64,000 nucleotides of DNA, taken from Owenia fusiformis. Taxonomy: Eukaryota > Annelida > Polychaeta > Sabellida > Oweniidae. The DNA lies in NCBI GenBank assembly GCA_903813345.2, contig CAIIXF020000012.1, positions 6,075,001-6,139,000 of the forward strand, written 5' to 3'. The notes beneath the pieces are model-generated. The model was given only the letters and a program-made list of their open reading frames with translations, ran no database searches and was not told the DNA's origin. This document shows, in pieces, positions 1-64,000 of this stretch (position 1 is its first letter; every line of letters begins with the position of its first letter). A program made the position numbers and the translations under genes.

Positions 1-674
1 ACTTACCAACCATATTTCATGACTACCAGCCTGATATAGTCACAATGTTACATGACTTTAAATATCAAGTAGTTATTTCCTAAAATGACAGGGTTGCAGC
101 TTTTTTTGACCACCCTGTACAGCAATATTACTTAATATTTTAATATTACTTAAATAATATTATAGTTTTCTTTTGTTTAATTCCAGGTGATGTTTGAGAC
201 CAAAAAAAACGGCGAGCGGTTTATGTTGGCTATTTCCAAAGCAACAACATGTATGCATGTCAATACAAGGATTGCCATTGCGCATGTTCATTTGTTGCAC
301 AATACAACACAGAAAAAGCAAGCAGGATCAAAGATTATTAATTGAGCCATAAGAGCCAAATACGACACCAATTTCGAAAAAAAATAAGCTTTAAGATGAA
401 ATTGGGGAAGATAGCATCTCTCTATATAGGAATGAACACTCTCACTGTTGATTCAAAGCCAGTGATATGGTGGGATCAATTTATGTGGCAAATGTCAAAG
501 CCATTGTAAATTCCTTGAAGATGAATCTGACAAAATGCGAAGATAGACTTGATGAATATGACCCTAATTTACTTCAGATTTTTTTTTTGAAATCGTTAGA
601 TTAGAACTTGGGCTAGTATAATGATGAAGCTAACAGATTATAATGTATTATGAAAGAACTAGAGTATTACTCAT
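1..674. other. No gene recognised; transposon-end fragment
   Basis: AT-rich intronic or downstream MYBBP1A sequence. At 95-119 there is a TTTGACCACCCTGTA end that resembles mariner-type termini, without a partner. An open stretch on the plus strand from about 188 (VMFETKKNGERFMLA) is not recognisable. A good donor-like GTAAGT (minus strand) lies at the left edge but I could not define an exon. Confidence 0.35.
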
Positions 675-2083
675 ATTTACACGCCTAACCATCGACAACG
701 TAGTGACAAAATATACCAGTGCACACTTTATATTGTACAGTGTCCCTAAAAACTGATGATGCAGGTGTGATGTAGGTTTTCAAAAATTAATTTTGGGAAT
801 ACTTGAAAGATTTCAATTTCATCTTCAACTTTTAGCTTTCTGATTACATTAAAAGATTTAAAAGCAATGCTTGATTTTTTCCTATTTAGTCTATCAACAA
901 AAATTGATCGGTTGGAAAATGTTGGATTTTTATTCACATTTCCTTTGATCATTTTTTCTCCTGTCGCCTAAGAGTGTCATTTATTTTTATGAGAATATGT
1001 TTCTCTAAACTACACAATTTAAGATGAGTGAAGATTTGATAAATATTATGTATTGGGTGTAATTTTAATAAAAAATCAGAAGAGTAGTTGTCAACTCCAC
1101 TGAAGGGTGTCAGTGTAAATGAAATTCACAAGATGTTATATTGAACAATGCAATAATTAAACAAGTTATGTTTAAGGAACATGTTCAATTATCCCCAATA
1201 CAGATGTTCTAAAGTTAAGGTAAATTTGATTTTTAAATCTTGTTGAATGTTATTTCATTTTATAAAAGTGTTGGTGTGGTGATTAATATGTGACCATGGG
1301 GTGTTAGCCTCTTACCCCTTGATCACTTGACATCTGTACTTTAACGTAATAAGAAACACTTTTATGAATTTTAATTATCTTAAGAAGTTGATAGAGAGAT
1401 TTATACTAGCTAGTCGAAGATGACTTTTTAAAATCCTCTTTATGCTATATCTGGAAAGTGTTGAGGAACAATAGGTTCAATCAAGTTTAAGTAATACTGT
1501 GATTGTTAAGTTTCAGTTTTAAATCAATCTGATCCCCCTGCCCATTAGTGTTATTAAAAATATGTTGTCAGGGTTAACTGTGAATTCAGATATGTAAGTT
1601 CGTTGGGACAACGTACATCAAGATGACAAGGCACATTTGTAATTTTTTGATTTTTATTATTTTAACTAAAACATGAATATTTATTAAATTTTCAACCGAC
1701 CTTAATTGTGTAACTTAGGGAAACATATTCTCATAAAAATAATTGACACTCTTAGGCGACAGGGGGAAAAATGATCAAAGTAAATGTGAAAAACCCAACA
1801 TTTTCCAACCGATTATTGTTTGTGGTTAGATTTACTATGAAAAAAATTGAGTACTGCTCGAAAATCTTTTAACGTAATCAGAAAGCTAATGGTTTTCCTA
1901 ATCGAATACACACAAAATTAAACATGAAATTCTTTATGCATTCCTCAGATTAATTTTTAAAACCTACATCACACCTACATCATATCTTTTGCTTCATATC
2001 AGTTAGAATAGTGACACTGTACATCAAAAGTCTACGGGGGTATATTTTGTCACTGTACTTTGTCGATGATCAGGTGTGATTTA
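675..2083. mobile_element. Inverted-repeat element, 1.4 kb, arms about 340-370 bp
   Basis: The sequence from 675 to about 1,015 reappears in reverse complement from about 1,705 to 2,083. Landmarks are CATCGACAA...GTGACAAAATATA at the outer ends, ACTCTTAGGCGACAG and its complement, and TTTTCCAACCGAT. Arms are diverged. No transposase is visible; it looks like a non-autonomous or foldback DNA transposon of unassigned family. Confidence 0.65.
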
Positions 2084-2448
2084 AAATAAAAAAGTTAAAA
2101 TGATCAATCTTCTGCCTGTTGTACCATCAATTACATTATTTTCTAATGAAGTATTTTCTGTAATGCTAAAGATTACTTGATCTGTACGTGATGAACTACT
2201 TTTTAAAAATATCTTGTCATAAAATTTAAAATTATACTTATATAGAATTGCAATTAAAACATTATATAAGACATGTTAATTGCAATCCGATGAAAATTTC
2301 TGTTGCCAAACAAAAAATGGAATCGAAATTGCTTTTAACACACAAATGTTGACTTAATGAATTTGATTTCAAACATCAATTTCGATTAAAAAACAGAAGT
2401 GAAAACTATAATTTCTGAATCCTTACCTGTAATGTCAGTTTACTAGAA

Positions 2449-2901
2449 TGTCTGAATTCAGACACCTTATTTCAGTTTTATAGATTGTTGTCTGAATTCA
2501 GGCACCTCATCCAAGCTTAGCAAGTTGTCTGAATTCAGACACTATATTTCAGTTTTATAGATTGCTGTCTGAATTCAGGCACCTCATTCAAGCTTAGTAA
2601 AGTGTCTGAATTCAGACACCATATTTCAGTTTTATAGATTGTTGTCTGAATTCAGGCACCTCATCCAAGCTTAGCAAAGTGTCTGAATTCAGACACCATA
2701 TTTCAGTTTTATGGAATGTTGTCTGAATTCAGGCACCTCATCCAAGCTTAGCAAAGTGTCTGAATTCAGACACCTTATTTTAGTTTAAGAGAATCTTGTC
2801 TTTTTAAATTAAAAATGTGTGGGCATGTCTGAATTCAGACACATATTTTCCCATACTAAGAGTTGCATAGAGTAAAACATCTGCCTGAATTCAGACACTT
2901 C
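2449..2901. repeat. Tandem 77-bp repeat carrying eleven TGTCTGAATTCAGACA palindromes
   Basis: The 14-base palindrome GTCTGAATTCAGAC (or its GTCTGAATTCAGGC variant) occurs at about 2,450, 2,490, 2,527, 2,567, 2,604, 2,644, 2,680, 2,720, 2,758, 2,827 and 2,883. Spacing alternates near 40 and 37 bases, so the unit is a 77-bp dimer. Spacers alternate TTTCAGTTTTATAGATTG and CTCATCCAAGCTTAGCAA. Units decay to the right. Confidence 0.9.
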
Positions 2902-4183
2902 ATTTATCTACACAAAAAGCTTGTAAATATGTTGCTGATGTCTGTACATAACATAGATATACAGTACCTAGAAATATATATCTTTATTTTTATACTTTGC
3001 TGGTTGTTTATAATCTTTTCTCATACAAAAAACTTCTCCAACACCTGAAGAATACATTAATTGTCAAATATATTTCTTAATTTATATTAATAATTCAAAC
3101 TTTTGTCACCTATGGAATTGCCAAACTACACTGGAACCTGTTAAATATATCACCTTTATATTATTCTGGCCAATGCCAAAGATTTCATAGTCTCTCAATC
3201 CCTGATATCAATCTAGGCTTTGGTCATAAATGACTTAAGAAGGATCAAAAGGTGTTTCATATTTAAGTGTTCACATAATTTTTCATATATATATTTGGAG
3301 TATGCTTTTAGAACAGTGGCACTCTATCGGTACATGCACTACATCATTATTATATAAAACACAATGTGGTAAACAAATTAAAGAGGAAATTTGTTGTCTA
3401 TTTTTCCTGTTTATTTGTAATGAATATGACTTGTTTAAAATGTCTCTCTAATTCAACAGAATACCTCTGTACTATATACAAGGGCCGATCAAAAAGTTTC
3501 TTACTGTTGTATTTGATTGAATTGCCAATATTGTAATTAGAAGGTAACTTTAAATCTAGTTTTGATGTGTTATATATCAAAAATGTGTTACTTATTTTTG
3601 TCTTAAATATTTTGTGAATAAATATGTTTTAGTGAAAAAAAGCCTTACTCTTTTAGAATTTCTAGTGAACCTTTACATCCAGATTTTTTGATTTTCAAAA
3701 TATGACAAACAAAACAATTATCAGGAGCACCTAATATGTGCTAATGATGCTAATCAAATTAGATGCTATATGCTAAGGACTTATATGCTAGATGTTAATG
3801 AATGCTAATGAATTAGTAGATATTATTGAACCATCAATAAAATATTCAATAACAAGGCAATAAAATGCAAAATGTCACCACCTGTTATTTGTTGCAAATG
3901 CCTACTGCCAAACACGAATTGCCGAACATTGTCCACAAAAAGCTCGAGACGATAACAAAATTCTCACAACTTCTGGTGGTGAAATAAGAATATAACGAGC
4001 TTATCCTGGATTCCCAAAAGAAGGCATTACCTTCTTAAATCCTTGTAAATAATAGCATACTCTGACATATGTGCATATTAATTTTGCTCATCTAACATAC
4101 CTTGAACTTGTAGTATTTTTCGTATATTTATTTTTGTAACATATTTATTATGAATATGTACTCATCTTGTAGATGGTAAATAA
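2902..4183. other. No gene seen; AT-rich sequence with a lone transposon end
   Basis: A mariner-like terminus GGGCCGATCAAAAAGTTTC occurs near 3,483 without a partner in the window. A TGTCACCACC motif at 3,875 matches the end of the element at 8,596 and may be a fragment of it. Nothing codes recognisably. Confidence 0.35.
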
Positions 4184-4211
4184 AATAACATAACATAACA
4201 TAACATAACAC
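4184..4211. repeat. (TAACA)n microsatellite
   Basis: Five to six TAACA units directly after an AATAAAATAACA run. Confidence 0.85.
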
Positions 4212-4214
4212 AAT

Positions 4215-4460
4215 CCTATTTCGTTGCTCAACCAAGGAGGATCGACTCCCAAAATTCCATCATGATATTCTGCCATATATGATCATGTTGTGATTCATTC
4301 AAAATGAAACACACGCATCATTTTTTCACTTCAGAATTTGAATCGTGAGTTTTGGTCTTATCACCTAACAAAAACATTTCAAAATATACAAGAAGTGATC
4401 AAAATATTAGTTCAAATCTTTTAGATTGCTATTACGAATTTACAGCCATTCATTACAGCC
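4215..4460. repeat. Dispersed repeat, copy 1 (partner at 22,265-22,760)
   Basis: Shares CCAAGGAGGA, GAATTGTGAGTTTTGGTCTTA, a GTGATCA...TTAGTTCA block and AATTTACAGCC in the same order and strand with 22,265-22,760. The partner has extra sequence in the middle. Family unknown. Confidence 0.6.
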
Positions 4461-4637
4461 ATATCAGATATTCATGAATTTTCGCAGTCGTCGCTATCGC
4501 TAGAATATTGGGTCATATTTCATGCAGCCATAAATATATACAGGTACATTCAACATTGAACAAATTGCTTGGAGATTAAAATACCGACTTGGAACCCTGG
4601 GAAGCAATCGTCCTTGCATAGCACATTAAAAACATAC

Positions 4638-4863
4638 CTTGAAGTTCTTTTTTCGATTTCTTCTTTTTCTGCAGGGCTCGCTCGTGGCACTCATATAAAT
4701 CTTCCAAGATGTCGATTACACTCTGCGGCTCAGACAGCAGTTGTAATCCAAGATGAAGAAACAGAAGCTCAAATGCGTGACCTTTGTTCATTTTAGAAGC
4801 CTCATGGTTGCCTTTGTGAATTTCAGAAACTTTCTCGATGAGGTTAGTCCAAGATGATTTTTC
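4638..4863 (-). CDS. MYBBP1A: MYBBP1A exon 13 (75 codons + 1 nt)
   Basis: Acceptor CATTTCAG, donor GTATGT. Contains FELLFLHLGLQLLSEPQSV, then IDILEDLYECHERALQ and a KKKKSKKE linker typical of the family. Ends in phase 1. The next exon should encode a PEWVEV-like block, which I do not find between 1 and 4,637. Confidence 0.9.
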
Positions 4864-7800
4864 CTGAAATGAAAGCAAGCAAGCATATAAGTACCTCAGT
4901 CAGAAGATTTAATTTATTATTCAAAGAATTTTTCACTTTTTCACAATTTCTAAACAATCTACACAAATTGTTTCAAATTGTATGAAAGAGGTCCATGTTT
5001 ACTAACATTATGAAATCAAACATCACATATTGTATATACAGATAGCAACTTTTAAAAATTGACAAAAATGAAAAAATGCTCATTTCAAAATGCTCATTAC
5101 AACCTGGTTATCCCCTTACACTATGCAGATATTCAAGCTCTACAAAATCAAAATACAAGAAGGTATATTTAACCAAATATAGATAATTTCAATTTTCAAC
5201 TGATGTGAAGACATTCATGTGTCTGCATTTCATAATTCTGAAATTATATAACATTCAAAATATAAATTCTGCGATGCAATTCAAAAATATAAATTATGAC
5301 AATGAGATATCAAACCTCCTCATTGAGTGCCTTGACTGGTTCCGCCATCTTTACATCATTGAATAAACTATTCACAGAGTTGAGGAGTTGATAGAGTAGA
5401 TTTATGTAAGCTCTTGTATCTCTATGTGAGTCTTTCTTATTGGCCTTATATGTTGCTAGTTTGTTCAGACATTTATAGAGGGCATCTTTGATGTTCAGTC
5501 GCAATTCCGCAGAAAGTGGCAGCGACAGTTTGCTTAACTGAAATCACATGTACAGTATATAAGATGAATATCAATTTCACTGAAATACTGTATTTCCTGC
5601 ATGGTTGACAGGGTAATCGAACAACTAATCCCCTGGACAACTCATCCCAGGGCTCTCACCAGGAAATATTTAGGGTGTGGTGCTAACATCTTCAGAATAA
5701 CCGTTCAATCATGATAAATCATATTTATGTTATATTTTATCCTTTTTACTTAGAGGTTATGTCACTATGACGTGAAATATGCCTGAGTTCTCCCAATATA
5801 TGCCGACCTTGGGAGGCTCTATATTTGGGCAAGAACGAAGGCATATTTCACGTCATAGTGACATAACTGATGTATTACATGCCTTTGTTCCCATGGTTAC
5901 TTTGTATCAATGACGTGACGTCATGATATTATCATGGTTATTAAAGAAATCTAATATCAAAACGAGGTAAGCGGGCTATATCGGGGTAATCGGGCAATAT
6001 CGGTGGATATAGCTCGCTAACTTTCCCATTGACTTCCATACAAATGCTTCGCTAGGTATGTAATACATGCTATTATTGTATATTCAGTCGAGTTTAGACT
6101 GTGGAAACAGTCATGATTTGCCAATAGGGTGTGGAGGGAGCTAAATAGAGTGTGGTGCTGCGCCAAAGTCTAAAAGCCTGGTGAGAGCCCTGCATCCCAT
6201 AGACAACTCAACCCCAGGAGAGGGAATGAGTTGTGTAGGGGATGTGTTGTCCATAAGCCGTTGTCAGTATGGTCAATCAGGTAAACACTACATAAGGTGT
6301 AGGTTGAATGCATTTGTTTTGGATCTCAAAAATGAGGACAACCAAAAAGCTAAAAATTATCAAAAATGGTACAAACCATAGGGATATCATCTGAGGTTGT
6401 CTTCACAATGAAGGATGAATGAATCAACATGTATTGTAGTACTCCTAACTGCCACTTGGTGTCACCACTGGTTATGACACGGGGAAGCTGCTGTATCGCC
6501 CATTTACGATGAGCATCTAGATCCCCTGTCCTGGAATTATGTTATACAATTCAAGGTCATTTGACAGTTATTTTCATAAATGCATACATTTGTAAATATT
6601 TGAAGCCTGTACTCAATATTCGAGGTTTTTCTACATTATCAATTACTTTAGAAATATCATTATAATTTACATTTAAAATGTAATTTAACAAGGTGCTACA
6701 TGAATACATACCCAAATATATTTTTTCCACCAATGATTTCCTGTAAAAGTTTTGTGAACTCCTCAGACGCCTTGGGTGAGAACTGAAAATTGATGAAAAT
6801 ATTGGGAGAACATATTTATGGCAAAGAGTCCTATTGTACATGTAAACAAGACATAAACAAGAACACAAATGTGTACAAAATGTCCCCACCTATTGGTGAT
6901 CCCGTCAAATGGTTATCCTAAAAATGAGTAGACAAGATTTTACCGACACAATTTGAGGACGGAAAATCCAAATGGCCACCTTAAAATTTACCCAGAATGC
7001 CAAAGAATTGGTCAGTTCTACATTTTCATACTAAGAACCACCCCTGAAAATTTGAAATTGATCCATCACACAGTTAACCAGAAAACATGTAAACAAGACT
7101 TTACAGACAAGATTTAAGGACAGAAAATCCAAAATGGCTGCCTTGACATTTACCCAGAATGCCAAAAAACTAATCAGAACTAGATTTTCATACTAAAAAT
7201 CATCCCTGAAAATTTGAAATTGATCAACCAAAAGGTTCACCTAAAAACATGTAGACAAGTCTTTACGGGCACGATTTTAAGACGGAAAATCCAAAATGGC
7301 TGCCTTGACATTTATTCAGAATGCCAAAAAACTAATCAGATCTAGATTTTCACACTAAGAATCATCCCTTAAAATTTCAAATTGATCTACCAAACGGTTC
7401 ACCTGGAAATGCGTAGACAAGACTTTACAGACAAGATTTGACGGCGGAAAATCCAAAATGGCTGCCTTGACATTTACCCAGAATGCCCAAAAACTAATCA
7501 GATCTAGATATTCATACTAAGAATCATCCCTGAAAATTTGAAATTGATCTACCAAACGGTTCACCTGAAAATGCGTAGACAAGAGTTTACAGACAAGATT
7601 TTACGACGGAAAATCCAAAATGGCTGCCTTGACATTTACCCAGAATGCCCAAAAACTAATCAGATCTAGATTTTCATACTAAGAATCATCCCTGAAAATT
7701 TGAAATTGATTTACCAAACGGTTCACCTGAAAACACGTAGACAAGACTTTACAGACAAGATTTTAGGACGGAAAAATCAAAAATGGCCGACAATAAAAAA

Positions 7801-10800
7801 GTGATTATGGATTTTTGCTGATTTCTTTTTACAAAATTATCACATATAACTACTGTTAACAATAAAATAGGCTTTTACAACAAAGGACACATGAAATTAT
7901 TTATAAAGCTACTAAATAGTTAAAGTATGAAAACTGAAAAACACCATTCAATATGATACAAAGTATTATCGTGCGCTAACTTTTCTTAAAACATTCAAAA
8001 TGGCTGACTTGACTGAGCTAACAGGTCCAAAACCTAATCAGATCTAGAATGAAGTGATCTGAACAAGATGTTAAAGTTTGAAAAGCAACTGTGAGGCCGT
8101 TTTTCTTAAAGTTTGCAGACAAGGATTTTAGCATTTGACTTCAAAATGGCCGACAGGAAGTAGGTATCGAGTTAATTTTTTTTCATCCACATCTTTATGC
8201 ACTCATAAGTTATCCCTGAAAATTTGAAGGTGATATCTGTAACGGTTTTGGAGAAAACTGCCGGACGTACGGACGGACAGACGGACGGACGGACGCGCCT
8301 AGGCCGACAATATGGCCCCACACTATGTGGTGGGGACATAATTAGCTATTCTGTATGATATAAAAGGGGGTGGAATATGGACCCATGATTTTACTTTGAC
8401 ATGAGAAATGGGGTCTACTTTGACAATTACAGTTTCCCCCTGTAATTTAAGTTACATTAAAGCCAAATGAATAACAAGGTGTCCAAGTTATTCTAAAATT
8501 GTACATAATGGCACTGAAATTTCACTTCTTCATCCTACGTTGATGAAGATTAAATATGGAGGGGACAGGTATAACAAGGCATTAACATGACAAAATGTCA
8601 CCACCTAGCTGCTCACAATGTTATGAGTTCAATCTGAAGTCAGATTTGAATTTCCGAGAACTCTGTAGATGATTTTGAAAAAATGGTCAATTTGGAACAG
8701 CTTTTTTGACCCTGAGAAGGTCATTGAAGGGGTAATCTCAAATCTAAAGTCAGATTTGAACTTCTGAAAACTTGAAGATGATTTTGAAAAAGAAATTGAT
8801 CAATTTTAAGCAAGATGAAAAAATACCTTTTTGACCTTGAGAAGGTCATTGAAGGTAAAATCTTTTTTGATCTTGAAAATGTCACTGAAGGTCAAATCTA
8901 CATTCAGATTTGAACTTTTGAGAACTTGTAGATGATTTTGAAAAGAAATTGGTCAATTTGAAGCAAGTTGAAAAAAGAACTTTTTTATCCTTTTTTGACC
9001 TTGAAAAAGTCATCGAAGGTCAAATCTTAATTCTAGAGTCAGACTTCTGAGAACTTGTAGATCATTTTGAAAACCAGAACAACGGCAACGCCAAAGCGTA
9101 GCGAATCCCATCGAACAGAAATGGCTGGCATTTTTACAAACGAACAGCAAATATCATAAAACAACACATCAGAAAGGCCACCATTTTCAAAATGGTTGCT
9201 CACTAGCCAAGTTGTCATCAGAAGAAATAATATGCTTTTAAGTAGCCACCTCTAAAATTTTTGAAAAATCGCACACATACTTGTAAAATAACACACATAA
9301 AAATGTTGGCCATTTTTCAAAATGGCCAACTACTCCCCAAAGTTTTATTAGACAATGTGCCATGCTTAAAGTATTCACATATCAAATATGAACAAAATCA
9401 CTCTACTACTTTTCGAGTTATAGTAAAATACGTTAAAATGGTGGTCATTTTTCAAAATGGCCACCTTCTACCAAAAGTGTCATTAGAAATAGACAGTGTG
9501 CCATGCTTATAGTATTCACATACCAAATATGAACAAAATCGCTCCACTACTTTTCGAGTTATAGTAAAATACGTTAAAATGGCGGCCATTTTGAAAACAA
9601 TTTTGAAAAATGGCCGCCTTCTACCAAAAGTGTCATAGGACAGTATGCCATGCTTATAGGATTCACATACCAAATATGAACAAAATCGCTCCAATACTTT
9701 TCGAGTTGTAGTAAAATATGTTAAAATGGCGGCCATTTTCAAAACTGTTTTCAAAATGGCCGCCTTCTACCAAAAGTGTCATAGGACAGTGTGCCATGCT
9801 TATAGTATTCACATACCAAATATGAACAAAAACGCTCCACTACTTTTCGAGTTATAGTAAAATACGTTAAAATGGCGGCCATTTTTCAAAATGGCCGCCT
9901 TCTACCAAAAGTGTCTTTAGAAAGTGTGCAATGCTTATAGTATTCACATACCAAATATGAACAAAATCGCTCCACTATTTTTTGAGTTACAGCAAAATCG
10001 TAAAATGACGAGTAAAGGCCGCCATTTTCAAGATGGCTGCCATGTGCTTCTTTAATATCTACATTTGTAGCATTATAATGTCCTTTATAATTTTTTTACA
10101 TTTAAAACATATTGCTATTACAGTTATACATATTGCAACTAAATAACTGTAAAATCGGCACTAAAATGGCCGCCATTTTGAAATGAGCGGCCATTTTGAA
10201 AATCGGTTTTTGAGCAGAACTTCTATCCCCATAGGGTTTATGTGTACAAAATATGAACAAAATCGGGCCAACGGTATTTGAGTTATAGCCCGGACGGACG
10301 GACGGACGTACGTACGTACGGACGGACGGACGGAGGCGTTCCCTATATCCCTCCGAACTTTGTTCGATGGGATAAAAATTAAAGTCAGTCTGAACAGTAT
10401 TTGTCAAGTTATTGGAAGTTGTAAGAAATTGTTACAGACGCCGATCACCAACCGCCGTCACTAAAAATGGAGACCATAACAATATGTCAACACTTTTTGG
10501 TGGTGACATAATGATATACCCTGTGAAATGCAATTTCTCCAAAACAGTAAATTATTTTTCTTTAATCTTGAAAATACTCAAGTAAAAACTGAGTCTTCAT
10601 TATAACAGTTTTGCAAAAATCTGACATTTTGGCCCAGCCCAGCACAACCCCTCGGGTTACTTACAGCTTGTATGATCCTATCCAGTGTATTTGTATTGGT
10701 GACACCGTTAAACATAACAGTAGATGATTGGTTCATAATTAAACTTTTCGCTACTGCCACTTCCAAGTCTTTGTCATCAGTTTTCTCAACAAAGGCAACC

Positions 10801-13800
10801 AAACCATTAGTCTGAAATACAATGTTAAGCCATCATATAATACTTAAACCACAACATGAGTACAATTTTAAATAAGCATTTGTGATTTAAAATTGGCTAC
10901 AAGGGCTAAGCGAGTATGTGCAACAGCAATTGAAATATATGAAATACTCATTAAACAAACATGGCTCAGGCCAGTCATGCTTCAATTTTGGCCTAGAGTT
11001 AAGTGAGTATATGCAACAGCAATTGAAATATGAAATACTCATGAAACAAACATGGCTCAGGCCAGTCATGCTTCAATTTTGGCTAGAGTTAAGCGAGTAT
11101 ATGCAACAGCAATTGAAATATGAAATACTCATGAAACAAACATGGCTCAGGCCAGTCATGCTTCAATTTTGGCCTAGAGTTAAGCGAGTATGTGCAACAG
11201 CAATTGAAATATATGAAATACTCATGAAACAAACATGGCTCAGGCCAGTCATGCTTCAATTTTGGCCTAGAGCTAAGCGAGTATATGCAACAGCAATTGA
11301 AATATGAAATACTCATAAAACAAACATGGCTCAGGCCAGTCATGCTTCAATTTTGGCCTAGAGCTAAGTGAGTATATGCAACAGCAATTGAAATATGAAA
11401 TACTCATAAAACAAACATGGCTCAGGCCAGTCATGCTTCAATTTTGGCCTAGAGCTAAGCGTGTATATGCAATAGCAATTGAAATATGAAATACTCATAC
11501 AACAAACATGGCTCAGGCCAGTCATGCTTCAATTTTGGCCTAGAGTTAAGCGAGTATATGCAACAGCAATTGAAATATATGAAATACTTATAAAACAAAC
11601 ATGGCTCAGGCCAGTCATGCTTCAATTTTGGCCTAGAGCTAAGCGAGTATATGCAACAGCAATTGAAATATATGAAATACTCATAAAACAAACATGGCTC
11701 AGGCCAGTCATGCTTCAATTTTGGCCTAGAGTTAAGCGAGTATATGCAACAGCAATTGAAATATGAAATACTCATTAAAAAAAGGCTCAGGTCAGTCATG
11801 CTTCAATTTTGGCCTAGAGTTAAGCGAGTATATGCAACAGCAATTGAAATATGAAATACTCATAAAACAAACATGGCTCAGGCCAGTCATGCTTCAATTT
11901 TGGCCTAGAGCTAAGTGAGTATATGCAACAGCAATTGAAATATGAAATACTCATAAAACAAACATGGCTCAGGCCAGTCATGCTTCAATTTTGGCCTAGA
12001 GCTAAGTAAGTATGTGCAATAGCAATTGAAATATGAAATACTCATACAACAAACATGGCTCAGGCCAGTCATGCTTCAATTTTGGCCTAGAGTTAAGCGA
12101 GTATATGCAACAGCAATTGAAATATGAAATACTTATAAAACAAACATGGCTCAGGCCAGTCATGCTTCAATTTTGGCCTAGAGCTAAGCGTGTATATGCA
12201 ACAGCAATTGAAATATATGAAATACTTATAAAACAAACATGGCTCAGGCCAGTCATGCTTCAATTTTGGCCTAGAGTTAAGCGAGTATATGCAACAGCAA
12301 TTGAAATATGAAATACTCATAAAAACATGGCTCAGGTCAGTCATGCTTCAATTTTGGCCTAGAGTTAAGCGAGTATATGCAACAGCAATTGAAATATGAA
12401 ATACTCATAAAACAAACATGGCTCAGGCCAGTCATGCTTTAATTTTGGCCTAGAGTTAAGCGACTATATGCAACAGCAATTGAAATATGAAATACTCATA
12501 AAACAAACATGGCTCAGGCCAGTCATGCTTCAATCTTGGCCTAGAGCTAAGTAAGTATATGCAACAGCAAATGAAATATATGAAATACTCATAAAAACAT
12601 GGCTCAGGTCAGTCATGCTTCAATTTTGGCTTAGAGCTAAGCAAGTATGTGCAATAGCAATTGAAATATGATATACTCATAAAAACATGGCTCAGGCCAG
12701 TCATGCTTCAATTTTGGCCAAGAGCTAAGCGAGAATATGCAACAGCAATTGAAATATGAAATACTCATACAACAAACATGGCTCAGGCCAGTCATGCTTC
12801 AATTTTGGCCTAGAGTTAAGCGAGTATATGCAACAGCAATTGAAATATGAAATACTCATACAACAAACATGGCTCAGGCCAGTCATGCTTCAATTTTGGC
12901 CTAGAGTTAAGCGAGAATATGCAACAGCAATTGAAATATGAAATACTCATACAACAAACATGGCTCAGGCCAGTCACGCTTCAATTTTGGCCTAGAGTTA
13001 AGCGAGTATATGCAACAGCAATTGAAATATGAAATACTCATAAAACAAACATGGCTCAGGCCAGTCATGCTTCAATTTTGGCCTAGAGTTAAGCGACTAT
13101 ATGCAACAGCAATTGAAATATATGAAATACTCATAAAACAAACATGGCTCAGGCCAGTCATGCTTCAATTTAGGCCTAGAGCTAAGCGAGTATATGCAAC
13201 AGCAATTGAAATATATGAAATACTCATAAAAAAAACATGGCTCAGGCCAGTCATGCTTCAATTTTGGCCTAGAGCTAAGCGAGAATATGCAACAGCAATT
13301 GAAATATGAAATACTCATAAAACAAACATGGCTCAGGCCAGTCATGCTTCAATTTTGGCCTAGAGCTAAGCGAGAATATGCAACAGCAAGTGAAATAATA
13401 TGAAATACTCATAAAACAAACATGGCTCAGGCCAGTCATGCTTCAATTTTGGCCTAGAGCTAAGCGAGAATATGCAACATCAATTGAAATATGAAATACT
13501 CATAAAACAAACATGGCTCAGGCCAGTCATGCTTCAATTTTGGCCTAGAGCTAAGCGAGAATATGCAACAGCAATTGAAATATGAAATACTCATACAACA
13601 AACATGGCTCAGGCCAGTCATGCTTCAATTTTGGCCTAGAGCTAAGCGAGTATATGCAATAGCAATTGAAATATGAAATACTCATACAACAAACATGGCT
13701 CAGGCCAGTCATGCTTCAACTTTGGCCTAGAGCTAAGCGAGAATATGCAACAGCAATTGAAATATGAAATACTCATACAACAAACATGGCTCAGGCCAGT

Positions 13801-16800
13801 CATGCTTCAACTTTGGCCTAGAGCTAAGTAAGTATATGCAACAGCAATTGAAATATATGAAATACTCATTAAAACAAACATGGCTCAGGCCAGTCATGCT
13901 TCAATTTTGGCCTAGAGCTAAGCGAGAATATGCAACAGCAATTGAAATATGAAATACTCATACAACAAACATGGCTCAGGCCAGTCACGCTTCAATTTTG
14001 GCCTAGAGTTAAGCGTGTATATGCAACAGCAATTGAAATATATGAAATACTCATAAAAACATGGCTCAGGCCAGTCATGCTTCAATTTTGGCCTAGAGTT
14101 AAGCGAGTATATGCAACAGCAATTGAAATATGAAATACTCATAAAAACATGGCTCAGGCCAGTCATGCTTCAATTTTGGCCTAGAGCTAAGCGAGAATAT
14201 GCAACAGCAATTGAAATATGAAATACTCATAAAACAAACATGGCTCAGGCCAGTCATGCTTCAATTTTGGCCTAGAGCTAAGCGAGAATATGCAACAGCA
14301 ATTGAAATATGAAATACTCATACAACAAACATGGCTCAGGCCAGTCATGCTTCAATTTTGGCCTAGAGCTAAGCGAGTATATGCAACAGCAATTGAAATA
14401 TATGAAATACTCATAAAACAAACATGGCTCAGGCCAGTCATGCTTCAATTTTGGCCTAGAGTTTAGTGAGTATATGCAACAGCAATTGAAATATATGAAA
14501 TACTCATAAAACAAACATGGCTCAGGCCAGTCACGCTTCAATTTTGCCTAGAGCTAAGCGAGTATATGCAACAGCAATTGAAATATATGAAATACTCATA
14601 AAACAAACATGGCTCAGGCCAGTCATGCTTCAATTTTGGCCTAGAGTTTAGTGAGTATATGCAACAGCAATTGAAATATATGAAATACTCATAAAACAAA
14701 CATGGCTCAGGCCAGTCACGCTTCAATTTAGGCCTAGAGCTAAGCGAGTATATGCAACAGCAATTGAAATATGAAATACTCTAAAAACAAACATGGCTCA
14801 GGCCAATCATGCTTCAATTTTGGCCTAGAGTTTAGTGAGTATATGCAACTGCAATTGAAATATATGAAATACTCATAAAACAAACATGGCTCAGGTCAGT
14901 CATGCTTCAATTTTGGCCTAGAGTTAAGCGAGTATATGCAACAGCAATTGAAATAGATGAAATACTCATAAAACAAACATGGCTCAGGCCAGTCATGCTT
15001 CAATTTTGGCCTAGAGTTAAGCGAGTATATGCAACAGCAATTGAAATATGAAATACTCATAAAACAAACATGGCTCAGGCCAGTCACGCTTCAATTTTGG
15101 CCTAGGGTTAAGCGAGTATATGCAACAGCAATTGAAATATGATATACTCATAAAACAAACATGGCTCAGGCCAGTCATGCTTCAATTTTGGCCTAGAGTT
15201 AAGCGACTATATGCAACAGCAATTGAAATATGAAATACTCATAAAACAAACATGGCTCAGGCCAGTCATGCTTCAATTTTGGCCTAGAGTTAAGCGACTA
15301 TATGCAACAGCAATTGAAATATATGAAATACTCATAAAACAAACATGGCTCAGGCCAGTCATGCTTCAATTTTGGCCTAGAGTTAAGCAACTATATGCAA
15401 CAGCAATTGAAATATGAAATACTCATAAAACAAACATGGCTCAGGCCAGTCATGCTTCAATTTAGGCCTAGAGTTAAGCGAGTATGTGCAATAGCAATTG
15501 AAATATATGAAATACTCATAAAACAAACATGGCTCAGGCCAGTCATGCTTCAATTTTGGCCTAGAGTTAAGCGAGTATATGCAACAGCAATTGAAATATG
15601 AAATACTCATAAAACAAACATGGCTCAGGCCAGTCATGCTTCAATTTTGGCCTAGAGTTAAGCGACTATATGCAACAGCAATTGAAATATGAAATACTCA
15701 TAAAACAAACATGGCTCAGGCCAGTCATGCTTCAATCTTGGCCTAGAGCTAAGTAAGTATATGTAACAGCAATTGAAATATATGAAATACTCATAAAACA
15801 AACATGGCTCAGGCCAGTCATGCTTCAATTTTGGCCTAGAGTTAAGCGACTATATGCAACAGCAATTGAAATATGAAATACTCATAAAACAAACATGGCT
15901 CAGGCCAGTCATGCTTCAATTTTGGCCTAGAGTTAAGCGACTATATGCAACAGCAATTGAAATATATGAAATACTCATAAAACAAACATGGCTCAGGCCA
16001 GTCATGCTTCAATTTTGGCCTAGAGTTAAGCGACTATATGCAACAGCAATTGAAATATGAAATACTCATAAAACAAACATGGCTCAGGCCAGTCATGCTT
16101 CAATTTTGGCCTAGAGTTAAGCGACTATATGCAACAGCAATTGAAATATATGAAATACTCATAAAACAAACATGGCTCAGGCCAGTCATGCTTCAATTTT
16201 GGCCTAGAGCTAAGTAAGTATGTGCAATAGCAATTGAAATATGAAATACTCATACAACAAACATGGCTCAGGCCAGTCATGCTTCAATTTTGGCCTAGAG
16301 TTAAGCGAGTATATGCAACAGCAATTGAAATATGAAATACTTATAAAACAAACATGGCTCAGGCCAGTCATGCTTCAATTTTGGCCTAGAGCTAAGCGTG
16401 TATATGCAACAGCAATTGAAATATGAAATACTCATAAAACAAACATGGCTCAGGCCAGTCATGCTTCAATTTTGGCCTAGAGTTAAGCGACTATATGCAA
16501 CAGCAATTGAAATATGAAATACTCATAAAACAAACATGGCTCAGGTCAGTCATGCTTCAATTTTGGCTAGAGTTAAGCGACTATATGCAACAGCAATTGA
16601 AATATGAAATACTCATAAAACAAACATGGCTCAGGCCAGTCATGCTTCAATTTTGGCCTAGAGCTAAGTGAGTATATGCAACAGCAATTGAAATATATGA
16701 AATACTCATAAAACAAACATGACTCAGGCCAGTCATGCTTCAATTTTGGCCTAGAGCTAAGCGAGTATATGCAACAGCAATTGAAATATATGAAATACTC

Positions 16801-19800
16801 ATAAAACAAACATGGCTCAGGCCAGTCATGCTTCAATTTTGGCCTAGAGTTAAGTGAGTATATGCAACAGCAATTGAAATATATGAAATACTCATAAAAC
16901 AAACATGGCTCAGGCCAGTCATGCTTCAATTTTGGCCTAGAGCTAAGCGAGAATATGCAACAGCAATTGAAATATGAAATACTCATAAAACAAACATGGC
17001 TCAGGCCAGTCATGCTTCAATCTTGGCCTAGAGCTAAGTAAGTATATGTAACAGCAATTGAAATATATGAAATACTCATAAAACAAACATGGCTCAGGCC
17101 AGTCATGCTTCAATTTTGGCTAGAGTTAAGCGAGTATATGCAACAGCAATTGAAATATGAAATACTCATAAAACAAACATGGCTCAGGCCAGTCATGCTT
17201 CAATTTTGGCCTAGAGCTAAGTGAGTATATGCAACAGCAATTGAAATATATGAAATACTCATAAAACAAACATGGCTCAGGCCAGTCATGCTTCAATTTT
17301 GGCCTAGAGTTAAGTGAGTATATGCAACAGCAATTGAAATATATGAAATACTCATAAAACAAACATGGCTCAGGCCAGTCATGCTTCAGTTTTGGCCTAG
17401 AGTTAAGTGAGTATATGCAACAGCAATTGAAATATATGAAATACTCATAAAACAAACATGGCTCAGGCCAGTCATGCTTCAACTTTGGCCTAGAGTTAAG
17501 CGAGTATATGCAACAGCAATTGAAATATATGAAATACTCATAAAACAAACATGGCTCAGGCCAGTCATGCTTCAATTTTGGCCTAGAGCTAAGCGAGTAT
17601 ATGCAACAGCAATTGAAATATATGAAATACTCATAAAACAAACATGGCTCAGGCCAGTCATGCTTCAATTTTGGCCTAGAGTTAAGGAGTATGTGCAATA
17701 GCAATTGAAATGAAACAAACTTACCAACTGCAATGCAGCACTGTGTAACAGGCTTGACTTCTTACTGCAGTCTTTCAGCAACTTCTCTAAAATGTTCTTT
17801 GACATGATCACCTTTATCTAAAAATAATAATAATACTCAGGTTATCCTCTAAATAACTCCAATAATCCTCTAGTGAATTTAAGGTTAAAGGCCCCATATA
17901 AAGTTTAGGCCACATTGGCTTAAATTACAGTCCTACCAAATGTCATCAAAATGTGCTATATGTTAAACTTTTCAATTTACATGAAAAGTAATATTTGAAT
18001 GCTTAAACTATATTTTCAAACTTTATATGGGGCCTATATATCCTCTAAACAACTAAGGTTAATCTTAAACAACTCGATTTATCCTCAATACAACTTGAGT
18101 TGTCTTCTAAACAACGTTAGCCTTCAAACAACTCAAGCTTTCATCTGAACAAATTAAATTATCATCTAAAGAACTCTTTCAATCCTCAAAACAACTCAAG
18201 TAAGCCTCTAAAAATCAAATATCTCTACAAACTTTAAAGCAGAAATGAAAACTTCATATTTCAGTTTGTGATGGTTTAAGACTCAGTAGAGTGTACCTGT
18301 TCAAAAATTGAAGTCAGTCTAAACAGTATTTGTAAAGTTATTGGAAGTTGTAAGAAATTGTTACAGACGCCGATCGCCAACCACCAAACACCAACCATCA
18401 ACTGCCGATCACGGTCACAAAAAATGGAGACCATAACAATGTCACCACTTTTTGGTGGTGACATAAAAATATATATATTTCAGTATGAGAAGGTCTTAGT
18501 GAATGTACGAAAGTTAGCCTCGACAAACTTTTAAGCATGAATGAAAAACTTCATATTTCAGTAAGTGACGGTTTAGACGCAGTAGAGTGAACATGTACCT
18601 GTTCTGGCTTAGTAGCTGCATTCAAAGCAATCTCAACAAGCTGGTAACACAGGAACACTCTGTTAGGGGTGCTGTTACCCGATGCTAGTTTTCCTGGAAA
18701 GAGAATCAAATATAGCCACATTTATTCAACTTATTGAACATTGATTGTTATGGTTACCAAAAGAAACTGAACGTCTGCAATTTTGAAATATAGAATAACT
18801 TCATTTTTTATTTAGCCAGAATCAATGAAAACACAGAAAGAAATCCTGTACTTAGGGTTGATGTGAAAAAGTCAATCTAACCCAAGTGGGGATCGAACCC
18901 ATGAAATATGGTATTTTTACCAAGTTATCGTTTGCAATATTACTATTACATTTCTATAATATTACCATCGATAATGTTGTTCCAGAAAGCTTTCAGGTTG
19001 TCTATTGAAGTAAGAGTGGTTAAAGCCGTGGTGACAAGTTGCTTGCAGACCTCATGTATTACAGGGTGTTCACTAGTGCTGGCCTAGAGGAAATACAATA
19101 TACATAAGCATTATGTTCTTGAAGGTTTTAATACAGGGTTAACTGAAAGGAAAATATGCTGATCTCCTTAGGGACCACATTGAAGGATGGACATGTTTCA
19201 CTGAGGATAAACCCGGTATCTTAAATCGCCCCACACATGACAGATGTATCCGATACCTACTGAAGTTCTAGGTATCATATTCTTTGTAATAAATTCTCCA
19301 AGGTCAAGGTCAGTGTGAAATATGAAGCTGATTGGTCAAAAAATTCACGATCAAAAATGGTGGTAAATTTAAATTGATGTGGCGCAGCTGTCAGCATACT
19401 AAAGGTTATAATGACAAAGGTTAATGGTATCAACTTTTTTTTTTTTTTTTTTATTTTCGGCAACTGATGACTTTTTGACAAAATTCCTAATGTAAATTGA
19501 AGAAGCCTACCATCATGATTTGAGCAATGTGGCTGTAGTGCTTCGATGCAAGAAGGTCAGATGTTCCCCATTTTGTGCTCAATATCTCCTTCACACTTTT
19601 CTATAAATAAAAAAATTTACATGAGTAAAGTACATGTAGATATCGAACCAGAGTTGTTCATAAGAGGATGCACTCTTCTATCCATTAACTTCAAAGGAGT
19701 CAGTCCCTAACTCTGATAATTGAAAAGTAAATGTGTCAACACACTTTGAAAACAATTCCTTATTTACTAGAAAGCAGAATAATTGCTTTAGGTGTATGGA

Positions 19801-22800
19801 CCTTTTTAGAATCATTTTCAGATAATGATGGGGTACTTAGCTACATGTAAGTCTGTTGATGGTGCATACTGTAACGATTTAACATAACTTGCCATTTACA
19901 ATATATTGGTATCACACCAAATGGATTTCAGGAGGAAATCCATATTACATTTCTTCGTTAACATATGTAACATGATCTGTACACTAATAAGTTTGGGATG
20001 ACGTACCATATGATGTTTTGCAATGCACATGAGTAGCAGCAGTGTGTTTGGCGTGCAGTCCTCCCAGCCTTTAGAAATTCCCTCTTGGATAGACGGAAGA
20101 ATGGATTTGGTAAATATTTTTGTTGAAACCTGCAAAAAATCAAACGCATTACAATAATTGCTGTTATGATTATGAGTGTTCTTAGTGATTCTTTCTCAAT
20201 ACTCGGAGTCATTGATATATATTAGCCACAGAATATTTTACTAAAGTGACTCACATTTTGAGAGATTTTATTCAATTTCCACAAATTATACATTGAAGTG
20301 TGTGTAATGTCACAGAATAAACGGCAAGTATTGAATATGAAGATAGTAAATTGGCAAAAACTACCAAAAATGCTCTTGTAATACATACACATGAGAAAAT
20401 CAAAAATGTTAACACTTGTAGACAGATATATTCATGTATGTAACATAAAATCCATTCCGTTTACCTTCTCAATTAGCTGGCACAGTCCCAGGGTGGTTAT
20501 TTGCCCTAGGAATGGTTTACTGCTTGGTAGTTTATACATGTCTGCAACCATTGAGGAGATGTTAGGCCCAGTTTCTTTCAAGATCCTACCAGATTGAATA
20601 ACAGCTAGATACACCATGAGTTTCCCTAGCAACGCATTTGTCTCATCCTATAGTATAGAAATGGACTAAATAACATTGTTTATTGAAACAAAAATTTAAC
20701 ATGTTCCCGAAACATGTATAGGATATTGCCATATATGAACTTCGTGGGGATTTTTGACTTCTTTCATATATGGGCACTTATTAGAATGGTCTGAAGACAG
20801 TATATTGAATTTTCCTAACCCTTGGGTGCTAATTACAGAGAATACGGTATCTGAATTATATATTCTTTATTTTCTGTACAGTTTATAAAATATTATGGTA
20901 TTTCTTCACTGAAATCAAACTTACACTTTTAGAATCTTGTTGTGTTGTCTTCAGCTTTTCACGTGCCTCATCCAGGACAAGTTCAATAGGAACATTGGTG
21001 AATGCCTGTAGAACCTGGGACAGGGCCATGGAAAAGCTTGGTCTTGCATACTTGCGATCAGAAGCTAGTCCTCTCACTAATCTGGAGACGACATATTTCA
21101 ACTCTGGACAAACCTAGGATAAAATAAGTGAAAATTCAGATGAGACATTGTAAATGTAGAATGCTTATATGAGGAGGACTGTCACTTTAAAATCAAAATA
21201 ATTTACAAGTAGTTGTGGGAGTGATTTGAAAAATTAACCCCACATTTATGGGGGTATATCAGACAAATCAACAGCATTTGAAAACATGTGACATATTCCA
21301 TTTCAAATTTTGATAGAGATTTGCATTTTTCACCCATATATCAAGTCCAATCAGGTGTTTATGGTACTTTATTAGTCTTCCTAAATATCTCAAGCACATA
21401 TTCATGCAAAGATTTGTGGGAAAGTATTCAATGTTGAAGAGTATTATACACCCCCAAAATATAATATGATTTTCGATGCCGTTTTGGTGCCAAATTTCAG
21501 TGCCGTCTCGGCACCAAATGGACTGACTAGTCAGATGGCAAATTTTGGTGTCAAAAGACTCCGGTACCGAAACGGATGCAGAAACGGTGCCGAATTATAT
21601 TGGCTGTGTATTCGATTGAATATACAGAAAGTTAAAAGTGCAATAAAGACCGTTTAAAACAATTAATTTGTCCTGTTAAAATAAAGTTAAATATTTAAAT
21701 ATATCTAATTTTTCAAAAATTCTTCCTTAAAGGTGTAATAAAGACCACAGAGGAAATTTGGGAGTCATTTTGCCTTTCCTGAGCTAAAAGTGCAACGTCT
21801 GTCGATGTTTTATGGTTTAAGGAGAAGATTACTGGGATTAAGGTTGATTTGGTATTGTGAATATCGGCAGAAATAAATTTTCTTTGTAGCTAATGAAAAT
21901 AGATGTTAGCCTTGATGAAAGTATCCAAACTTTGACATATTTTTTCACTAGATCCATGATCGTCGGTTTACATCTCTGCACTATTTATTCAACCTTTAAT
22001 TTTCAAATTTTTAATTTTGACAATTAACCTCACTTTCAGTCTCTTATTAGAATCCCTGAATGGATGGTGTTCACAACACTGGAAAACTTAAATAAATCTC
22101 AGCCATCAAAAGTTGTCACAATGAGCTAAATTCTAAGTTTTATTTTTCAAACTGTTCCCGACGGAAGAAAAATAATCCCTGTTCACTCTATAGCACAATA
22201 AATGAATCCAAGACTTCATACCTGCAAAGTGTAAATTCCTACCAAATCGAAATGAATGTTTTCATGGATCACCATTGTTGTGATCCAAGGAGGACTGGCT
22301 CCCAGAATGCAACATCAATTAACTTTATTTACCTGTGACAGATTTCAAAATGGTGGAACTGCATTTTGAAAGCTGTCATGTGTCACGTTGCATTAAGAAA
22401 GAGCATGGATCAAAGTCGGTATGCAGTTGATTTGGTATCTGTAGATATAGCCTCCAAATACGGTAGAAGTGGACTAAGTTTCAACAGTTTATTTGGAAAG
22501 AAAAAGAAATTTGAATGGTCTATCCTTCTTCTAAGGCCACTGTATCGTGGGCTTCCAGTAAAGATATATTCCTGCATGAACAACTGTTCATGTCGTAATC
22601 ATAAAATTTGAAATCATATGTCCGCCATTTTTCCACATCACAATTTGAATTGTGAGTTTTGGTCTTATTACCTCACCAAAAATTCCAAAACACACATAAA
22701 GTGATCAGTGTATTAGTTCACATCTTCTGGATCGCTAACTTAGAATTTACAGCCAGTAACTAATGTCAGACGTTAACGACATTTCGTCCAGTTTTCGAAC

Positions 22801-24741
22801 ATCGCCATTTTTCTTGGAGCCATTTTGTTTGAATTTTAGACTAAGAAATTCTCCATCTAAAATGTCACTCGACTTTTTTGTGATTATGAGTCAAAGAAAG
22901 CATTCTTGAGTTTCAAATTGACTTCTGTGGTAACTTGAAACCATCTTCTAATTTATTCCACTTACCTTTTATTGTTTCTCCAAATATATTCTTTGAAAAT
23001 CAGATTTTAAGGGTGTTAATCAGGGTAATTCTGTGCCATTTTATCAAAAATCTTGTTGCTCTCTAGAAATGAGCAATTGTGATCTTAGTTGTTACCTAGG
23101 AACGAGCAACTGTGATGTCACGTCACACTCATGTTAATTCTGGAATCACATGGCATCCGATTTGGAAATTTCAAAAAACTTCCCAATTAAAAAGGCTAAA
23201 TGCTGTTTACAAATTGGAAACTATAGCAGAATCAACAAAGGGTTTGTGAAATAATTAGGATATGGTTTCAAAATTATGCATATGACAATATATGACTACT
23301 AGATGCAGGCAGGGACTTTTAATTGCCAAAAAGTCGAGTGACAGTTTAGATGGAGAAATTCTTAAATCCTGATGAAATCATGTCATATCTCAACAAGGAG
23401 CCGTGCGGGTTCGTTTCGATTATGATTTATTTATCTGGCGATTTTTAAAATATTCAATTAATTTATGACACGGCGGCCAGCTTTTTTCAAATGGAGTCCA
23501 AAGTATTCCAGATGAAATCCCCTCTAGCCAAGTAATGGCTAGAGACTCGATTAAGTCCATATCACAGTACGGGGGGCAGGATGCATAGGCTAAGACACCC
23601 CCCCAGTACCCCCCTAGTATGTATCCAACAGACCGAATATAATATTCGGTCTGTTATGATTGATATATTTCCTGTGGAAATCGCGGTGATATTTTTTGCA
23701 CATTAATTTCTCGTTTATTATAAGAATGTTCACCTTGAAAATTGGTGAATATGTTGAAGAGATGTTCATCTTTAACTAGAAGCAAAAATATTTGTATAAG
23801 GCGGGTACAAGTTGATATAAAATTATGAAATGTTCAGACTCACCAAAATTTCAGGATGTGTTCATAAGTAGATCGCGAAATCAATGTCAAGGACGTTTGA
23901 GTTCACGAGATCCAAACGAGATATGCAAATTTTGAACTTTGACAACACATGACCACTTGATTACCTCGGCCTTCTTCATGAATATTTCCGCTCTATTTAC
24001 TATAAATGAAGAAAATTAATCGGGATAATGATAATAAATGACTAGTCTAGATCTAATAAATTCCCGCACAAATGGAATTTAGCAATACGCTTCCGTAATG
24101 TTGCTCCCGCTCCACGTGTTATTTGTTTACGAATAGACTGACGTCACTGGCTAAATCTCGTTTATCGTGAGAATTGGCATTGCCAAAATGGCTTGACCTA
24201 ATCAATGGCTTCGCTACAAGAAGCGTCTGTACATTTTATGAATATCTTCAGTAAGAGGACAATATACGAAAAAATAATATTGTGAGTTCTTTATAAGGTA
24301 ATCATTCTATCATTAAACAAACTTATTTGTAACATTTATACAACACCACATTTTACAATAGGTGACTTACAGTCTGAATATTTATTCAGACGAAGGATAC
24401 AGTCTAAGTACCCCCCCCCCCCCAGAAAATTGTATCCACACCCCCCAGAAAATTGCATCTCTTACCCCCGCCCAGAGTTTTTCGGTCACTACCCATATAT
24501 CCATACCCCCTGTACATTTTTTAAATGCAATGGCCCAATCTTCAAAATGATCGAAAATCCTCTCGAAAAATTATTCACATTTGTTTTCGTATGGATATTG
24601 TGAACGTACCTCATCTGTTGAGTTAGACTGCTTATCTTTCAGAATCCTGACCATCTCAACCACTGACTTGACCCGCTCATCTTCGCCAGATTCAGCCAGA
24701 GACCAGAATATATCCAGTAATGCTTGATCAATTTTGTGCAT
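4638..24741 (-). CDS. MYBBP1A: MYBBP1A / Pol5-family nucleolar protein, 5' thirteen exons (partial)
   Basis: Thirteen exons with GT-AG borders and matching phases join into one open frame of about 614 residues. I recognise the Myb-binding protein 1A / DNA polymerase phi (Pol5) family from the helical, HEAT-like N-terminal half: VVSRLVRGLAS and RPSFSMALSQVLQAF in exon 2, LLKDPxxx-like helices in exons 3-8, and FLHLGLQLLSEP followed by ECHERALQ and a lysine stretch in exon 13. That lysine linker sits just before the second half of the family. Vertebrate members have about 1,300 residues, so roughly half is present and the rest lies left of the window. Known role of the family: a nucleolar protein in ribosome biogenesis and rRNA transcription, also a corepressor bound to Myb and p53. 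Start chosen at 24,741 because the frame opens MHKIDQALLDIFW and an ETS/NRF-1 promoter lies just upstream. Intron 8 is a giant minisatellite. Family assignment is by recall of conserved motifs, not by a search. Confidence 0.9.
5316..5537 (-). CDS. MYBBP1A: MYBBP1A exon 12 (74 codons)
   Basis: Acceptor GATTTCAG, donor GTTTGA; phase 0 at both ends. Encodes LSKLSLPLSAELRLNIKDAL and helices ending in EPVKALNEE. Confidence 0.86.
5648..6192. mobile_element. hAT-like non-autonomous element with CAGGGCTCTCACC termini
   Basis: Starts CAGGGCTCTCACCAGG and ends CCTGGTGAGAGCCCTG; subterminal GTGTGGTGCT is also inverted. Length 545 bp, no coding frame. CATCC on the left (5,643-5,647) is repeated on the right (6,193-6,197), a possible 5-bp target duplication. 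It sits in MYBBP1A intron 11 and carries a perfect hairpin at 5,756-5,867. Confidence 0.7.
5756..5867. repeat. Perfect 29-bp inverted repeat (hairpin) with CRE-like core
   Basis: The arm at 5,756-5,784 is the exact reverse complement of 5,839-5,867 and includes TATGACGTGAAATATG. The 54-base loop continues as a weaker inverted repeat (GAGTTCT.CCCAATATA against TATATTTGGGCAAGAAC). Confidence 0.9.
6377..6530 (-). CDS. MYBBP1A: MYBBP1A exon 11 (1 nt + 51 codons)
   Basis: Acceptor ATTCCAG, donor GTTTGT. Encodes TGDLDAHRKWAIQQLPRVI and WQLGVLQYMLIHSSFIV; ends phase 0. Confidence 0.85.
6712..6782 (-). CDS. MYBBP1A: MYBBP1A exon 10 (23 codons + 2 nt)
   Basis: Acceptor CAATTTTCAG, donor GTATGT. Encodes FSPKASEEFTKLLQEIIGG and ends in phase 2. 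Two repeat carriers occupy the preceding intron 9. Confidence 0.84.
6880..8338. mobile_element. Repeat carrier A: TIR ATGTCCCCACC, internal 160-bp tandem units, GGACGG tail
   Basis: Ends are ATGTCCCCACC (left) and GGTGGGGACAT (right). Inside, a unit of about 160 bp with AAAATCCAAAATGGCTGCC, CAGAATGCC and GTAGACAAGACTTTACAGAC repeats about five times between 6,960 and 7,790. The right end holds a (GGACGGAC) run at 8,265-8,297. No protein-coding frame. It lies in MYBBP1A intron 9. Confidence 0.75.
8596..10508. mobile_element. Repeat carrier B: TIR TGTCACCACC, internal 160-bp tandem units, GGACGG tail
   Basis: Ends are TGTCACCACC and GGTGGTGACA. From about 9,260 to 10,020 a unit of about 160 bp repeats, marked by AAAATGGCGGCCATTTT, CTTCTACCAAAAGTGTC, GTGCCATGCTTATAG and TTTTCGAGTTATAG. 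A (GGACGGACGTAC) run follows at 10,284-10,335. Same architecture as carrier A with different sequence. The last 25 bases fold as a TIR-like hairpin (TGTCAACACTTTTTGGTGGTGACA). Confidence 0.78.
10665..10811 (-). CDS. MYBBP1A: MYBBP1A exon 9 (49 codons)
   Basis: Acceptor TATTTCAG, donor GTAAGT; phase 0 at both ends. Begins TNGLVAFVEKTDDKDLEVAV and ends NTNTLDRIIQA. It lies about 80 bases past the other edge of the minisatellite. Confidence 0.87.
10893..17712. repeat. Minisatellite of about 74 copies of a 91/93-bp unit filling MYBBP1A intron 8
   Basis: The unit reads CATGGCTCAGGCCAGTCATG, CTTCAATTTTGGCCTAGAG(T/C)TAAG, CGAGTATATGCAACAGCAATTG, AAATATGAAATACTCATAAAACAAA. Two length classes exist: 91 bp (AAATATGAAAT) and 93 bp (AAATATATGAAAT), plus shorter copies lacking CAAA before the CATGG. 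Copies are highly alike, with shared point variants (GCGACTATATG, GCGAGAATATG, GTAAGTATGTG, GCGTGTATATG) grouped in blocks, so amplification was recent and by block. The array starts 82 bp from the exon 9 acceptor and ends at the exon 8 donor. Because 93 is a multiple of three, runs of the longer unit leave long open frames on both strands; I regard these as non-coding. Confidence 0.95.
17725..17817 (-). CDS. MYBBP1A: MYBBP1A exon 8 (31 codons)
   Basis: Acceptor ATTTTTAG, donor GTAAGT; phase 0 at both ends. Encodes IKVIMSKNILEKLLKDC and SSLLHSAALQL. The minisatellite of intron 8 starts about six bases beyond this donor. Confidence 0.86.
17889..18035. mobile_element. TTAA-type MITE, 147 bp (AGGCCCCATATAAAGTTT ends)
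   Basis: Terminal AGGCCCCATATAAAGTTT and its complement AAACTTTATATGGGGCCT. TTAA precedes the left end; the right flank is ATATA, so the duplication is not intact. Same family as 33,890-34,248. In MYBBP1A intron 7. Confidence 0.75.
18305..18464. repeat. Solo 3' end of repeat carrier B
   Basis: Matches 10,380-10,510 (AAACAGTATTTGTAAAGTTA, TTGTAAGAAATTGTTACAG, ACGCCGATCGCCAACC, GGAGACCATAACAATGTC) and ends in the same TGTCACCACTTTTTGGTGGTGACA hairpin, but lacks the tandem units. Confidence 0.75.
18599..18693 (-). CDS. MYBBP1A: MYBBP1A exon 7 (2 nt + 31 codons)
   Basis: Acceptor CTTTCCAG, donor GTACAT. Completes the split glycine codon and encodes KLASGNSTPNRVFLCYQLVE, then ends in phase 0. 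Confidence 0.86.
18885..18903 (-). repeat. tRNA-like B-box fragment (possible SINE remnant)
   Basis: The minus strand reads GGGTTCGATCCCCAC, which fits an RNA polymerase III B box. I find no A box at the right distance and no cloverleaf, so this is not a tRNA gene; at most a SINE relic. Confidence 0.25.
18966..19083 (-). CDS. MYBBP1A: MYBBP1A exon 6 (39 codons + 1 nt)
   Basis: Acceptor CCTCTAG, donor GTAATA. Encodes ASTSEHPVIHEVCKQLV then SIDNLKAFWNNIID. Ends in phase 1, and exon 7 begins with the two matching bases. Confidence 0.86.
19511..19600 (-). CDS. MYBBP1A: MYBBP1A exon 5 (30 codons)
   Basis: Acceptor ATTTATAG, donor GTAGGC; phase 0 at both ends. Encodes KSVKEILSTKWGTSDLLAS and a helix. 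Too short to stand out as an isolated open frame; supported by phase continuity with its neighbours. Confidence 0.85.
20007..20129 (-). CDS. MYBBP1A: MYBBP1A exon 4 (41 codons)
   Basis: Acceptor TTTTGCAG, donor GTACGT; phase 0 at both ends. Encodes a helix pair including GWEDCTPNTLLLLMCIAKHH. Confidence 0.88.
20465..20647 (-). CDS. MYBBP1A: MYBBP1A exon 3 (61 codons)
   Basis: Acceptor CTATAG, donor GTAAA; phase 0 at both ends. Encodes DETNALLGKLMVYLAVIQSG and a C-terminal LGLCQLIEK helix. Confidence 0.88.
20925..21113 (-). CDS. MYBBP1A: MYBBP1A exon 2 (63 codons)
   Basis: Acceptor ATCCTAG and donor GTAAG; phase 0 at both ends. Begins VCPELKYVVSRLVRG and includes RPSFSMALSQVLQAF, the best-conserved block for this family in the window. 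Confidence 0.9.
21114..22264. other. MYBBP1A intron 1, left part: no gene seen
   Basis: AT-rich intron. Near 21,475-21,600 a run of GGTGCC/GGCACC and CGGTACCGAAACGG motifs resembles the GGTACGGTACGG stretch at 28,750; both may be fragments of one repeat family. Confidence 0.35.
22265..22760. repeat. Dispersed repeat, copy 2 (partner at 4,215-4,460)
   Basis: Starts CCAAGGAGGACTGGCTCCC and ends AGAATTTACAGCC, matching the copy at 4,215 apart from about 250 bp of extra internal sequence that contains a short unrecognised open stretch (22,366-22,611). Confidence 0.55.
22842..23365. mobile_element. MITE, 524 bp, TIR AAGAATTTCTCCATCTAAA
   Basis: Left AGAAATTCTCCATCTAAAATG then TCACTCGACTTTTT is mirrored on the right by AAAAAGTCGAGTGACAGTTT then AGATGGAGAAATTCTT. 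About 40-bp arms; no coding sequence. In MYBBP1A intron 1. Confidence 0.75.
23366..24609. other. MYBBP1A intron 1, right part: no gene seen
   Basis: Contains short C-rich runs at 23,570-23,620 and 24,409-24,480 next to an AATATAATATTCGGTCTG hairpin near 23,632. No coding or RNA feature recognised. Confidence 0.4.
24610..24741 (-). CDS. MYBBP1A: MYBBP1A exon 1 (44 codons)
   Basis: Starts with ATG at 24,741 and ends phase 0 at a GTACGT donor. Encodes MHKIDQALLDIFWSLAESG and a charged tail. The 3.5 kb intron 1 follows. Confidence 0.88.
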
Positions 24742-24759
24742 TTTGAAAATATTGTTTCG

Positions 24760-24806
24760 CCATGTGCTTCCGGTTAAAGTTCACAAAGGTCACGCATGCG
24801 CAGAAT
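24760..24806 (-). promoter_or_regulatory. MYBBP1A core promoter: ETS and NRF-1-like sites
   Basis: Within 65 bases upstream of the start codon lie CTTCCGG at 24,767-24,773 (ETS core, CCGGAAG on the gene strand) and CGCATGCGCA at 24,793-24,802, which fits the NRF-1 consensus. This pair is typical of TATA-less housekeeping promoters. Function is inferred from motifs only. Confidence 0.5.
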
Positions 24807-24845
24807 CACTATAAATTCGAAATCAAATGTAAACAAAGCCCCGCC

Positions 24846-25260
24846 CACCACTGAACAGAAACTAATTATCTATTTTTGAAAATTTGACATTGATGTAAGG
24901 CATATAAGTACATAAATCTGCATAAGTGGTATACCTTTGAGCGTTCCATATGGGAGGTATTCAAGGTACATGATTTGAGAAACCACACTGAAAAGTGTTC
25001 CACTTGAGAGGTGTTCCACTGGCACAGGTTCTCCTTTACATGCATGAATTCCGAAAGTAAACAATTGCAACTGTTGTGGAAGAACAATATTAATTTGTGA
25101 GGGATCTGGGAGAAAAGGAAATGACGATTTGAAGATGAAGATTTTTGTGGCATACCCCGGCCCGCATGCATGATCATCAGCCCAGATCAGCCCAGAAAGA
25201 GTGCAATAAAAATTTAAGGTCAATGTGTACTTTGGGCCATTTTGATGCAATCCTCATAGT
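24846..25260. other. Gap upstream of MYBBP1A; fragment of a GTGGAACACC-type MITE
   Basis: At 24,990-25,035 GTGTTCCACTTGAGAGGTGTTCCACT matches the MITE family at 46,337 and 55,703. The overlapping minus-strand frames here show no family features. Confidence 0.4.
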
Positions 25261-25264
25261 CACA

Positions 25265-25730
25265 TATTACTTTTCAAATATGACGTACTCCTCCTTCCCC
25301 GCATTGTCTACATCTTTCAGTTTTGCACAAAGAGTGCACTCCTAATGTCCCTAGAAACAGTTGGTGCATTTAAAGGACAAAACTAATGATCAAAAGAAGT
25401 CCGGTGTAATTTACAAAATTGATTGTAAAGACTGTATTGCCACTTATGTAGGTGAAACAAAGCGGGAACTAGTTACTAGAATCAGAGAACATCGTAGACC
25501 CACATTACTGTCGACTGGAGGTCTTGCTTCTGCGGTTATTGAACATTCCATGGAATATGATCATAATATAAACTGGAACAATGTAAAAATCATTGATAAT
25601 GAGAGTCATGATCTTAAACGTAGGGTTAAGGAAGCAATTCATATTAAAACAATGCAACCTAAAATGAACAGAGATAATGGGTATCAGTTGGACAATTTGT
25701 ATCATAAAATATTGTAAATTAAGAATGGTA
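25265..25730 (+). mobile_element. Penelope-like retroelement, 5'-truncated, GIY-YIG endonuclease end
   Basis: The open frame at 25,361-25,717 encodes 118 residues with SGVIYKIDCKDCIATYVGET, then TRIREHRR and an NGYQLDNLY tail. This is the C-terminal GIY-YIG nuclease typical of Penelope-like elements, which follows their reverse transcriptase; upstream bases from about 25,265 look like the preceding linker in other frames. The reverse transcriptase is absent. The 3' end resumes at 31,205 after a 5.5 kb insertion. Confidence 0.8.
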
Positions 25731-26512
25731 TTGACCCTATGCACGAGTGACGTCACAAATACACATTTTTCCAGCTCAGTTCAGCTGGCCGTCTAGAAAA
25801 GCCCGGGGAAATCAAAAAATCAAATATGACGGAAAGCAAAACAACAACTGTTTCTTCTACTAGGAAATCAGTGATGATAACATCAATTTGATTTAGTTTA
25901 CCAGGAAGCCACATGTCTCCTCTTTCCAATGGTATGTCAATTATTCATATAAGACCACGGACCACTGAATAATCATTCATTTTGCACAACATGCCAAAAT
26001 CTGCTCTGGACCAAGTTTTAGACATTGCAACAGTTAACAAAGAGTCACCAATGAGGTTGCTACTCTCCGCCAGAACCTCAGATGATTCAAAGAGGTGTTC
26101 GATATGGACACACAGGCCAGTCCGCTCTGTGTGTAGAGAAATAGTGGTAGTGTGTAGAGAAATAGTGGTCATGGGAAGTCAAACGAATGCAAAGGGTAGT
26201 AATTTGGAGTATTGTTTGACCAAAGTAAAATTGGTCGTCTGAGTACGTTTGAGACATAAAATATTATACTTTCAATAGAAAGATAAAAAATAATAAAAAA
26301 TGAATTTCAAAGATTGGCGTTTCAGCCCAGTGCACATTGATTACTTTTAAGTTTTACACTTTACGCTGGAAGTTATAAAAATGACTTTTTAACCAGCGTA
26401 AAATTGAATTTCGAATAATAGCTTAATAGTTCCTTGAGTAGGTTAGTGTTGATAGACCTTCCTAGGTCGTTATATCTGGGTGATAGTAAAAAAGAAATAC
26501 CCTAAAAAATAA

Positions 26513-27998
26513 CAGGGGCGAAGGAAGGTTTAAATTCAACACTACGCCAAAATATGAAACATATTGGGTCTAATCTTCTATCAAAACGCCTATTTTATGC
26601 TCGTAAAACGTCATTCTATGGCAATACCTTAGGCTAATATAATGTGCTTAAAATGTTTGAATGTTTTCATAATATAAAATCACCATGGAAAGTCGATCTT
26701 TTAAATCTTGACACAACTCATTCTCACTTTTCTTAAATGTTATTTTTTTCGAACGATATAGACGACTTTCCAGATAACATCATAGGCGTAGCCAGGGGGG
26801 AGGTGCGATTGATGCATCCCCCATAACCAATAAAAATAAAACCATGAGAAAGAAGAAGAAAGGAACTTATATTTGAAGCTTCTAGCTCAATTTTGAAGGA
26901 AGTTGCATCAATATTTGTAAAATTCAAATAAAACTTATTTTTGGCTTGTTAGTGCCACAATCGCAATCCTCCTGACTGAAAACCGAAATTGTTTTGGCGA
27001 TCGCAACCCCCTGATAGAAAGCTGGCTACGCCCCTGAACATTGAGAGATTTTAACCATTTCTGATTAGTTGAATTTAGATATATATTATTGCAATACGAC
27101 AAAACAGATTAGAGAAACTTGTATGATCAATCGATTTAAAGAAACATATTCGTGATCAATTATACAATTAACCTAAATGTCTGCAACCTTTTTATAACAC
27201 TAGATCGCAAGACAAAATAACGCCCCCTCCAAAAAAGCTGAAGTTGTACTTTATGTACTTTCAAGGATAGGATTTATCGCCAAAACTCATTGAATTCAAT
27301 GGAATGCGAAATTGAATAATCAACAATTTCAAGTTGTTTTTGTCTTTAACATTCATATTTCAAGAAGTAATATCAATGACAATAAGTAAGAAATTAGATA
27401 AATATATATTGTCCAAGCATTACGGAACATGCACAAAAATGCAAAGGCAGTCATCCATTTCATCAGGTAGAAAAAAAAACTTTCTTCTCTCAAACTCGTA
27501 TAAGAGAACGCGATTCACGAATATTTTGCGAAATTGTAGTTTACTTTTAAAATTCATAAGATAGTCAATAGTGTCTTGATTTTTTTGAAATAAAGCATGT
27601 TGGTCAGGGAATTCAATCTGTTCAAAGATTACTTACCAAACAGAGCAATAATGATTACTTTGCATTTTCTGCAGTATTAGAAACAAGACAACGTTCAATA
27701 TTTTAAAACTAATTAAATATTATATGAATTTCATTTCTCAAAAAGTGTCATTTATCTGTGCCACGATTAGAAAAATAACAGAGGAACAAAAACCTTGCAA
27801 AAGAGTACTATTGAAACATCGAGCATAATATAGGCCTATGGTATTCAAAAACATTTTTAGGCTAGTGTGCTCGAGATAAACTTATGCACAATGAGAAAAT
27901 ATCACTGAAGAACATAGTTGAAATTAATTAGCCTTTTTTATTTTCACTTTTCAACACTACGCACTGGCGTTTTGGCGTACCTTGTTCCTAAGCCACTG
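26513..27998. mobile_element. hAT-like element copy A (CAGGGGCGWAGGAA termini)
   Basis: Ends CAGGGGCGAAGGAAGG and GTTCCTAAGCCACTG. Shares TTCAACACTACGCCAAAATATG, CAAAACGCCTATTTTATGCTCG, GAATTTAGATATATA and TTTTCAACACTACGCACTGGC with copy B (40,429-41,731) over its length. No transposase visible, so non-autonomous. A 256-bp MITE is inserted at 26,781. Confidence 0.8.
26781..27036. mobile_element. MITE inside hAT-like copy A, 5-bp target duplication AACAT
   Basis: Ends CATAGGCGTAGCCAGG and GCTGGCTACGCCCCTG, flanked by AACAT on both sides (26,776-26,780 and 27,037-27,041). Copy B of the host element lacks it at the matching place, which confirms the insertion. Confidence 0.85.
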
Positions 27999-28002
27999 TA
28001 AT

Positions 28003-30702
28003 CACTGGGAGTATCGTGATGCAACAACACCGTGTTGTTGCATCAAGATGGCCAGACTTCCGGTGATATATTTTCGTACGATATGTTGTTTCCCCAATTT
28101 AAACCCATTTCTAGGACGAGTTTCTCAATAACCATACACGTGAAGTTAGCGCACGATCTATATTTAAAGAAACTGTCATTAGTATACATGTAGCATCATC
28201 AAGAAGCAAGAAGTTCACGGTTTTAGTTCCTCACTATTGATGCAACAACACCAAACCGAAGATGCAACAACACTCCTCTAGATTTGAGCAATGATGCAAC
28301 AACACCACTTAATAGTGTAATTTCAGAAGACCATAAATCTCGAGAGGAACAGATTTTTAAATGCTACTATTGCAACACCGGACCAGTACCCATTTGAGTT
28401 CTTCTCAGGCATTCAAAATACACGTCCTGCGGGCGAAGATTCTTTATATGTATTTTCAAAAATTTATACTTTTAAATATCATAATGTACTGGAAGTTGTT
28501 TTATAACATAGTTCAATCACCTTTAGCATTGCAAGCTATAGTAACCCAATCTATTATCATAAACCCCTGTTCCATAGCTTGATGACCCTGATACCAGTTA
28601 CAGAGATCACGATAGTTGAAAAAACTTGTTAGCCATTGTGACTAAATCTTCCAAATTTTTTTAGCCAACCAAAATATGAATTAGCCATTTTGAAAAACCG
28701 TAAAAAAGGGAATTCGCAATAGAGGTGTCACGGTCCAAGAAAATTTCGGTACGGTACGGAACGGTACAAATGGTCTCAACACGTTACTTTCGGGACGGGA
28801 CGGGACAGAACATTAAAAATGATGCAATGTCTGATGATGACAGTTTCACTTTCAGTTTCACTTTTCTAAATCATATTCAGAAATAAAAAACGTCCATTAA
28901 AATTGAATGTAAAGCATCTGCCGCGAATGTGATCGGCATTTCACATAGTCTGCACGGTGTAATATCACCAATTCGTTTACCTTGTGATATCGGAGTCCAA
29001 AAATACTTCCAAACTGCCGACTTTTTCGACTTAGATGCCGGCTCGATTTTTCAATTTCTTTCCTACATCCGGCATACTGATAATGCACTCGATAATGCAC
29101 CCGAATATCATAATGTGTCCCGGAATAAAACCAATATTGAATCCCTCTCAGTAAATAACCTCTATATAATAGCATTGTATAACTGCAATATCATTAAACC
29201 AACACTCATCGGAAGTTATGGCGTTTTGAAAACTCAAAATCGCTAAATTTGGTGCCCCATGTTAAGTCAATGGGAATTTTTTTTTTGAAGTGTAAAATAC
29301 GACATATATACGACCGAGTACAGCTTAATTTAATGAAAGCCTTTAAATGAAGGGTACCTCAAAAGCAATCTAGCTTCAAAATTTGGACACAAAAATGTCT
29401 AGGTCAAATTCAAAGTTTTCCTTATTTTTGTGATTCTGACACTACACTTCAATTATATTCTTCGAAATTGTGTATACATGTAGCCAAGAGTGTACTAATA
29501 GTGTTAGCCTTTGCCGTCAGAAAGTATTTTGACCCACTTTTGAGATATGGTGTCCAAAAAGTAGGTCAAAATAAAAATTTCTCCAAAATTAAAGTTTGAG
29601 TTATGAATGAAGAAAAATTTTTTCTCAGGAATCAGAATCTGCAAACCAAATTTCGATCCGACTTCCGGTTTGGAAGTTATGGCGTTTTGAAATTTCGAGA
29701 AAAATCGATCTGATGGTATCCTGATAGAAAGTCAAGAGTAGCGAAGAAAATGTTGAAAAATCCATCCATCCTTCCTATCCTATCCTATCCTACTATTCTA
29801 TCCTATCGTTCCTTCTTATTCTATCCTATCCTTCCTATCTATCCTTCATATCCTTTCCTTCCTATCTATCCATCTATCCTTCCTATCCTTTCCTTCCTAT
29901 CTTATCCTTCCTTGCTATTCTATCCTATCTTTCTTCTCTATTCTCTCCCATCGTTCCATCCTATTCTGTCCTATCCCTCCTTCCTATTTCATCCATCCAT
30001 CCATCCATCCATCTTTTTCTGGATGACTCGGCTTAAAAAAGTCCAGATCTGGAGTCTGAAATTGAACTTGTTCAATTTCCAGTCTAGTTATATTAGTTCT
30101 TTGTAAACAATTTCCATACGATACAGTAAATCAAGGGGATTTAATTTAGAAAATGAATAATCTTTATTTTTCAGATACAATATCAATGGGGTTGGCTCCC
30201 GGGGATTCAATACTTAGCCTATGTATTTAGTTTACCTTGTATATCCTTTTAACTTTGATAAAGACAAATACATTAAGGAACCAAACAAAATACGTTTCAT
30301 TCATGAACCATGCACTCACGCGTTTTATTCATGTCCCGACCAACACCTATAAACAGAACATAAAACAGTTTCTCTTGATATTCAATGATACATTATATTG
30401 GCGTTTTTGCATCAGCACATTGGTGTTGTTGCATCATTGATAATAAACAGAGTGGTGTTGTTGCATCAATAGTGAGGAATTAAAACCGCGAATTTCTCGT
30501 TTCTTGATGATGCTACATGCAAACTAATGAGTTTTTTAAAATATAGATCATGAGCTAACTGCACGTGTATGATTATTGAGCAACTCGTCCTAGAAATGGG
30601 TTTAAATCGGGAAAACAAAATATCGTACGAAAATCTATCACCGGAAGTCTGGCCATCTTGATGCAACAACACGGTGTTGTTGCATCACGATACCCCCCAG
30701 TG
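28003..30702. mobile_element. Foldback element, 2.7 kb, with GATGCAACAACAC subterminal repeats
   Basis: Starts CACTGGGAGTATCGTGATGC and ends with the complement (GCATCACGATACCCCCCAGTG), flanked by TGTAAT on both sides (27,997-28,002 and 30,703-30,708). Arms of about 300 bp. The motif GATGCAACAACAC occurs five times in the left arm and four in the right, including a head-to-head pair at each end. The interior has no recognised coding sequence and includes a pyrimidine microsatellite. It sits next to the 3' end of hAT-like copy A. Confidence 0.85.
29757..30012. repeat. Pyrimidine microsatellite (CTATC/CTTCC/ATCC)n
   Basis: Degenerate CTATCCTATC and CTTCCTATC units followed by a clean (CCAT)n run at 29,991-30,012. 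The open frame across it is an artefact of the composition. Confidence 0.85.
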
Positions 30703-31204
30703 TGTAATAAGGTACCTGATCTTCTTGCCACAGTGAGTCTTGTATCATAATATCCATCAAAAATCTGAAAAATGGCGCCGTTATAATTTGGTTCAAAAAC
30801 GAAGGCTAGGCGATATGCGAACGGTATAAAATCGCACGCAAGTTTCTTGAGAGAAGGCTACTTTAAGTTCTATATAAAGCGTACATGAAATTATATTTAG
30901 ATAAAATCAACAGAACATAAGCTTTCATTTTAATGGTATGTTTTCAAGAAAAAGATGCTCATTTTAATGGTTTTATATCCGAACATTATTTTTCAAAGGC
31001 TGAAAAAAGCTTCGAGGCAGCTGCCTCATTTGCCTCAACGTAGCTACGCGCTTGGCAACGCAGCATTTAGGCATACTCTTTTTACTTTTTCTCATCACTT
31101 CGTCGCCATTTTGAGCACTGGTTGCTTATGACGTTTTCTAGACGGCCAGCAATATTTTCTGGCCGGACAAAGGCATGACGTCACACTGATGCATAGGGTC
31201 AATA

Positions 31205-31465
31205 GCAAAGTATGCAATAGTAATATTTGAGTTTAATTGTTACCATAACGATGATATATTTATCTTAAGGTTATTATTAGGTCATTCGTTTTTTCGTATC
31301 TATGTTTTTTGTTGTTGTTATTTTTTAGGTTACTAGGTCATTTGTTACATAATTAAATTTTCCATTGTCTGTTTATGACGTCACATAAATGTATACATGC
31401 TGTTATATTTTGAAAAAGACTAAGGGATATTAGTCGAAAGTCTCAATAAATTAAAAATATTCTCT
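31205..31465 (+). mobile_element. Penelope-like element, 3' untranslated end, separated by insertion
   Basis: Follows the right TA of the element at 25,731-31,202. GACTAAGGGATATTAGTCG, AAAGTCTCAATAAATTAAAA at 31,420-31,455 resembles the 3' ends of Penelope-like and related retroelements. Continuity with 25,265-25,730 is inferred from the TA-flanked insertion between them. Confidence 0.55.
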
Positions 31466-31800
31466 GAAGTAAAGAATTTGACTTGTTTCTGAAGTGTGGA
31501 TAATATTTTGTTTATAAAATGTACATTGTATGAAACAATGAGAAAATTCAGTGACATACCTATTAAAAGTTCGAAATAAGTACCTAATTCACTTTATTTT
31601 CCCATTTTTATATATTCACTACTCTTCTTTTGGTGCATGTACCTTGGTGCACTATAACTCTTTGTGCAAATGTGAAAGATGTACATGTACTCGTAGACCT
31701 TATATAAAATGAATTATGTGTTCCTGAAAATAACATATGACTCCAATGAGGACTTCATAAAATTTCGAAAGGTACACATCTCAACATTTTCCGCTATATA

Positions 31801-32866
31801 CAGGGTGTCCGGAAAGTAAAGATACAAATACTCTAATTTTAAGAGATTTAGTTTTATTGTAATTAAATTGCTACAAATTGTAGAGGAACTACAGTAGAAT
31901 ACATCGACCAGCTTTTATAACATATAGTCTAAATGTGTTAAAGTTATGGTTGTCATGGTTACGGGGGTGAGGGGTATGCGGAGCAGTTCCAGGATATCGC
32001 TAAATAGTCATAAATTGCTAGAATATAACCATTTGAAATAGTGTTAATCATTGTATTTCTTATCAGTTTTTTTTGTTCAATATTGTATTCTTGCTGCCAT
32101 AGTATTCTCTTTAGTATAGTATAATGATATCATTGATACATATCAGAACTATGTAATGTCACAAGTATAATCAAAGAAAAGGGGTATAATAGTGCTTAGA
32201 AAAAGGGTCCCTGGATTAATAGGAAAGTCAATAGTGCACCTCCACAGTCAATGCTCCAATGCACGAAGCGAAGAAAACAAATCTTACAATTGAATGTCTT
32301 GACATTAACCTTTTTGTACAATGGCCCATATTTTCCTGATGATGTCCCGTTGGACTTCTACATTAATGAATATGTTAAAGCAATATTTGTGAGAAGTTCA
32401 ACATAAAAATGAGACTAGGCTGGAAGCCAATGTTATTGGCAATCTTAGAGACTGACAGCAATGGTTTTGTCAGGTCTTTGAATCTCCGGTCAAAATGTAC
32501 CAAGAATGTTTAGATAAAGGTGGAAAATACATAATACTGGATAACAGTAGTAATGTCAAATGATTAAATAATGTTACAGTACTAATCCTTTTGCTGTTGT
32601 GGTACACAATTTGAGGCATAATAGCAACAGACGACGGAGCGTCAAGATGATATGAACAGGAGAAAAGAAATATAAAACATAATTGTGACGCTGCTCCACA
32701 TACCCGTGACTCATGTTACCATAACAACCATAACTTTTATATTTTGAAACAATTTGTCATGACAGAATTGTTACAATGTCGTCCTAGAATCTGTAGCAAT
32801 TTCATCTCACAACAGGTAAATCTAATAAAATAAGAGCATTTGTATCTTTACTTTCCGGACACCCTG
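31801..32866 (+). mobile_element. Decayed Tc1/mariner-type element, 1,066 bp
   Basis: Ends CAGGGTGTCCGGAAAGTAAA and its complement, flanked by TA. Arms of about 190 bp. On the plus strand NGPYFPDDVPLDFYINEYVK (about 32,322-32,385) resembles the WPPRSPDLTPLDFFLWGY catalytic block of mariner-type transposases, and MYQECLDKGGKY (about 32,495-32,530) its C-terminus. Many frame breaks; inactive. Confidence 0.85.
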
Positions 32867-33279
32867 TAGAGGAGCGGGAGTGGAGTTCAACTTTAATGAA
32901 ATGAAATTTGTTTTTCCAAGCATGTCAACGTTTGAAAATATCCTTTTGTATGTATATATTTATTGCCCTTTATAAAAAGGAGATACATTGGATAAAAAGA
33001 TCAATATGTACAAACAACTATTCATATTTTTCACGTCAGGCTACCGCGTTGACGTTTGTACAAAATATATCAGATTAAAACAGTTAGATATGAATACGAA
33101 TAATAAAACTTCCCCAAAGTTGGTATATTCAGAGTAATTACTTAAATTGTCCTGGGATTTTTAAAAATTTGTAGAGTGTACCTTCCCATAATAATATGAG
33201 CATAAGTCAATAAAAAGTACCATCAAATGACAATAATATATATTTGCTTTAATGAAGATTTTTACTTCAACATTTAAAG
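32867..33279. other. Intergenic gap, no gene seen
   Basis: AT-rich sequence between the mariner and the dispersed repeat at 33,280. Nothing recognised. Confidence 0.4.
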
Positions 33280-33700
33280 TTAAATAACGAGAGGGTCATA
33301 AAGTGCCAATACATAAGGGTTGTGTACTGGGAGTTTTTGGATATGGGGTTTATCCAGAGGGAGATATGCATATCTACCTGAGGGACCGTAGGAACCGAGG
33401 GTAGATGTCCACATCTCACGAGGGATGAACCCAATATCCAAACCGACCGTACATAACTGCTTTATCTTATACCAATTAGAGTTTTCAGGGGCATATGGCC
33501 ATTTCAATAGTACAAGGTGTACAAATAAACAAAACATTCATATGCAAAGTCATTTTATTGCATTACCGGAAGCGGGAAGATATGCATCGGAAGCGAAAAG
33601 ATATGCACCGAAGCGGGAGATATGGCGGGAGATATGGAGGTTCTGGATATGGAAACCTCAAAATCAGGATACGGGATATATCTTACTAACTTATCTCCCT
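33280..33700. repeat. Dispersed repeat family R, copy 1 (partner around 56,390-57,790)
   Basis: The reverse complement of 33,340-33,460 (TTATGTACGGTCGGTTTGG, ATCCCTCGTGAGATGTGG, GGTCCCTCAGGTAGATATG) matches 56,520-56,575 joined to 57,697-57,770. Also holds a GGGAGATATGG/GAAGCG purine run at 33,570-33,650. Family unknown. Confidence 0.6.
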
Positions 33701-33889
33701 TAAACTCTACTTGGCATAGGATAAGTATGCTTCATTCTGTAAAGTGTCAATTCTGTATTCTGTATCTATACCAATTATCATCCATATCCTATTCTGTCGA
33801 ATGTATCTTCCTCTTAATGTGTGAACAAAGCTAAATGGGGTTTACCTTTCCCCCCAAAGTTTATTCTTACATCGATACTTATCCTTTAA

Positions 33890-34248
33890 AGGCCCCATGC
33901 AAAGTTTGAAAATGTGTTTTTATCATTTATCATGACTTTAAAAGTTATTTTAGTTATTTTTTTACATTGTGAAATACAGGATCGTATAACACCATTGCAA
34001 AGATTGAACAAAGGACACATTATTTCAATAGTAAAATGTAACACTTAAATGTTTCAGCGTATTTAAAAAATTGCACCCTTAGTGAAATCATCATGATATC
34101 ACTTAGAATGGAAACAGTTTCAAACAAATTAAAAAGTCCTTCAAAAATCACTTTTTAAAAAAAGTTTCACATATCATATTTTATAACATTGGGTAAGACT
34201 AGGCTATATAAATAGAAGCCAAATTGGTTTTTACTTTATATGGGGCCT
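33890..34248. mobile_element. TTAA-flanked MITE at the GT92 stop codon, 359 bp
   Basis: Ends AGGCCCCATGCAAAGT and ACTTTATATGGGGCCT with TTAA at 33,886-33,889 and 34,249-34,252. TTAA duplication points to piggyBac or Kolobok-type movement. Same family as 17,889-18,035. Confidence 0.85.
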
Positions 34249-35847
34249 TTAAGGAAATGGTAAGTCCAAATCTTTGAAGACCTTGACTACATTTATGTTC
34301 AGAGCATCCCCATATTGCAATGTTGAATTATCAACAACTGTCCCTTTCAAGTACTCCTCGCACTTTTTTGGCATACTCCTACAAGAGTGCCTGTAATGGT
34401 GCACAACAATGGCTTGTTCCACAGCAGGCTTTAGGTACATCCCAGGGAACATGTTGCAGTTCTCTCTGATTGGTCCCTGTGTGTATTTACAGTAAACCGT
34501 CACATGCCATGTGACCAGCAGTGCGTACGCAGTCGCGCTGAATGTTTTATCGGAGTCGCTGTTTATGATAGAGCGTTTGAGGTACATTTGAGAATGTAAA
34601 TGCTGATGTGGTGAAATATTTACTTGACCATACGTGTCCAGGTGCCAACCAGAATGAAAGGGCCATCCTCCGACGTTAGGTAGCCTCGCCGCACCTGATT
34701 CGATGACGTCAATAATGCGAATATTTGGATCACTAGAAGAGATTATCTCATCGAGGTCTAACATAAGAATATAGTTGAATCTGTTCCTGTATCTATAAAG
34801 ACAATCATTATAGGACGTTAAATAAACCTGTGACATTATCCAACCAATTTTTTCATCATTAAGTTCATATTTTACTTTCAAATGGGGCAGTATGCTATAG
34901 AAAAACCTGTCATATTGCACATCTAGTAATCCCTTTGTCTGGTAATAATCCAAGATTTGCTCAACCTCATTCTTATTAGCATTATTGCTTTCATTGGTAT
35001 AAATCACAAAATGGTCAATCCCTGAGATTTTATGGAACTCTATCCACTCTACAAATCGTAGAACGTTTTGCGTCCCTGTGATTGGCTTAACACAAATAGA
35101 CATATTTTGTTTCACTTTTCCAGTCTTCAGTTGTTCATTTTCAATTTTCAGAAATGTTCCATCATTTGTTTCGATAGATCTACTTGTATATATTCCAACG
35201 AAATCCGTATCACTGAGGTGCGGTACATCACACCAATACGAGCTTGTGTAGAAAAGCACACCATATGGGTAAGGTGGGAAAACTGGTACAATCTTCACCG
35301 GTACATATTTGTAGCTTTTATAAGTGGCGCCATCTATTGTAAATCTGCAATACAATCTTGTCTGATTGTTTTTGATACGTGTGTTTTGGATACCGAACAT
35401 CCGGACACATGTCTCGTTAAATCGATCATCCAGATGAGCAGATTTCAGGTAAATCTCAACCCCTGGTATTTTATAGAATGCACGATTGCCCTCTTTTCCA
35501 TTCCATTGGTTGTCATGGTGACTATTTACTTGCATAGATTCCTTTTTATTTTGATTTGAACTTGATTTTGCATCTGAATCATTTCGTACTTTTAATACTT
35601 TACTTGATTGTTCTAACACAACATCTGATTGTACCAACACAATACTTGGTTGTTCCGGCACAATCTCAAGTTGCTTTAAAATGTTATCAGATCCTTTTAA
35701 ATCACGAGACTGATTTAGTATATTCGAATGATATCTCCTTAAAAATATTTCACTGGATATAAGAGATAATAAAACTGAATATGTCATTAATGCGAGAAAT
35801 AAAAGTATAATCTTTGAGACACTGATTGTGTTCCTAACACATGCCAT
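34249..35847 (-). CDS. GT92 (DUF23) family glycosyltransferase, type II membrane protein
   Basis: A 532-residue open frame in one exon. Residues 1-12 are a short cytosolic tail and 13-36 a transmembrane anchor; a Gln/Glu/Val-rich stem (about 55-110) precedes the catalytic domain (about 245-500). Family marks: KQNMSICVKPITG, VEWIEFHKISGIDHFVIY, the DXD-like MLDLDEII at 362-369 (nucleotide-sugar and metal binding) and VVHHYRHSC near the end. NxT/S sites at about 144, 161, 248 and 285 fit a Golgi-lumen enzyme. Known members add galactose to core glycans; the substrate here is unknown. The start at 35,847 gives the proper signal-anchor. The stop codon lies within the TTAA duplication of a MITE, and AATAAA (minus strand) lies at about 33,850, just beyond the MITE. 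A 5' UTR exon is likely near 36,840. Confidence 0.9.
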   Translation of the reverse strand: MACVRNTISVSKIILLFLALMTYSVLLSLISSEIFLRRYHSNILNQSRDLKGSDNILKQLEIVPEQPSIVLVQSDVVLEQSSKVLKVRNDSDAKSSSNQNKKESMQVNSHHDNQWNGKEGNRAFYKIPGVEIYLKSAHLDDRFNETCVRMFGIQNTRIKNNQTRLYCRFTIDGATYKSYKYVPVKIVPVFPPYPYGVLFYTSSYWCDVPHLSDTDFVGIYTSRSIETNDGTFLKIENEQLKTGKVKQNMSICVKPITGTQNVLRFVEWIEFHKISGIDHFVIYTNESNNANKNEVEQILDYYQTKGLLDVQYDRFFYSILPHLKVKYELNDEKIGWIMSQVYLTSYNDCLYRYRNRFNYILMLDLDEIISSSDPNIRIIDVIESGAARLPNVGGWPFHSGWHLDTYGQVNISPHQHLHSQMYLKRSIINSDSDKTFSATAYALLVTWHVTVYCKYTQGPIRENCNMFPGMYLKPAVEQAIVVHHYRHSCRSMPKKCEEYLKGTVVDNSTLQYGDALNINVVKVFKDLDLPFP

Positions 35848-36839
35848 GTTCTCATATATTGCTTTTGTTTTGTTCTCTTAGGCTCCCCTTGATGTCCCTT
35901 CTAGCCTGATGTCTCTCTGAAAATCCAAATTCAAAACATGTACTTCAACCGACCATATAACAGATAAAGTAACTGCCTTGCATTGCTAAAACTTTAAAGA
36001 AAGATTTAATGAAGACTTTTTCTGCCACCAATGTTTTTAACTTTGGTTGGTTGATATAATATAATATTGTATCAAACCCATTTTTACATCAACTTTGTGT
36101 CATTTCTTTGTTAGATATTCGGTCCTATTCAATAAGCCCTAGATTCAAAATACAGTATCATAGAAATACAAGAATGTAAGTTTGTTGTGAGGTCATAAGT
36201 ATCTCCCATTTATCGTGTATATACACTCTGTATTCGTGATATATAAATATCATGAATATCAAATTTTGTTTAAACCTATTATTAGTAACTAAGTGACTTC
36301 ATTTCCCTTCTAATATCCATGGGCTTTCAACTGGAATACCATGGCCCTCTCTTCTTGCATCATAGATTCAGAATGATATCTGACATGTCAAGAATATCTG
36401 TCTGTGAAAATATATTTCGATCCCTCGAGTCATTTGTGAAATTCTTCAAAAACGTTATCAAGCATTTCATTACATGTCATATCAATTAGAGGACACGACA
36501 CGCTTGAATTATTTAACTTTTATATAGTAAGCTCTTTGATTAAATACTGACTTTACTTGTAAGTAAAAATTAATTCCTCCAAAGATGAATAACCTCCTTG
36601 AGCATAATTCCGCAAAAACCTATCGAAGCAAAACTTTCAAAGTTAAAATAGATCGGAAACTCCTGACTTAAAATCAGAAAATTATTCATCTTAAGATTTC
36701 TTCACGTCAAACTCTTTTAACTTCAAAGTACATTTTAGGTTGATTTGACCCATAAAAGTTAATGTTATGTGTTTTCAGGTTCAGTAATGTATATTTTATG
36801 GTTTTCCTTTGAACTATCAAATAAAATAAAATTACTTAC

Positions 36840-36930
36840 CTTCTCAATATACAGATAAAGTTCTCCCAATTGACGAAATCATTTTCTGTTTCATGCTATG
36901 CTTGCGATTCAATTCACTCTCCAAACAAAA
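36840..36930 (-). other. Putative 5' UTR exon of the GT92 gene
   Basis: On the minus strand a strong donor GTAAGTAA follows position 36,841, and a usable acceptor (TTGGATTTTCAG) precedes the coding exon at 35,916. The right edge is a guess; no coding content. Confidence 0.4.
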
Positions 36931-37876
36931 AAAAAGTTTGAATGCTGCCAACGAATTGAATAATGTCTATTCTTTTTGCTTTTTGCACTATTTGAAGTTA
37001 TAAAACAATTGGCACGATACAGAAACATTGGATTTTTATCAAATCAATCCACGTGGATACGTAAACATAACAATAAAGGGGTCATCTTAAAAATACAAAA
37101 TCATGCTCGAAAGAGAGGAATTAGCAAGAAATGAAGTAAACAGGCATGTAGTTAACACTCTAAATTGAACGGAAATACAAGGAAACTTAAACAGTTCATT
37201 CAGATTTATAGAGAAATTGAGTGAAATAAGCATGAACTGCTGATACAAACACTCTCCAGCATAGACTCAATTTATATGGGACATTAATTTTTCACTGGGT
37301 CTTAGATCAAACACACAACTAAAGTTACTGTTGTCTGATGGCTTAAAATCAAATCTTTTTTAAATCCTCATACTTATCCTAAAATTCCCTACAAATATGA
37401 AAATAATTAAAATACCAGGGAAATATGAGGAATTATAATGCAAATATATGCATTCACATTCAAAAAATGTTTAAAACAAACATTAAACCAACCTCCTGTA
37501 AATATCAACTTATTTATTAATTTTTCAATTCACTTTAATACTTTAAATTGATAAAGTGGAAGATAACATTGAACTCAGAACGTGTACATGTTATTCCTTT
37601 AGTCAAACCTCACATTTAAGACAAGACTTAGCAGTGAGCTTAGAAGTGAAACATTTACACTTAAAAAACAAGGAAGGGAAACTAATTAGAGAGATGGTAA
37701 GTACTATATAACCTTCCCTTCCTTGCCCTAGGCTTTGATTAAAAAACCTCGGAACCATGTACCACATATGTGGGTTCAGTTTTTAAAATATTAAGATTAT
37801 TCAATCTCCGTTCCCGGGTCTCCATCTATGCTGAATTGTAGATGCATTAATCTGTTAATGCGCTCGTATGTCAACA
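36931..37876. other. Upstream of GT92: no gene seen
   Basis: AT-rich, no recognised repeat ends and no coding frame. Confidence 0.4.
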
Positions 37877-38077
37877 CAGGCCCGTAGCCAGGGGGGGGGG
37901 GGGTTCGATGGGCTCGAGCGAACCCCCCGCCCCCCCCCCCCCCCGGCAGAAGAATCTTTCAAAATCATGCAGTTTTTCACCATTTTGGCCATTTTTGGAC
38001 CAAAATTGTCACAAGTGAACCCCCCTGGAAATTTTCAAAAGGTGAACCCCCCTTGGCAAATCCTGGCTACGGGCCTG
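37877..38077. mobile_element. MITE of the CAGGCCCGTAGCC family, copy 1, TSD CAACA
   Basis: Ends CAGGCCCGTAGCCAGG and CCTGGCTACGGGCCTG, flanked by CAACA on both sides (37,872-37,876 and 38,078-38,082). The inside holds G- and C-runs and TTTTTCACCATTTTGG. Confidence 0.88.
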
Positions 38078-38226
38078 CAACATGTATATCTCATATATCT
38101 AACATTTGTTTAGTCATAAAATAAGTGCTATTTAATCCTTCATCAAAATTGCGCAACTGAAATGGTTGTTCACTAATAGTTTGAAGCAATCTACACTAAT
38201 ATTATTTTTTTATTTGCTGAATTCCT

Positions 38227-40331
38227 GAATTTAATATTCCCAACATATTTAAAACTAAGTTAGCGTAGATTTTCCCTATTGAATGAGCCTTTGATTGGCA
38301 CTATTTAGACAAACGATGAGTGCATTAATACATCTAAGTTAGTATTAACTAATTCAATCATCTTTTAAAACTTTAAAAATTGAACCCTTCAGACTGTATC
38401 ACAACCCATATACGTGGGTTTGAGGTACAATGTTTTTATATAAAGCCCTTGCCCTATATAGAAACCTACATGTTGACCTCCATTACTTGATTTAATGCCA
38501 TCATCTGGCACAATATATGATCAAACAAGTTGAAATCTTTCCATAAATAAGTAAATGTTACATAAACATGTATGTTGCTTGAGAAGGTTCATTTATTCAA
38601 AATTGACTTGTATGTGGTAGCTTTACAGGCCCATAGCCAGCTTTTGCCAAGGGGGGTTCACTTTTTGAAAATTTTCGGGGGGTTCACTTTAGACAACTCT
38701 GGCCCAAAACCACTTGAAAAGTACTCAGAATGGTGAAAGAACTGCATGATTTCCAAAGAAGGGAGTTTGCTCCTCCCCTGACACCCCCTCCCCTTCCTGG
38801 CTACAGGCTTTTAGCCTACAGCTACTGGCTAAATATAAGTGTGTCATAGACAGGCTCTGTCCAACTCTTTCCATGATGTCACATTTTTTGCGCAGAACAA
38901 AGATGTAATACAAGTCTAATTTGAACAACAATTGTGTTTAACTCAGCAGGTTGTCAGCCAAGGGAATAACATAGCAATAGGACAAAGATAGTGTTCACAA
39001 TGAATGAGAGGTGTCTGGGTTTATTGTAATTTCTGTTTTTGGTTATAATGCATCAAGCCCTTATGTAGCCTTTGCTAACAAATATGCCTACCTGGGAAGC
39101 AAAACCTGGGAAGCAAAAGATTGGGAGGGGGGGGGGGGAGGGGGGGTTGCTTGGAATTGATGGAACTGTCAAAAGATTTATGTACTTTTAGAAACTGGAC
39201 AAATTAAATTGTTGATGAAGATGAGAATATATAGCGCCAAGTCCCTTTCTATTCCCTCCATCCTGTGTTAGAGCCCATTGCACTTAAGTATTACAGTATT
39301 ATTATGGCTTTGCTAGGATTAAATCCCATCCCCTATAAACTATTAGAGAAGAATGGATGATGTGGCAATCTTTATATTCATGAAATCCAGCTGGACAAAC
39401 TGGTACGCCATCTTTTAAAGGAGAAAAGAACAATTTGTATGTATTTTTAGAAAACAGATGCATAAGGTTACTTGAAAAAGTAGGGAGGTTAAGATCAACA
39501 TTTTCAAAAGAACTTGAACGTGAACACGCAGAATTATAGTCCTCTATGAATTAGTTCTCCCCTTCATAATATTTTCTTGCCAGATTAAGTATGAATGTAC
39601 AGTAAAACCAGTCTAAGTGGAACACCTTTGGTACCTCTCAAAAGTATTCCACTTGCAAGGTGCTGCATTTAACATGTACGTTTCACAGTTTGAGTAAAAT
39701 AGTTGCAATCAGGTCCCTGGAAAAACTAAGTCAGAGGGAGGCAGTAATCCCTGGGGGTCATAATGTTACATGTTCAGTTACGAGATGTCTTAAAAAAGTG
39801 TAGCTTAACCTCCCCAGTAATTGATACCGTTGTATCCCTATAAAGACAATAAGGCGACACAACTCCTTTAGTTAATGAACTTAAATTGGAGATACAACAC
39901 AGATCCATATTCCATATTTTCATTTTGATGTTGGAATTCATTTTAATATATAAGTTCTTAAAAGATTCTATATTGTACATACAAAAGAAATTAACTTTAT
40001 TCCATATACATTTCTGACAAAATAATGTGCAGTCATGCACTAACATTACATGCAACTCATGTAGTAATCAACCAATAAAAACAAAGACCCATACAGGCCT
40101 ATTATAAAAAGATTATTTTTATGAAATAAATAATAATAAAAAAGTCTTAAAGAGGCACCAAATAAGTATGATAGAGTGTAAAATATTGGAAGCAATATTT
40201 TAGGGTTCAAATGAAAACTCACAGATGCCTAGCTGTCAGTAACTCCAAATTTTTCTTATTTTTTGTCACATCAAAGAAAGACCCCTAACATACTCTGTAA
40301 TATCTTCAAACATCCAGAAACAAATCACCAG
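38227..40331. repeat. Tandem segmental duplication, copy 1 (2.1 kb)
   Basis: Runs from AATATTCCCAACATATTT to CAAATCACCAG and repeats in order at 40,331-43,748 with few differences. It has no recognised gene; the 93-residue minus-strand frame at 39,774-40,055 is copied at 43,191-43,472 and shows no family features. Contains a CAGGCCCATAGCC MITE (38,626-38,808), a (G)n run at 39,124-39,147, and the left end of a GTGGAACACC repeat at 39,602. Confidence 0.93.
38626..38808. mobile_element. MITE of the CAGGCCCGTAGCC family, copy 2
   Basis: Starts CAGGCCCATAGCCAGC and ends CCTGGCTACAGGC, with TTCACTTTAGACAACTCTGG inside. The same insertion is present in duplication copy 2, so it predates the duplication. 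Confidence 0.75.
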
Positions 40332-40428
40332 AATTCAATATCCCCAACATATTTAAAACTAAGTTAGCGTAGATTTTCCCAATTGAATGAGCCTTTGATT
40401 GGCACTATTTAGACAAACTATGATGTTG

Positions 40429-41731
40429 CAGGGGCGTAGGAAGGTGTAAATTCAACACTACGCCAAAAATATGAAACAATTGTGTCAATATTCTATATCA
40501 AAACGCCTATTTTATGCTCGTAAAATGTCATTTTATGAAAACAGAGATTTTAAGCTAGCAATGTTTTTCACAACCTAAATGTGAACGGAAATACTAAAGC
40601 GATGCATTGTATGGGCGATTGGTCATACGTATAGGTTGGCGTTTCGATTTTATATGCAAGCTTTCAATCCCTGATACCTTTTTAATGTGCTTTAATATGT
40701 TCGAATGATTTTCATCATTTAAAATCACCTTGGAAAGCCTATCTTTTAAATCTCGACACAAATCATTCTCACTTTGCTAATGTCTCGAACGATTGAGACG
40801 ACCAATTTCCAAAACAATAAGAGATTTTTTAATAATTTTCGAATAATTGAATTTAGATATATAGTATTGTCTGATTCCATCGTGTACCGTGCAATACAAT
40901 ACGTACAGATTAAAGAAACTAGTTTGATCAATTGATATGAAGCTGAAACGCATTCGTGATCAATGAAACAAATAAACACCCCCACAACAAAGGTCAAATC
41001 GAGGTCAACGTGACTTAGGGGGTGCCAAAAATGTTATAAAACAAGAATCTATTATTTTTCAAATGAAAAAAAACTAGGTAATCGCTTTTCTTGAACTGAA
41101 ATCAATGAAACGTGTTATTGAATAATCAGCATTTTCAAGTTGTTTTTGTCTTTAACATTCATATTTCAAGAAGTACTACTAATAACAATTAGTGATTTAG
41201 TAAGAAAATAGATAATTGCTGACTTAACTATAATTTCTGTCTATGATTTTGCATAGCAAAGGAATATAAATCGATGTAGTGAAATTGAAAAATCAGGGTA
41301 GGGGAGAATAAAAAAATATACATCTTTTAAAGAGGTTCATCATTATAATCATATGATACCATAGTTTGCATAAGCATTACGGAACATGCAGAAAAAATGA
41401 AAAAACAGTTTTTCTCTCAAATTCGTGAAGAGAACGCGATTCACGAATATTTGGCGAAATTGTATTTTACTTTTAAAATTCATAAGATAGTCTCGATTTT
41501 CATGAAATAAAGCATGTTGGTTAGGGAATTCAATCTGTTAAATGATATTTGCCAGACAGACCAATAATGATATGGTATCCACAAAACATTTCTTTAGGCT
41601 AGTGTGCTCGAGATTACTTTTACAATTTATGAACAATGAGAAAATATGACTAAAGAACATGGGAAAATTTTTATTCTCACTTTTCAACACTACGCACTGG
41701 CGTTTTGGCGTACATTGTTCCTACGCCACTG
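40429..41731. mobile_element. hAT-like element copy B, 1,303 bp
   Basis: Ends CAGGGGCGTAGGAAGG and TTCCTACGCCACTG. Full-length relative of copy A without the internal MITE. Duplication copy 1 preserves the empty site (near 38,322-38,328). No transposase visible and no clear target duplication. Confidence 0.85.
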
Positions 41732-42045
41732 CATTGATACATCTAAGTTAGAATTAACTAATTCAATCATCTTTTAAAACTTTAAATATTGAACCCTTCA
41801 GACTGTATCACAACCCATATACGTGGGTATGAGGCAGAGGTACTATGTTTTTTTATTATATAAAGCCCTTGCCCTATATAGAAACCTACATGTTGACCTC
41901 CATTCCTTGGTTTAATGCCATTATCTGGCACAATATCTGATTAAACAAGTTGAAATCTTTCCATATACAATTACATGTTACATAAACATGTATGTTGCTT
42001 GAGAAGGTTCATTTATTCAAAATTGACTTGTATGTGGTAGCTTTA

Positions 42046-42228
42046 CAGGCCCATAGCCAGCTTTTGCCAAGGGGGTTCACTTTTTCAAAATTTTCAGGGG
42101 GGTTCACTTTAGACAACTCTGGCCCAAAACCACTTGAAAAGTACTCAGAATGGTGAAAGAACTGCATGATTTCCAAAGAGGGGAGTTTGCTCATCCCCTG
42201 ACACCCCCTCCCCCTCCTGGCTACAGGC
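42046..42228. mobile_element. MITE of the CAGGCCCGTAGCC family, copy 3 (duplicate of copy 2)
   Basis: Same sequence and flanks as 38,626-38,808, carried by the segmental duplication. Confidence 0.75.
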
Positions 42229-43925
42229 TTTTAGCCTACAGCTACTGGCTAAATATAAGTGTGTCATAGACAGGCTCTGGCCAACTCTTTCCATGATGTC
42301 ACATTTTTTGCGCATAACAAAGAAGTCATACCAGTCTTATTTGAACAACAATTGTGTTTAACTCAGCAGGTTGTTTATAATATCAGCCAAGGGAATAACA
42401 TAGCAATAGAACAAAAGATAGTGTTCACAATGAATGAGATGTGTCTGGGTTTATTGTAATTTCTGTTTTTGGTTACAATGCATCAAGCCCTTATGTAGCC
42501 TTTGCTAACAAATATGCCTACCTGGGAAGCAAAACCTGGGAAGCAAAAGATTGGGAGGGGGGGGGGAGGGGGGGTTGCTTGGAATTGATGGAACTGTCAA
42601 AAAATTTATGTACTTTTAGAAACTGGACAAATTAAATTGTTGATGAAGATGAGAATATATAGCGCCAAGTCCCTTTCTATTCCCTCCATCCTGTGTTAGA
42701 GCCAATTGAACTTTAGTATTATGGCTATGCTAGGATTAAATCCCATCCCCCATTAACTATTAGAGAAGAATGGATGATGTGGCAATCTTTATATTCATGA
42801 AATCCAGCTGGACAAACTGGTACGCCATCTTTCAAAGGAGAAAAGCACAAATTGTATGTATTCAAAGAAAACAGATGTATAAGGTTACTTGAAAAAGTAG
42901 GGAGGTTAAGATCAACATTTTCAAAAGAACTTGAACGTGAACACGCAGAATTATAGTCCTCTATGAATTAGTTCTCCCCTTCATAATATTTTCTTGCCAG
43001 ACTAAGTATAAATGTACAGTAAAACCAGTCTAAGTGGAACACCTTTGGTACCTCTCAAAAGTATTCCACTTGCAAGGTGGTGCATTTAACATGTACGTTT
43101 CACAGTTTGAGTAAAATAGTTGCAATCAGGTCCCTGGAAAAACTAAGTCAGAGGGAGGCAGTAATCCCTGGGGGTCATAATGTTACATGTTCAGTTACGA
43201 GATGTCTTAAAAACGTGTAGCTTAACCTCCCCAGTAATTGATACCGTTGTATCCCTATAAAGACAATAAGGCGACACAACTCCTTTAGTTAATGAACTTA
43301 AATTGGAGATACAACACAGATCCATATTCCATATTTTCATTTTGATGTTGGAATTCATTTTAATATATAAGTTCTTAAAAGATTCTATATTGTACATACA
43401 AAAGAAATTAACTTTATTCCATATACATTTCTGACAAAATAATGTGCAGTCATGCACTAACATTACATGCAACTCATGTAGTAATCAACCAATAAAAACA
43501 AAGACCCATACAGGCCTATTATAAAAAGATTATTTTTATGAAATAAATAATAATAAAAAAGTCTTAAAGAGGCACCAAATAAGTATGATAGAGTGTAAAA
43601 TATTGGAAGCAATATTTTAGGGTTCAAATGAAAACTCACAGATGCCTAGCTGTCAGTAACTCCAAATTTTTCTTATTTTTTGTCACATCAAAGAAAGACC
43701 CCTAACATACTCTGTAATATCTTCAAACATCCAGAAACAAATCACCAGATTTTACGAAATTATCAAAGTCCTCCCAGGCCTTGTATGAATTTATGAAATA
43801 GTCAAGAATATCTGAATATGATTGGGAGAAGAAAAAATGTGGTTGTGAATTTTTTCAAAAAGTTACCCTCACTCGTCTCTCTTTGCTGCCTCTTTAAGAA
43901 AATTGCCTAGATCATATATAAAATG

Positions 43926-44153
43926 CTATGATATAACACACATAGAACCTCCAGATTGTTCTTTGTTTTGTTTATAAAGTTTTTCCTTTTCTTTGATTGC
44001 AAATAACGTCTGTTCTGCTTGTTGGGCATTGGCTTCTGATAACGGAGAATTCCACTCCTTATATGGCTCTGATCTGTATTCCCAAACGTCATTATTGTGA
44101 GCCGCTCGTAACCGATTTTTCCTCCGCTCTTTCTCATGTTTGAGAACTTTGTC
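43926..44153 (-). CDS. C22orf39: C22orf39 exon 4 (75 codons + stop)
   Basis: Acceptor TTTCAG. Begins DKVLKHEKERRKNRLRAA, includes VWEYRSEPYKEWNSPL and ends SGGSMCVIS before the stop. Confidence 0.88.
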   Translation of the reverse strand, partial: DKVLKHEKERRKNRLRAAHNNDVWEYRSEPYKEWNSPLSEANAQQAEQTLFAIKEKEKLYKQNKEQSGGSMCVIS

Positions 44154-47100
44154 CTGAAACATAAAATATGTACAATGTAAATAGATAAATAACAAAAATT
44201 GCTCAAAATAATACTAAAACTTATACCTGCCTGAAGTTTCTTGAAGATAGACATCATACAAATACTTAACTCTATTGAGATGTAAATTAAACCTGTTCTG
44301 CATCTTTCACAAGTCATATTCTAACCAGAAGCATGGAGTTATTCTGTGTTTGTCTCTGTACAATTTTTGGGGACACCCTGTATATTCACTGAATTACACA
44401 TTAAATCTAATGGTAGTCATATCTTGGGAATAAATTGCCTCAACTAATTAAGATATTGGATACACTCAAGTTTTTTTCTTAAAAAAATATAACAGGCTTT
44501 TATTTATTTTTTAGACCTTCCGGAAATGGCGGAATGGAATTGGCGGAAACTTATAATTCAGCAGATTTTATCAATCCGCAAATATTAAAATGAATGTCAA
44601 ATTAAAGCAATTTACAGTATTCTAAAAAGGTTGTATTGACAATTTTTTTTCTATTTATATGTCTCTGTACAGAACAGGGATTGGGAAATATCTGAATCAA
44701 AGTTGAATTTTTATTTTACAGAATAAACAAGTTGAAAATCATGGATGAAAATACATATACAGGGTGATCAATAAATAAGGTAAAAGTATCTGGCATTTCT
44801 TCAGATTTTACCCAATCCTCATAAAATTTGCACAGAATAATGTTTAAACATTATTGAATTGATATATCAAGTTACAGATTAAAGTGATGTGATTGGTTGA
44901 AGTTATAGTTGCCATAGCAACAGAAAGCATGAAGACCCGGGGCAACTTTAAAAAAACTAAATTTTCAGCCGAAACACTTTTGATAATATATTTCAAATCA
45001 CAATTAAAATGACATATCATATTCTTATTTCATACTTCATAACTGCTACTTAATGTCCTTTGTTTTTAACATATAGTTCATGTCTTCTACTCCAGTCTTT
45101 GTTTTAAAACCATTTTCCCATAGCCTGCAAATTTTTAAAACAACTGGCTTCAAGTCATCCCATGAAAAACTCTCTCAACTCCCTCTTCAGCTCACCATGA
45201 CAGTAAAATCATAAAGGGACAAGTCAGGAGAGTATAGTACATGACCTAACAGTGGGAAACCTAGTGCTTCAATGGTTTGTACCGTGAGAATGGCATTGTG
45301 AGAAGGAGCATTATCCCAGTGCAATGTGAAACGTTTTGCAGACCTCTAAGTCTTAGCTTCTTTCTCTTTTCTCTCATCAAATCTCTTCTCTGGGTATTGT
45401 TTTTCATCATTGACCTGTGTCATAGACTTGCTATGGTCACATCAGTTTTCATTATATATTAATCTTTTCCGTGACATCAAACATCAAATTTGCAAGAAAA
45501 TATGTAACAATGTAAACAAAGTATTAAAACAATTAATGCTGGCACCCTCGTTTATTTCTTTTCAGTTTGAAAAAGATGTGCTTTTTATAATTTTTTGTTC
45601 AAATTGGACGCAATGAAATTGCCCCGGGTACCCCCGACTCTAGTTGCCATAGTAACTATAATATTAACCAATCAGATGGCAGAAGTTATATATCTATATG
45701 TTATAATTTAGAAATGTACAAGGTATATTCTGACCAAATTTCAGGATGTTTGGACCAATATTTACAAAATGCCAGATACTTTTACCTTATTTATTGATCA
45801 CCCTGTACATGTACATTGTATATATGAGCTCTCTGTTTCCAAATGTTCAATTGTAAACTTTGAATTCAATTGCATGTTTTAAAACATTTTCTTGTAATAA
45901 ATTTATTAATTGGCAAAAATGAAATTATGAATAATGCAACTAAATACAGTTTTGACCAATTAAAGCATATTTATTCACCATACATTATTTGTTCTTCATC
46001 TTTCTACAATTGTGGGATAACATGTATTTGAGTATAATTTATTTATCAAACTGTTATGGTAGCTATGGTTACAAAACATACATTCAATAAAAACATTATT
46101 GTATACACTAACTTGTGGCAAATAAAATAGACATGTGTAGATAAAAACCACGCCCCTAAAAACATAGAATATTCTCTAAATAATATTTAAAAAATACTAA
46201 ATTCAGTGATTGACGACCTGACATAATTGAGTATTGTGATTTAGTGGACAAGAGCTGACATATTAAATACAAGTTTGTATATAAATGACCTGACATTATA
46301 TATTTGATTATGTCTTGATATCTGACATAAATATAGTACAATGAAACCTATGTAAGTGGAAAACATTTGAAACATCAAAATAATGTTCCACAAAGAAGGT
46401 GTTCCACTTGCAGAAGTTCATTTTACATTATGAGATTATAGGTAGTAGAAGTTTTAAGAGTGCTCCACTTATGGAGGTGCTTAACTTTCAGAGGTGTTCC
46501 ATTTTACAGGTTTCACTGTATAGTATATGCATGACGTGACTTTATATACATTTGATCATGTCCATTACCTGACATAATTAAAAAAGTTTTTTTCAGACCT
46601 GACATTATATTCTATTATGTCTATTATCTGACATAATATACTGAGTATTTTCATAACCTGATATGACATATTGGTTTATTTCAATTACCTGACCAAAAAT
46701 AATTGAGTAAATCACAGATCCCAGAATTATGCAGGGGTAAATACAAATTATGCAGCAAATTATGCAATCATGTTACAGCAAAAACTTCCAAAAATCCATA
46801 TTTCAAGTAGAAATAACTGACTGTACCCCTCACCATCTGTAACACCATTTCCAATGTGGGTGATTTTAAACTTTTTTGGGAGTTTTTGTTAAGTTTAGAC
46901 ATTCTTTATCTCATAATTGATAAAGCAGTGAAACATCAGATGAGGTATTCTTTGAGCAAAATGTAAATTATGCAATTTATGTGCCGATTGAATGAATGAG
47001 GTGGCAATAGAAATTCAAAATTACGCAAAATCAAAATGTGCCATATAGACATATAATTCTGGGCTCTGAAGTAATTCAAGACCTGACATTAAGTATTTAA

Positions 47101-50100
47101 TTTTCTTTCAATTCGGGTGACTTCATATAAAACTTGAATGTTTTCAAAACCTGACATGATATAAAACTTGAATGTTTTCAAAACGTGACATAATATAAAA
47201 CATGAGTATTTTCAAAACCTGACATAATATAAAATTTGAGTGTTTTCAAAACCTGACATAATATAAAATTTTAGTGTTTTCAAAAACCATTATATAGTCT
47301 GTTGTACGAGGGGTGATCCAAAAGTCTTGGACACCCTGCTCTAATTTTGTTGGTTTTTGATAAAATTACTTTAAACTATCCAATAATAAAGACCAACAAC
47401 CTAACTACTTTGTGTATTAATTTCATGGTGAAATGATATATTTTATGTAGTTTTCTCGATAGTTATTAATATAGTGACCCTGCCACCCGGAACGGTATTC
47501 GCACATGGCAACTTTCAGCCTTAAATGTTGTCGCTATTTGACTTGTTTTGCAAGTCTTGACCACTATCTTTCCTTAAATTTTGAATATTAAACCATGTTA
47601 GTTTACTTCCTTTGTTACTACAGGGTTCGTACACACCTGGAAATGTCAGGGAAATTGATTTATTTTTCCAGGTGCTGGAAATGTCAGGGAATTTTAAAAT
47701 TGGGTCAAAAAGGGCCAAAAATGTCAGGGAATTTTGAAACAGTAGATGTGTCAGGGAAATGTCAGGGAATTGTATCAATGTTGAAAGAATAATGTTCCAG
47801 CAAAATACATTTTATGGCTATGACAGGATATAAGTGAAATCCAAAATCATCTAGTTGTTTCCACAAATTGCAAATCTTTTCATTAGGGTTGGTTGAATGA
47901 CATTAGATCTGGTATTGTCTATTTGTAAGAACAGTGTGAACATTACACTGAAACCGAACAATAAAAATAATGTATAGATGATTTAATATAATTATGCTTT
48001 TTAAGCTTAGTCTTAGGCCATTCAAAGTTAATTACTAGTATATATTTCATGGTTTGATGAGGGGTTAATCTGAGGGGGGGGGGGGGAGGTGAAAAACAAA
48101 AAAAAATCTGGGAGCTCTTTACAATGTAAAATTGTATTCATATTAAGAAGCTGTCTGTTCGACAGTCCGATCGTACGTCAGTCTTTTCAACTTTCAGGGG
48201 CTTTGCCAATTTTGAAAACCTTAGCAGATGGAAGTAGGCAACCAAAATGTGTGTGGGGTACTATTAACAGTTTTTGAATTTGGTCCAAATTTTTCTTCTT
48301 GTAAAGATGAACCCAGCATTTTACTTTGGCTCAAATTTTGTATGATGTAGCCTTAGGGACAAAGGACCTGCTCAAGAAGAAATATTCAAGATGGTCTCTG
48401 AATTCAAAAATGCCACCATTTTTTAATGAAATTTTTGATAATTTAAAGAAATTTGATTCCTGATAACACAAATACCGATTATTTGAGTTGGTATCATAGG
48501 CCTGAGCCTTTTCGTGATCTGGTGATGCTACTTGAGAAGGAGTTTCTAATATGGTGTCAATTGTTTTGGTGTAATTTTCCCAAAATGGAGAAGACAATAG
48601 TAATGCCAGGTTATTGCTATCATATAATGTTCACAATGATAGTATTCAATAGAAATATGTTTCATTAGGTGGGAATTGCCCCTCAAGTGAGTTGCTATTT
48701 TTCTAGTAGGATTTAGATCAAAATTTTAAAGTTTCAGTTGTCATTTGGATTCATTACAAAACATTAACAAATTATAGTTTGAAATGCTTAGAATGCACCA
48801 TATACAATTGTCAATTTTGAAAAATTTCCGGGGGTGAACCCCCGTACCCCCCTTCTGGTTTTCCTTCGATCGCAGTGATGCAAACCCCAAAAGATGCACC
48901 TCCTTGATACTTGTTGGCTATGCCCCTGTACATGTATGCCTTATGCAATGTAAAATATGTAATATTAAAAATAAAATGTATCAGAAATAAATTGGTGAAT
49001 AAGACTGCCTGTACAAGTAGTTAAGTCATCAGAAATGGTACTGAAGGAGAAACCCCAAATGTTTCATAATAAGTCTTTTTGTCTTGAATAATACAGTTGT
49101 TTGAGACTTTTTAGAGGGCGCGCGAGGAAAATTAGATCTGGAAATTTCCTTTTTTGCCTGGAAATGTCAGGGAATTGTCAGGGAAATTCATTTTGAAAAA
49201 GGTGTACGAACCCTGTACTAGGCAACCAATTAATTGTGTTTTAATCATATTGTCACATATGACAATGGCCGTATATGTCAAGTTCTAAGAAAATGACATC
49301 AGACAATCAGTCCTCATTCTGGTATCATTTTTGCTCCAAGATGGCTGCTGAAATGCAGAACATGAAAGAAATGAAAGTGGAACAAAGAATAATGCTATAT
49401 ATTTTCACTATTATTGACATTGAGCAGCTACCATATGCACAATACAGTCTAGATATGGCTCTGTGTGATTTTCTTCCTTTTCTCCAAGTTGAAAGGAGGA
49501 TTGAAAGGAAATGTTTTTTGCTCATTGGATGAGGTTTAGAGTGGCACTCCAGCAGCATTTGTATCACATAAGCAATGACGGTTTCATAAGTGTCTTTCAT
49601 TCATTGGTAAAGCGGTATGAAAAATGTGTTCGAATTCGTGGAAAATATGTTGAAAAGTAGGTCTTAATATGTAAAGATGATGAGGGCAGATGACACTCGG
49701 ACTGAAAATCGGAAATTCTCTCATATCATTACTGGTGTTAGGTTGTGCATCTGCACCTAAAGTATTTGCCATATTATAACAGTTGTGACGCGATTTGCTA
49801 TATTTAAATACCGTTCCGGGTGGCAGGGACCTGGTATCAAAAACTATTTAAGAAAGTACCTAAAATATACTATTTTCTTTTGAAACTTATACAAAAAGTT
49901 GTTAAGATGTTGATCTTTATTATCTGAAAGTTTCATGCATTTATATAAGAAAATAGCAAAGTTGGAGCAAGGCGTCCAAGACTTTTGGATCACCCCTCGT
50001 ATACTGATATTTGAGAATCACTGGTCAGTACCAAGCTAAGGTTACAGCCTGATCTGGTTCAAATATCAAAGCATACGTCAACTATTACCTTCCGCCATCT

Positions 50101-53100
50101 TCGATGCGAATGTTTCGGCTGTTACTTTCATTAGATACTGACCAGTGAGAATGGATCAACAGCCCTTACTCTGAGCCCATATGCTAGTCTGATATTAGAA
50201 GAGGTTCTACCTGAGACCAAACAAAACAGATAGACAGTCTTATGAGTTTACAATAAGACAAGCAGGGGTTCAGTTTTTTTTTAGAAATTCAAGGTGGTTC
50301 AAATTTGACAATTCTGGCCCAAAATCACTCGAGGTGCTCAAAATGGTGACAACTACATGATTTTGAAAGAATTTTTAGCTAGGGACCCCAGACGCCTGGT
50401 CACACATTAATGTACTGATCATTCAAGAAAAGCCAATAGATCGTAATACCACAGGTAGTATTTCAGTTCATTGGGAACCTCTAATTCCTTAATACGTTCC
50501 TCAAGGTTCATTATATTTACTTTTCTTTCAGTCTCGATTAAACATCTTCGTATATTCATTCTTGCGATATTCCCTAATGATGGAACAGTCTGGTTAATTA
50601 ATTCAAACTTTATTTTCTCAGCCTTTGATATCAACTGATAGTTTTTCTCTATGAGGGTTACATAGGGTGGAACTAGACTTTCTAGAATTTTTAAGGTAAT
50701 ATCCGATAAAGTCTTTGTGAGTTTTCCAGTTTTGTACTGCACATAAAGTTTAAGTATTCCTTTATAAGGATATGGTATCACTCCAATACGTAATAACTGG
50801 ATGTAGAATTCGATGTCACGTTCAAATAAAGCGGTGGCTGATCTGTCGATTGATTCAAGTTCTTCACCAATAGGATTGCTTGATGAAGCTGCAGCGGTCA
50901 ATTGAACATAAGCACAGGAGGTTAAACCAATCCCAGCATATTTCAAATCAGAATTGTGGGTACTTCCATTCACTGCTAGTTTAGCACCATGTCGAGCAAG
51001 AATTTCAACAATTTTAGCATTGTCCTTGAGGTACATTTCACCATATTTTGCATTGACATCAGTTTCCTTGAAGTGACGCACTCTGTTATCTATGGCGATA
51101 TGAATGGGTGATTTAAAAAAGTCATTCTCATTATACGTATTGTCCGAATCCCACAAAATAACAACTTTCCCATAATGCAATTCACTCCATGCAGGTAACT
51201 TAGCTAGGAATTCAGATATACTGGTTTTAGGATGCGAAACATTTGCCCCGTTTTGAAGCAGAATTTCGACCATATTAGGATCATTCAATGCAATCGCAGC
51301 CTTGAGTGGTGTCATTCCCCCAGGATTAATCACATTCGGATCGGCTCCAAAGTTCAACAGTATTTTAACACATTCGTAATCAGCTAAACTCACAAAGTGG
51401 TATGCGCAGAATACAGCGTGTAAAAAAATTGCGACATCTTCATGTACATAGTTTGGATCAGCTCCGTTATTTAGCAGTTCGACAAGTTTTTCAGCATTTT
51501 TGAAGTACAATGCGGAATGTAATTGAGAGTTTATATCAACCAGTGATTTTGAGATATCCATTTCACCTAGTAGCCTAATTACAAAAGCAATATTATGTAG
51601 ATTGGTTAATTTCTTGTTACAGCATCATAATCCTTGAAGTGTTCGAGGTCAGTTACTAAAATGTAAATCTAAAACTTTGTTTTTACAGAAATATAAATCT
51701 AAAACTTTGTTTTTACATAAATGTAAATCTAAAACTGTGTTTTTACACTTTTGTGGCGAATTTATATTTAGTTCAAGTTTTTTAATGTGTTTAATAGTCA
51801 ATACATCAACTATGGCCTTATATGCCAATGTCCTCATGAGAACTTGTCATGCCAATGCAATCCTTCACAGCTATTTTACTATACAAGATAACTCACTTAA
51901 TGTCCTTATTAGAACTTGTAATGTCAATGCAATCCTTCACAGCTATTTTACGATACAAGATAACTCACTTAATGTCCTTCTGAGGACAGCCCCTTTAAGT
52001 GAAACTTCCTACAATCATCATTAGTTAACCTGTATTTTTCAGAAAGTATTTTTGTAAAAGTCATCGTCATTGTAGTATGTTATTTAAAATTCATTGCATA
52101 GCACTATTTACATGCAGTAGTTGAGCTGTATGTAATTTAACTAACTATGATTTTCCCAGTTTGTGCCAATAGCCAAAAATAAATTTTGCATTAACACGCA
52201 ACTGTACAATTCCCACACAAAGTGTAATGCTCTGTGTATCTGTACTGTGCAGTAGTAGGTTGAAAATATCAGTTGAATGGGTACAGCTTGTATTACAGTA
52301 TTGTAGTTCACTAATTATATCCAATGAGAAGTTGGTACAGAATTAATACATATGTTAATCAAATTGCTTTAATCCCAATTTCCAATCAATACTGTCGATT
52401 GCAATCGATTGAATTAGTCACGTTTAATTGATCGATAATTAAAGCATGTGGTTTGTTTCCAGTATATTTTGAAGTATCATGCAATCATTCAGAGCATCAT
52501 GCCCTTTCTAACAATTTTCCCACTTAAAAGGGAGTTTCTTCTACCTAATGTACTAGCTAGTAGACAATAGGGTCTAACGGTCAAGGTCAATCCAAGTGCT
52601 ATATACTGTTCGATGATTGTAAATGTACCAGAGTATCAAATATTTTTTTGTTTTTTTTACATTATTTATGTATTTTTGTTATTGTATAATATCCTGTGCT
52701 CAGTTGTATTGATACCTTGAATCATATCTTCCAACTCTTTAATTTAGTCAGAAATTATGCAGCTGAATTGTGCAGCTAAATTATGCAGCTGAATCATGGA
52801 GCAATACCATATAGTCACTCTAAAGCCTCTTCATCAACATAAGCCAACTATTTTTGCATCGATTATACAATTAGCTTTCCGTAGCTCTGTGCACATCCAA
52901 AAAGAACGCCTGTACTGTATGCGTTCTATATTTTTTCTCCTAGTAGTAATGAACTAGATATTTCTGTTTCGCGATTTAATTATCATTCACAGATTTTCTA
53001 TGATTCATCAGTAGAGTACAGATATTGATTTTTAACTCAGTTTTTATGTTCATTAGATCTGTGCTGTAAAACTCCTGCATATATTTCCTCGTCTCGTCTC

Positions 53101-56100
53101 ACATCGTTACTCCACTTGAAAGGTCTGTAAGTCATTCAAGGTGGTTTACTATCTGTGTGTATTACTATGCACTGTAGAATTTTCTGTTTTATAATATAGC
53201 ATATAGTACAGTTATGTATTCGACTGTAAAAATATATGCAATATAAATCTGAAGGGCTGATTGTACATCCTGAGCTTATATTATTTTCTACAATCAGTCT
53301 TGGCACTAATTAGAATTTTCTGCATTGGTACACGAGTCCATGTTTTAAATATGCTTTATAATGAGTCAATTCAGGTAAAATCCTTTTTGCTAATTATGCA
53401 TTCTGTGCAGATAATTTCCAGTCAAATATAGTACTGAGAAAAGATATTCTGAATTGGTTGGTTCAGTTACTGTAGCACAACCCTTCAAAATACATTCCAA
53501 TCATTCAATGATTATGTTAAAAACGTTTTTTGTAAATTGCTCAAAACTTGCACATCTTCAAGGGTAGGGCCTGTCTACCTTGCATTTCATTCTAATTCTA
53601 GTAAATTTCTATATTTCATAATTTACACATAATTACCATGGTAACATATGTTAGGGTATCAGTAGTTTGTAACTAAAGATAAAGTGATGGCACACAATAC
53701 TTAAAGGTTAATTTCATTAATTATTTACAAGGGTAAGTTAACCTTTGCATGCCCTTGCAAAATTTAACATTAGTTTTAGCCCTTGCAAAAAAAAGAATTG
53801 GATAGTGGAAAAGTGTAAATAGTGGAAAAGTAGTGTAATGAGCAGATTTGAACAACTTAAAGGTACAACAATTAGTGGACCAGTGTCAAAATATGTTTAA
53901 GTTTGGATATTCCATCAAAACTAACATATATTTTAATTATCTCCAAAGAAACCCCCTGGGTGAACATTACTTCAGCTGATATTCCTCTTGAAACATGGTG
54001 GATCTTAAAAGTTTTTAAATGGGACTCCCTTAATAGAAGCTTTGAACTGAATTTACACTTCTTGATGCCGAAATTGATAGTTTATTCGTACAATTTAAGA
54101 AAATAGGTATGTCAAAGAAGATTTTAAACCAAATTTTGCCTTGATAGCTCAGAAAAAAAGTAAAAAATTTACTCTCTACATGTCTTGTTGCCCCTTTAAG
54201 ATGTCAAAATCCCCCTTGACTTTGATGTTTATTTGTAGTCAAAGTAGTAGTTAAGATGTTTTATTTGTTATTATATAAGAGTATATCAAGCTAACATGTC
54301 AATATGCCCTTTGCCTTTTAAGTTTATTTGTAAATAAACTAGTAGCTTTGTTTTATAATTCCTAACTATTGACCCTTGGTTGTATTTAATATTATGTAAT
54401 ATTATGTAACCAAGTACAACAGGCTATATTGAGGCAATATTTGACTCATTTAAAGGGAAAATATGACTTCCGTATTTAAATTTTATTTGTACCTGGTGAC
54501 ATAAAAATGATCTACATACATTGTAATGGCCTCAAGGACAAAAATAGATGGCGAAAAATTCAGTGGGTTTAATTGTATACTTTAACATGTAAAAATTGCT
54601 CCTAAATCTCCAATGATAAATGTTATTTAAAATATCCAAAACATTTGTATATTGAATTTTAAAACATGTTTGCGAATAATTAAGAAGAAAAATTGATATT
54701 TATTTGACTCATGTAGTGAATTTGAAGTTTGAAAACAGCAAAATTTACACACAACCCAATGAGACAAGTGTGAAGTAGAACCTAGTAGAGAAAATAAGTG
54801 GACTGCCATCTATACAAGTCCTGACTCCCATTGATTATTTAAGACTCTTTGATCCGAAATATCAACTGAAGACTACCCTTTGCATTCGTTTGACTTCACT
54901 TCTTAAAAGAGAGCTTCGTCTTCACTCTTTCAAACTAAAATAAACTTGTGAACTCACCGCGCCAATCAGTGTTTGTTGGCCAAATTTGACCGACGTTCTT
55001 TATATGGTCATTCCTTCTGACGTCATCGTTGAGCCCGGAATTGACCAATGACAAGCGCAAATTTAATTAGAACGCATTTGGCGTATGTTTCTTCAAGCTC
55101 GCTGATTGGTGGAAGGTCAACGCGTTGGTCAAAAGTGATTTACCCAAACTGTCACCGATACTCGTCGTGGGGGCGGGGCTACTAAACTGTAATATGGTAT
55201 CTACTAGGCAGAGTGTAGTTTAACTAGACTCTGCACGCAGGGTAACTGAAGACTGAAACACTCCTATTGTGCAGTGTTTGCCAAAAAACAATATTTTTCA
55301 ATTGTCCAAAGATTAAAATACTAAATTGTACTTACTAAAGCATCGAGATCGTCATATTTCCTAAACTTCATACAGTTCTCAAAATCTTCCTTCCAGCGGC
55401 TACAGTCGAAGTGATTTCCATAAACATATGTCTGGTGAAACCTTCCCTTCCAACCTGGAAAAATCAAATGATTTCATATGTTACTCAAATTTTTAATGGA
55501 TGGAACACGTCCCAAATGCATGCTCATTAATTATGCAATGACATCTGAGGAAATGACCATATATAGAAAGTTGTACATATTTTGACTACGAACATTGATC
55601 GGCTGGTTGAGTTCAGAGATTTATTGTAAACTGAAAGAGTGAAGATGAAGTTCTCTTTAAAGGACAACTGAAAAGTAATTTAAACCTAAAAGAATCAATT
55701 TCACAGTTGAACCTGCCTAGTGGAACACCTTTATTAGTGGAACACCTCACAAGTGGAACAGTGTTTTTAAAGTCCCCTGGCCTATCTACTCAACGTTAAT
55801 GAACCTCTGTAAGTGGAACATACCACCCAGGTGGTCCCAATGGTGTTCCACTTACACAGGTTCTACTGTATTTAATGATGGATGTATTTGGACATGTCAT
55901 CCAATCAATAATGTGTCAGCAGTTTCATATTACACGTGGTGACGTGGGATTTGCTTAATAAGCGATATTTATTAAATGTTTTGTGACATATTTTGGTCCC
56001 TATTTGACTTTTCACTGATGGCACGTTTTGGTTCATTGAATCATGACGTCATAATTCCAAGAAGTTTTGTTATTTGTATCAGTTGCTGGCACACTTTTGC

Positions 56101-59100
56101 CGGAAGGTTGCAAGAAGTAACTTTTGGCAATACAATATGTTAGAGTTACCTCTTTGGTTTAAGAAAATATAAGGTGATGGGCTTTAAAGTGGTAAAAACA
56201 ATTTTCACGGCCGAATTGGACTTCAATTCCTACGATTTCAGGGGGTACTATAGGATTATTTCATAACATAAAGGGTATAGTTGCTATTGTTCTGCTTTCT
56301 GCAGCACACATTTATTGTTTATACAACAATCTGGCAGTTGCAGTATATGTGTGTATTCCAAACCTGATGAGGTTTCAGGGACATATTAACCGGAAATATA
56401 TTCCATATCCGGGTGAATATATTTTATATGTCCCGCTCCAACAAGGATCCAGGATATATAAAGCGTATTTCCCGCTCAAGCCCTTCTCCGGGGCAATACC
56501 ATGGCTATATACATCATAACTATTTCAGAACGGTCGGTCTTCATATAGGAAATATCCCTTGTGATATACAATATACAGGGCTTGCATTAACGGCGTCCCG
56601 TACATGTTAAGGACTCAAAAATAATTTGGAGGACGCAAAAATTGAAAATATTTCCGTTTTTTGGACGCAAATTTTTTTTAGGTCTTCAAACCCCAGTTAA
56701 ACCAATTGCCGGTCCAAATGATGAGAGATTTTGCTGACACATGAGACAAATCAATTAAGTTTGACATATCAAATGAAAGAGTATAAATTGGCCAACCTTG
56801 TGAAGGCAAAATCTAAGTATAATAGGCAGATAATCAGCAGTGTTTTACAGAAACACTAAGATAATTATCTTACAATAATCCGGCCACCATTTTTATTGAC
56901 CTACTCTCAAAACCAAAACATCATTGCTTTGAGACTAATGGGTCAGTAGCAAAAAAACTTTATCACTGTCCTGCCAACTTTCAATGGATAAAACAAACAC
57001 TGTAATACAATTGATCCTCTTGGCATTATCTCACATCATAGTGAGGAAGCACAAAGGGCAACATTTGAAAACAAATAAAATATTACAAGTCAAAAATCCA
57101 TATCAAACTATTGAATGTTGATCTTTATATTTCATTGAAATTAATAATGTGTCAGAAAGGAATATTGAGTTATTATTTACATCAGAGTGAGGAGGAACAA
57201 GGGGCAACATTGAAATACACATTAAGAAATGAACAAGTCAAATAGATCAATTGCTCATATACAGTTTGCATTTAAGTGGCAGGAAAATACTGATTTTATG
57301 ATTTTACATCGGGACATCCTATATATATCCTTCTATTTTCAATATATTGAGTCGAGCACCTCCAAATATGAAGGAGAATGCGAGCGAAGCGAGCGGCAAA
57401 TGGTCGAAAAAATTCAGTCTGTTGAAATTGCCAAAAGGCCCAAAAGGCCCAAAACGCAACAGTTTTTCCTATTCAGAAACAAATATTAGGTTATTCATGA
57501 AATAAAATGTTTTCATTGTCGAATGAACGAACATGCATTTATTCAGTCCGTACTTAACGTTTACTTCCATTTTAAATTCGCGGCAAGAAATCAAAAACTG
57601 AAAAATAAGGGACACACTTTTTTTTCAAAGGACACACTTTTTAAAAAAAATTGCGTCCTTGGGACTCAGAAATTTTCTAACCTAATGCAATCGCTGATAT
57701 ATCGTCTCTTGGTCCCTTTAGTCCCTCGGGAAGATATGTTGTATATATCCCTCGAGATATTCCCTGTATCGAAAACCTCCCAGTGCATTACCCCTATATA
57801 TTGTCCAGGCCTGTAGCCTGTAGTTCGAGCGAACCCCTCTGGCCAAAAATTCTTTCAAAACCATGGAGTTTTTCACCATTTTGAGCACTTTTAAGTAATT
57901 TTGGGCATTTTTGGACCAAAATTGTCAAAAGTGAACCCCCTTAGAAAATCCTGGCTAAGGGCCTGTTGTCCCTAAAACTTAATAGCATTATAGTAACTTA
58001 CTTTTGCATTCTGAGTACTCATCTTTGAAGGCCTCACATGGTCGCACCTGGAAATAGAAAAGACTAAACTTCAGGCATTATTTTCTATACCAAATACAGG
58101 GGTGTAGCCAGCTTTCACTCGTCAGGGTGGTAACGCCAGAAAATTTCAGTTTTCAGTCAGGGAGGGTGTGATTGTGGCATTAGCGACCCCATTTTAAGAT
58201 TTGTTTTGAATTTAACAAAAATTGATGCAACTACCTTCAAAATTGAACTCTAAGCTGCAAATAAAAAGCATCTTAGCGCTTAAGGTAGAAAGCAACTTAC
58301 TTTTTCACCCATTGGAATACATGTAAAATTGGCAAAGTTCAAATCATAATTTCTCAAATCCCAGCCCATTGAATCCTCACATCCATTCAGATCATGTAGT
58401 CCTATTCAAAAACTTCCCGTTCGGTTATATGGTGAAAAAAATATCCAACAAACGAAAAAAGATTTTGCCACATTTATAAGCGAGCATTGATTCTGGGCCT
58501 GTAAAAAGCACGTAGGACCTGATTACCCCATTGATTAACTGAGACCGCCAAAAATATAATTAAATTTTTTGGTTCAAAATAATAATCTGTCAGCGGTCCC
58601 TGACACTCCTACTAGCTATCACCAAACATTAATTGCCAATACATGTACACATATACGTGCCATACATCTACAAAGTAGCGAACTAGTATATTAAGTACTA
58701 CTTTTCCTATACGATGAGCAAAACAAATCTCAAGTAGGTTATATTGACCCTTCCTTTATTGGTTATAAGGGGTGTACCCCCCTAGTCATATAAATCCGAC
58801 CGTCGTATGCTTTATTTCTCATTATTTTTTGATAATTTGGATATTTATTTTTTGTTATTTTCTTGCATACTAGGGTCGTACACACTTGCCGGTTGTAAAT
58901 TGAGGGAAATGCTTTCCTGGCCTGTTTAGGCAACCAAAATCACACAAATTATGTATTAGAATATGCTCTTCATCGATAATGTATTTAATCCTACCTTACA
59001 CACGTCAAACGCTTGATAATTGAAGAAGTATAAGAATTTTTCTGGAAACAAATTTTTTCCCCATGTGTAGATGCATTCTGGGTAATGATTGTGTAAAAGT

Positions 59101-60443
59101 AAAACTCTAGGTGAAGCGAAAAACGAAATAACAATAAATAACGGCAGCCATATTGAGATCGAGATTTCAACTCGAAAAAGTTAATCATCGTCTTATGACA
59201 TGAATCGCCTTCTCAGACACCAAGGAGGGTGAAGAAACCGAAAACAGATATGTTGGTAATATATAATTACGATTTCGTTTTGGTTGCATGGTTTCACATT
59301 TAGACTGTATTCAGTGACCTTGAGTGACCTTGAAAGCCATATTGGAAATTGGTTCAAACATATACCAAAATGATTACATTTCTTCAATTATCAAGTGTTT
59401 CCTGTGTTTAAGGTAAGATTTAATATATTCTAGTTGAAGCATTGGATCCATTATCTTATCTGTGTAACTTTTGTTGGGCATAGAGGGCAGAAAAGCATTT
59501 ACCGCAATATACGGGGCTTAATATCCTCGACGCAAATGTTGAAAACAAAAATAAAAAACAAATATCCAAATCGTCAAAAAGAAACGTGAAACAACAACAT
59601 TAAGTCGAGTTCACTTGACTAGTACCCCCCTGGCTACGCCTATGAAATATTTCAGGAATACACACATTGATAATTTCACATTTTTAGTCTCCAACATACA
59701 TGTAAGAGTAGATCCATGCAGGGGATCCACTGACGGATCCACACCAGCCAATGGAGCAATGTGTTTGAATTCTAGAATATCCAGGAATTTATTGAGGTAG
59801 GTATTTGTAAGTGTGAGAGGCATGGATTATTCTACCATATCATAATCACACAGGCAAAAGATTGGGACATTTTCAGGCCTATATTCCTGGTATGAGATAT
59901 GGCCACTGTAATTTGTCAGCCGTTGATGTACTCTACGTGAACACATGTACCTGTAAAGTATGGTATGCATGTAAGTCAAAACTCCAATAGTCTAACTCAC
60001 CACCAGCGTTTCTCATCTAGGGCAAAGGGGTGTGACGTCGACGTGTGGGGTAATGTCGACATGAGGAATGGGGTAACTTCGACATTTACCATTTTCCGAC
60101 ATATTTGATGTTTGACGTTATTACTACTATTGAAGCAAACTTCTGCGAGACAAAACTATAGTTCAACTCGGGGGATGCTGGACAAAGTCTTTCGGCAACC
60201 AAATTAAATAATGTTTACTAAATCTCTAATATGATTAAATTGGTGGGCGATAATTGGGGAAAATAAACATGCTAGCATTTCAAATTGATTTCATGACAAT
60301 TAAAAGATGATTGGAGAGTGCAAATTATGATTCGGATCAATATATTATGATCACCTTACCATCCATGCGTCCGAAGGTAGATTTGCTTCATTCTTTCCAC
60401 GTAAATCTTCTACATTTTTATTCCATTTTGGATCGTTGGACAT
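43926..60443 (-). CDS. C22orf39: C22orf39 / PANTS-like twin CX9C protein, four exons
   Basis: Four exons join in phase into a 158-residue protein. Exon 2 gives VRPCEAFKDEYSECK and exon 3 YVYGNHFDCSRWKEDFENC, which align with human C22orf39 (RPCEAYRAEW..., YVHGERPACEQWQRDL...). Both cysteine pairs are C-X9-C (CEAFKDEYSEC; CSRWKEDFENC), so this is a CHCH-type helical hairpin with two disulfides. Exon 4 adds the charged HEKERRKNRLRAA helix, VWEYR and a long Gln/Lys/Glu tail absent from the shorter human protein. In mammals the protein (PANTS) regulates synaptic plasticity through reticulons; twin CX9C proteins often enter the mitochondrial intermembrane space. Which applies here is unknown. Start chosen at 60,443 because it keeps phase 0 into exon 2. 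Head to head with POLR2J. Confidence 0.88.
44760..45805 (-). mobile_element. Decayed mariner element, 1,046 bp
   Basis: Ends CAGGGTGATCAATAAATAAG and its complement, flanked by TA; arms of about 200 bp. On the minus strand LHWDNAPSHNAILTVQ and VLYSPDL (45,187-45,324) match the catalytic region of mariner transposases, and a KICRLWENG...TGVEDMNYML tail follows. Stops break the frame. It lies in C22orf39 intron 3 in the same orientation. Confidence 0.88.
46200..47295. repeat. Degenerate ACCTGACATAATATA repeats
   Basis: ACCTGACATAATATAAAA with TTTGAGTGTTTTCAAA recurs with a period near 34 bp at 47,140-47,290, and looser copies (GACCTGACATTATAT) are spread from 46,205. A GTGGAACACC-type MITE interrupts the field. 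Confidence 0.75.
46337..46520. mobile_element. GTGGAACACC-type MITE, 184 bp
   Basis: Ends ACAATGAAACCTATGTAAG and TTTTACAGGTTTCACTGT; inside, TGTTCCACTT-type motifs in both orientations. Same family as 55,703-55,869. Confidence 0.75.
47307..49999 (+). mobile_element. Mariner element split by a hAT-like insertion
   Basis: Ends CGAGGGGTGATCCAAAAGTC and its complement, flanked by TA (47,305-47,306; 50,000-50,001); arms of about 210 bp. Without the 1,595-bp insertion and its duplication it is about 1.09 kb. On the plus strand PYAQYSLDMALCDFLPFLQV near 49,430 matches the PYSPDLAPSDFHLFP block of mariner transposase, and KRYEKCVRIRGKYVEK near 49,610 its C-terminus. Inactive. Confidence 0.88.
47621..49215. 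mobile_element. Element with CAGGGTTCGTACACACC ends inside the mariner, TSD TACTA
   Basis: Ends CAGGGTTCGTACACACC and GGTGTACGAACCCTG, flanked by TACTA on both sides (47,616-47,620 and 49,216-49,220). Internal CTGGAAATGTCAGGGAA motifs repeat at both ends. CAGGG termini and a 5-bp duplication suggest a hAT-related MITE. A G-run lies at 48,076-48,087. Confidence 0.85.
50265..50400. repeat. Fragment of the CAGGCCCGTAGCC MITE family
   Basis: CAATTCTGGCCCAAAATCACT and CTCAAAATGGTGACAACT match the inside of the copy at 38,626. Ends are eroded. It lies just 3' of the ankyrin gene. Confidence 0.5.
50419..51561 (-). CDS. Ankyrin-repeat protein, intronless, nested in C22orf39 intron 3
   Basis: A 380-residue frame from MDISKSLVDINSQLHSAL. 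Four ankyrin-like repeats: about 10-40 (LVELLNNGADPN), 41-78 (CVKILLNFGADPN), 80-112 (GMTPLKAAIALNDPNMVEI, LLQNGANVS) and 150-198 (SPIHIAIDN, IVEILARHGAKL), with an insert of about 35 residues before the last. Residues 200-380 are mostly helical with no family I recognise; they include RRCLIETERKVNIMNLEERI. Ankyrin repeats mediate protein binding; a specific role cannot be read. An in-frame stop lies upstream and an acceptor-like TTTGTAATTAG just before the ATG, so a non-coding first exon is possible (see 54,958). Same strand as its host gene. Confidence 0.8.
   Translation of the reverse strand: MDISKSLVDINSQLHSALYFKNAEKLVELLNNGADPNYVHEDVAIFLHAVFCAYHFVSLADYECVKILLNFGADPNVINPGGMTPLKAAIALNDPNMVEILLQNGANVSHPKTSISEFLAKLPAWSELHYGKVVILWDSDNTYNENDFFKSPIHIAIDNRVRHFKETDVNAKYGEMYLKDNAKIVEILARHGAKLAVNGSTHNSDLKYAGIGLTSCAYVQLTAAASSSNPIGEELESIDRSATALFERDIEFYIQLLRIGVIPYPYKGILKLYVQYKTGKLTKTLSDITLKILESLVPPYVTLIEKNYQLISKAEKIKFELINQTVPSLGNIARMNIRRCLIETERKVNIMNLEERIKELEVPNELKYYLWYYDLLAFLE
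51659..51752. repeat. Tandem repeat, about 33 bp x 3
   Basis: Three copies of AAATGTAAATCTAAAACT then TTGTTTTTACA just upstream of the ankyrin gene. Confidence 0.85.
51828..51985. repeat. Tandem repeat, about 72 bp x 2
   Basis: TGTCAATGCAATCCTTCACA, GCTATTTTACTATACAAG, ATAACTCACTTAATGTCC occurs twice with few changes, plus a partial third. Confidence 0.85.
51986..54957. other. C22orf39 intron 3, right part: no gene seen
   Basis: About 3 kb of AT-rich DNA without recognised coding frames or transposon ends. A TCTTCACTCTTTCAAACT block at 54,920 is inverted at 55,633-55,665, so a diverged inverted repeat may frame the putative promoter region. Confidence 0.4.
54958..55260 (-). promoter_or_regulatory. 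CCAAT/GC-box cluster with a minus-strand splice donor
   Basis: CpG-richer than its surroundings. CCAAT boxes at 54,962-54,966, 55,045-55,049 and (inverted, ATTGG) 55,105-55,109, and a GGGGGCGGGGC GC box at 55,169-55,179. On the minus strand GGCGCG is followed at 54,957 by a perfect GTGAGT donor, so an exon could end here and splice to the ankyrin gene at about 51,573. This is an inference from motifs. Confidence 0.45.
55336..55454 (-). CDS. C22orf39: C22orf39 exon 3 (2 nt + 39 codons)
   Basis: Acceptor TTCCAG, donor GTAAGT. Encodes WKGRFHQTYVYGNHFDC and the second CX9C, then KFRKYDDLDAL; ends phase 0. Confidence 0.9.
55703..55869. mobile_element. GTGGAACACC-type MITE, 167 bp
   Basis: Ends ACAGTTGAACCTGCCTAG and ACACAGGTTCTACTGT, with AGTGGAACACCT on the left mirrored by GGTGTTCCACTT on the right. 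Confidence 0.85.
56390..57790. repeat. Dispersed repeat family R, copy 2, split by a hAT-like element
   Basis: CGGTCGGTCTTCATATAGG, AATATCCCTTGTGATAT before 56,576 and GGTCCCTTTAGTCCCTCGG, GAAGATATGTTGTATATATC after 57,696 match copy 1 (33,280-33,700) in opposite orientation. Confidence 0.6.
56576..57696. mobile_element. hAT-like element, 1.1 kb, CAGGGCTTGCATTA termini, TSD ATATA
   Basis: Ends CAGGGCTTGCATTAACGG and CCTAATGCAATCGCTG, flanked by ATATA on both sides. Subterminal GGACTCAAAAATAATTTGG and GGACGCAAAAA are mirrored by TTGCGTCCTTGGGACTCAG. No transposase recognised. Confidence 0.72.
57806..57965. mobile_element. MITE of the CAGGCCCGTAGCC family, TSD TTGTC
   Basis: Ends CAGGCCTGTAGCC and CTGGCTAAGGGCCTG, flanked by TTGTC on both sides (57,801-57,805; 57,966-57,970). 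Inside it matches copy 1 (TTTTTCACCATTTTG, TTTTTGGACCAAAATTGTC). It ends 36 bases from C22orf39 exon 2. Confidence 0.85.
58002..58047 (-). CDS. C22orf39: C22orf39 exon 2 (15 codons + 1 nt)
   Basis: A 46-nt exon, acceptor CTATTTCCAG and donor GTAAGT, encoding VRPCEAFKDEYSECK with the first CX9C. Confidence 0.9.
58097..58981. other. C22orf39 intron 1: transposon fragments, no gene seen
   Basis: CAGGGGTGTAGCCAGC at 58,097 opens a fragment like the MITE at 26,781 (shared AATTGATGCAACTACCTTCAAAATTG region), without its right end. At 58,872 TAGGGTCGTACACACTTGCC resembles the terminus of the element at 47,621. Confidence 0.45.
58982..59424. mobile_element. MITE, 443 bp, TIR TTTAATCCTACCTTA
   Basis: Left TATTTAATCCTACCTTACAC and CGCTTGATAATTGAAGAAG are mirrored by CTTCAATTATCAAGTGTTTC and TAAGGTAAGATTTAATA. 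No coding sequence. Confidence 0.75.
59425..60359. other. C22orf39 intron 1, promoter-proximal part: no gene seen
   Basis: Holds a CCCCCTGGCTACGCCTATG MITE fragment at 59,625 and a TCGACAT/GTCGAC run at 60,036-60,085. Nothing coding recognised. Confidence 0.4.
60360..60443 (-). CDS. C22orf39: C22orf39 exon 1 (28 codons)
   Basis: Opens MSNDPKWNKNVEDLRG and ends LPSDAWM at donor GTAAGG, phase 0. The residues fit the variable N-terminus of the family. Confidence 0.78.
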
Positions 60444-60710
60444 TTTTAGAGTTTTTGACCCGGAAGTGTCATCTATGGTATAACACTAGTAAATAGGCTC
60501 CCATTGATTGCTGGCTAAATATCTTATGAAATATAGACAAACATTTAGAGTGATTATAAAGCATCTTATAAACCATGACTTATTCCTGGAGAGGAAAATG
60601 CTTGATGATATAGTCTGGTAGTTCCGTAATTCTTTCAAACCGGAAATGGTGAATTCTTGTTTTAATTTTAGTGGAGTGTTACCTTACATTTTCAAAAATA
60701 CGAATTTACA
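60444..60710. promoter_or_regulatory. Shared head-to-head promoter of C22orf39 and POLR2J
   Basis: Only 267 bases separate the two start codons. ETS-like sites: CCGGAAGT at 60,460-60,467 and ACCGGAAAT at 60,639-60,647. No TATA box in a usable place. Bidirectional action is inferred from layout and motifs. Confidence 0.6.
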
Positions 60711-60763
60711 ATGAATGCTCCGCCAACTTTCGAGTCATTTCTCCTCTTTGATGGGGAGAAGAA
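60711..60763 (+). CDS. POLR2J: POLR2J exon 1 (17 codons + 2 nt)
   Basis: Starts at ATG 60,711 and ends before donor GTAAGT. Encodes [17 protein letters not shown] and the split lysine. Confidence 0.95.
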
Positions 60764-63290
60764 GTAAGTATTGTTTCTTTTGGAGTTATTTGAATGGTGG
60801 GGATTATTTTAGATGCTGATCAATGGGCTATACTCATCGGGTGGTGCATAATTCATGCAAAACATTGCCATGATTGTTTGGATGGTGGGCGATAATAGAG
60901 TAAACTTTTACTGGTTTATTGTCTCATTTTACTTACTGTTGGTTCAGACCCCAAGATCTCCCCATAAATGCAATCACCCAAAAGTTTAGAACTTAAAAAA
61001 GGATCATTTTGCTTTACATGTACATTCGTCAATTGAGTTCAAGTGGTTACAATGAAATTTTGAATGCGCTTACGCAATAATATGCTTACAGAATGTTGAT
61101 CCTGAGCCCTTTAGTGTATAATGGCCAGAAGATATTACTTGACAATTATGACTGGATAATGTATATTTATCACATACAACCGCTTCATTTCCACACGGTC
61201 CTAACTTCGACCGTTAATTTGAATGTTTGACCTACCGGATTTTTGAAATTCAAGGATTACGAGTCTCATACTGCACCATTTTTCTTCAAACTTGTTCTAT
61301 TCAAAGCATAACAAAATTACTTTATTATATTGCATTACTTTATTGTAAAGAGTCCCTCGTTCTAGCAGTGTTTTGGTCCCCAGCTGTTAGAAGGCCTTCT
61401 TAAAGCTGGGGACCAAAATGCCGCTGGAAGTAGGGACTCTGTTAGAGAGAATAATGTACCATCAGAAAGGGATTTTTGTTATGCTTTGAATGGAACAAGT
61501 TTAAAGAAAAATGGTGCAGTATGAGACTCGTAATCCTTGATTTTCAAACATCCAGTAGGTCAAAAATTCAAATTAACGGTCCAAGTTAGGACCACATGAT
61601 TTCAAGTCTTCACATTTTCATTATTGAGCGCAAAAGCTTGTCCTATTTTAAATTGCATTCATATTTTAAATATTTATCTCCTAATTACCAAAATTTCAAG
61701 TTTAATTTCAAATGGACTTACAGATAGTTGTGCCCTTACATGACAGTGTTTTTTTCATAGAGAAAATATTGGCCCAATTGAATTTTTGTCGAAAAATAGG
61801 ATGTACATGATACTACAAAAGAGAAAGACCATTCTCTTCAGTATTTGTTGCAAATTAACCTCTCCTATATTCATTTTTAGCACAATGGCCATGTTCCTCA
61901 TATTTATATTGCATTACTTTGTTACAAGTCACTGTTTGCATGAATATATAGCAGCCAGTATGTCAAAGTTGTCAAATATTTGCAGTCTATACTAACATAC
62001 ATTTTTCAATAGGTGAGACAATTTTAAAAAGGAGAGATAAGATTTTAGTCAAAGTTGTTAATACTTCTATAATGCAAGAAAAACTGTTCATGGTTTCAGA
62101 CATTAAATGTTTTTCGCCTCCCTCATAGCAAGTTATCCCAAACTTAGTCATTAGCAATACAGTTTTAGGGGTTTCACTAGAATATTTCTCACAACAGGCT
62201 AAATGAATGAAAACAACAGGCAAAATTAATGGAAATTGTAAATTTAACATGGAAAAGTCCCTGAAAACAACAGGCAATTTTGTGAGTGTTGCCTGCTGCT
62301 AGTGAAACCCCTGAGTATGTAACAGGCAAGGTCATTTTCCAATGGCTGAAAAATCATATAGACTATTGTTTTATTGTACATTTTCAGAATTGAAATCGTC
62401 AAAGACACGAAGGTTCCAAATGCAGCTATGTTTACAGTAAATAAGGAGGACCACACATTGGGGAATATGATAAGAGGGTGAGTAAAGTAATTTTCCAAAG
62501 GATCAGTTAAAGAAATATATTGTGTAATGTATTGTGTAAAACCTCCTTAACCTTCATTGTGTACAACTACTTTAAATTAATGTATATGTGGCGTGTCATG
62601 GCCATAAGAGCCAATCATAGTTGAAATATAACTACACTACGTAAACCCACATGGTTGTCTTGTGCTCCAAATATATTTCATATTGTTCCTTTTATATTTG
62701 GGTGAAACAAAAACATGTGGAGCTTTTTGAATAGTAGAGCTTATATAAATTATTCCAGGGACATTCCATGTTGAATCAGCAGCCAGTCTGTGTTCATGAC
62801 ATTTGTTTTGTGAATGTGGATTCTTTATGGTTAAAAATGTAATATCCTAAAATCTCATTAAAAACGAGACTTCAACGAGATTTCAAAGCTATATTTCAAA
62901 TGCTCAATCAGACTATTTATTGAATTGAATTGAATTCATTTGCTTGCCTGTTGTCAGAAAGCATAGGCCCAAGAACATGTATAATTTTAAATCAAAGATT
63001 GTCCAATCAGTAGAAAATATTTTCTCTTCAAACTCAATTTTTTAAACAGTTTCCCTGGCCTTACCCCTGGTTGTAGATAGGCCTTTGTGTAATGAATGTA
63101 TCCTTGCATTTGCAGACAATTGTTGAAAGACCCTCAAGTGTTGTTTGCAGGCTATAAGAACCCCCACCCCTTAGAGCACAAGATTGTTGTGCGGATACAG
63201 ACTACCTCAGACTATAGCCCTATGGAGGCATTCACAAACGCAATTACAGATTTGATCTCAGAAATTTCATTGCTCGAAGAAAGATTCAGA
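60711..63290 (+). CDS. POLR2J: RNA polymerase II subunit RPB11, exons 1-3 (3' partial)
   Basis: Three exons (60,711-60,763; 62,388-62,477; 63,116-63,290) join in phase to 106 residues: [76 protein letters not shown] and so on to [11 protein letters not shown]. This is near identical to human POLR2J (117 residues). RPB11 pairs with RPB3 in the Pol II assembly platform, the counterpart of the bacterial alpha-subunit dimer; the DHTLGN motif is at the dimer interface. The last exon (about ten residues, VAIKxKQ in relatives) is not found before 64,000 and must lie to the right. Introns 1 and 3 carry palindromic elements. Confidence 0.97.
61194..61596. mobile_element. 400-bp palindromic foldback element in POLR2J intron 1
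   Basis: GGTCCTAACTTCGACCGTTAA, GATTACGAGTCTCATACTGC, ACCATTTTTCTTCAAACTTG, TTCAAAGCATAACAAAA on the left is mirrored on the right. The centre folds too: AGAGTCCCTCGTTCTAGCAG, TGTTTTGGTCCCCAGCT against AGCTGGGGACCAAAATGCCG. Nearly the whole element is one inverted repeat with a loop of about 15 bases. Confidence 0.9.
62166..62313. mobile_element. Small MITE, 148 bp, TIR AGGGGTTTCACTAG
   Basis: Left AGGGGTTTCACTAG and right CTAGTGAAACCCCTG, with ACAACAGGC motifs inside. In POLR2J intron 1, 75 bases before exon 2. Confidence 0.75.
62388..62477 (+). CDS. POLR2J: POLR2J exon 2
   Basis: Acceptor ACATTTTCAG, donor GTGAGT. Completes the lysine, then [19 protein letters not shown] and [10 protein letters not shown]; ends in phase 2. 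Confidence 0.95.
62478..63115. other. POLR2J intron 2: nothing recognised
   Basis: AT-rich intron with no repeat ends or coding frames. Confidence 0.5.
63116..63290 (+). CDS. POLR2J: POLR2J exon 3
   Basis: Acceptor CATTTGCAG, donor GTAAGT. Encodes [20 protein letters not shown] through SLLEERFR; ends in phase 0. Confidence 0.95.
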
Positions 63291-63397
63291 GTAAGTGCTC
63301 CAGTATTTTCGCGTGCGATTTAATTTAGTGAAATTTGTGATTGTGGTAAAATCATATATGAGATAACTTGGTTTACTTACATATTGGTATTGAAAGA

Positions 63398-63763
63398 TTT
63401 GTCCGCTGTGACGGAGCATGTTATTTTTTATAAATACACCAAGAAAACCACACAATTTATTTTTAACTCACATGTTTCGTTAGACCAAAGAAAATTACTT
63501 CATGCAATGGATATATCATTTGCGGATAACTTTCATTTCTGTAAGAAGTACCATAATGGAAGGATGAAAAGCTATTGGCACGATGTAGTAACACAATAAT
63601 ATTTTAATATGTTATCAGCATAACTCTGAAGGAATTACTGAGATATTGATGTATTGAGTCGTTTTTGATTTTTTTATAAAAAATAATGTTTATTTTTTTT
63701 GTCCGCTGTGACGGAGCAGTTGCAAATGAGAATTGTGAAACTGCTCCGTCACAGCGGACAAAA
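63398..63763. mobile_element. TIR element, 366 bp, TTTGTCCGCTGTGACGGAGCA ends, with an extra internal copy
   Basis: TTTGTCCGCTGTGACGGAGC occurs at 63,398 and again at 63,698, and inverted at 63,741-63,763. The internal and right copies form a perfect hairpin of at least 20 bp with an 18-base loop, extended by A/T-rich arms (TTTTTTTATAAAAAATAA). In POLR2J intron 3. Confidence 0.85.
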
Positions 63764-64000
63764 CATCTAAAAATTATTTTTTTATAAAAAAATTAAAAAG
63801 ACCCAATATACATCCAGAACTTATTGATACATTCAGTTATACTGAAAACATATGTAAATATTATCATGTCACTATAGCATGCCATTAAAAAAGAAATAGA
63901 GTATGATACTCTGGCGCCGTTTTCAATAGCTTTTGCTCCTAGCGTTATTGAACTTTAAACAGAAGTGAAGGTTACTTGCAAATGATGTATCCATTGCATG
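63764..64000. other. POLR2J intron 3, right edge: nothing recognised
   Basis: No acceptor followed by a POLR2J C-terminal codon series is visible before the window ends. Confidence 0.45.

Follow-up and report, generated by a model that had tools for sequence, protein, structure and literature searches.

The window, a 64,000-nucleotide stretch of the Owenia fusiformis genome (positions 6,075,001 to 6,139,000 of contig CAIIXF020000012.1), includes on its minus strand an intron of a gene matching PF04931 (DNA_pol_phi), which we take to be the MYBBP1A family. Almost all of this intron is occupied by a tandem array. The intron, the coding pieces on either side and the neighbouring arrays are as follows, in window coordinates.

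17725..17817, minus strand: coding piece upstream of the intron, 31 amino acids; matches PF04931 only when joined to the next exon
10812..17724, minus strand: the whole MYBBP1A intron, 6,913 bp, GT-AG, phase 0, read from the sequence; the joined flanking exons match PF04931
17712..17724, minus strand: the 13 bases at the donor end, GTAAGTTTGTTTC, read from the sequence
10907..17711, minus strand: minisatellite array with 74 complete units, 88-94 bp in length and mainly 91 or 93, from TRF and unit alignment
starting at 17682: the 75th, partial unit of the array, from unit alignment
10812..10906, minus strand: unique remnant at the acceptor end, with no kinship to the unit detected in alignments against shuffled sequences
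10671..10811, minus strand: exon downstream of the intron, 47 amino acids; PF04931 positions 309-349
6928-7787 and 9300-10007: arrays with units of 162 bp and 135/146 bp, respectively, on the downstream side of the MYBBP1A region
2449-2801: 77-bp array, 4.6 copies

Read on the minus strand from 17724 down to 10812, the intron begins with GTAAGT and ends with TTTCAG, and the exon ends that flank it are in phase 0 on both sides. The upstream coding piece (17725..17817) returns no Pfam match by itself, and the downstream exon alone scores 14.3 bits against a cut-off of 27.6. Joined, the two give one continuous PF04931 match over positions 275-350 (40.3 bits, E 1.6e-10), and the cut-off is also passed by other pieces of the gene. 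A genome-wide PF04931 search returned five matches at E <=10 (six scored candidates), all on the minus strand of the same contig and spanning its positions 6,023,377 to 6,096,095. Since all matches fall in this one region, a single copy of MYBBP1A is seen, no second copy having appeared in the search, and the gene here is long.

TRF reports the array as a row of period 91 (10907-17711, 74.3 copies, 94% matches, 1% indels, score 11760) and again as a row of two-unit period 184 (10905-17711, score 11771). When cut into units, it yields 75 unit starts, comprising the 74 full units and the partial last one; with 74 copies, chance is not at issue. The array lies wholly within the intron as predicted from the sequence, and makes up 98.4% of its length, leaving 95 bases next to the acceptor and 13 next to the donor. 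The preliminary description of about 74 near-identical 91/93-bp units filling almost an entire intron, here placed between two in-frame DNA_pol_phi exons, is thus borne out. Its edges require a small correction: the start had been put at 10893, with some 80 and 12 bases left over, and is found at 10907.

Genomic distribution of the repeat unit

The assembly (525 contigs) was searched for further copies of the unit, as the preliminary description had proposed. A 20-mer of the unit, allowed up to two mismatches, has 70 forward sites genome-wide, all within the array, and one reverse site outside it at two mismatches; 70 of 71 sites therefore fall in the array, and the remaining one is at the level of the backward control, which also gave one site. 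A 30-mer of the 91-bp class, allowed up to three mismatches, placed 43 of 43 sites in the array with none for the control, and a 401-bp array query placed 20 of 20 among the matches listed there. No second locus was found at these mismatch limits, which copies more diverged than 2 in 20 or 3 in 30 would escape, as would any copy within a withheld stretch, read as N. The 91-bp unit looks private to the locus. The array consists of head-to-tail copies of one unit longer than 6 bp and is, within the mismatch limits, confined to a single locus, as expected of a minisatellite rather than a genome-wide satellite; recurrence at hundreds of loci, which the preliminary description had named as the mark of an ordinary satellite, is not the case.

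The window does carry dispersed families. Probes for the 162-bp, 135/146-bp and 77-bp arrays have 9,799, 9,424 and 85 sites genome-wide, respectively, each with a control of 0. It is conceivable in such company that the 91-bp array is likewise a dispersed satellite or was brought in by a mobile element, in the manner of the Helentron-carried, satDNA-like arrays reported from the Pacific oyster (PMC7492417). Such an origin calls for copies of the unit at other loci, and none was found within the mismatch limits, so that we consider it extremely unlikely. The oyster arrays are reported to be short, scattered through an invertebrate genome and dispersed by mobile elements (PMC7492417); in the first two respects they resemble the 77-, 135/146- and 162-bp neighbours. 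These three other larger tested arrays of the window are dispersed families, unlike the 91-bp array.

The 85 sites of the 77-bp array, obtained with a 27-base probe, form short arrays at 18 places. Many of these places share the same small set of unit variants, which suggests an array carried inside a mobile element. Elsewhere in the window, an open frame on the plus strand (25355-25717) contains YKIDCKDCIATYVGETKRELVTRIREHR and presumably resembles the GIY-YIG endonuclease piece of a Penelope-like element. Two near-identical stretches of about 45 bases, noticed by eye, flank the intron from outside, one on each side (10407-10452 and 18336-18381), and perhaps represent a dispersed repeat.

Long tandem arrays are more common in this genome than the preliminary description had assumed. 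A sample of 20 10-kb blocks, spaced evenly over C1-C3, includes 13 with an array of period >=20 and length >=200 (covering 16,811 of 200,000 bases) and two with an array longer than 4 kb; on the strength of these two, multi-kilobase arrays are not rare here. One of the two (L020 5083-10000, C2:8,005,083 onward) has a 96-bp period and, when extended, about 95 units over 9,131 bp. One plus-strand frame stays open throughout its sampled part, with a length of at least 1,657 codons, and minus-strand frames of 1,308 and 432 codons are also present; given these long frames it may be coding, conceivably for a long repeat protein. The other, a 186/558-bp array for which TRF gives a period-1116 row of 11,344 bp, shows no 150-codon frame in the portion examined. 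Arrays that are both private and intron-filling, for which a sample of 20 blocks is too small to give a rate, may be rarer than multi-kilobase arrays in general.

Unit variation and growth of the array

Spacings between successive unit starts (n=74) are mostly 91 (37) or 93 bp (24), with smaller numbers at 90 (4), 88 (4), 92 (3) and 94 (2). The 75 units comprise 59 distinct sequences, and pairs of units differ on average at 5.5% of alignment columns, the partial unit excluded. The two main length classes differ by one AT step of 2 bp, which is carried by 31 of the 74 units. Such a step is obtainable by simple slippage, and the earlier reading of the two classes as a sign of block amplification is not sustained.

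Compared with shuffled orders, neighbouring units resemble each other more closely at lags 1, 2 and 7 (differences as low in 1, 3 and 2 of 500 shuffles, respectively) and weakly so at lag 6 (19 of 500), but not at lags 3, 4 and 5 (374, 72 and 307 of 500). Four exact self-repeats of at least 230 bp are present, whereas 100 shuffles of the unit order gave 0.09 on average and never more than 2. The longest measures 277 bp with its copies 4,208 bp apart, the second longest 261 bp with copies 184 bp apart, and six in all reach 180 bp. Diagonals of two consecutive identical units number 3 against a mean of 0.15, a value reached in none of 500 shuffles; with one difference allowed, there are 10 consecutive pairs against 4.8 (19 of 500 shuffles reach 10). 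Once two or three differences are permitted, the excess is no longer clear (39 against 39.5 in one such comparison). The same holds for runs of at least three units; four-unit runs within two differences, for instance, number 2 against 0.62 (64 of 500 shuffles). The block-wise sharing of variants noted in the preliminary description is therefore real, in that self-repeats and identical pairs exceed those of the shuffles, but modest. The recent, large block amplification drawn from it is not shown, because the excess is confined to short near-identical runs and disappears in the longer and looser ones. The pattern fits an array that grew in small increments, now and then with transfer over a distance, rather than in a single large and recent amplification.

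Positional polarity along the array was also considered. The last window of 12 units is more uniform than in shuffled orders (5 of 1000), yet the most uniform 12-unit window anywhere in the array is unremarkable (117 of 1000), and polarity was set aside. The ratio of observed to expected CpG is 0.25 in the array versus 0.58 in the rest of the window. At unit columns 5-6 the CpG is lost in 19 of 74 units, which read TG (11), CA (2) or TA (6); decay by deamination accounts for TG and CA, and does not by itself account for TA.

Long arrays are hard to assemble, and the unit number could conceivably have been wrongly expanded or collapsed. The lengths of the exact self-repeats, at most 277 bp with six reaching 180 bp, and the 59 distinct sequences among 75 units argue against such an artefact. 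With repeats this short and units this varied, accurate reads of some hundred bases should be placeable, and we regard an error of this kind as quite improbable.

Taken as genuine, the array would have started with the tandem duplication of some 91 bp of MYBBP1A intron DNA that was until then single-copy. Growth would then have proceeded by unequal exchange or slippage in steps of one and two units, a few units being transferred now and then from one region of the array to a distant one, until the array took up nearly all of the intron.

Intron ends, splicing and RNA

The remnant at the acceptor end carries TTTCAG and CTTAAC, the latter of which we take to be a branch-point-like motif. At the donor end, GTTTGTTT, the part of the 13 bases beside the donor GTAA, recurs in the unit by our reading, with other alignments possible; the true array edge may for this reason lie nearer to the splice site than 17711. 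This recurrence, together with an acceptor remnant of 95 bp, approximately the length of one unit, would be expected if the unit were the ancestral intron itself, multiplied with both its ends, the entire intron then being a single decayed array. The acceptor side does not bear this out. In three alignment modes, 186, 468 and 173 of 1000 shuffled sequences score as high against the unit as does 10812-10904, and so do 30, 79 and 39 of 489 real 93-mers from the window. The remnant as a decayed unit is accordingly unsupported, and an array made of the entire ancestral intron appears hardly credible. With no kinship to the unit detected, the remnant does not reveal the seed sequence of the array.

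The sense strand of the array contains no donor-like site of at least 5 bits and no AATAAA, versus 79 and 27, respectively, in 17.8 kb of the remaining gene region, exons included. The donor-site weights are generic consensus frequencies. Lacking both signals, the array should be tolerated within an intron. Purging of sense donors was considered as a cause of their absence from all 74 units. Only 4 of 273 possible substitutions would create a donor, which leads to an expectation of 0.54 among the 37 observed and a probability of 0.58 of finding none, well within chance. The absence of donors is a matter of compatibility with the intron; with no donors in the consensus unit and just 0.54 expected from its variants, it demonstrates neither selection nor a lack of it. 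On the other strand, 20 of 74 units carry donor-like sites; these stem from 2 observed substitutions, where 0.41 would be expected, and would matter only if antisense RNA is made.

The preliminary description had suggested effects on transcription speed, splicing or R-loop formation. The last of these is not favoured by a GC content of 37%, a sense-strand GC skew of 0.01 and the lack of any run of three G. Nor is there a special RNA structure in the three units folded, for which z relative to shuffled sequence is -0.42 and -0.47 (two sense units) and -1.26 (one other-strand unit). The array would be transcribed with its intron and then spliced out, given that the splice signals outside it look intact, and no step in gene regulation would be required.

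These observations bear on the proposal that the array is functional, its unit number tuning MYBBP1A expression by slowing transcription, altering splicing or forming R-loops. A precedent exists in the human ABCA7 intronic VNTR, for which a correlation of length with both the skipping of exon 19 and expression is reported (PMC5954066), and the 6.8-kb array lies only 13 bases from its donor site. By this analogy a role for the array could be imagined; the sense strand without donor-like sites of at least 5 bits, the unexceptional folds of the three units, the GC skew and absence of G runs unfavourable to R-loops, and the lack of any sign that splice variants are purged all weigh against it, and we judge it unlikely.

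Known systems and meaning of the array

We favour, at a probability of about 0.77, a locus-private intronic minisatellite that grew in place from single-copy intron DNA, is neutral and is spliced out; its neutrality, mode of growth and removal by splicing are what we infer from the features above. The array is real and of an ordinary repeat kind, and no sign of function was found in it.

With minisatellite VNTR loci in general, the array shares a tandem arrangement and a unit of at least 7 bp (PMC8096271). The likeness to the ABCA7 VNTR lies in a minisatellite within a gene intron and in similar total length, alleles of the latter reportedly exceeding 10,000 bp (PMC6857246). That VNTR has a 25-bp unit of high GC, and both its polymorphism in length and its correlation with splicing have been measured (PMC5954066, PMC6857246); the MYBBP1A array has a 91/93-bp unit and 37% GC, and is known from the sequence of one haplotype. 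Our literature search found no paper joining MYBBP1A with a minisatellite. If variable, the array is a new member of the intronic VNTR kind, and otherwise an intronic minisatellite.

MYBBP1A is presumably a gene of ribosome production. One could speculate that the array varies in length and thereby determines the speed or completeness of removal of this intron, such that individuals differ in MYBBP1A output, a suggestion we hold to be very doubtful; a regulatory role would matter only if unit number varies and tracks expression or splicing. The array stands as a clean example of a minisatellite seemingly private to one intron and, given several long-read genomes, could be used to follow array turnover as a marker.
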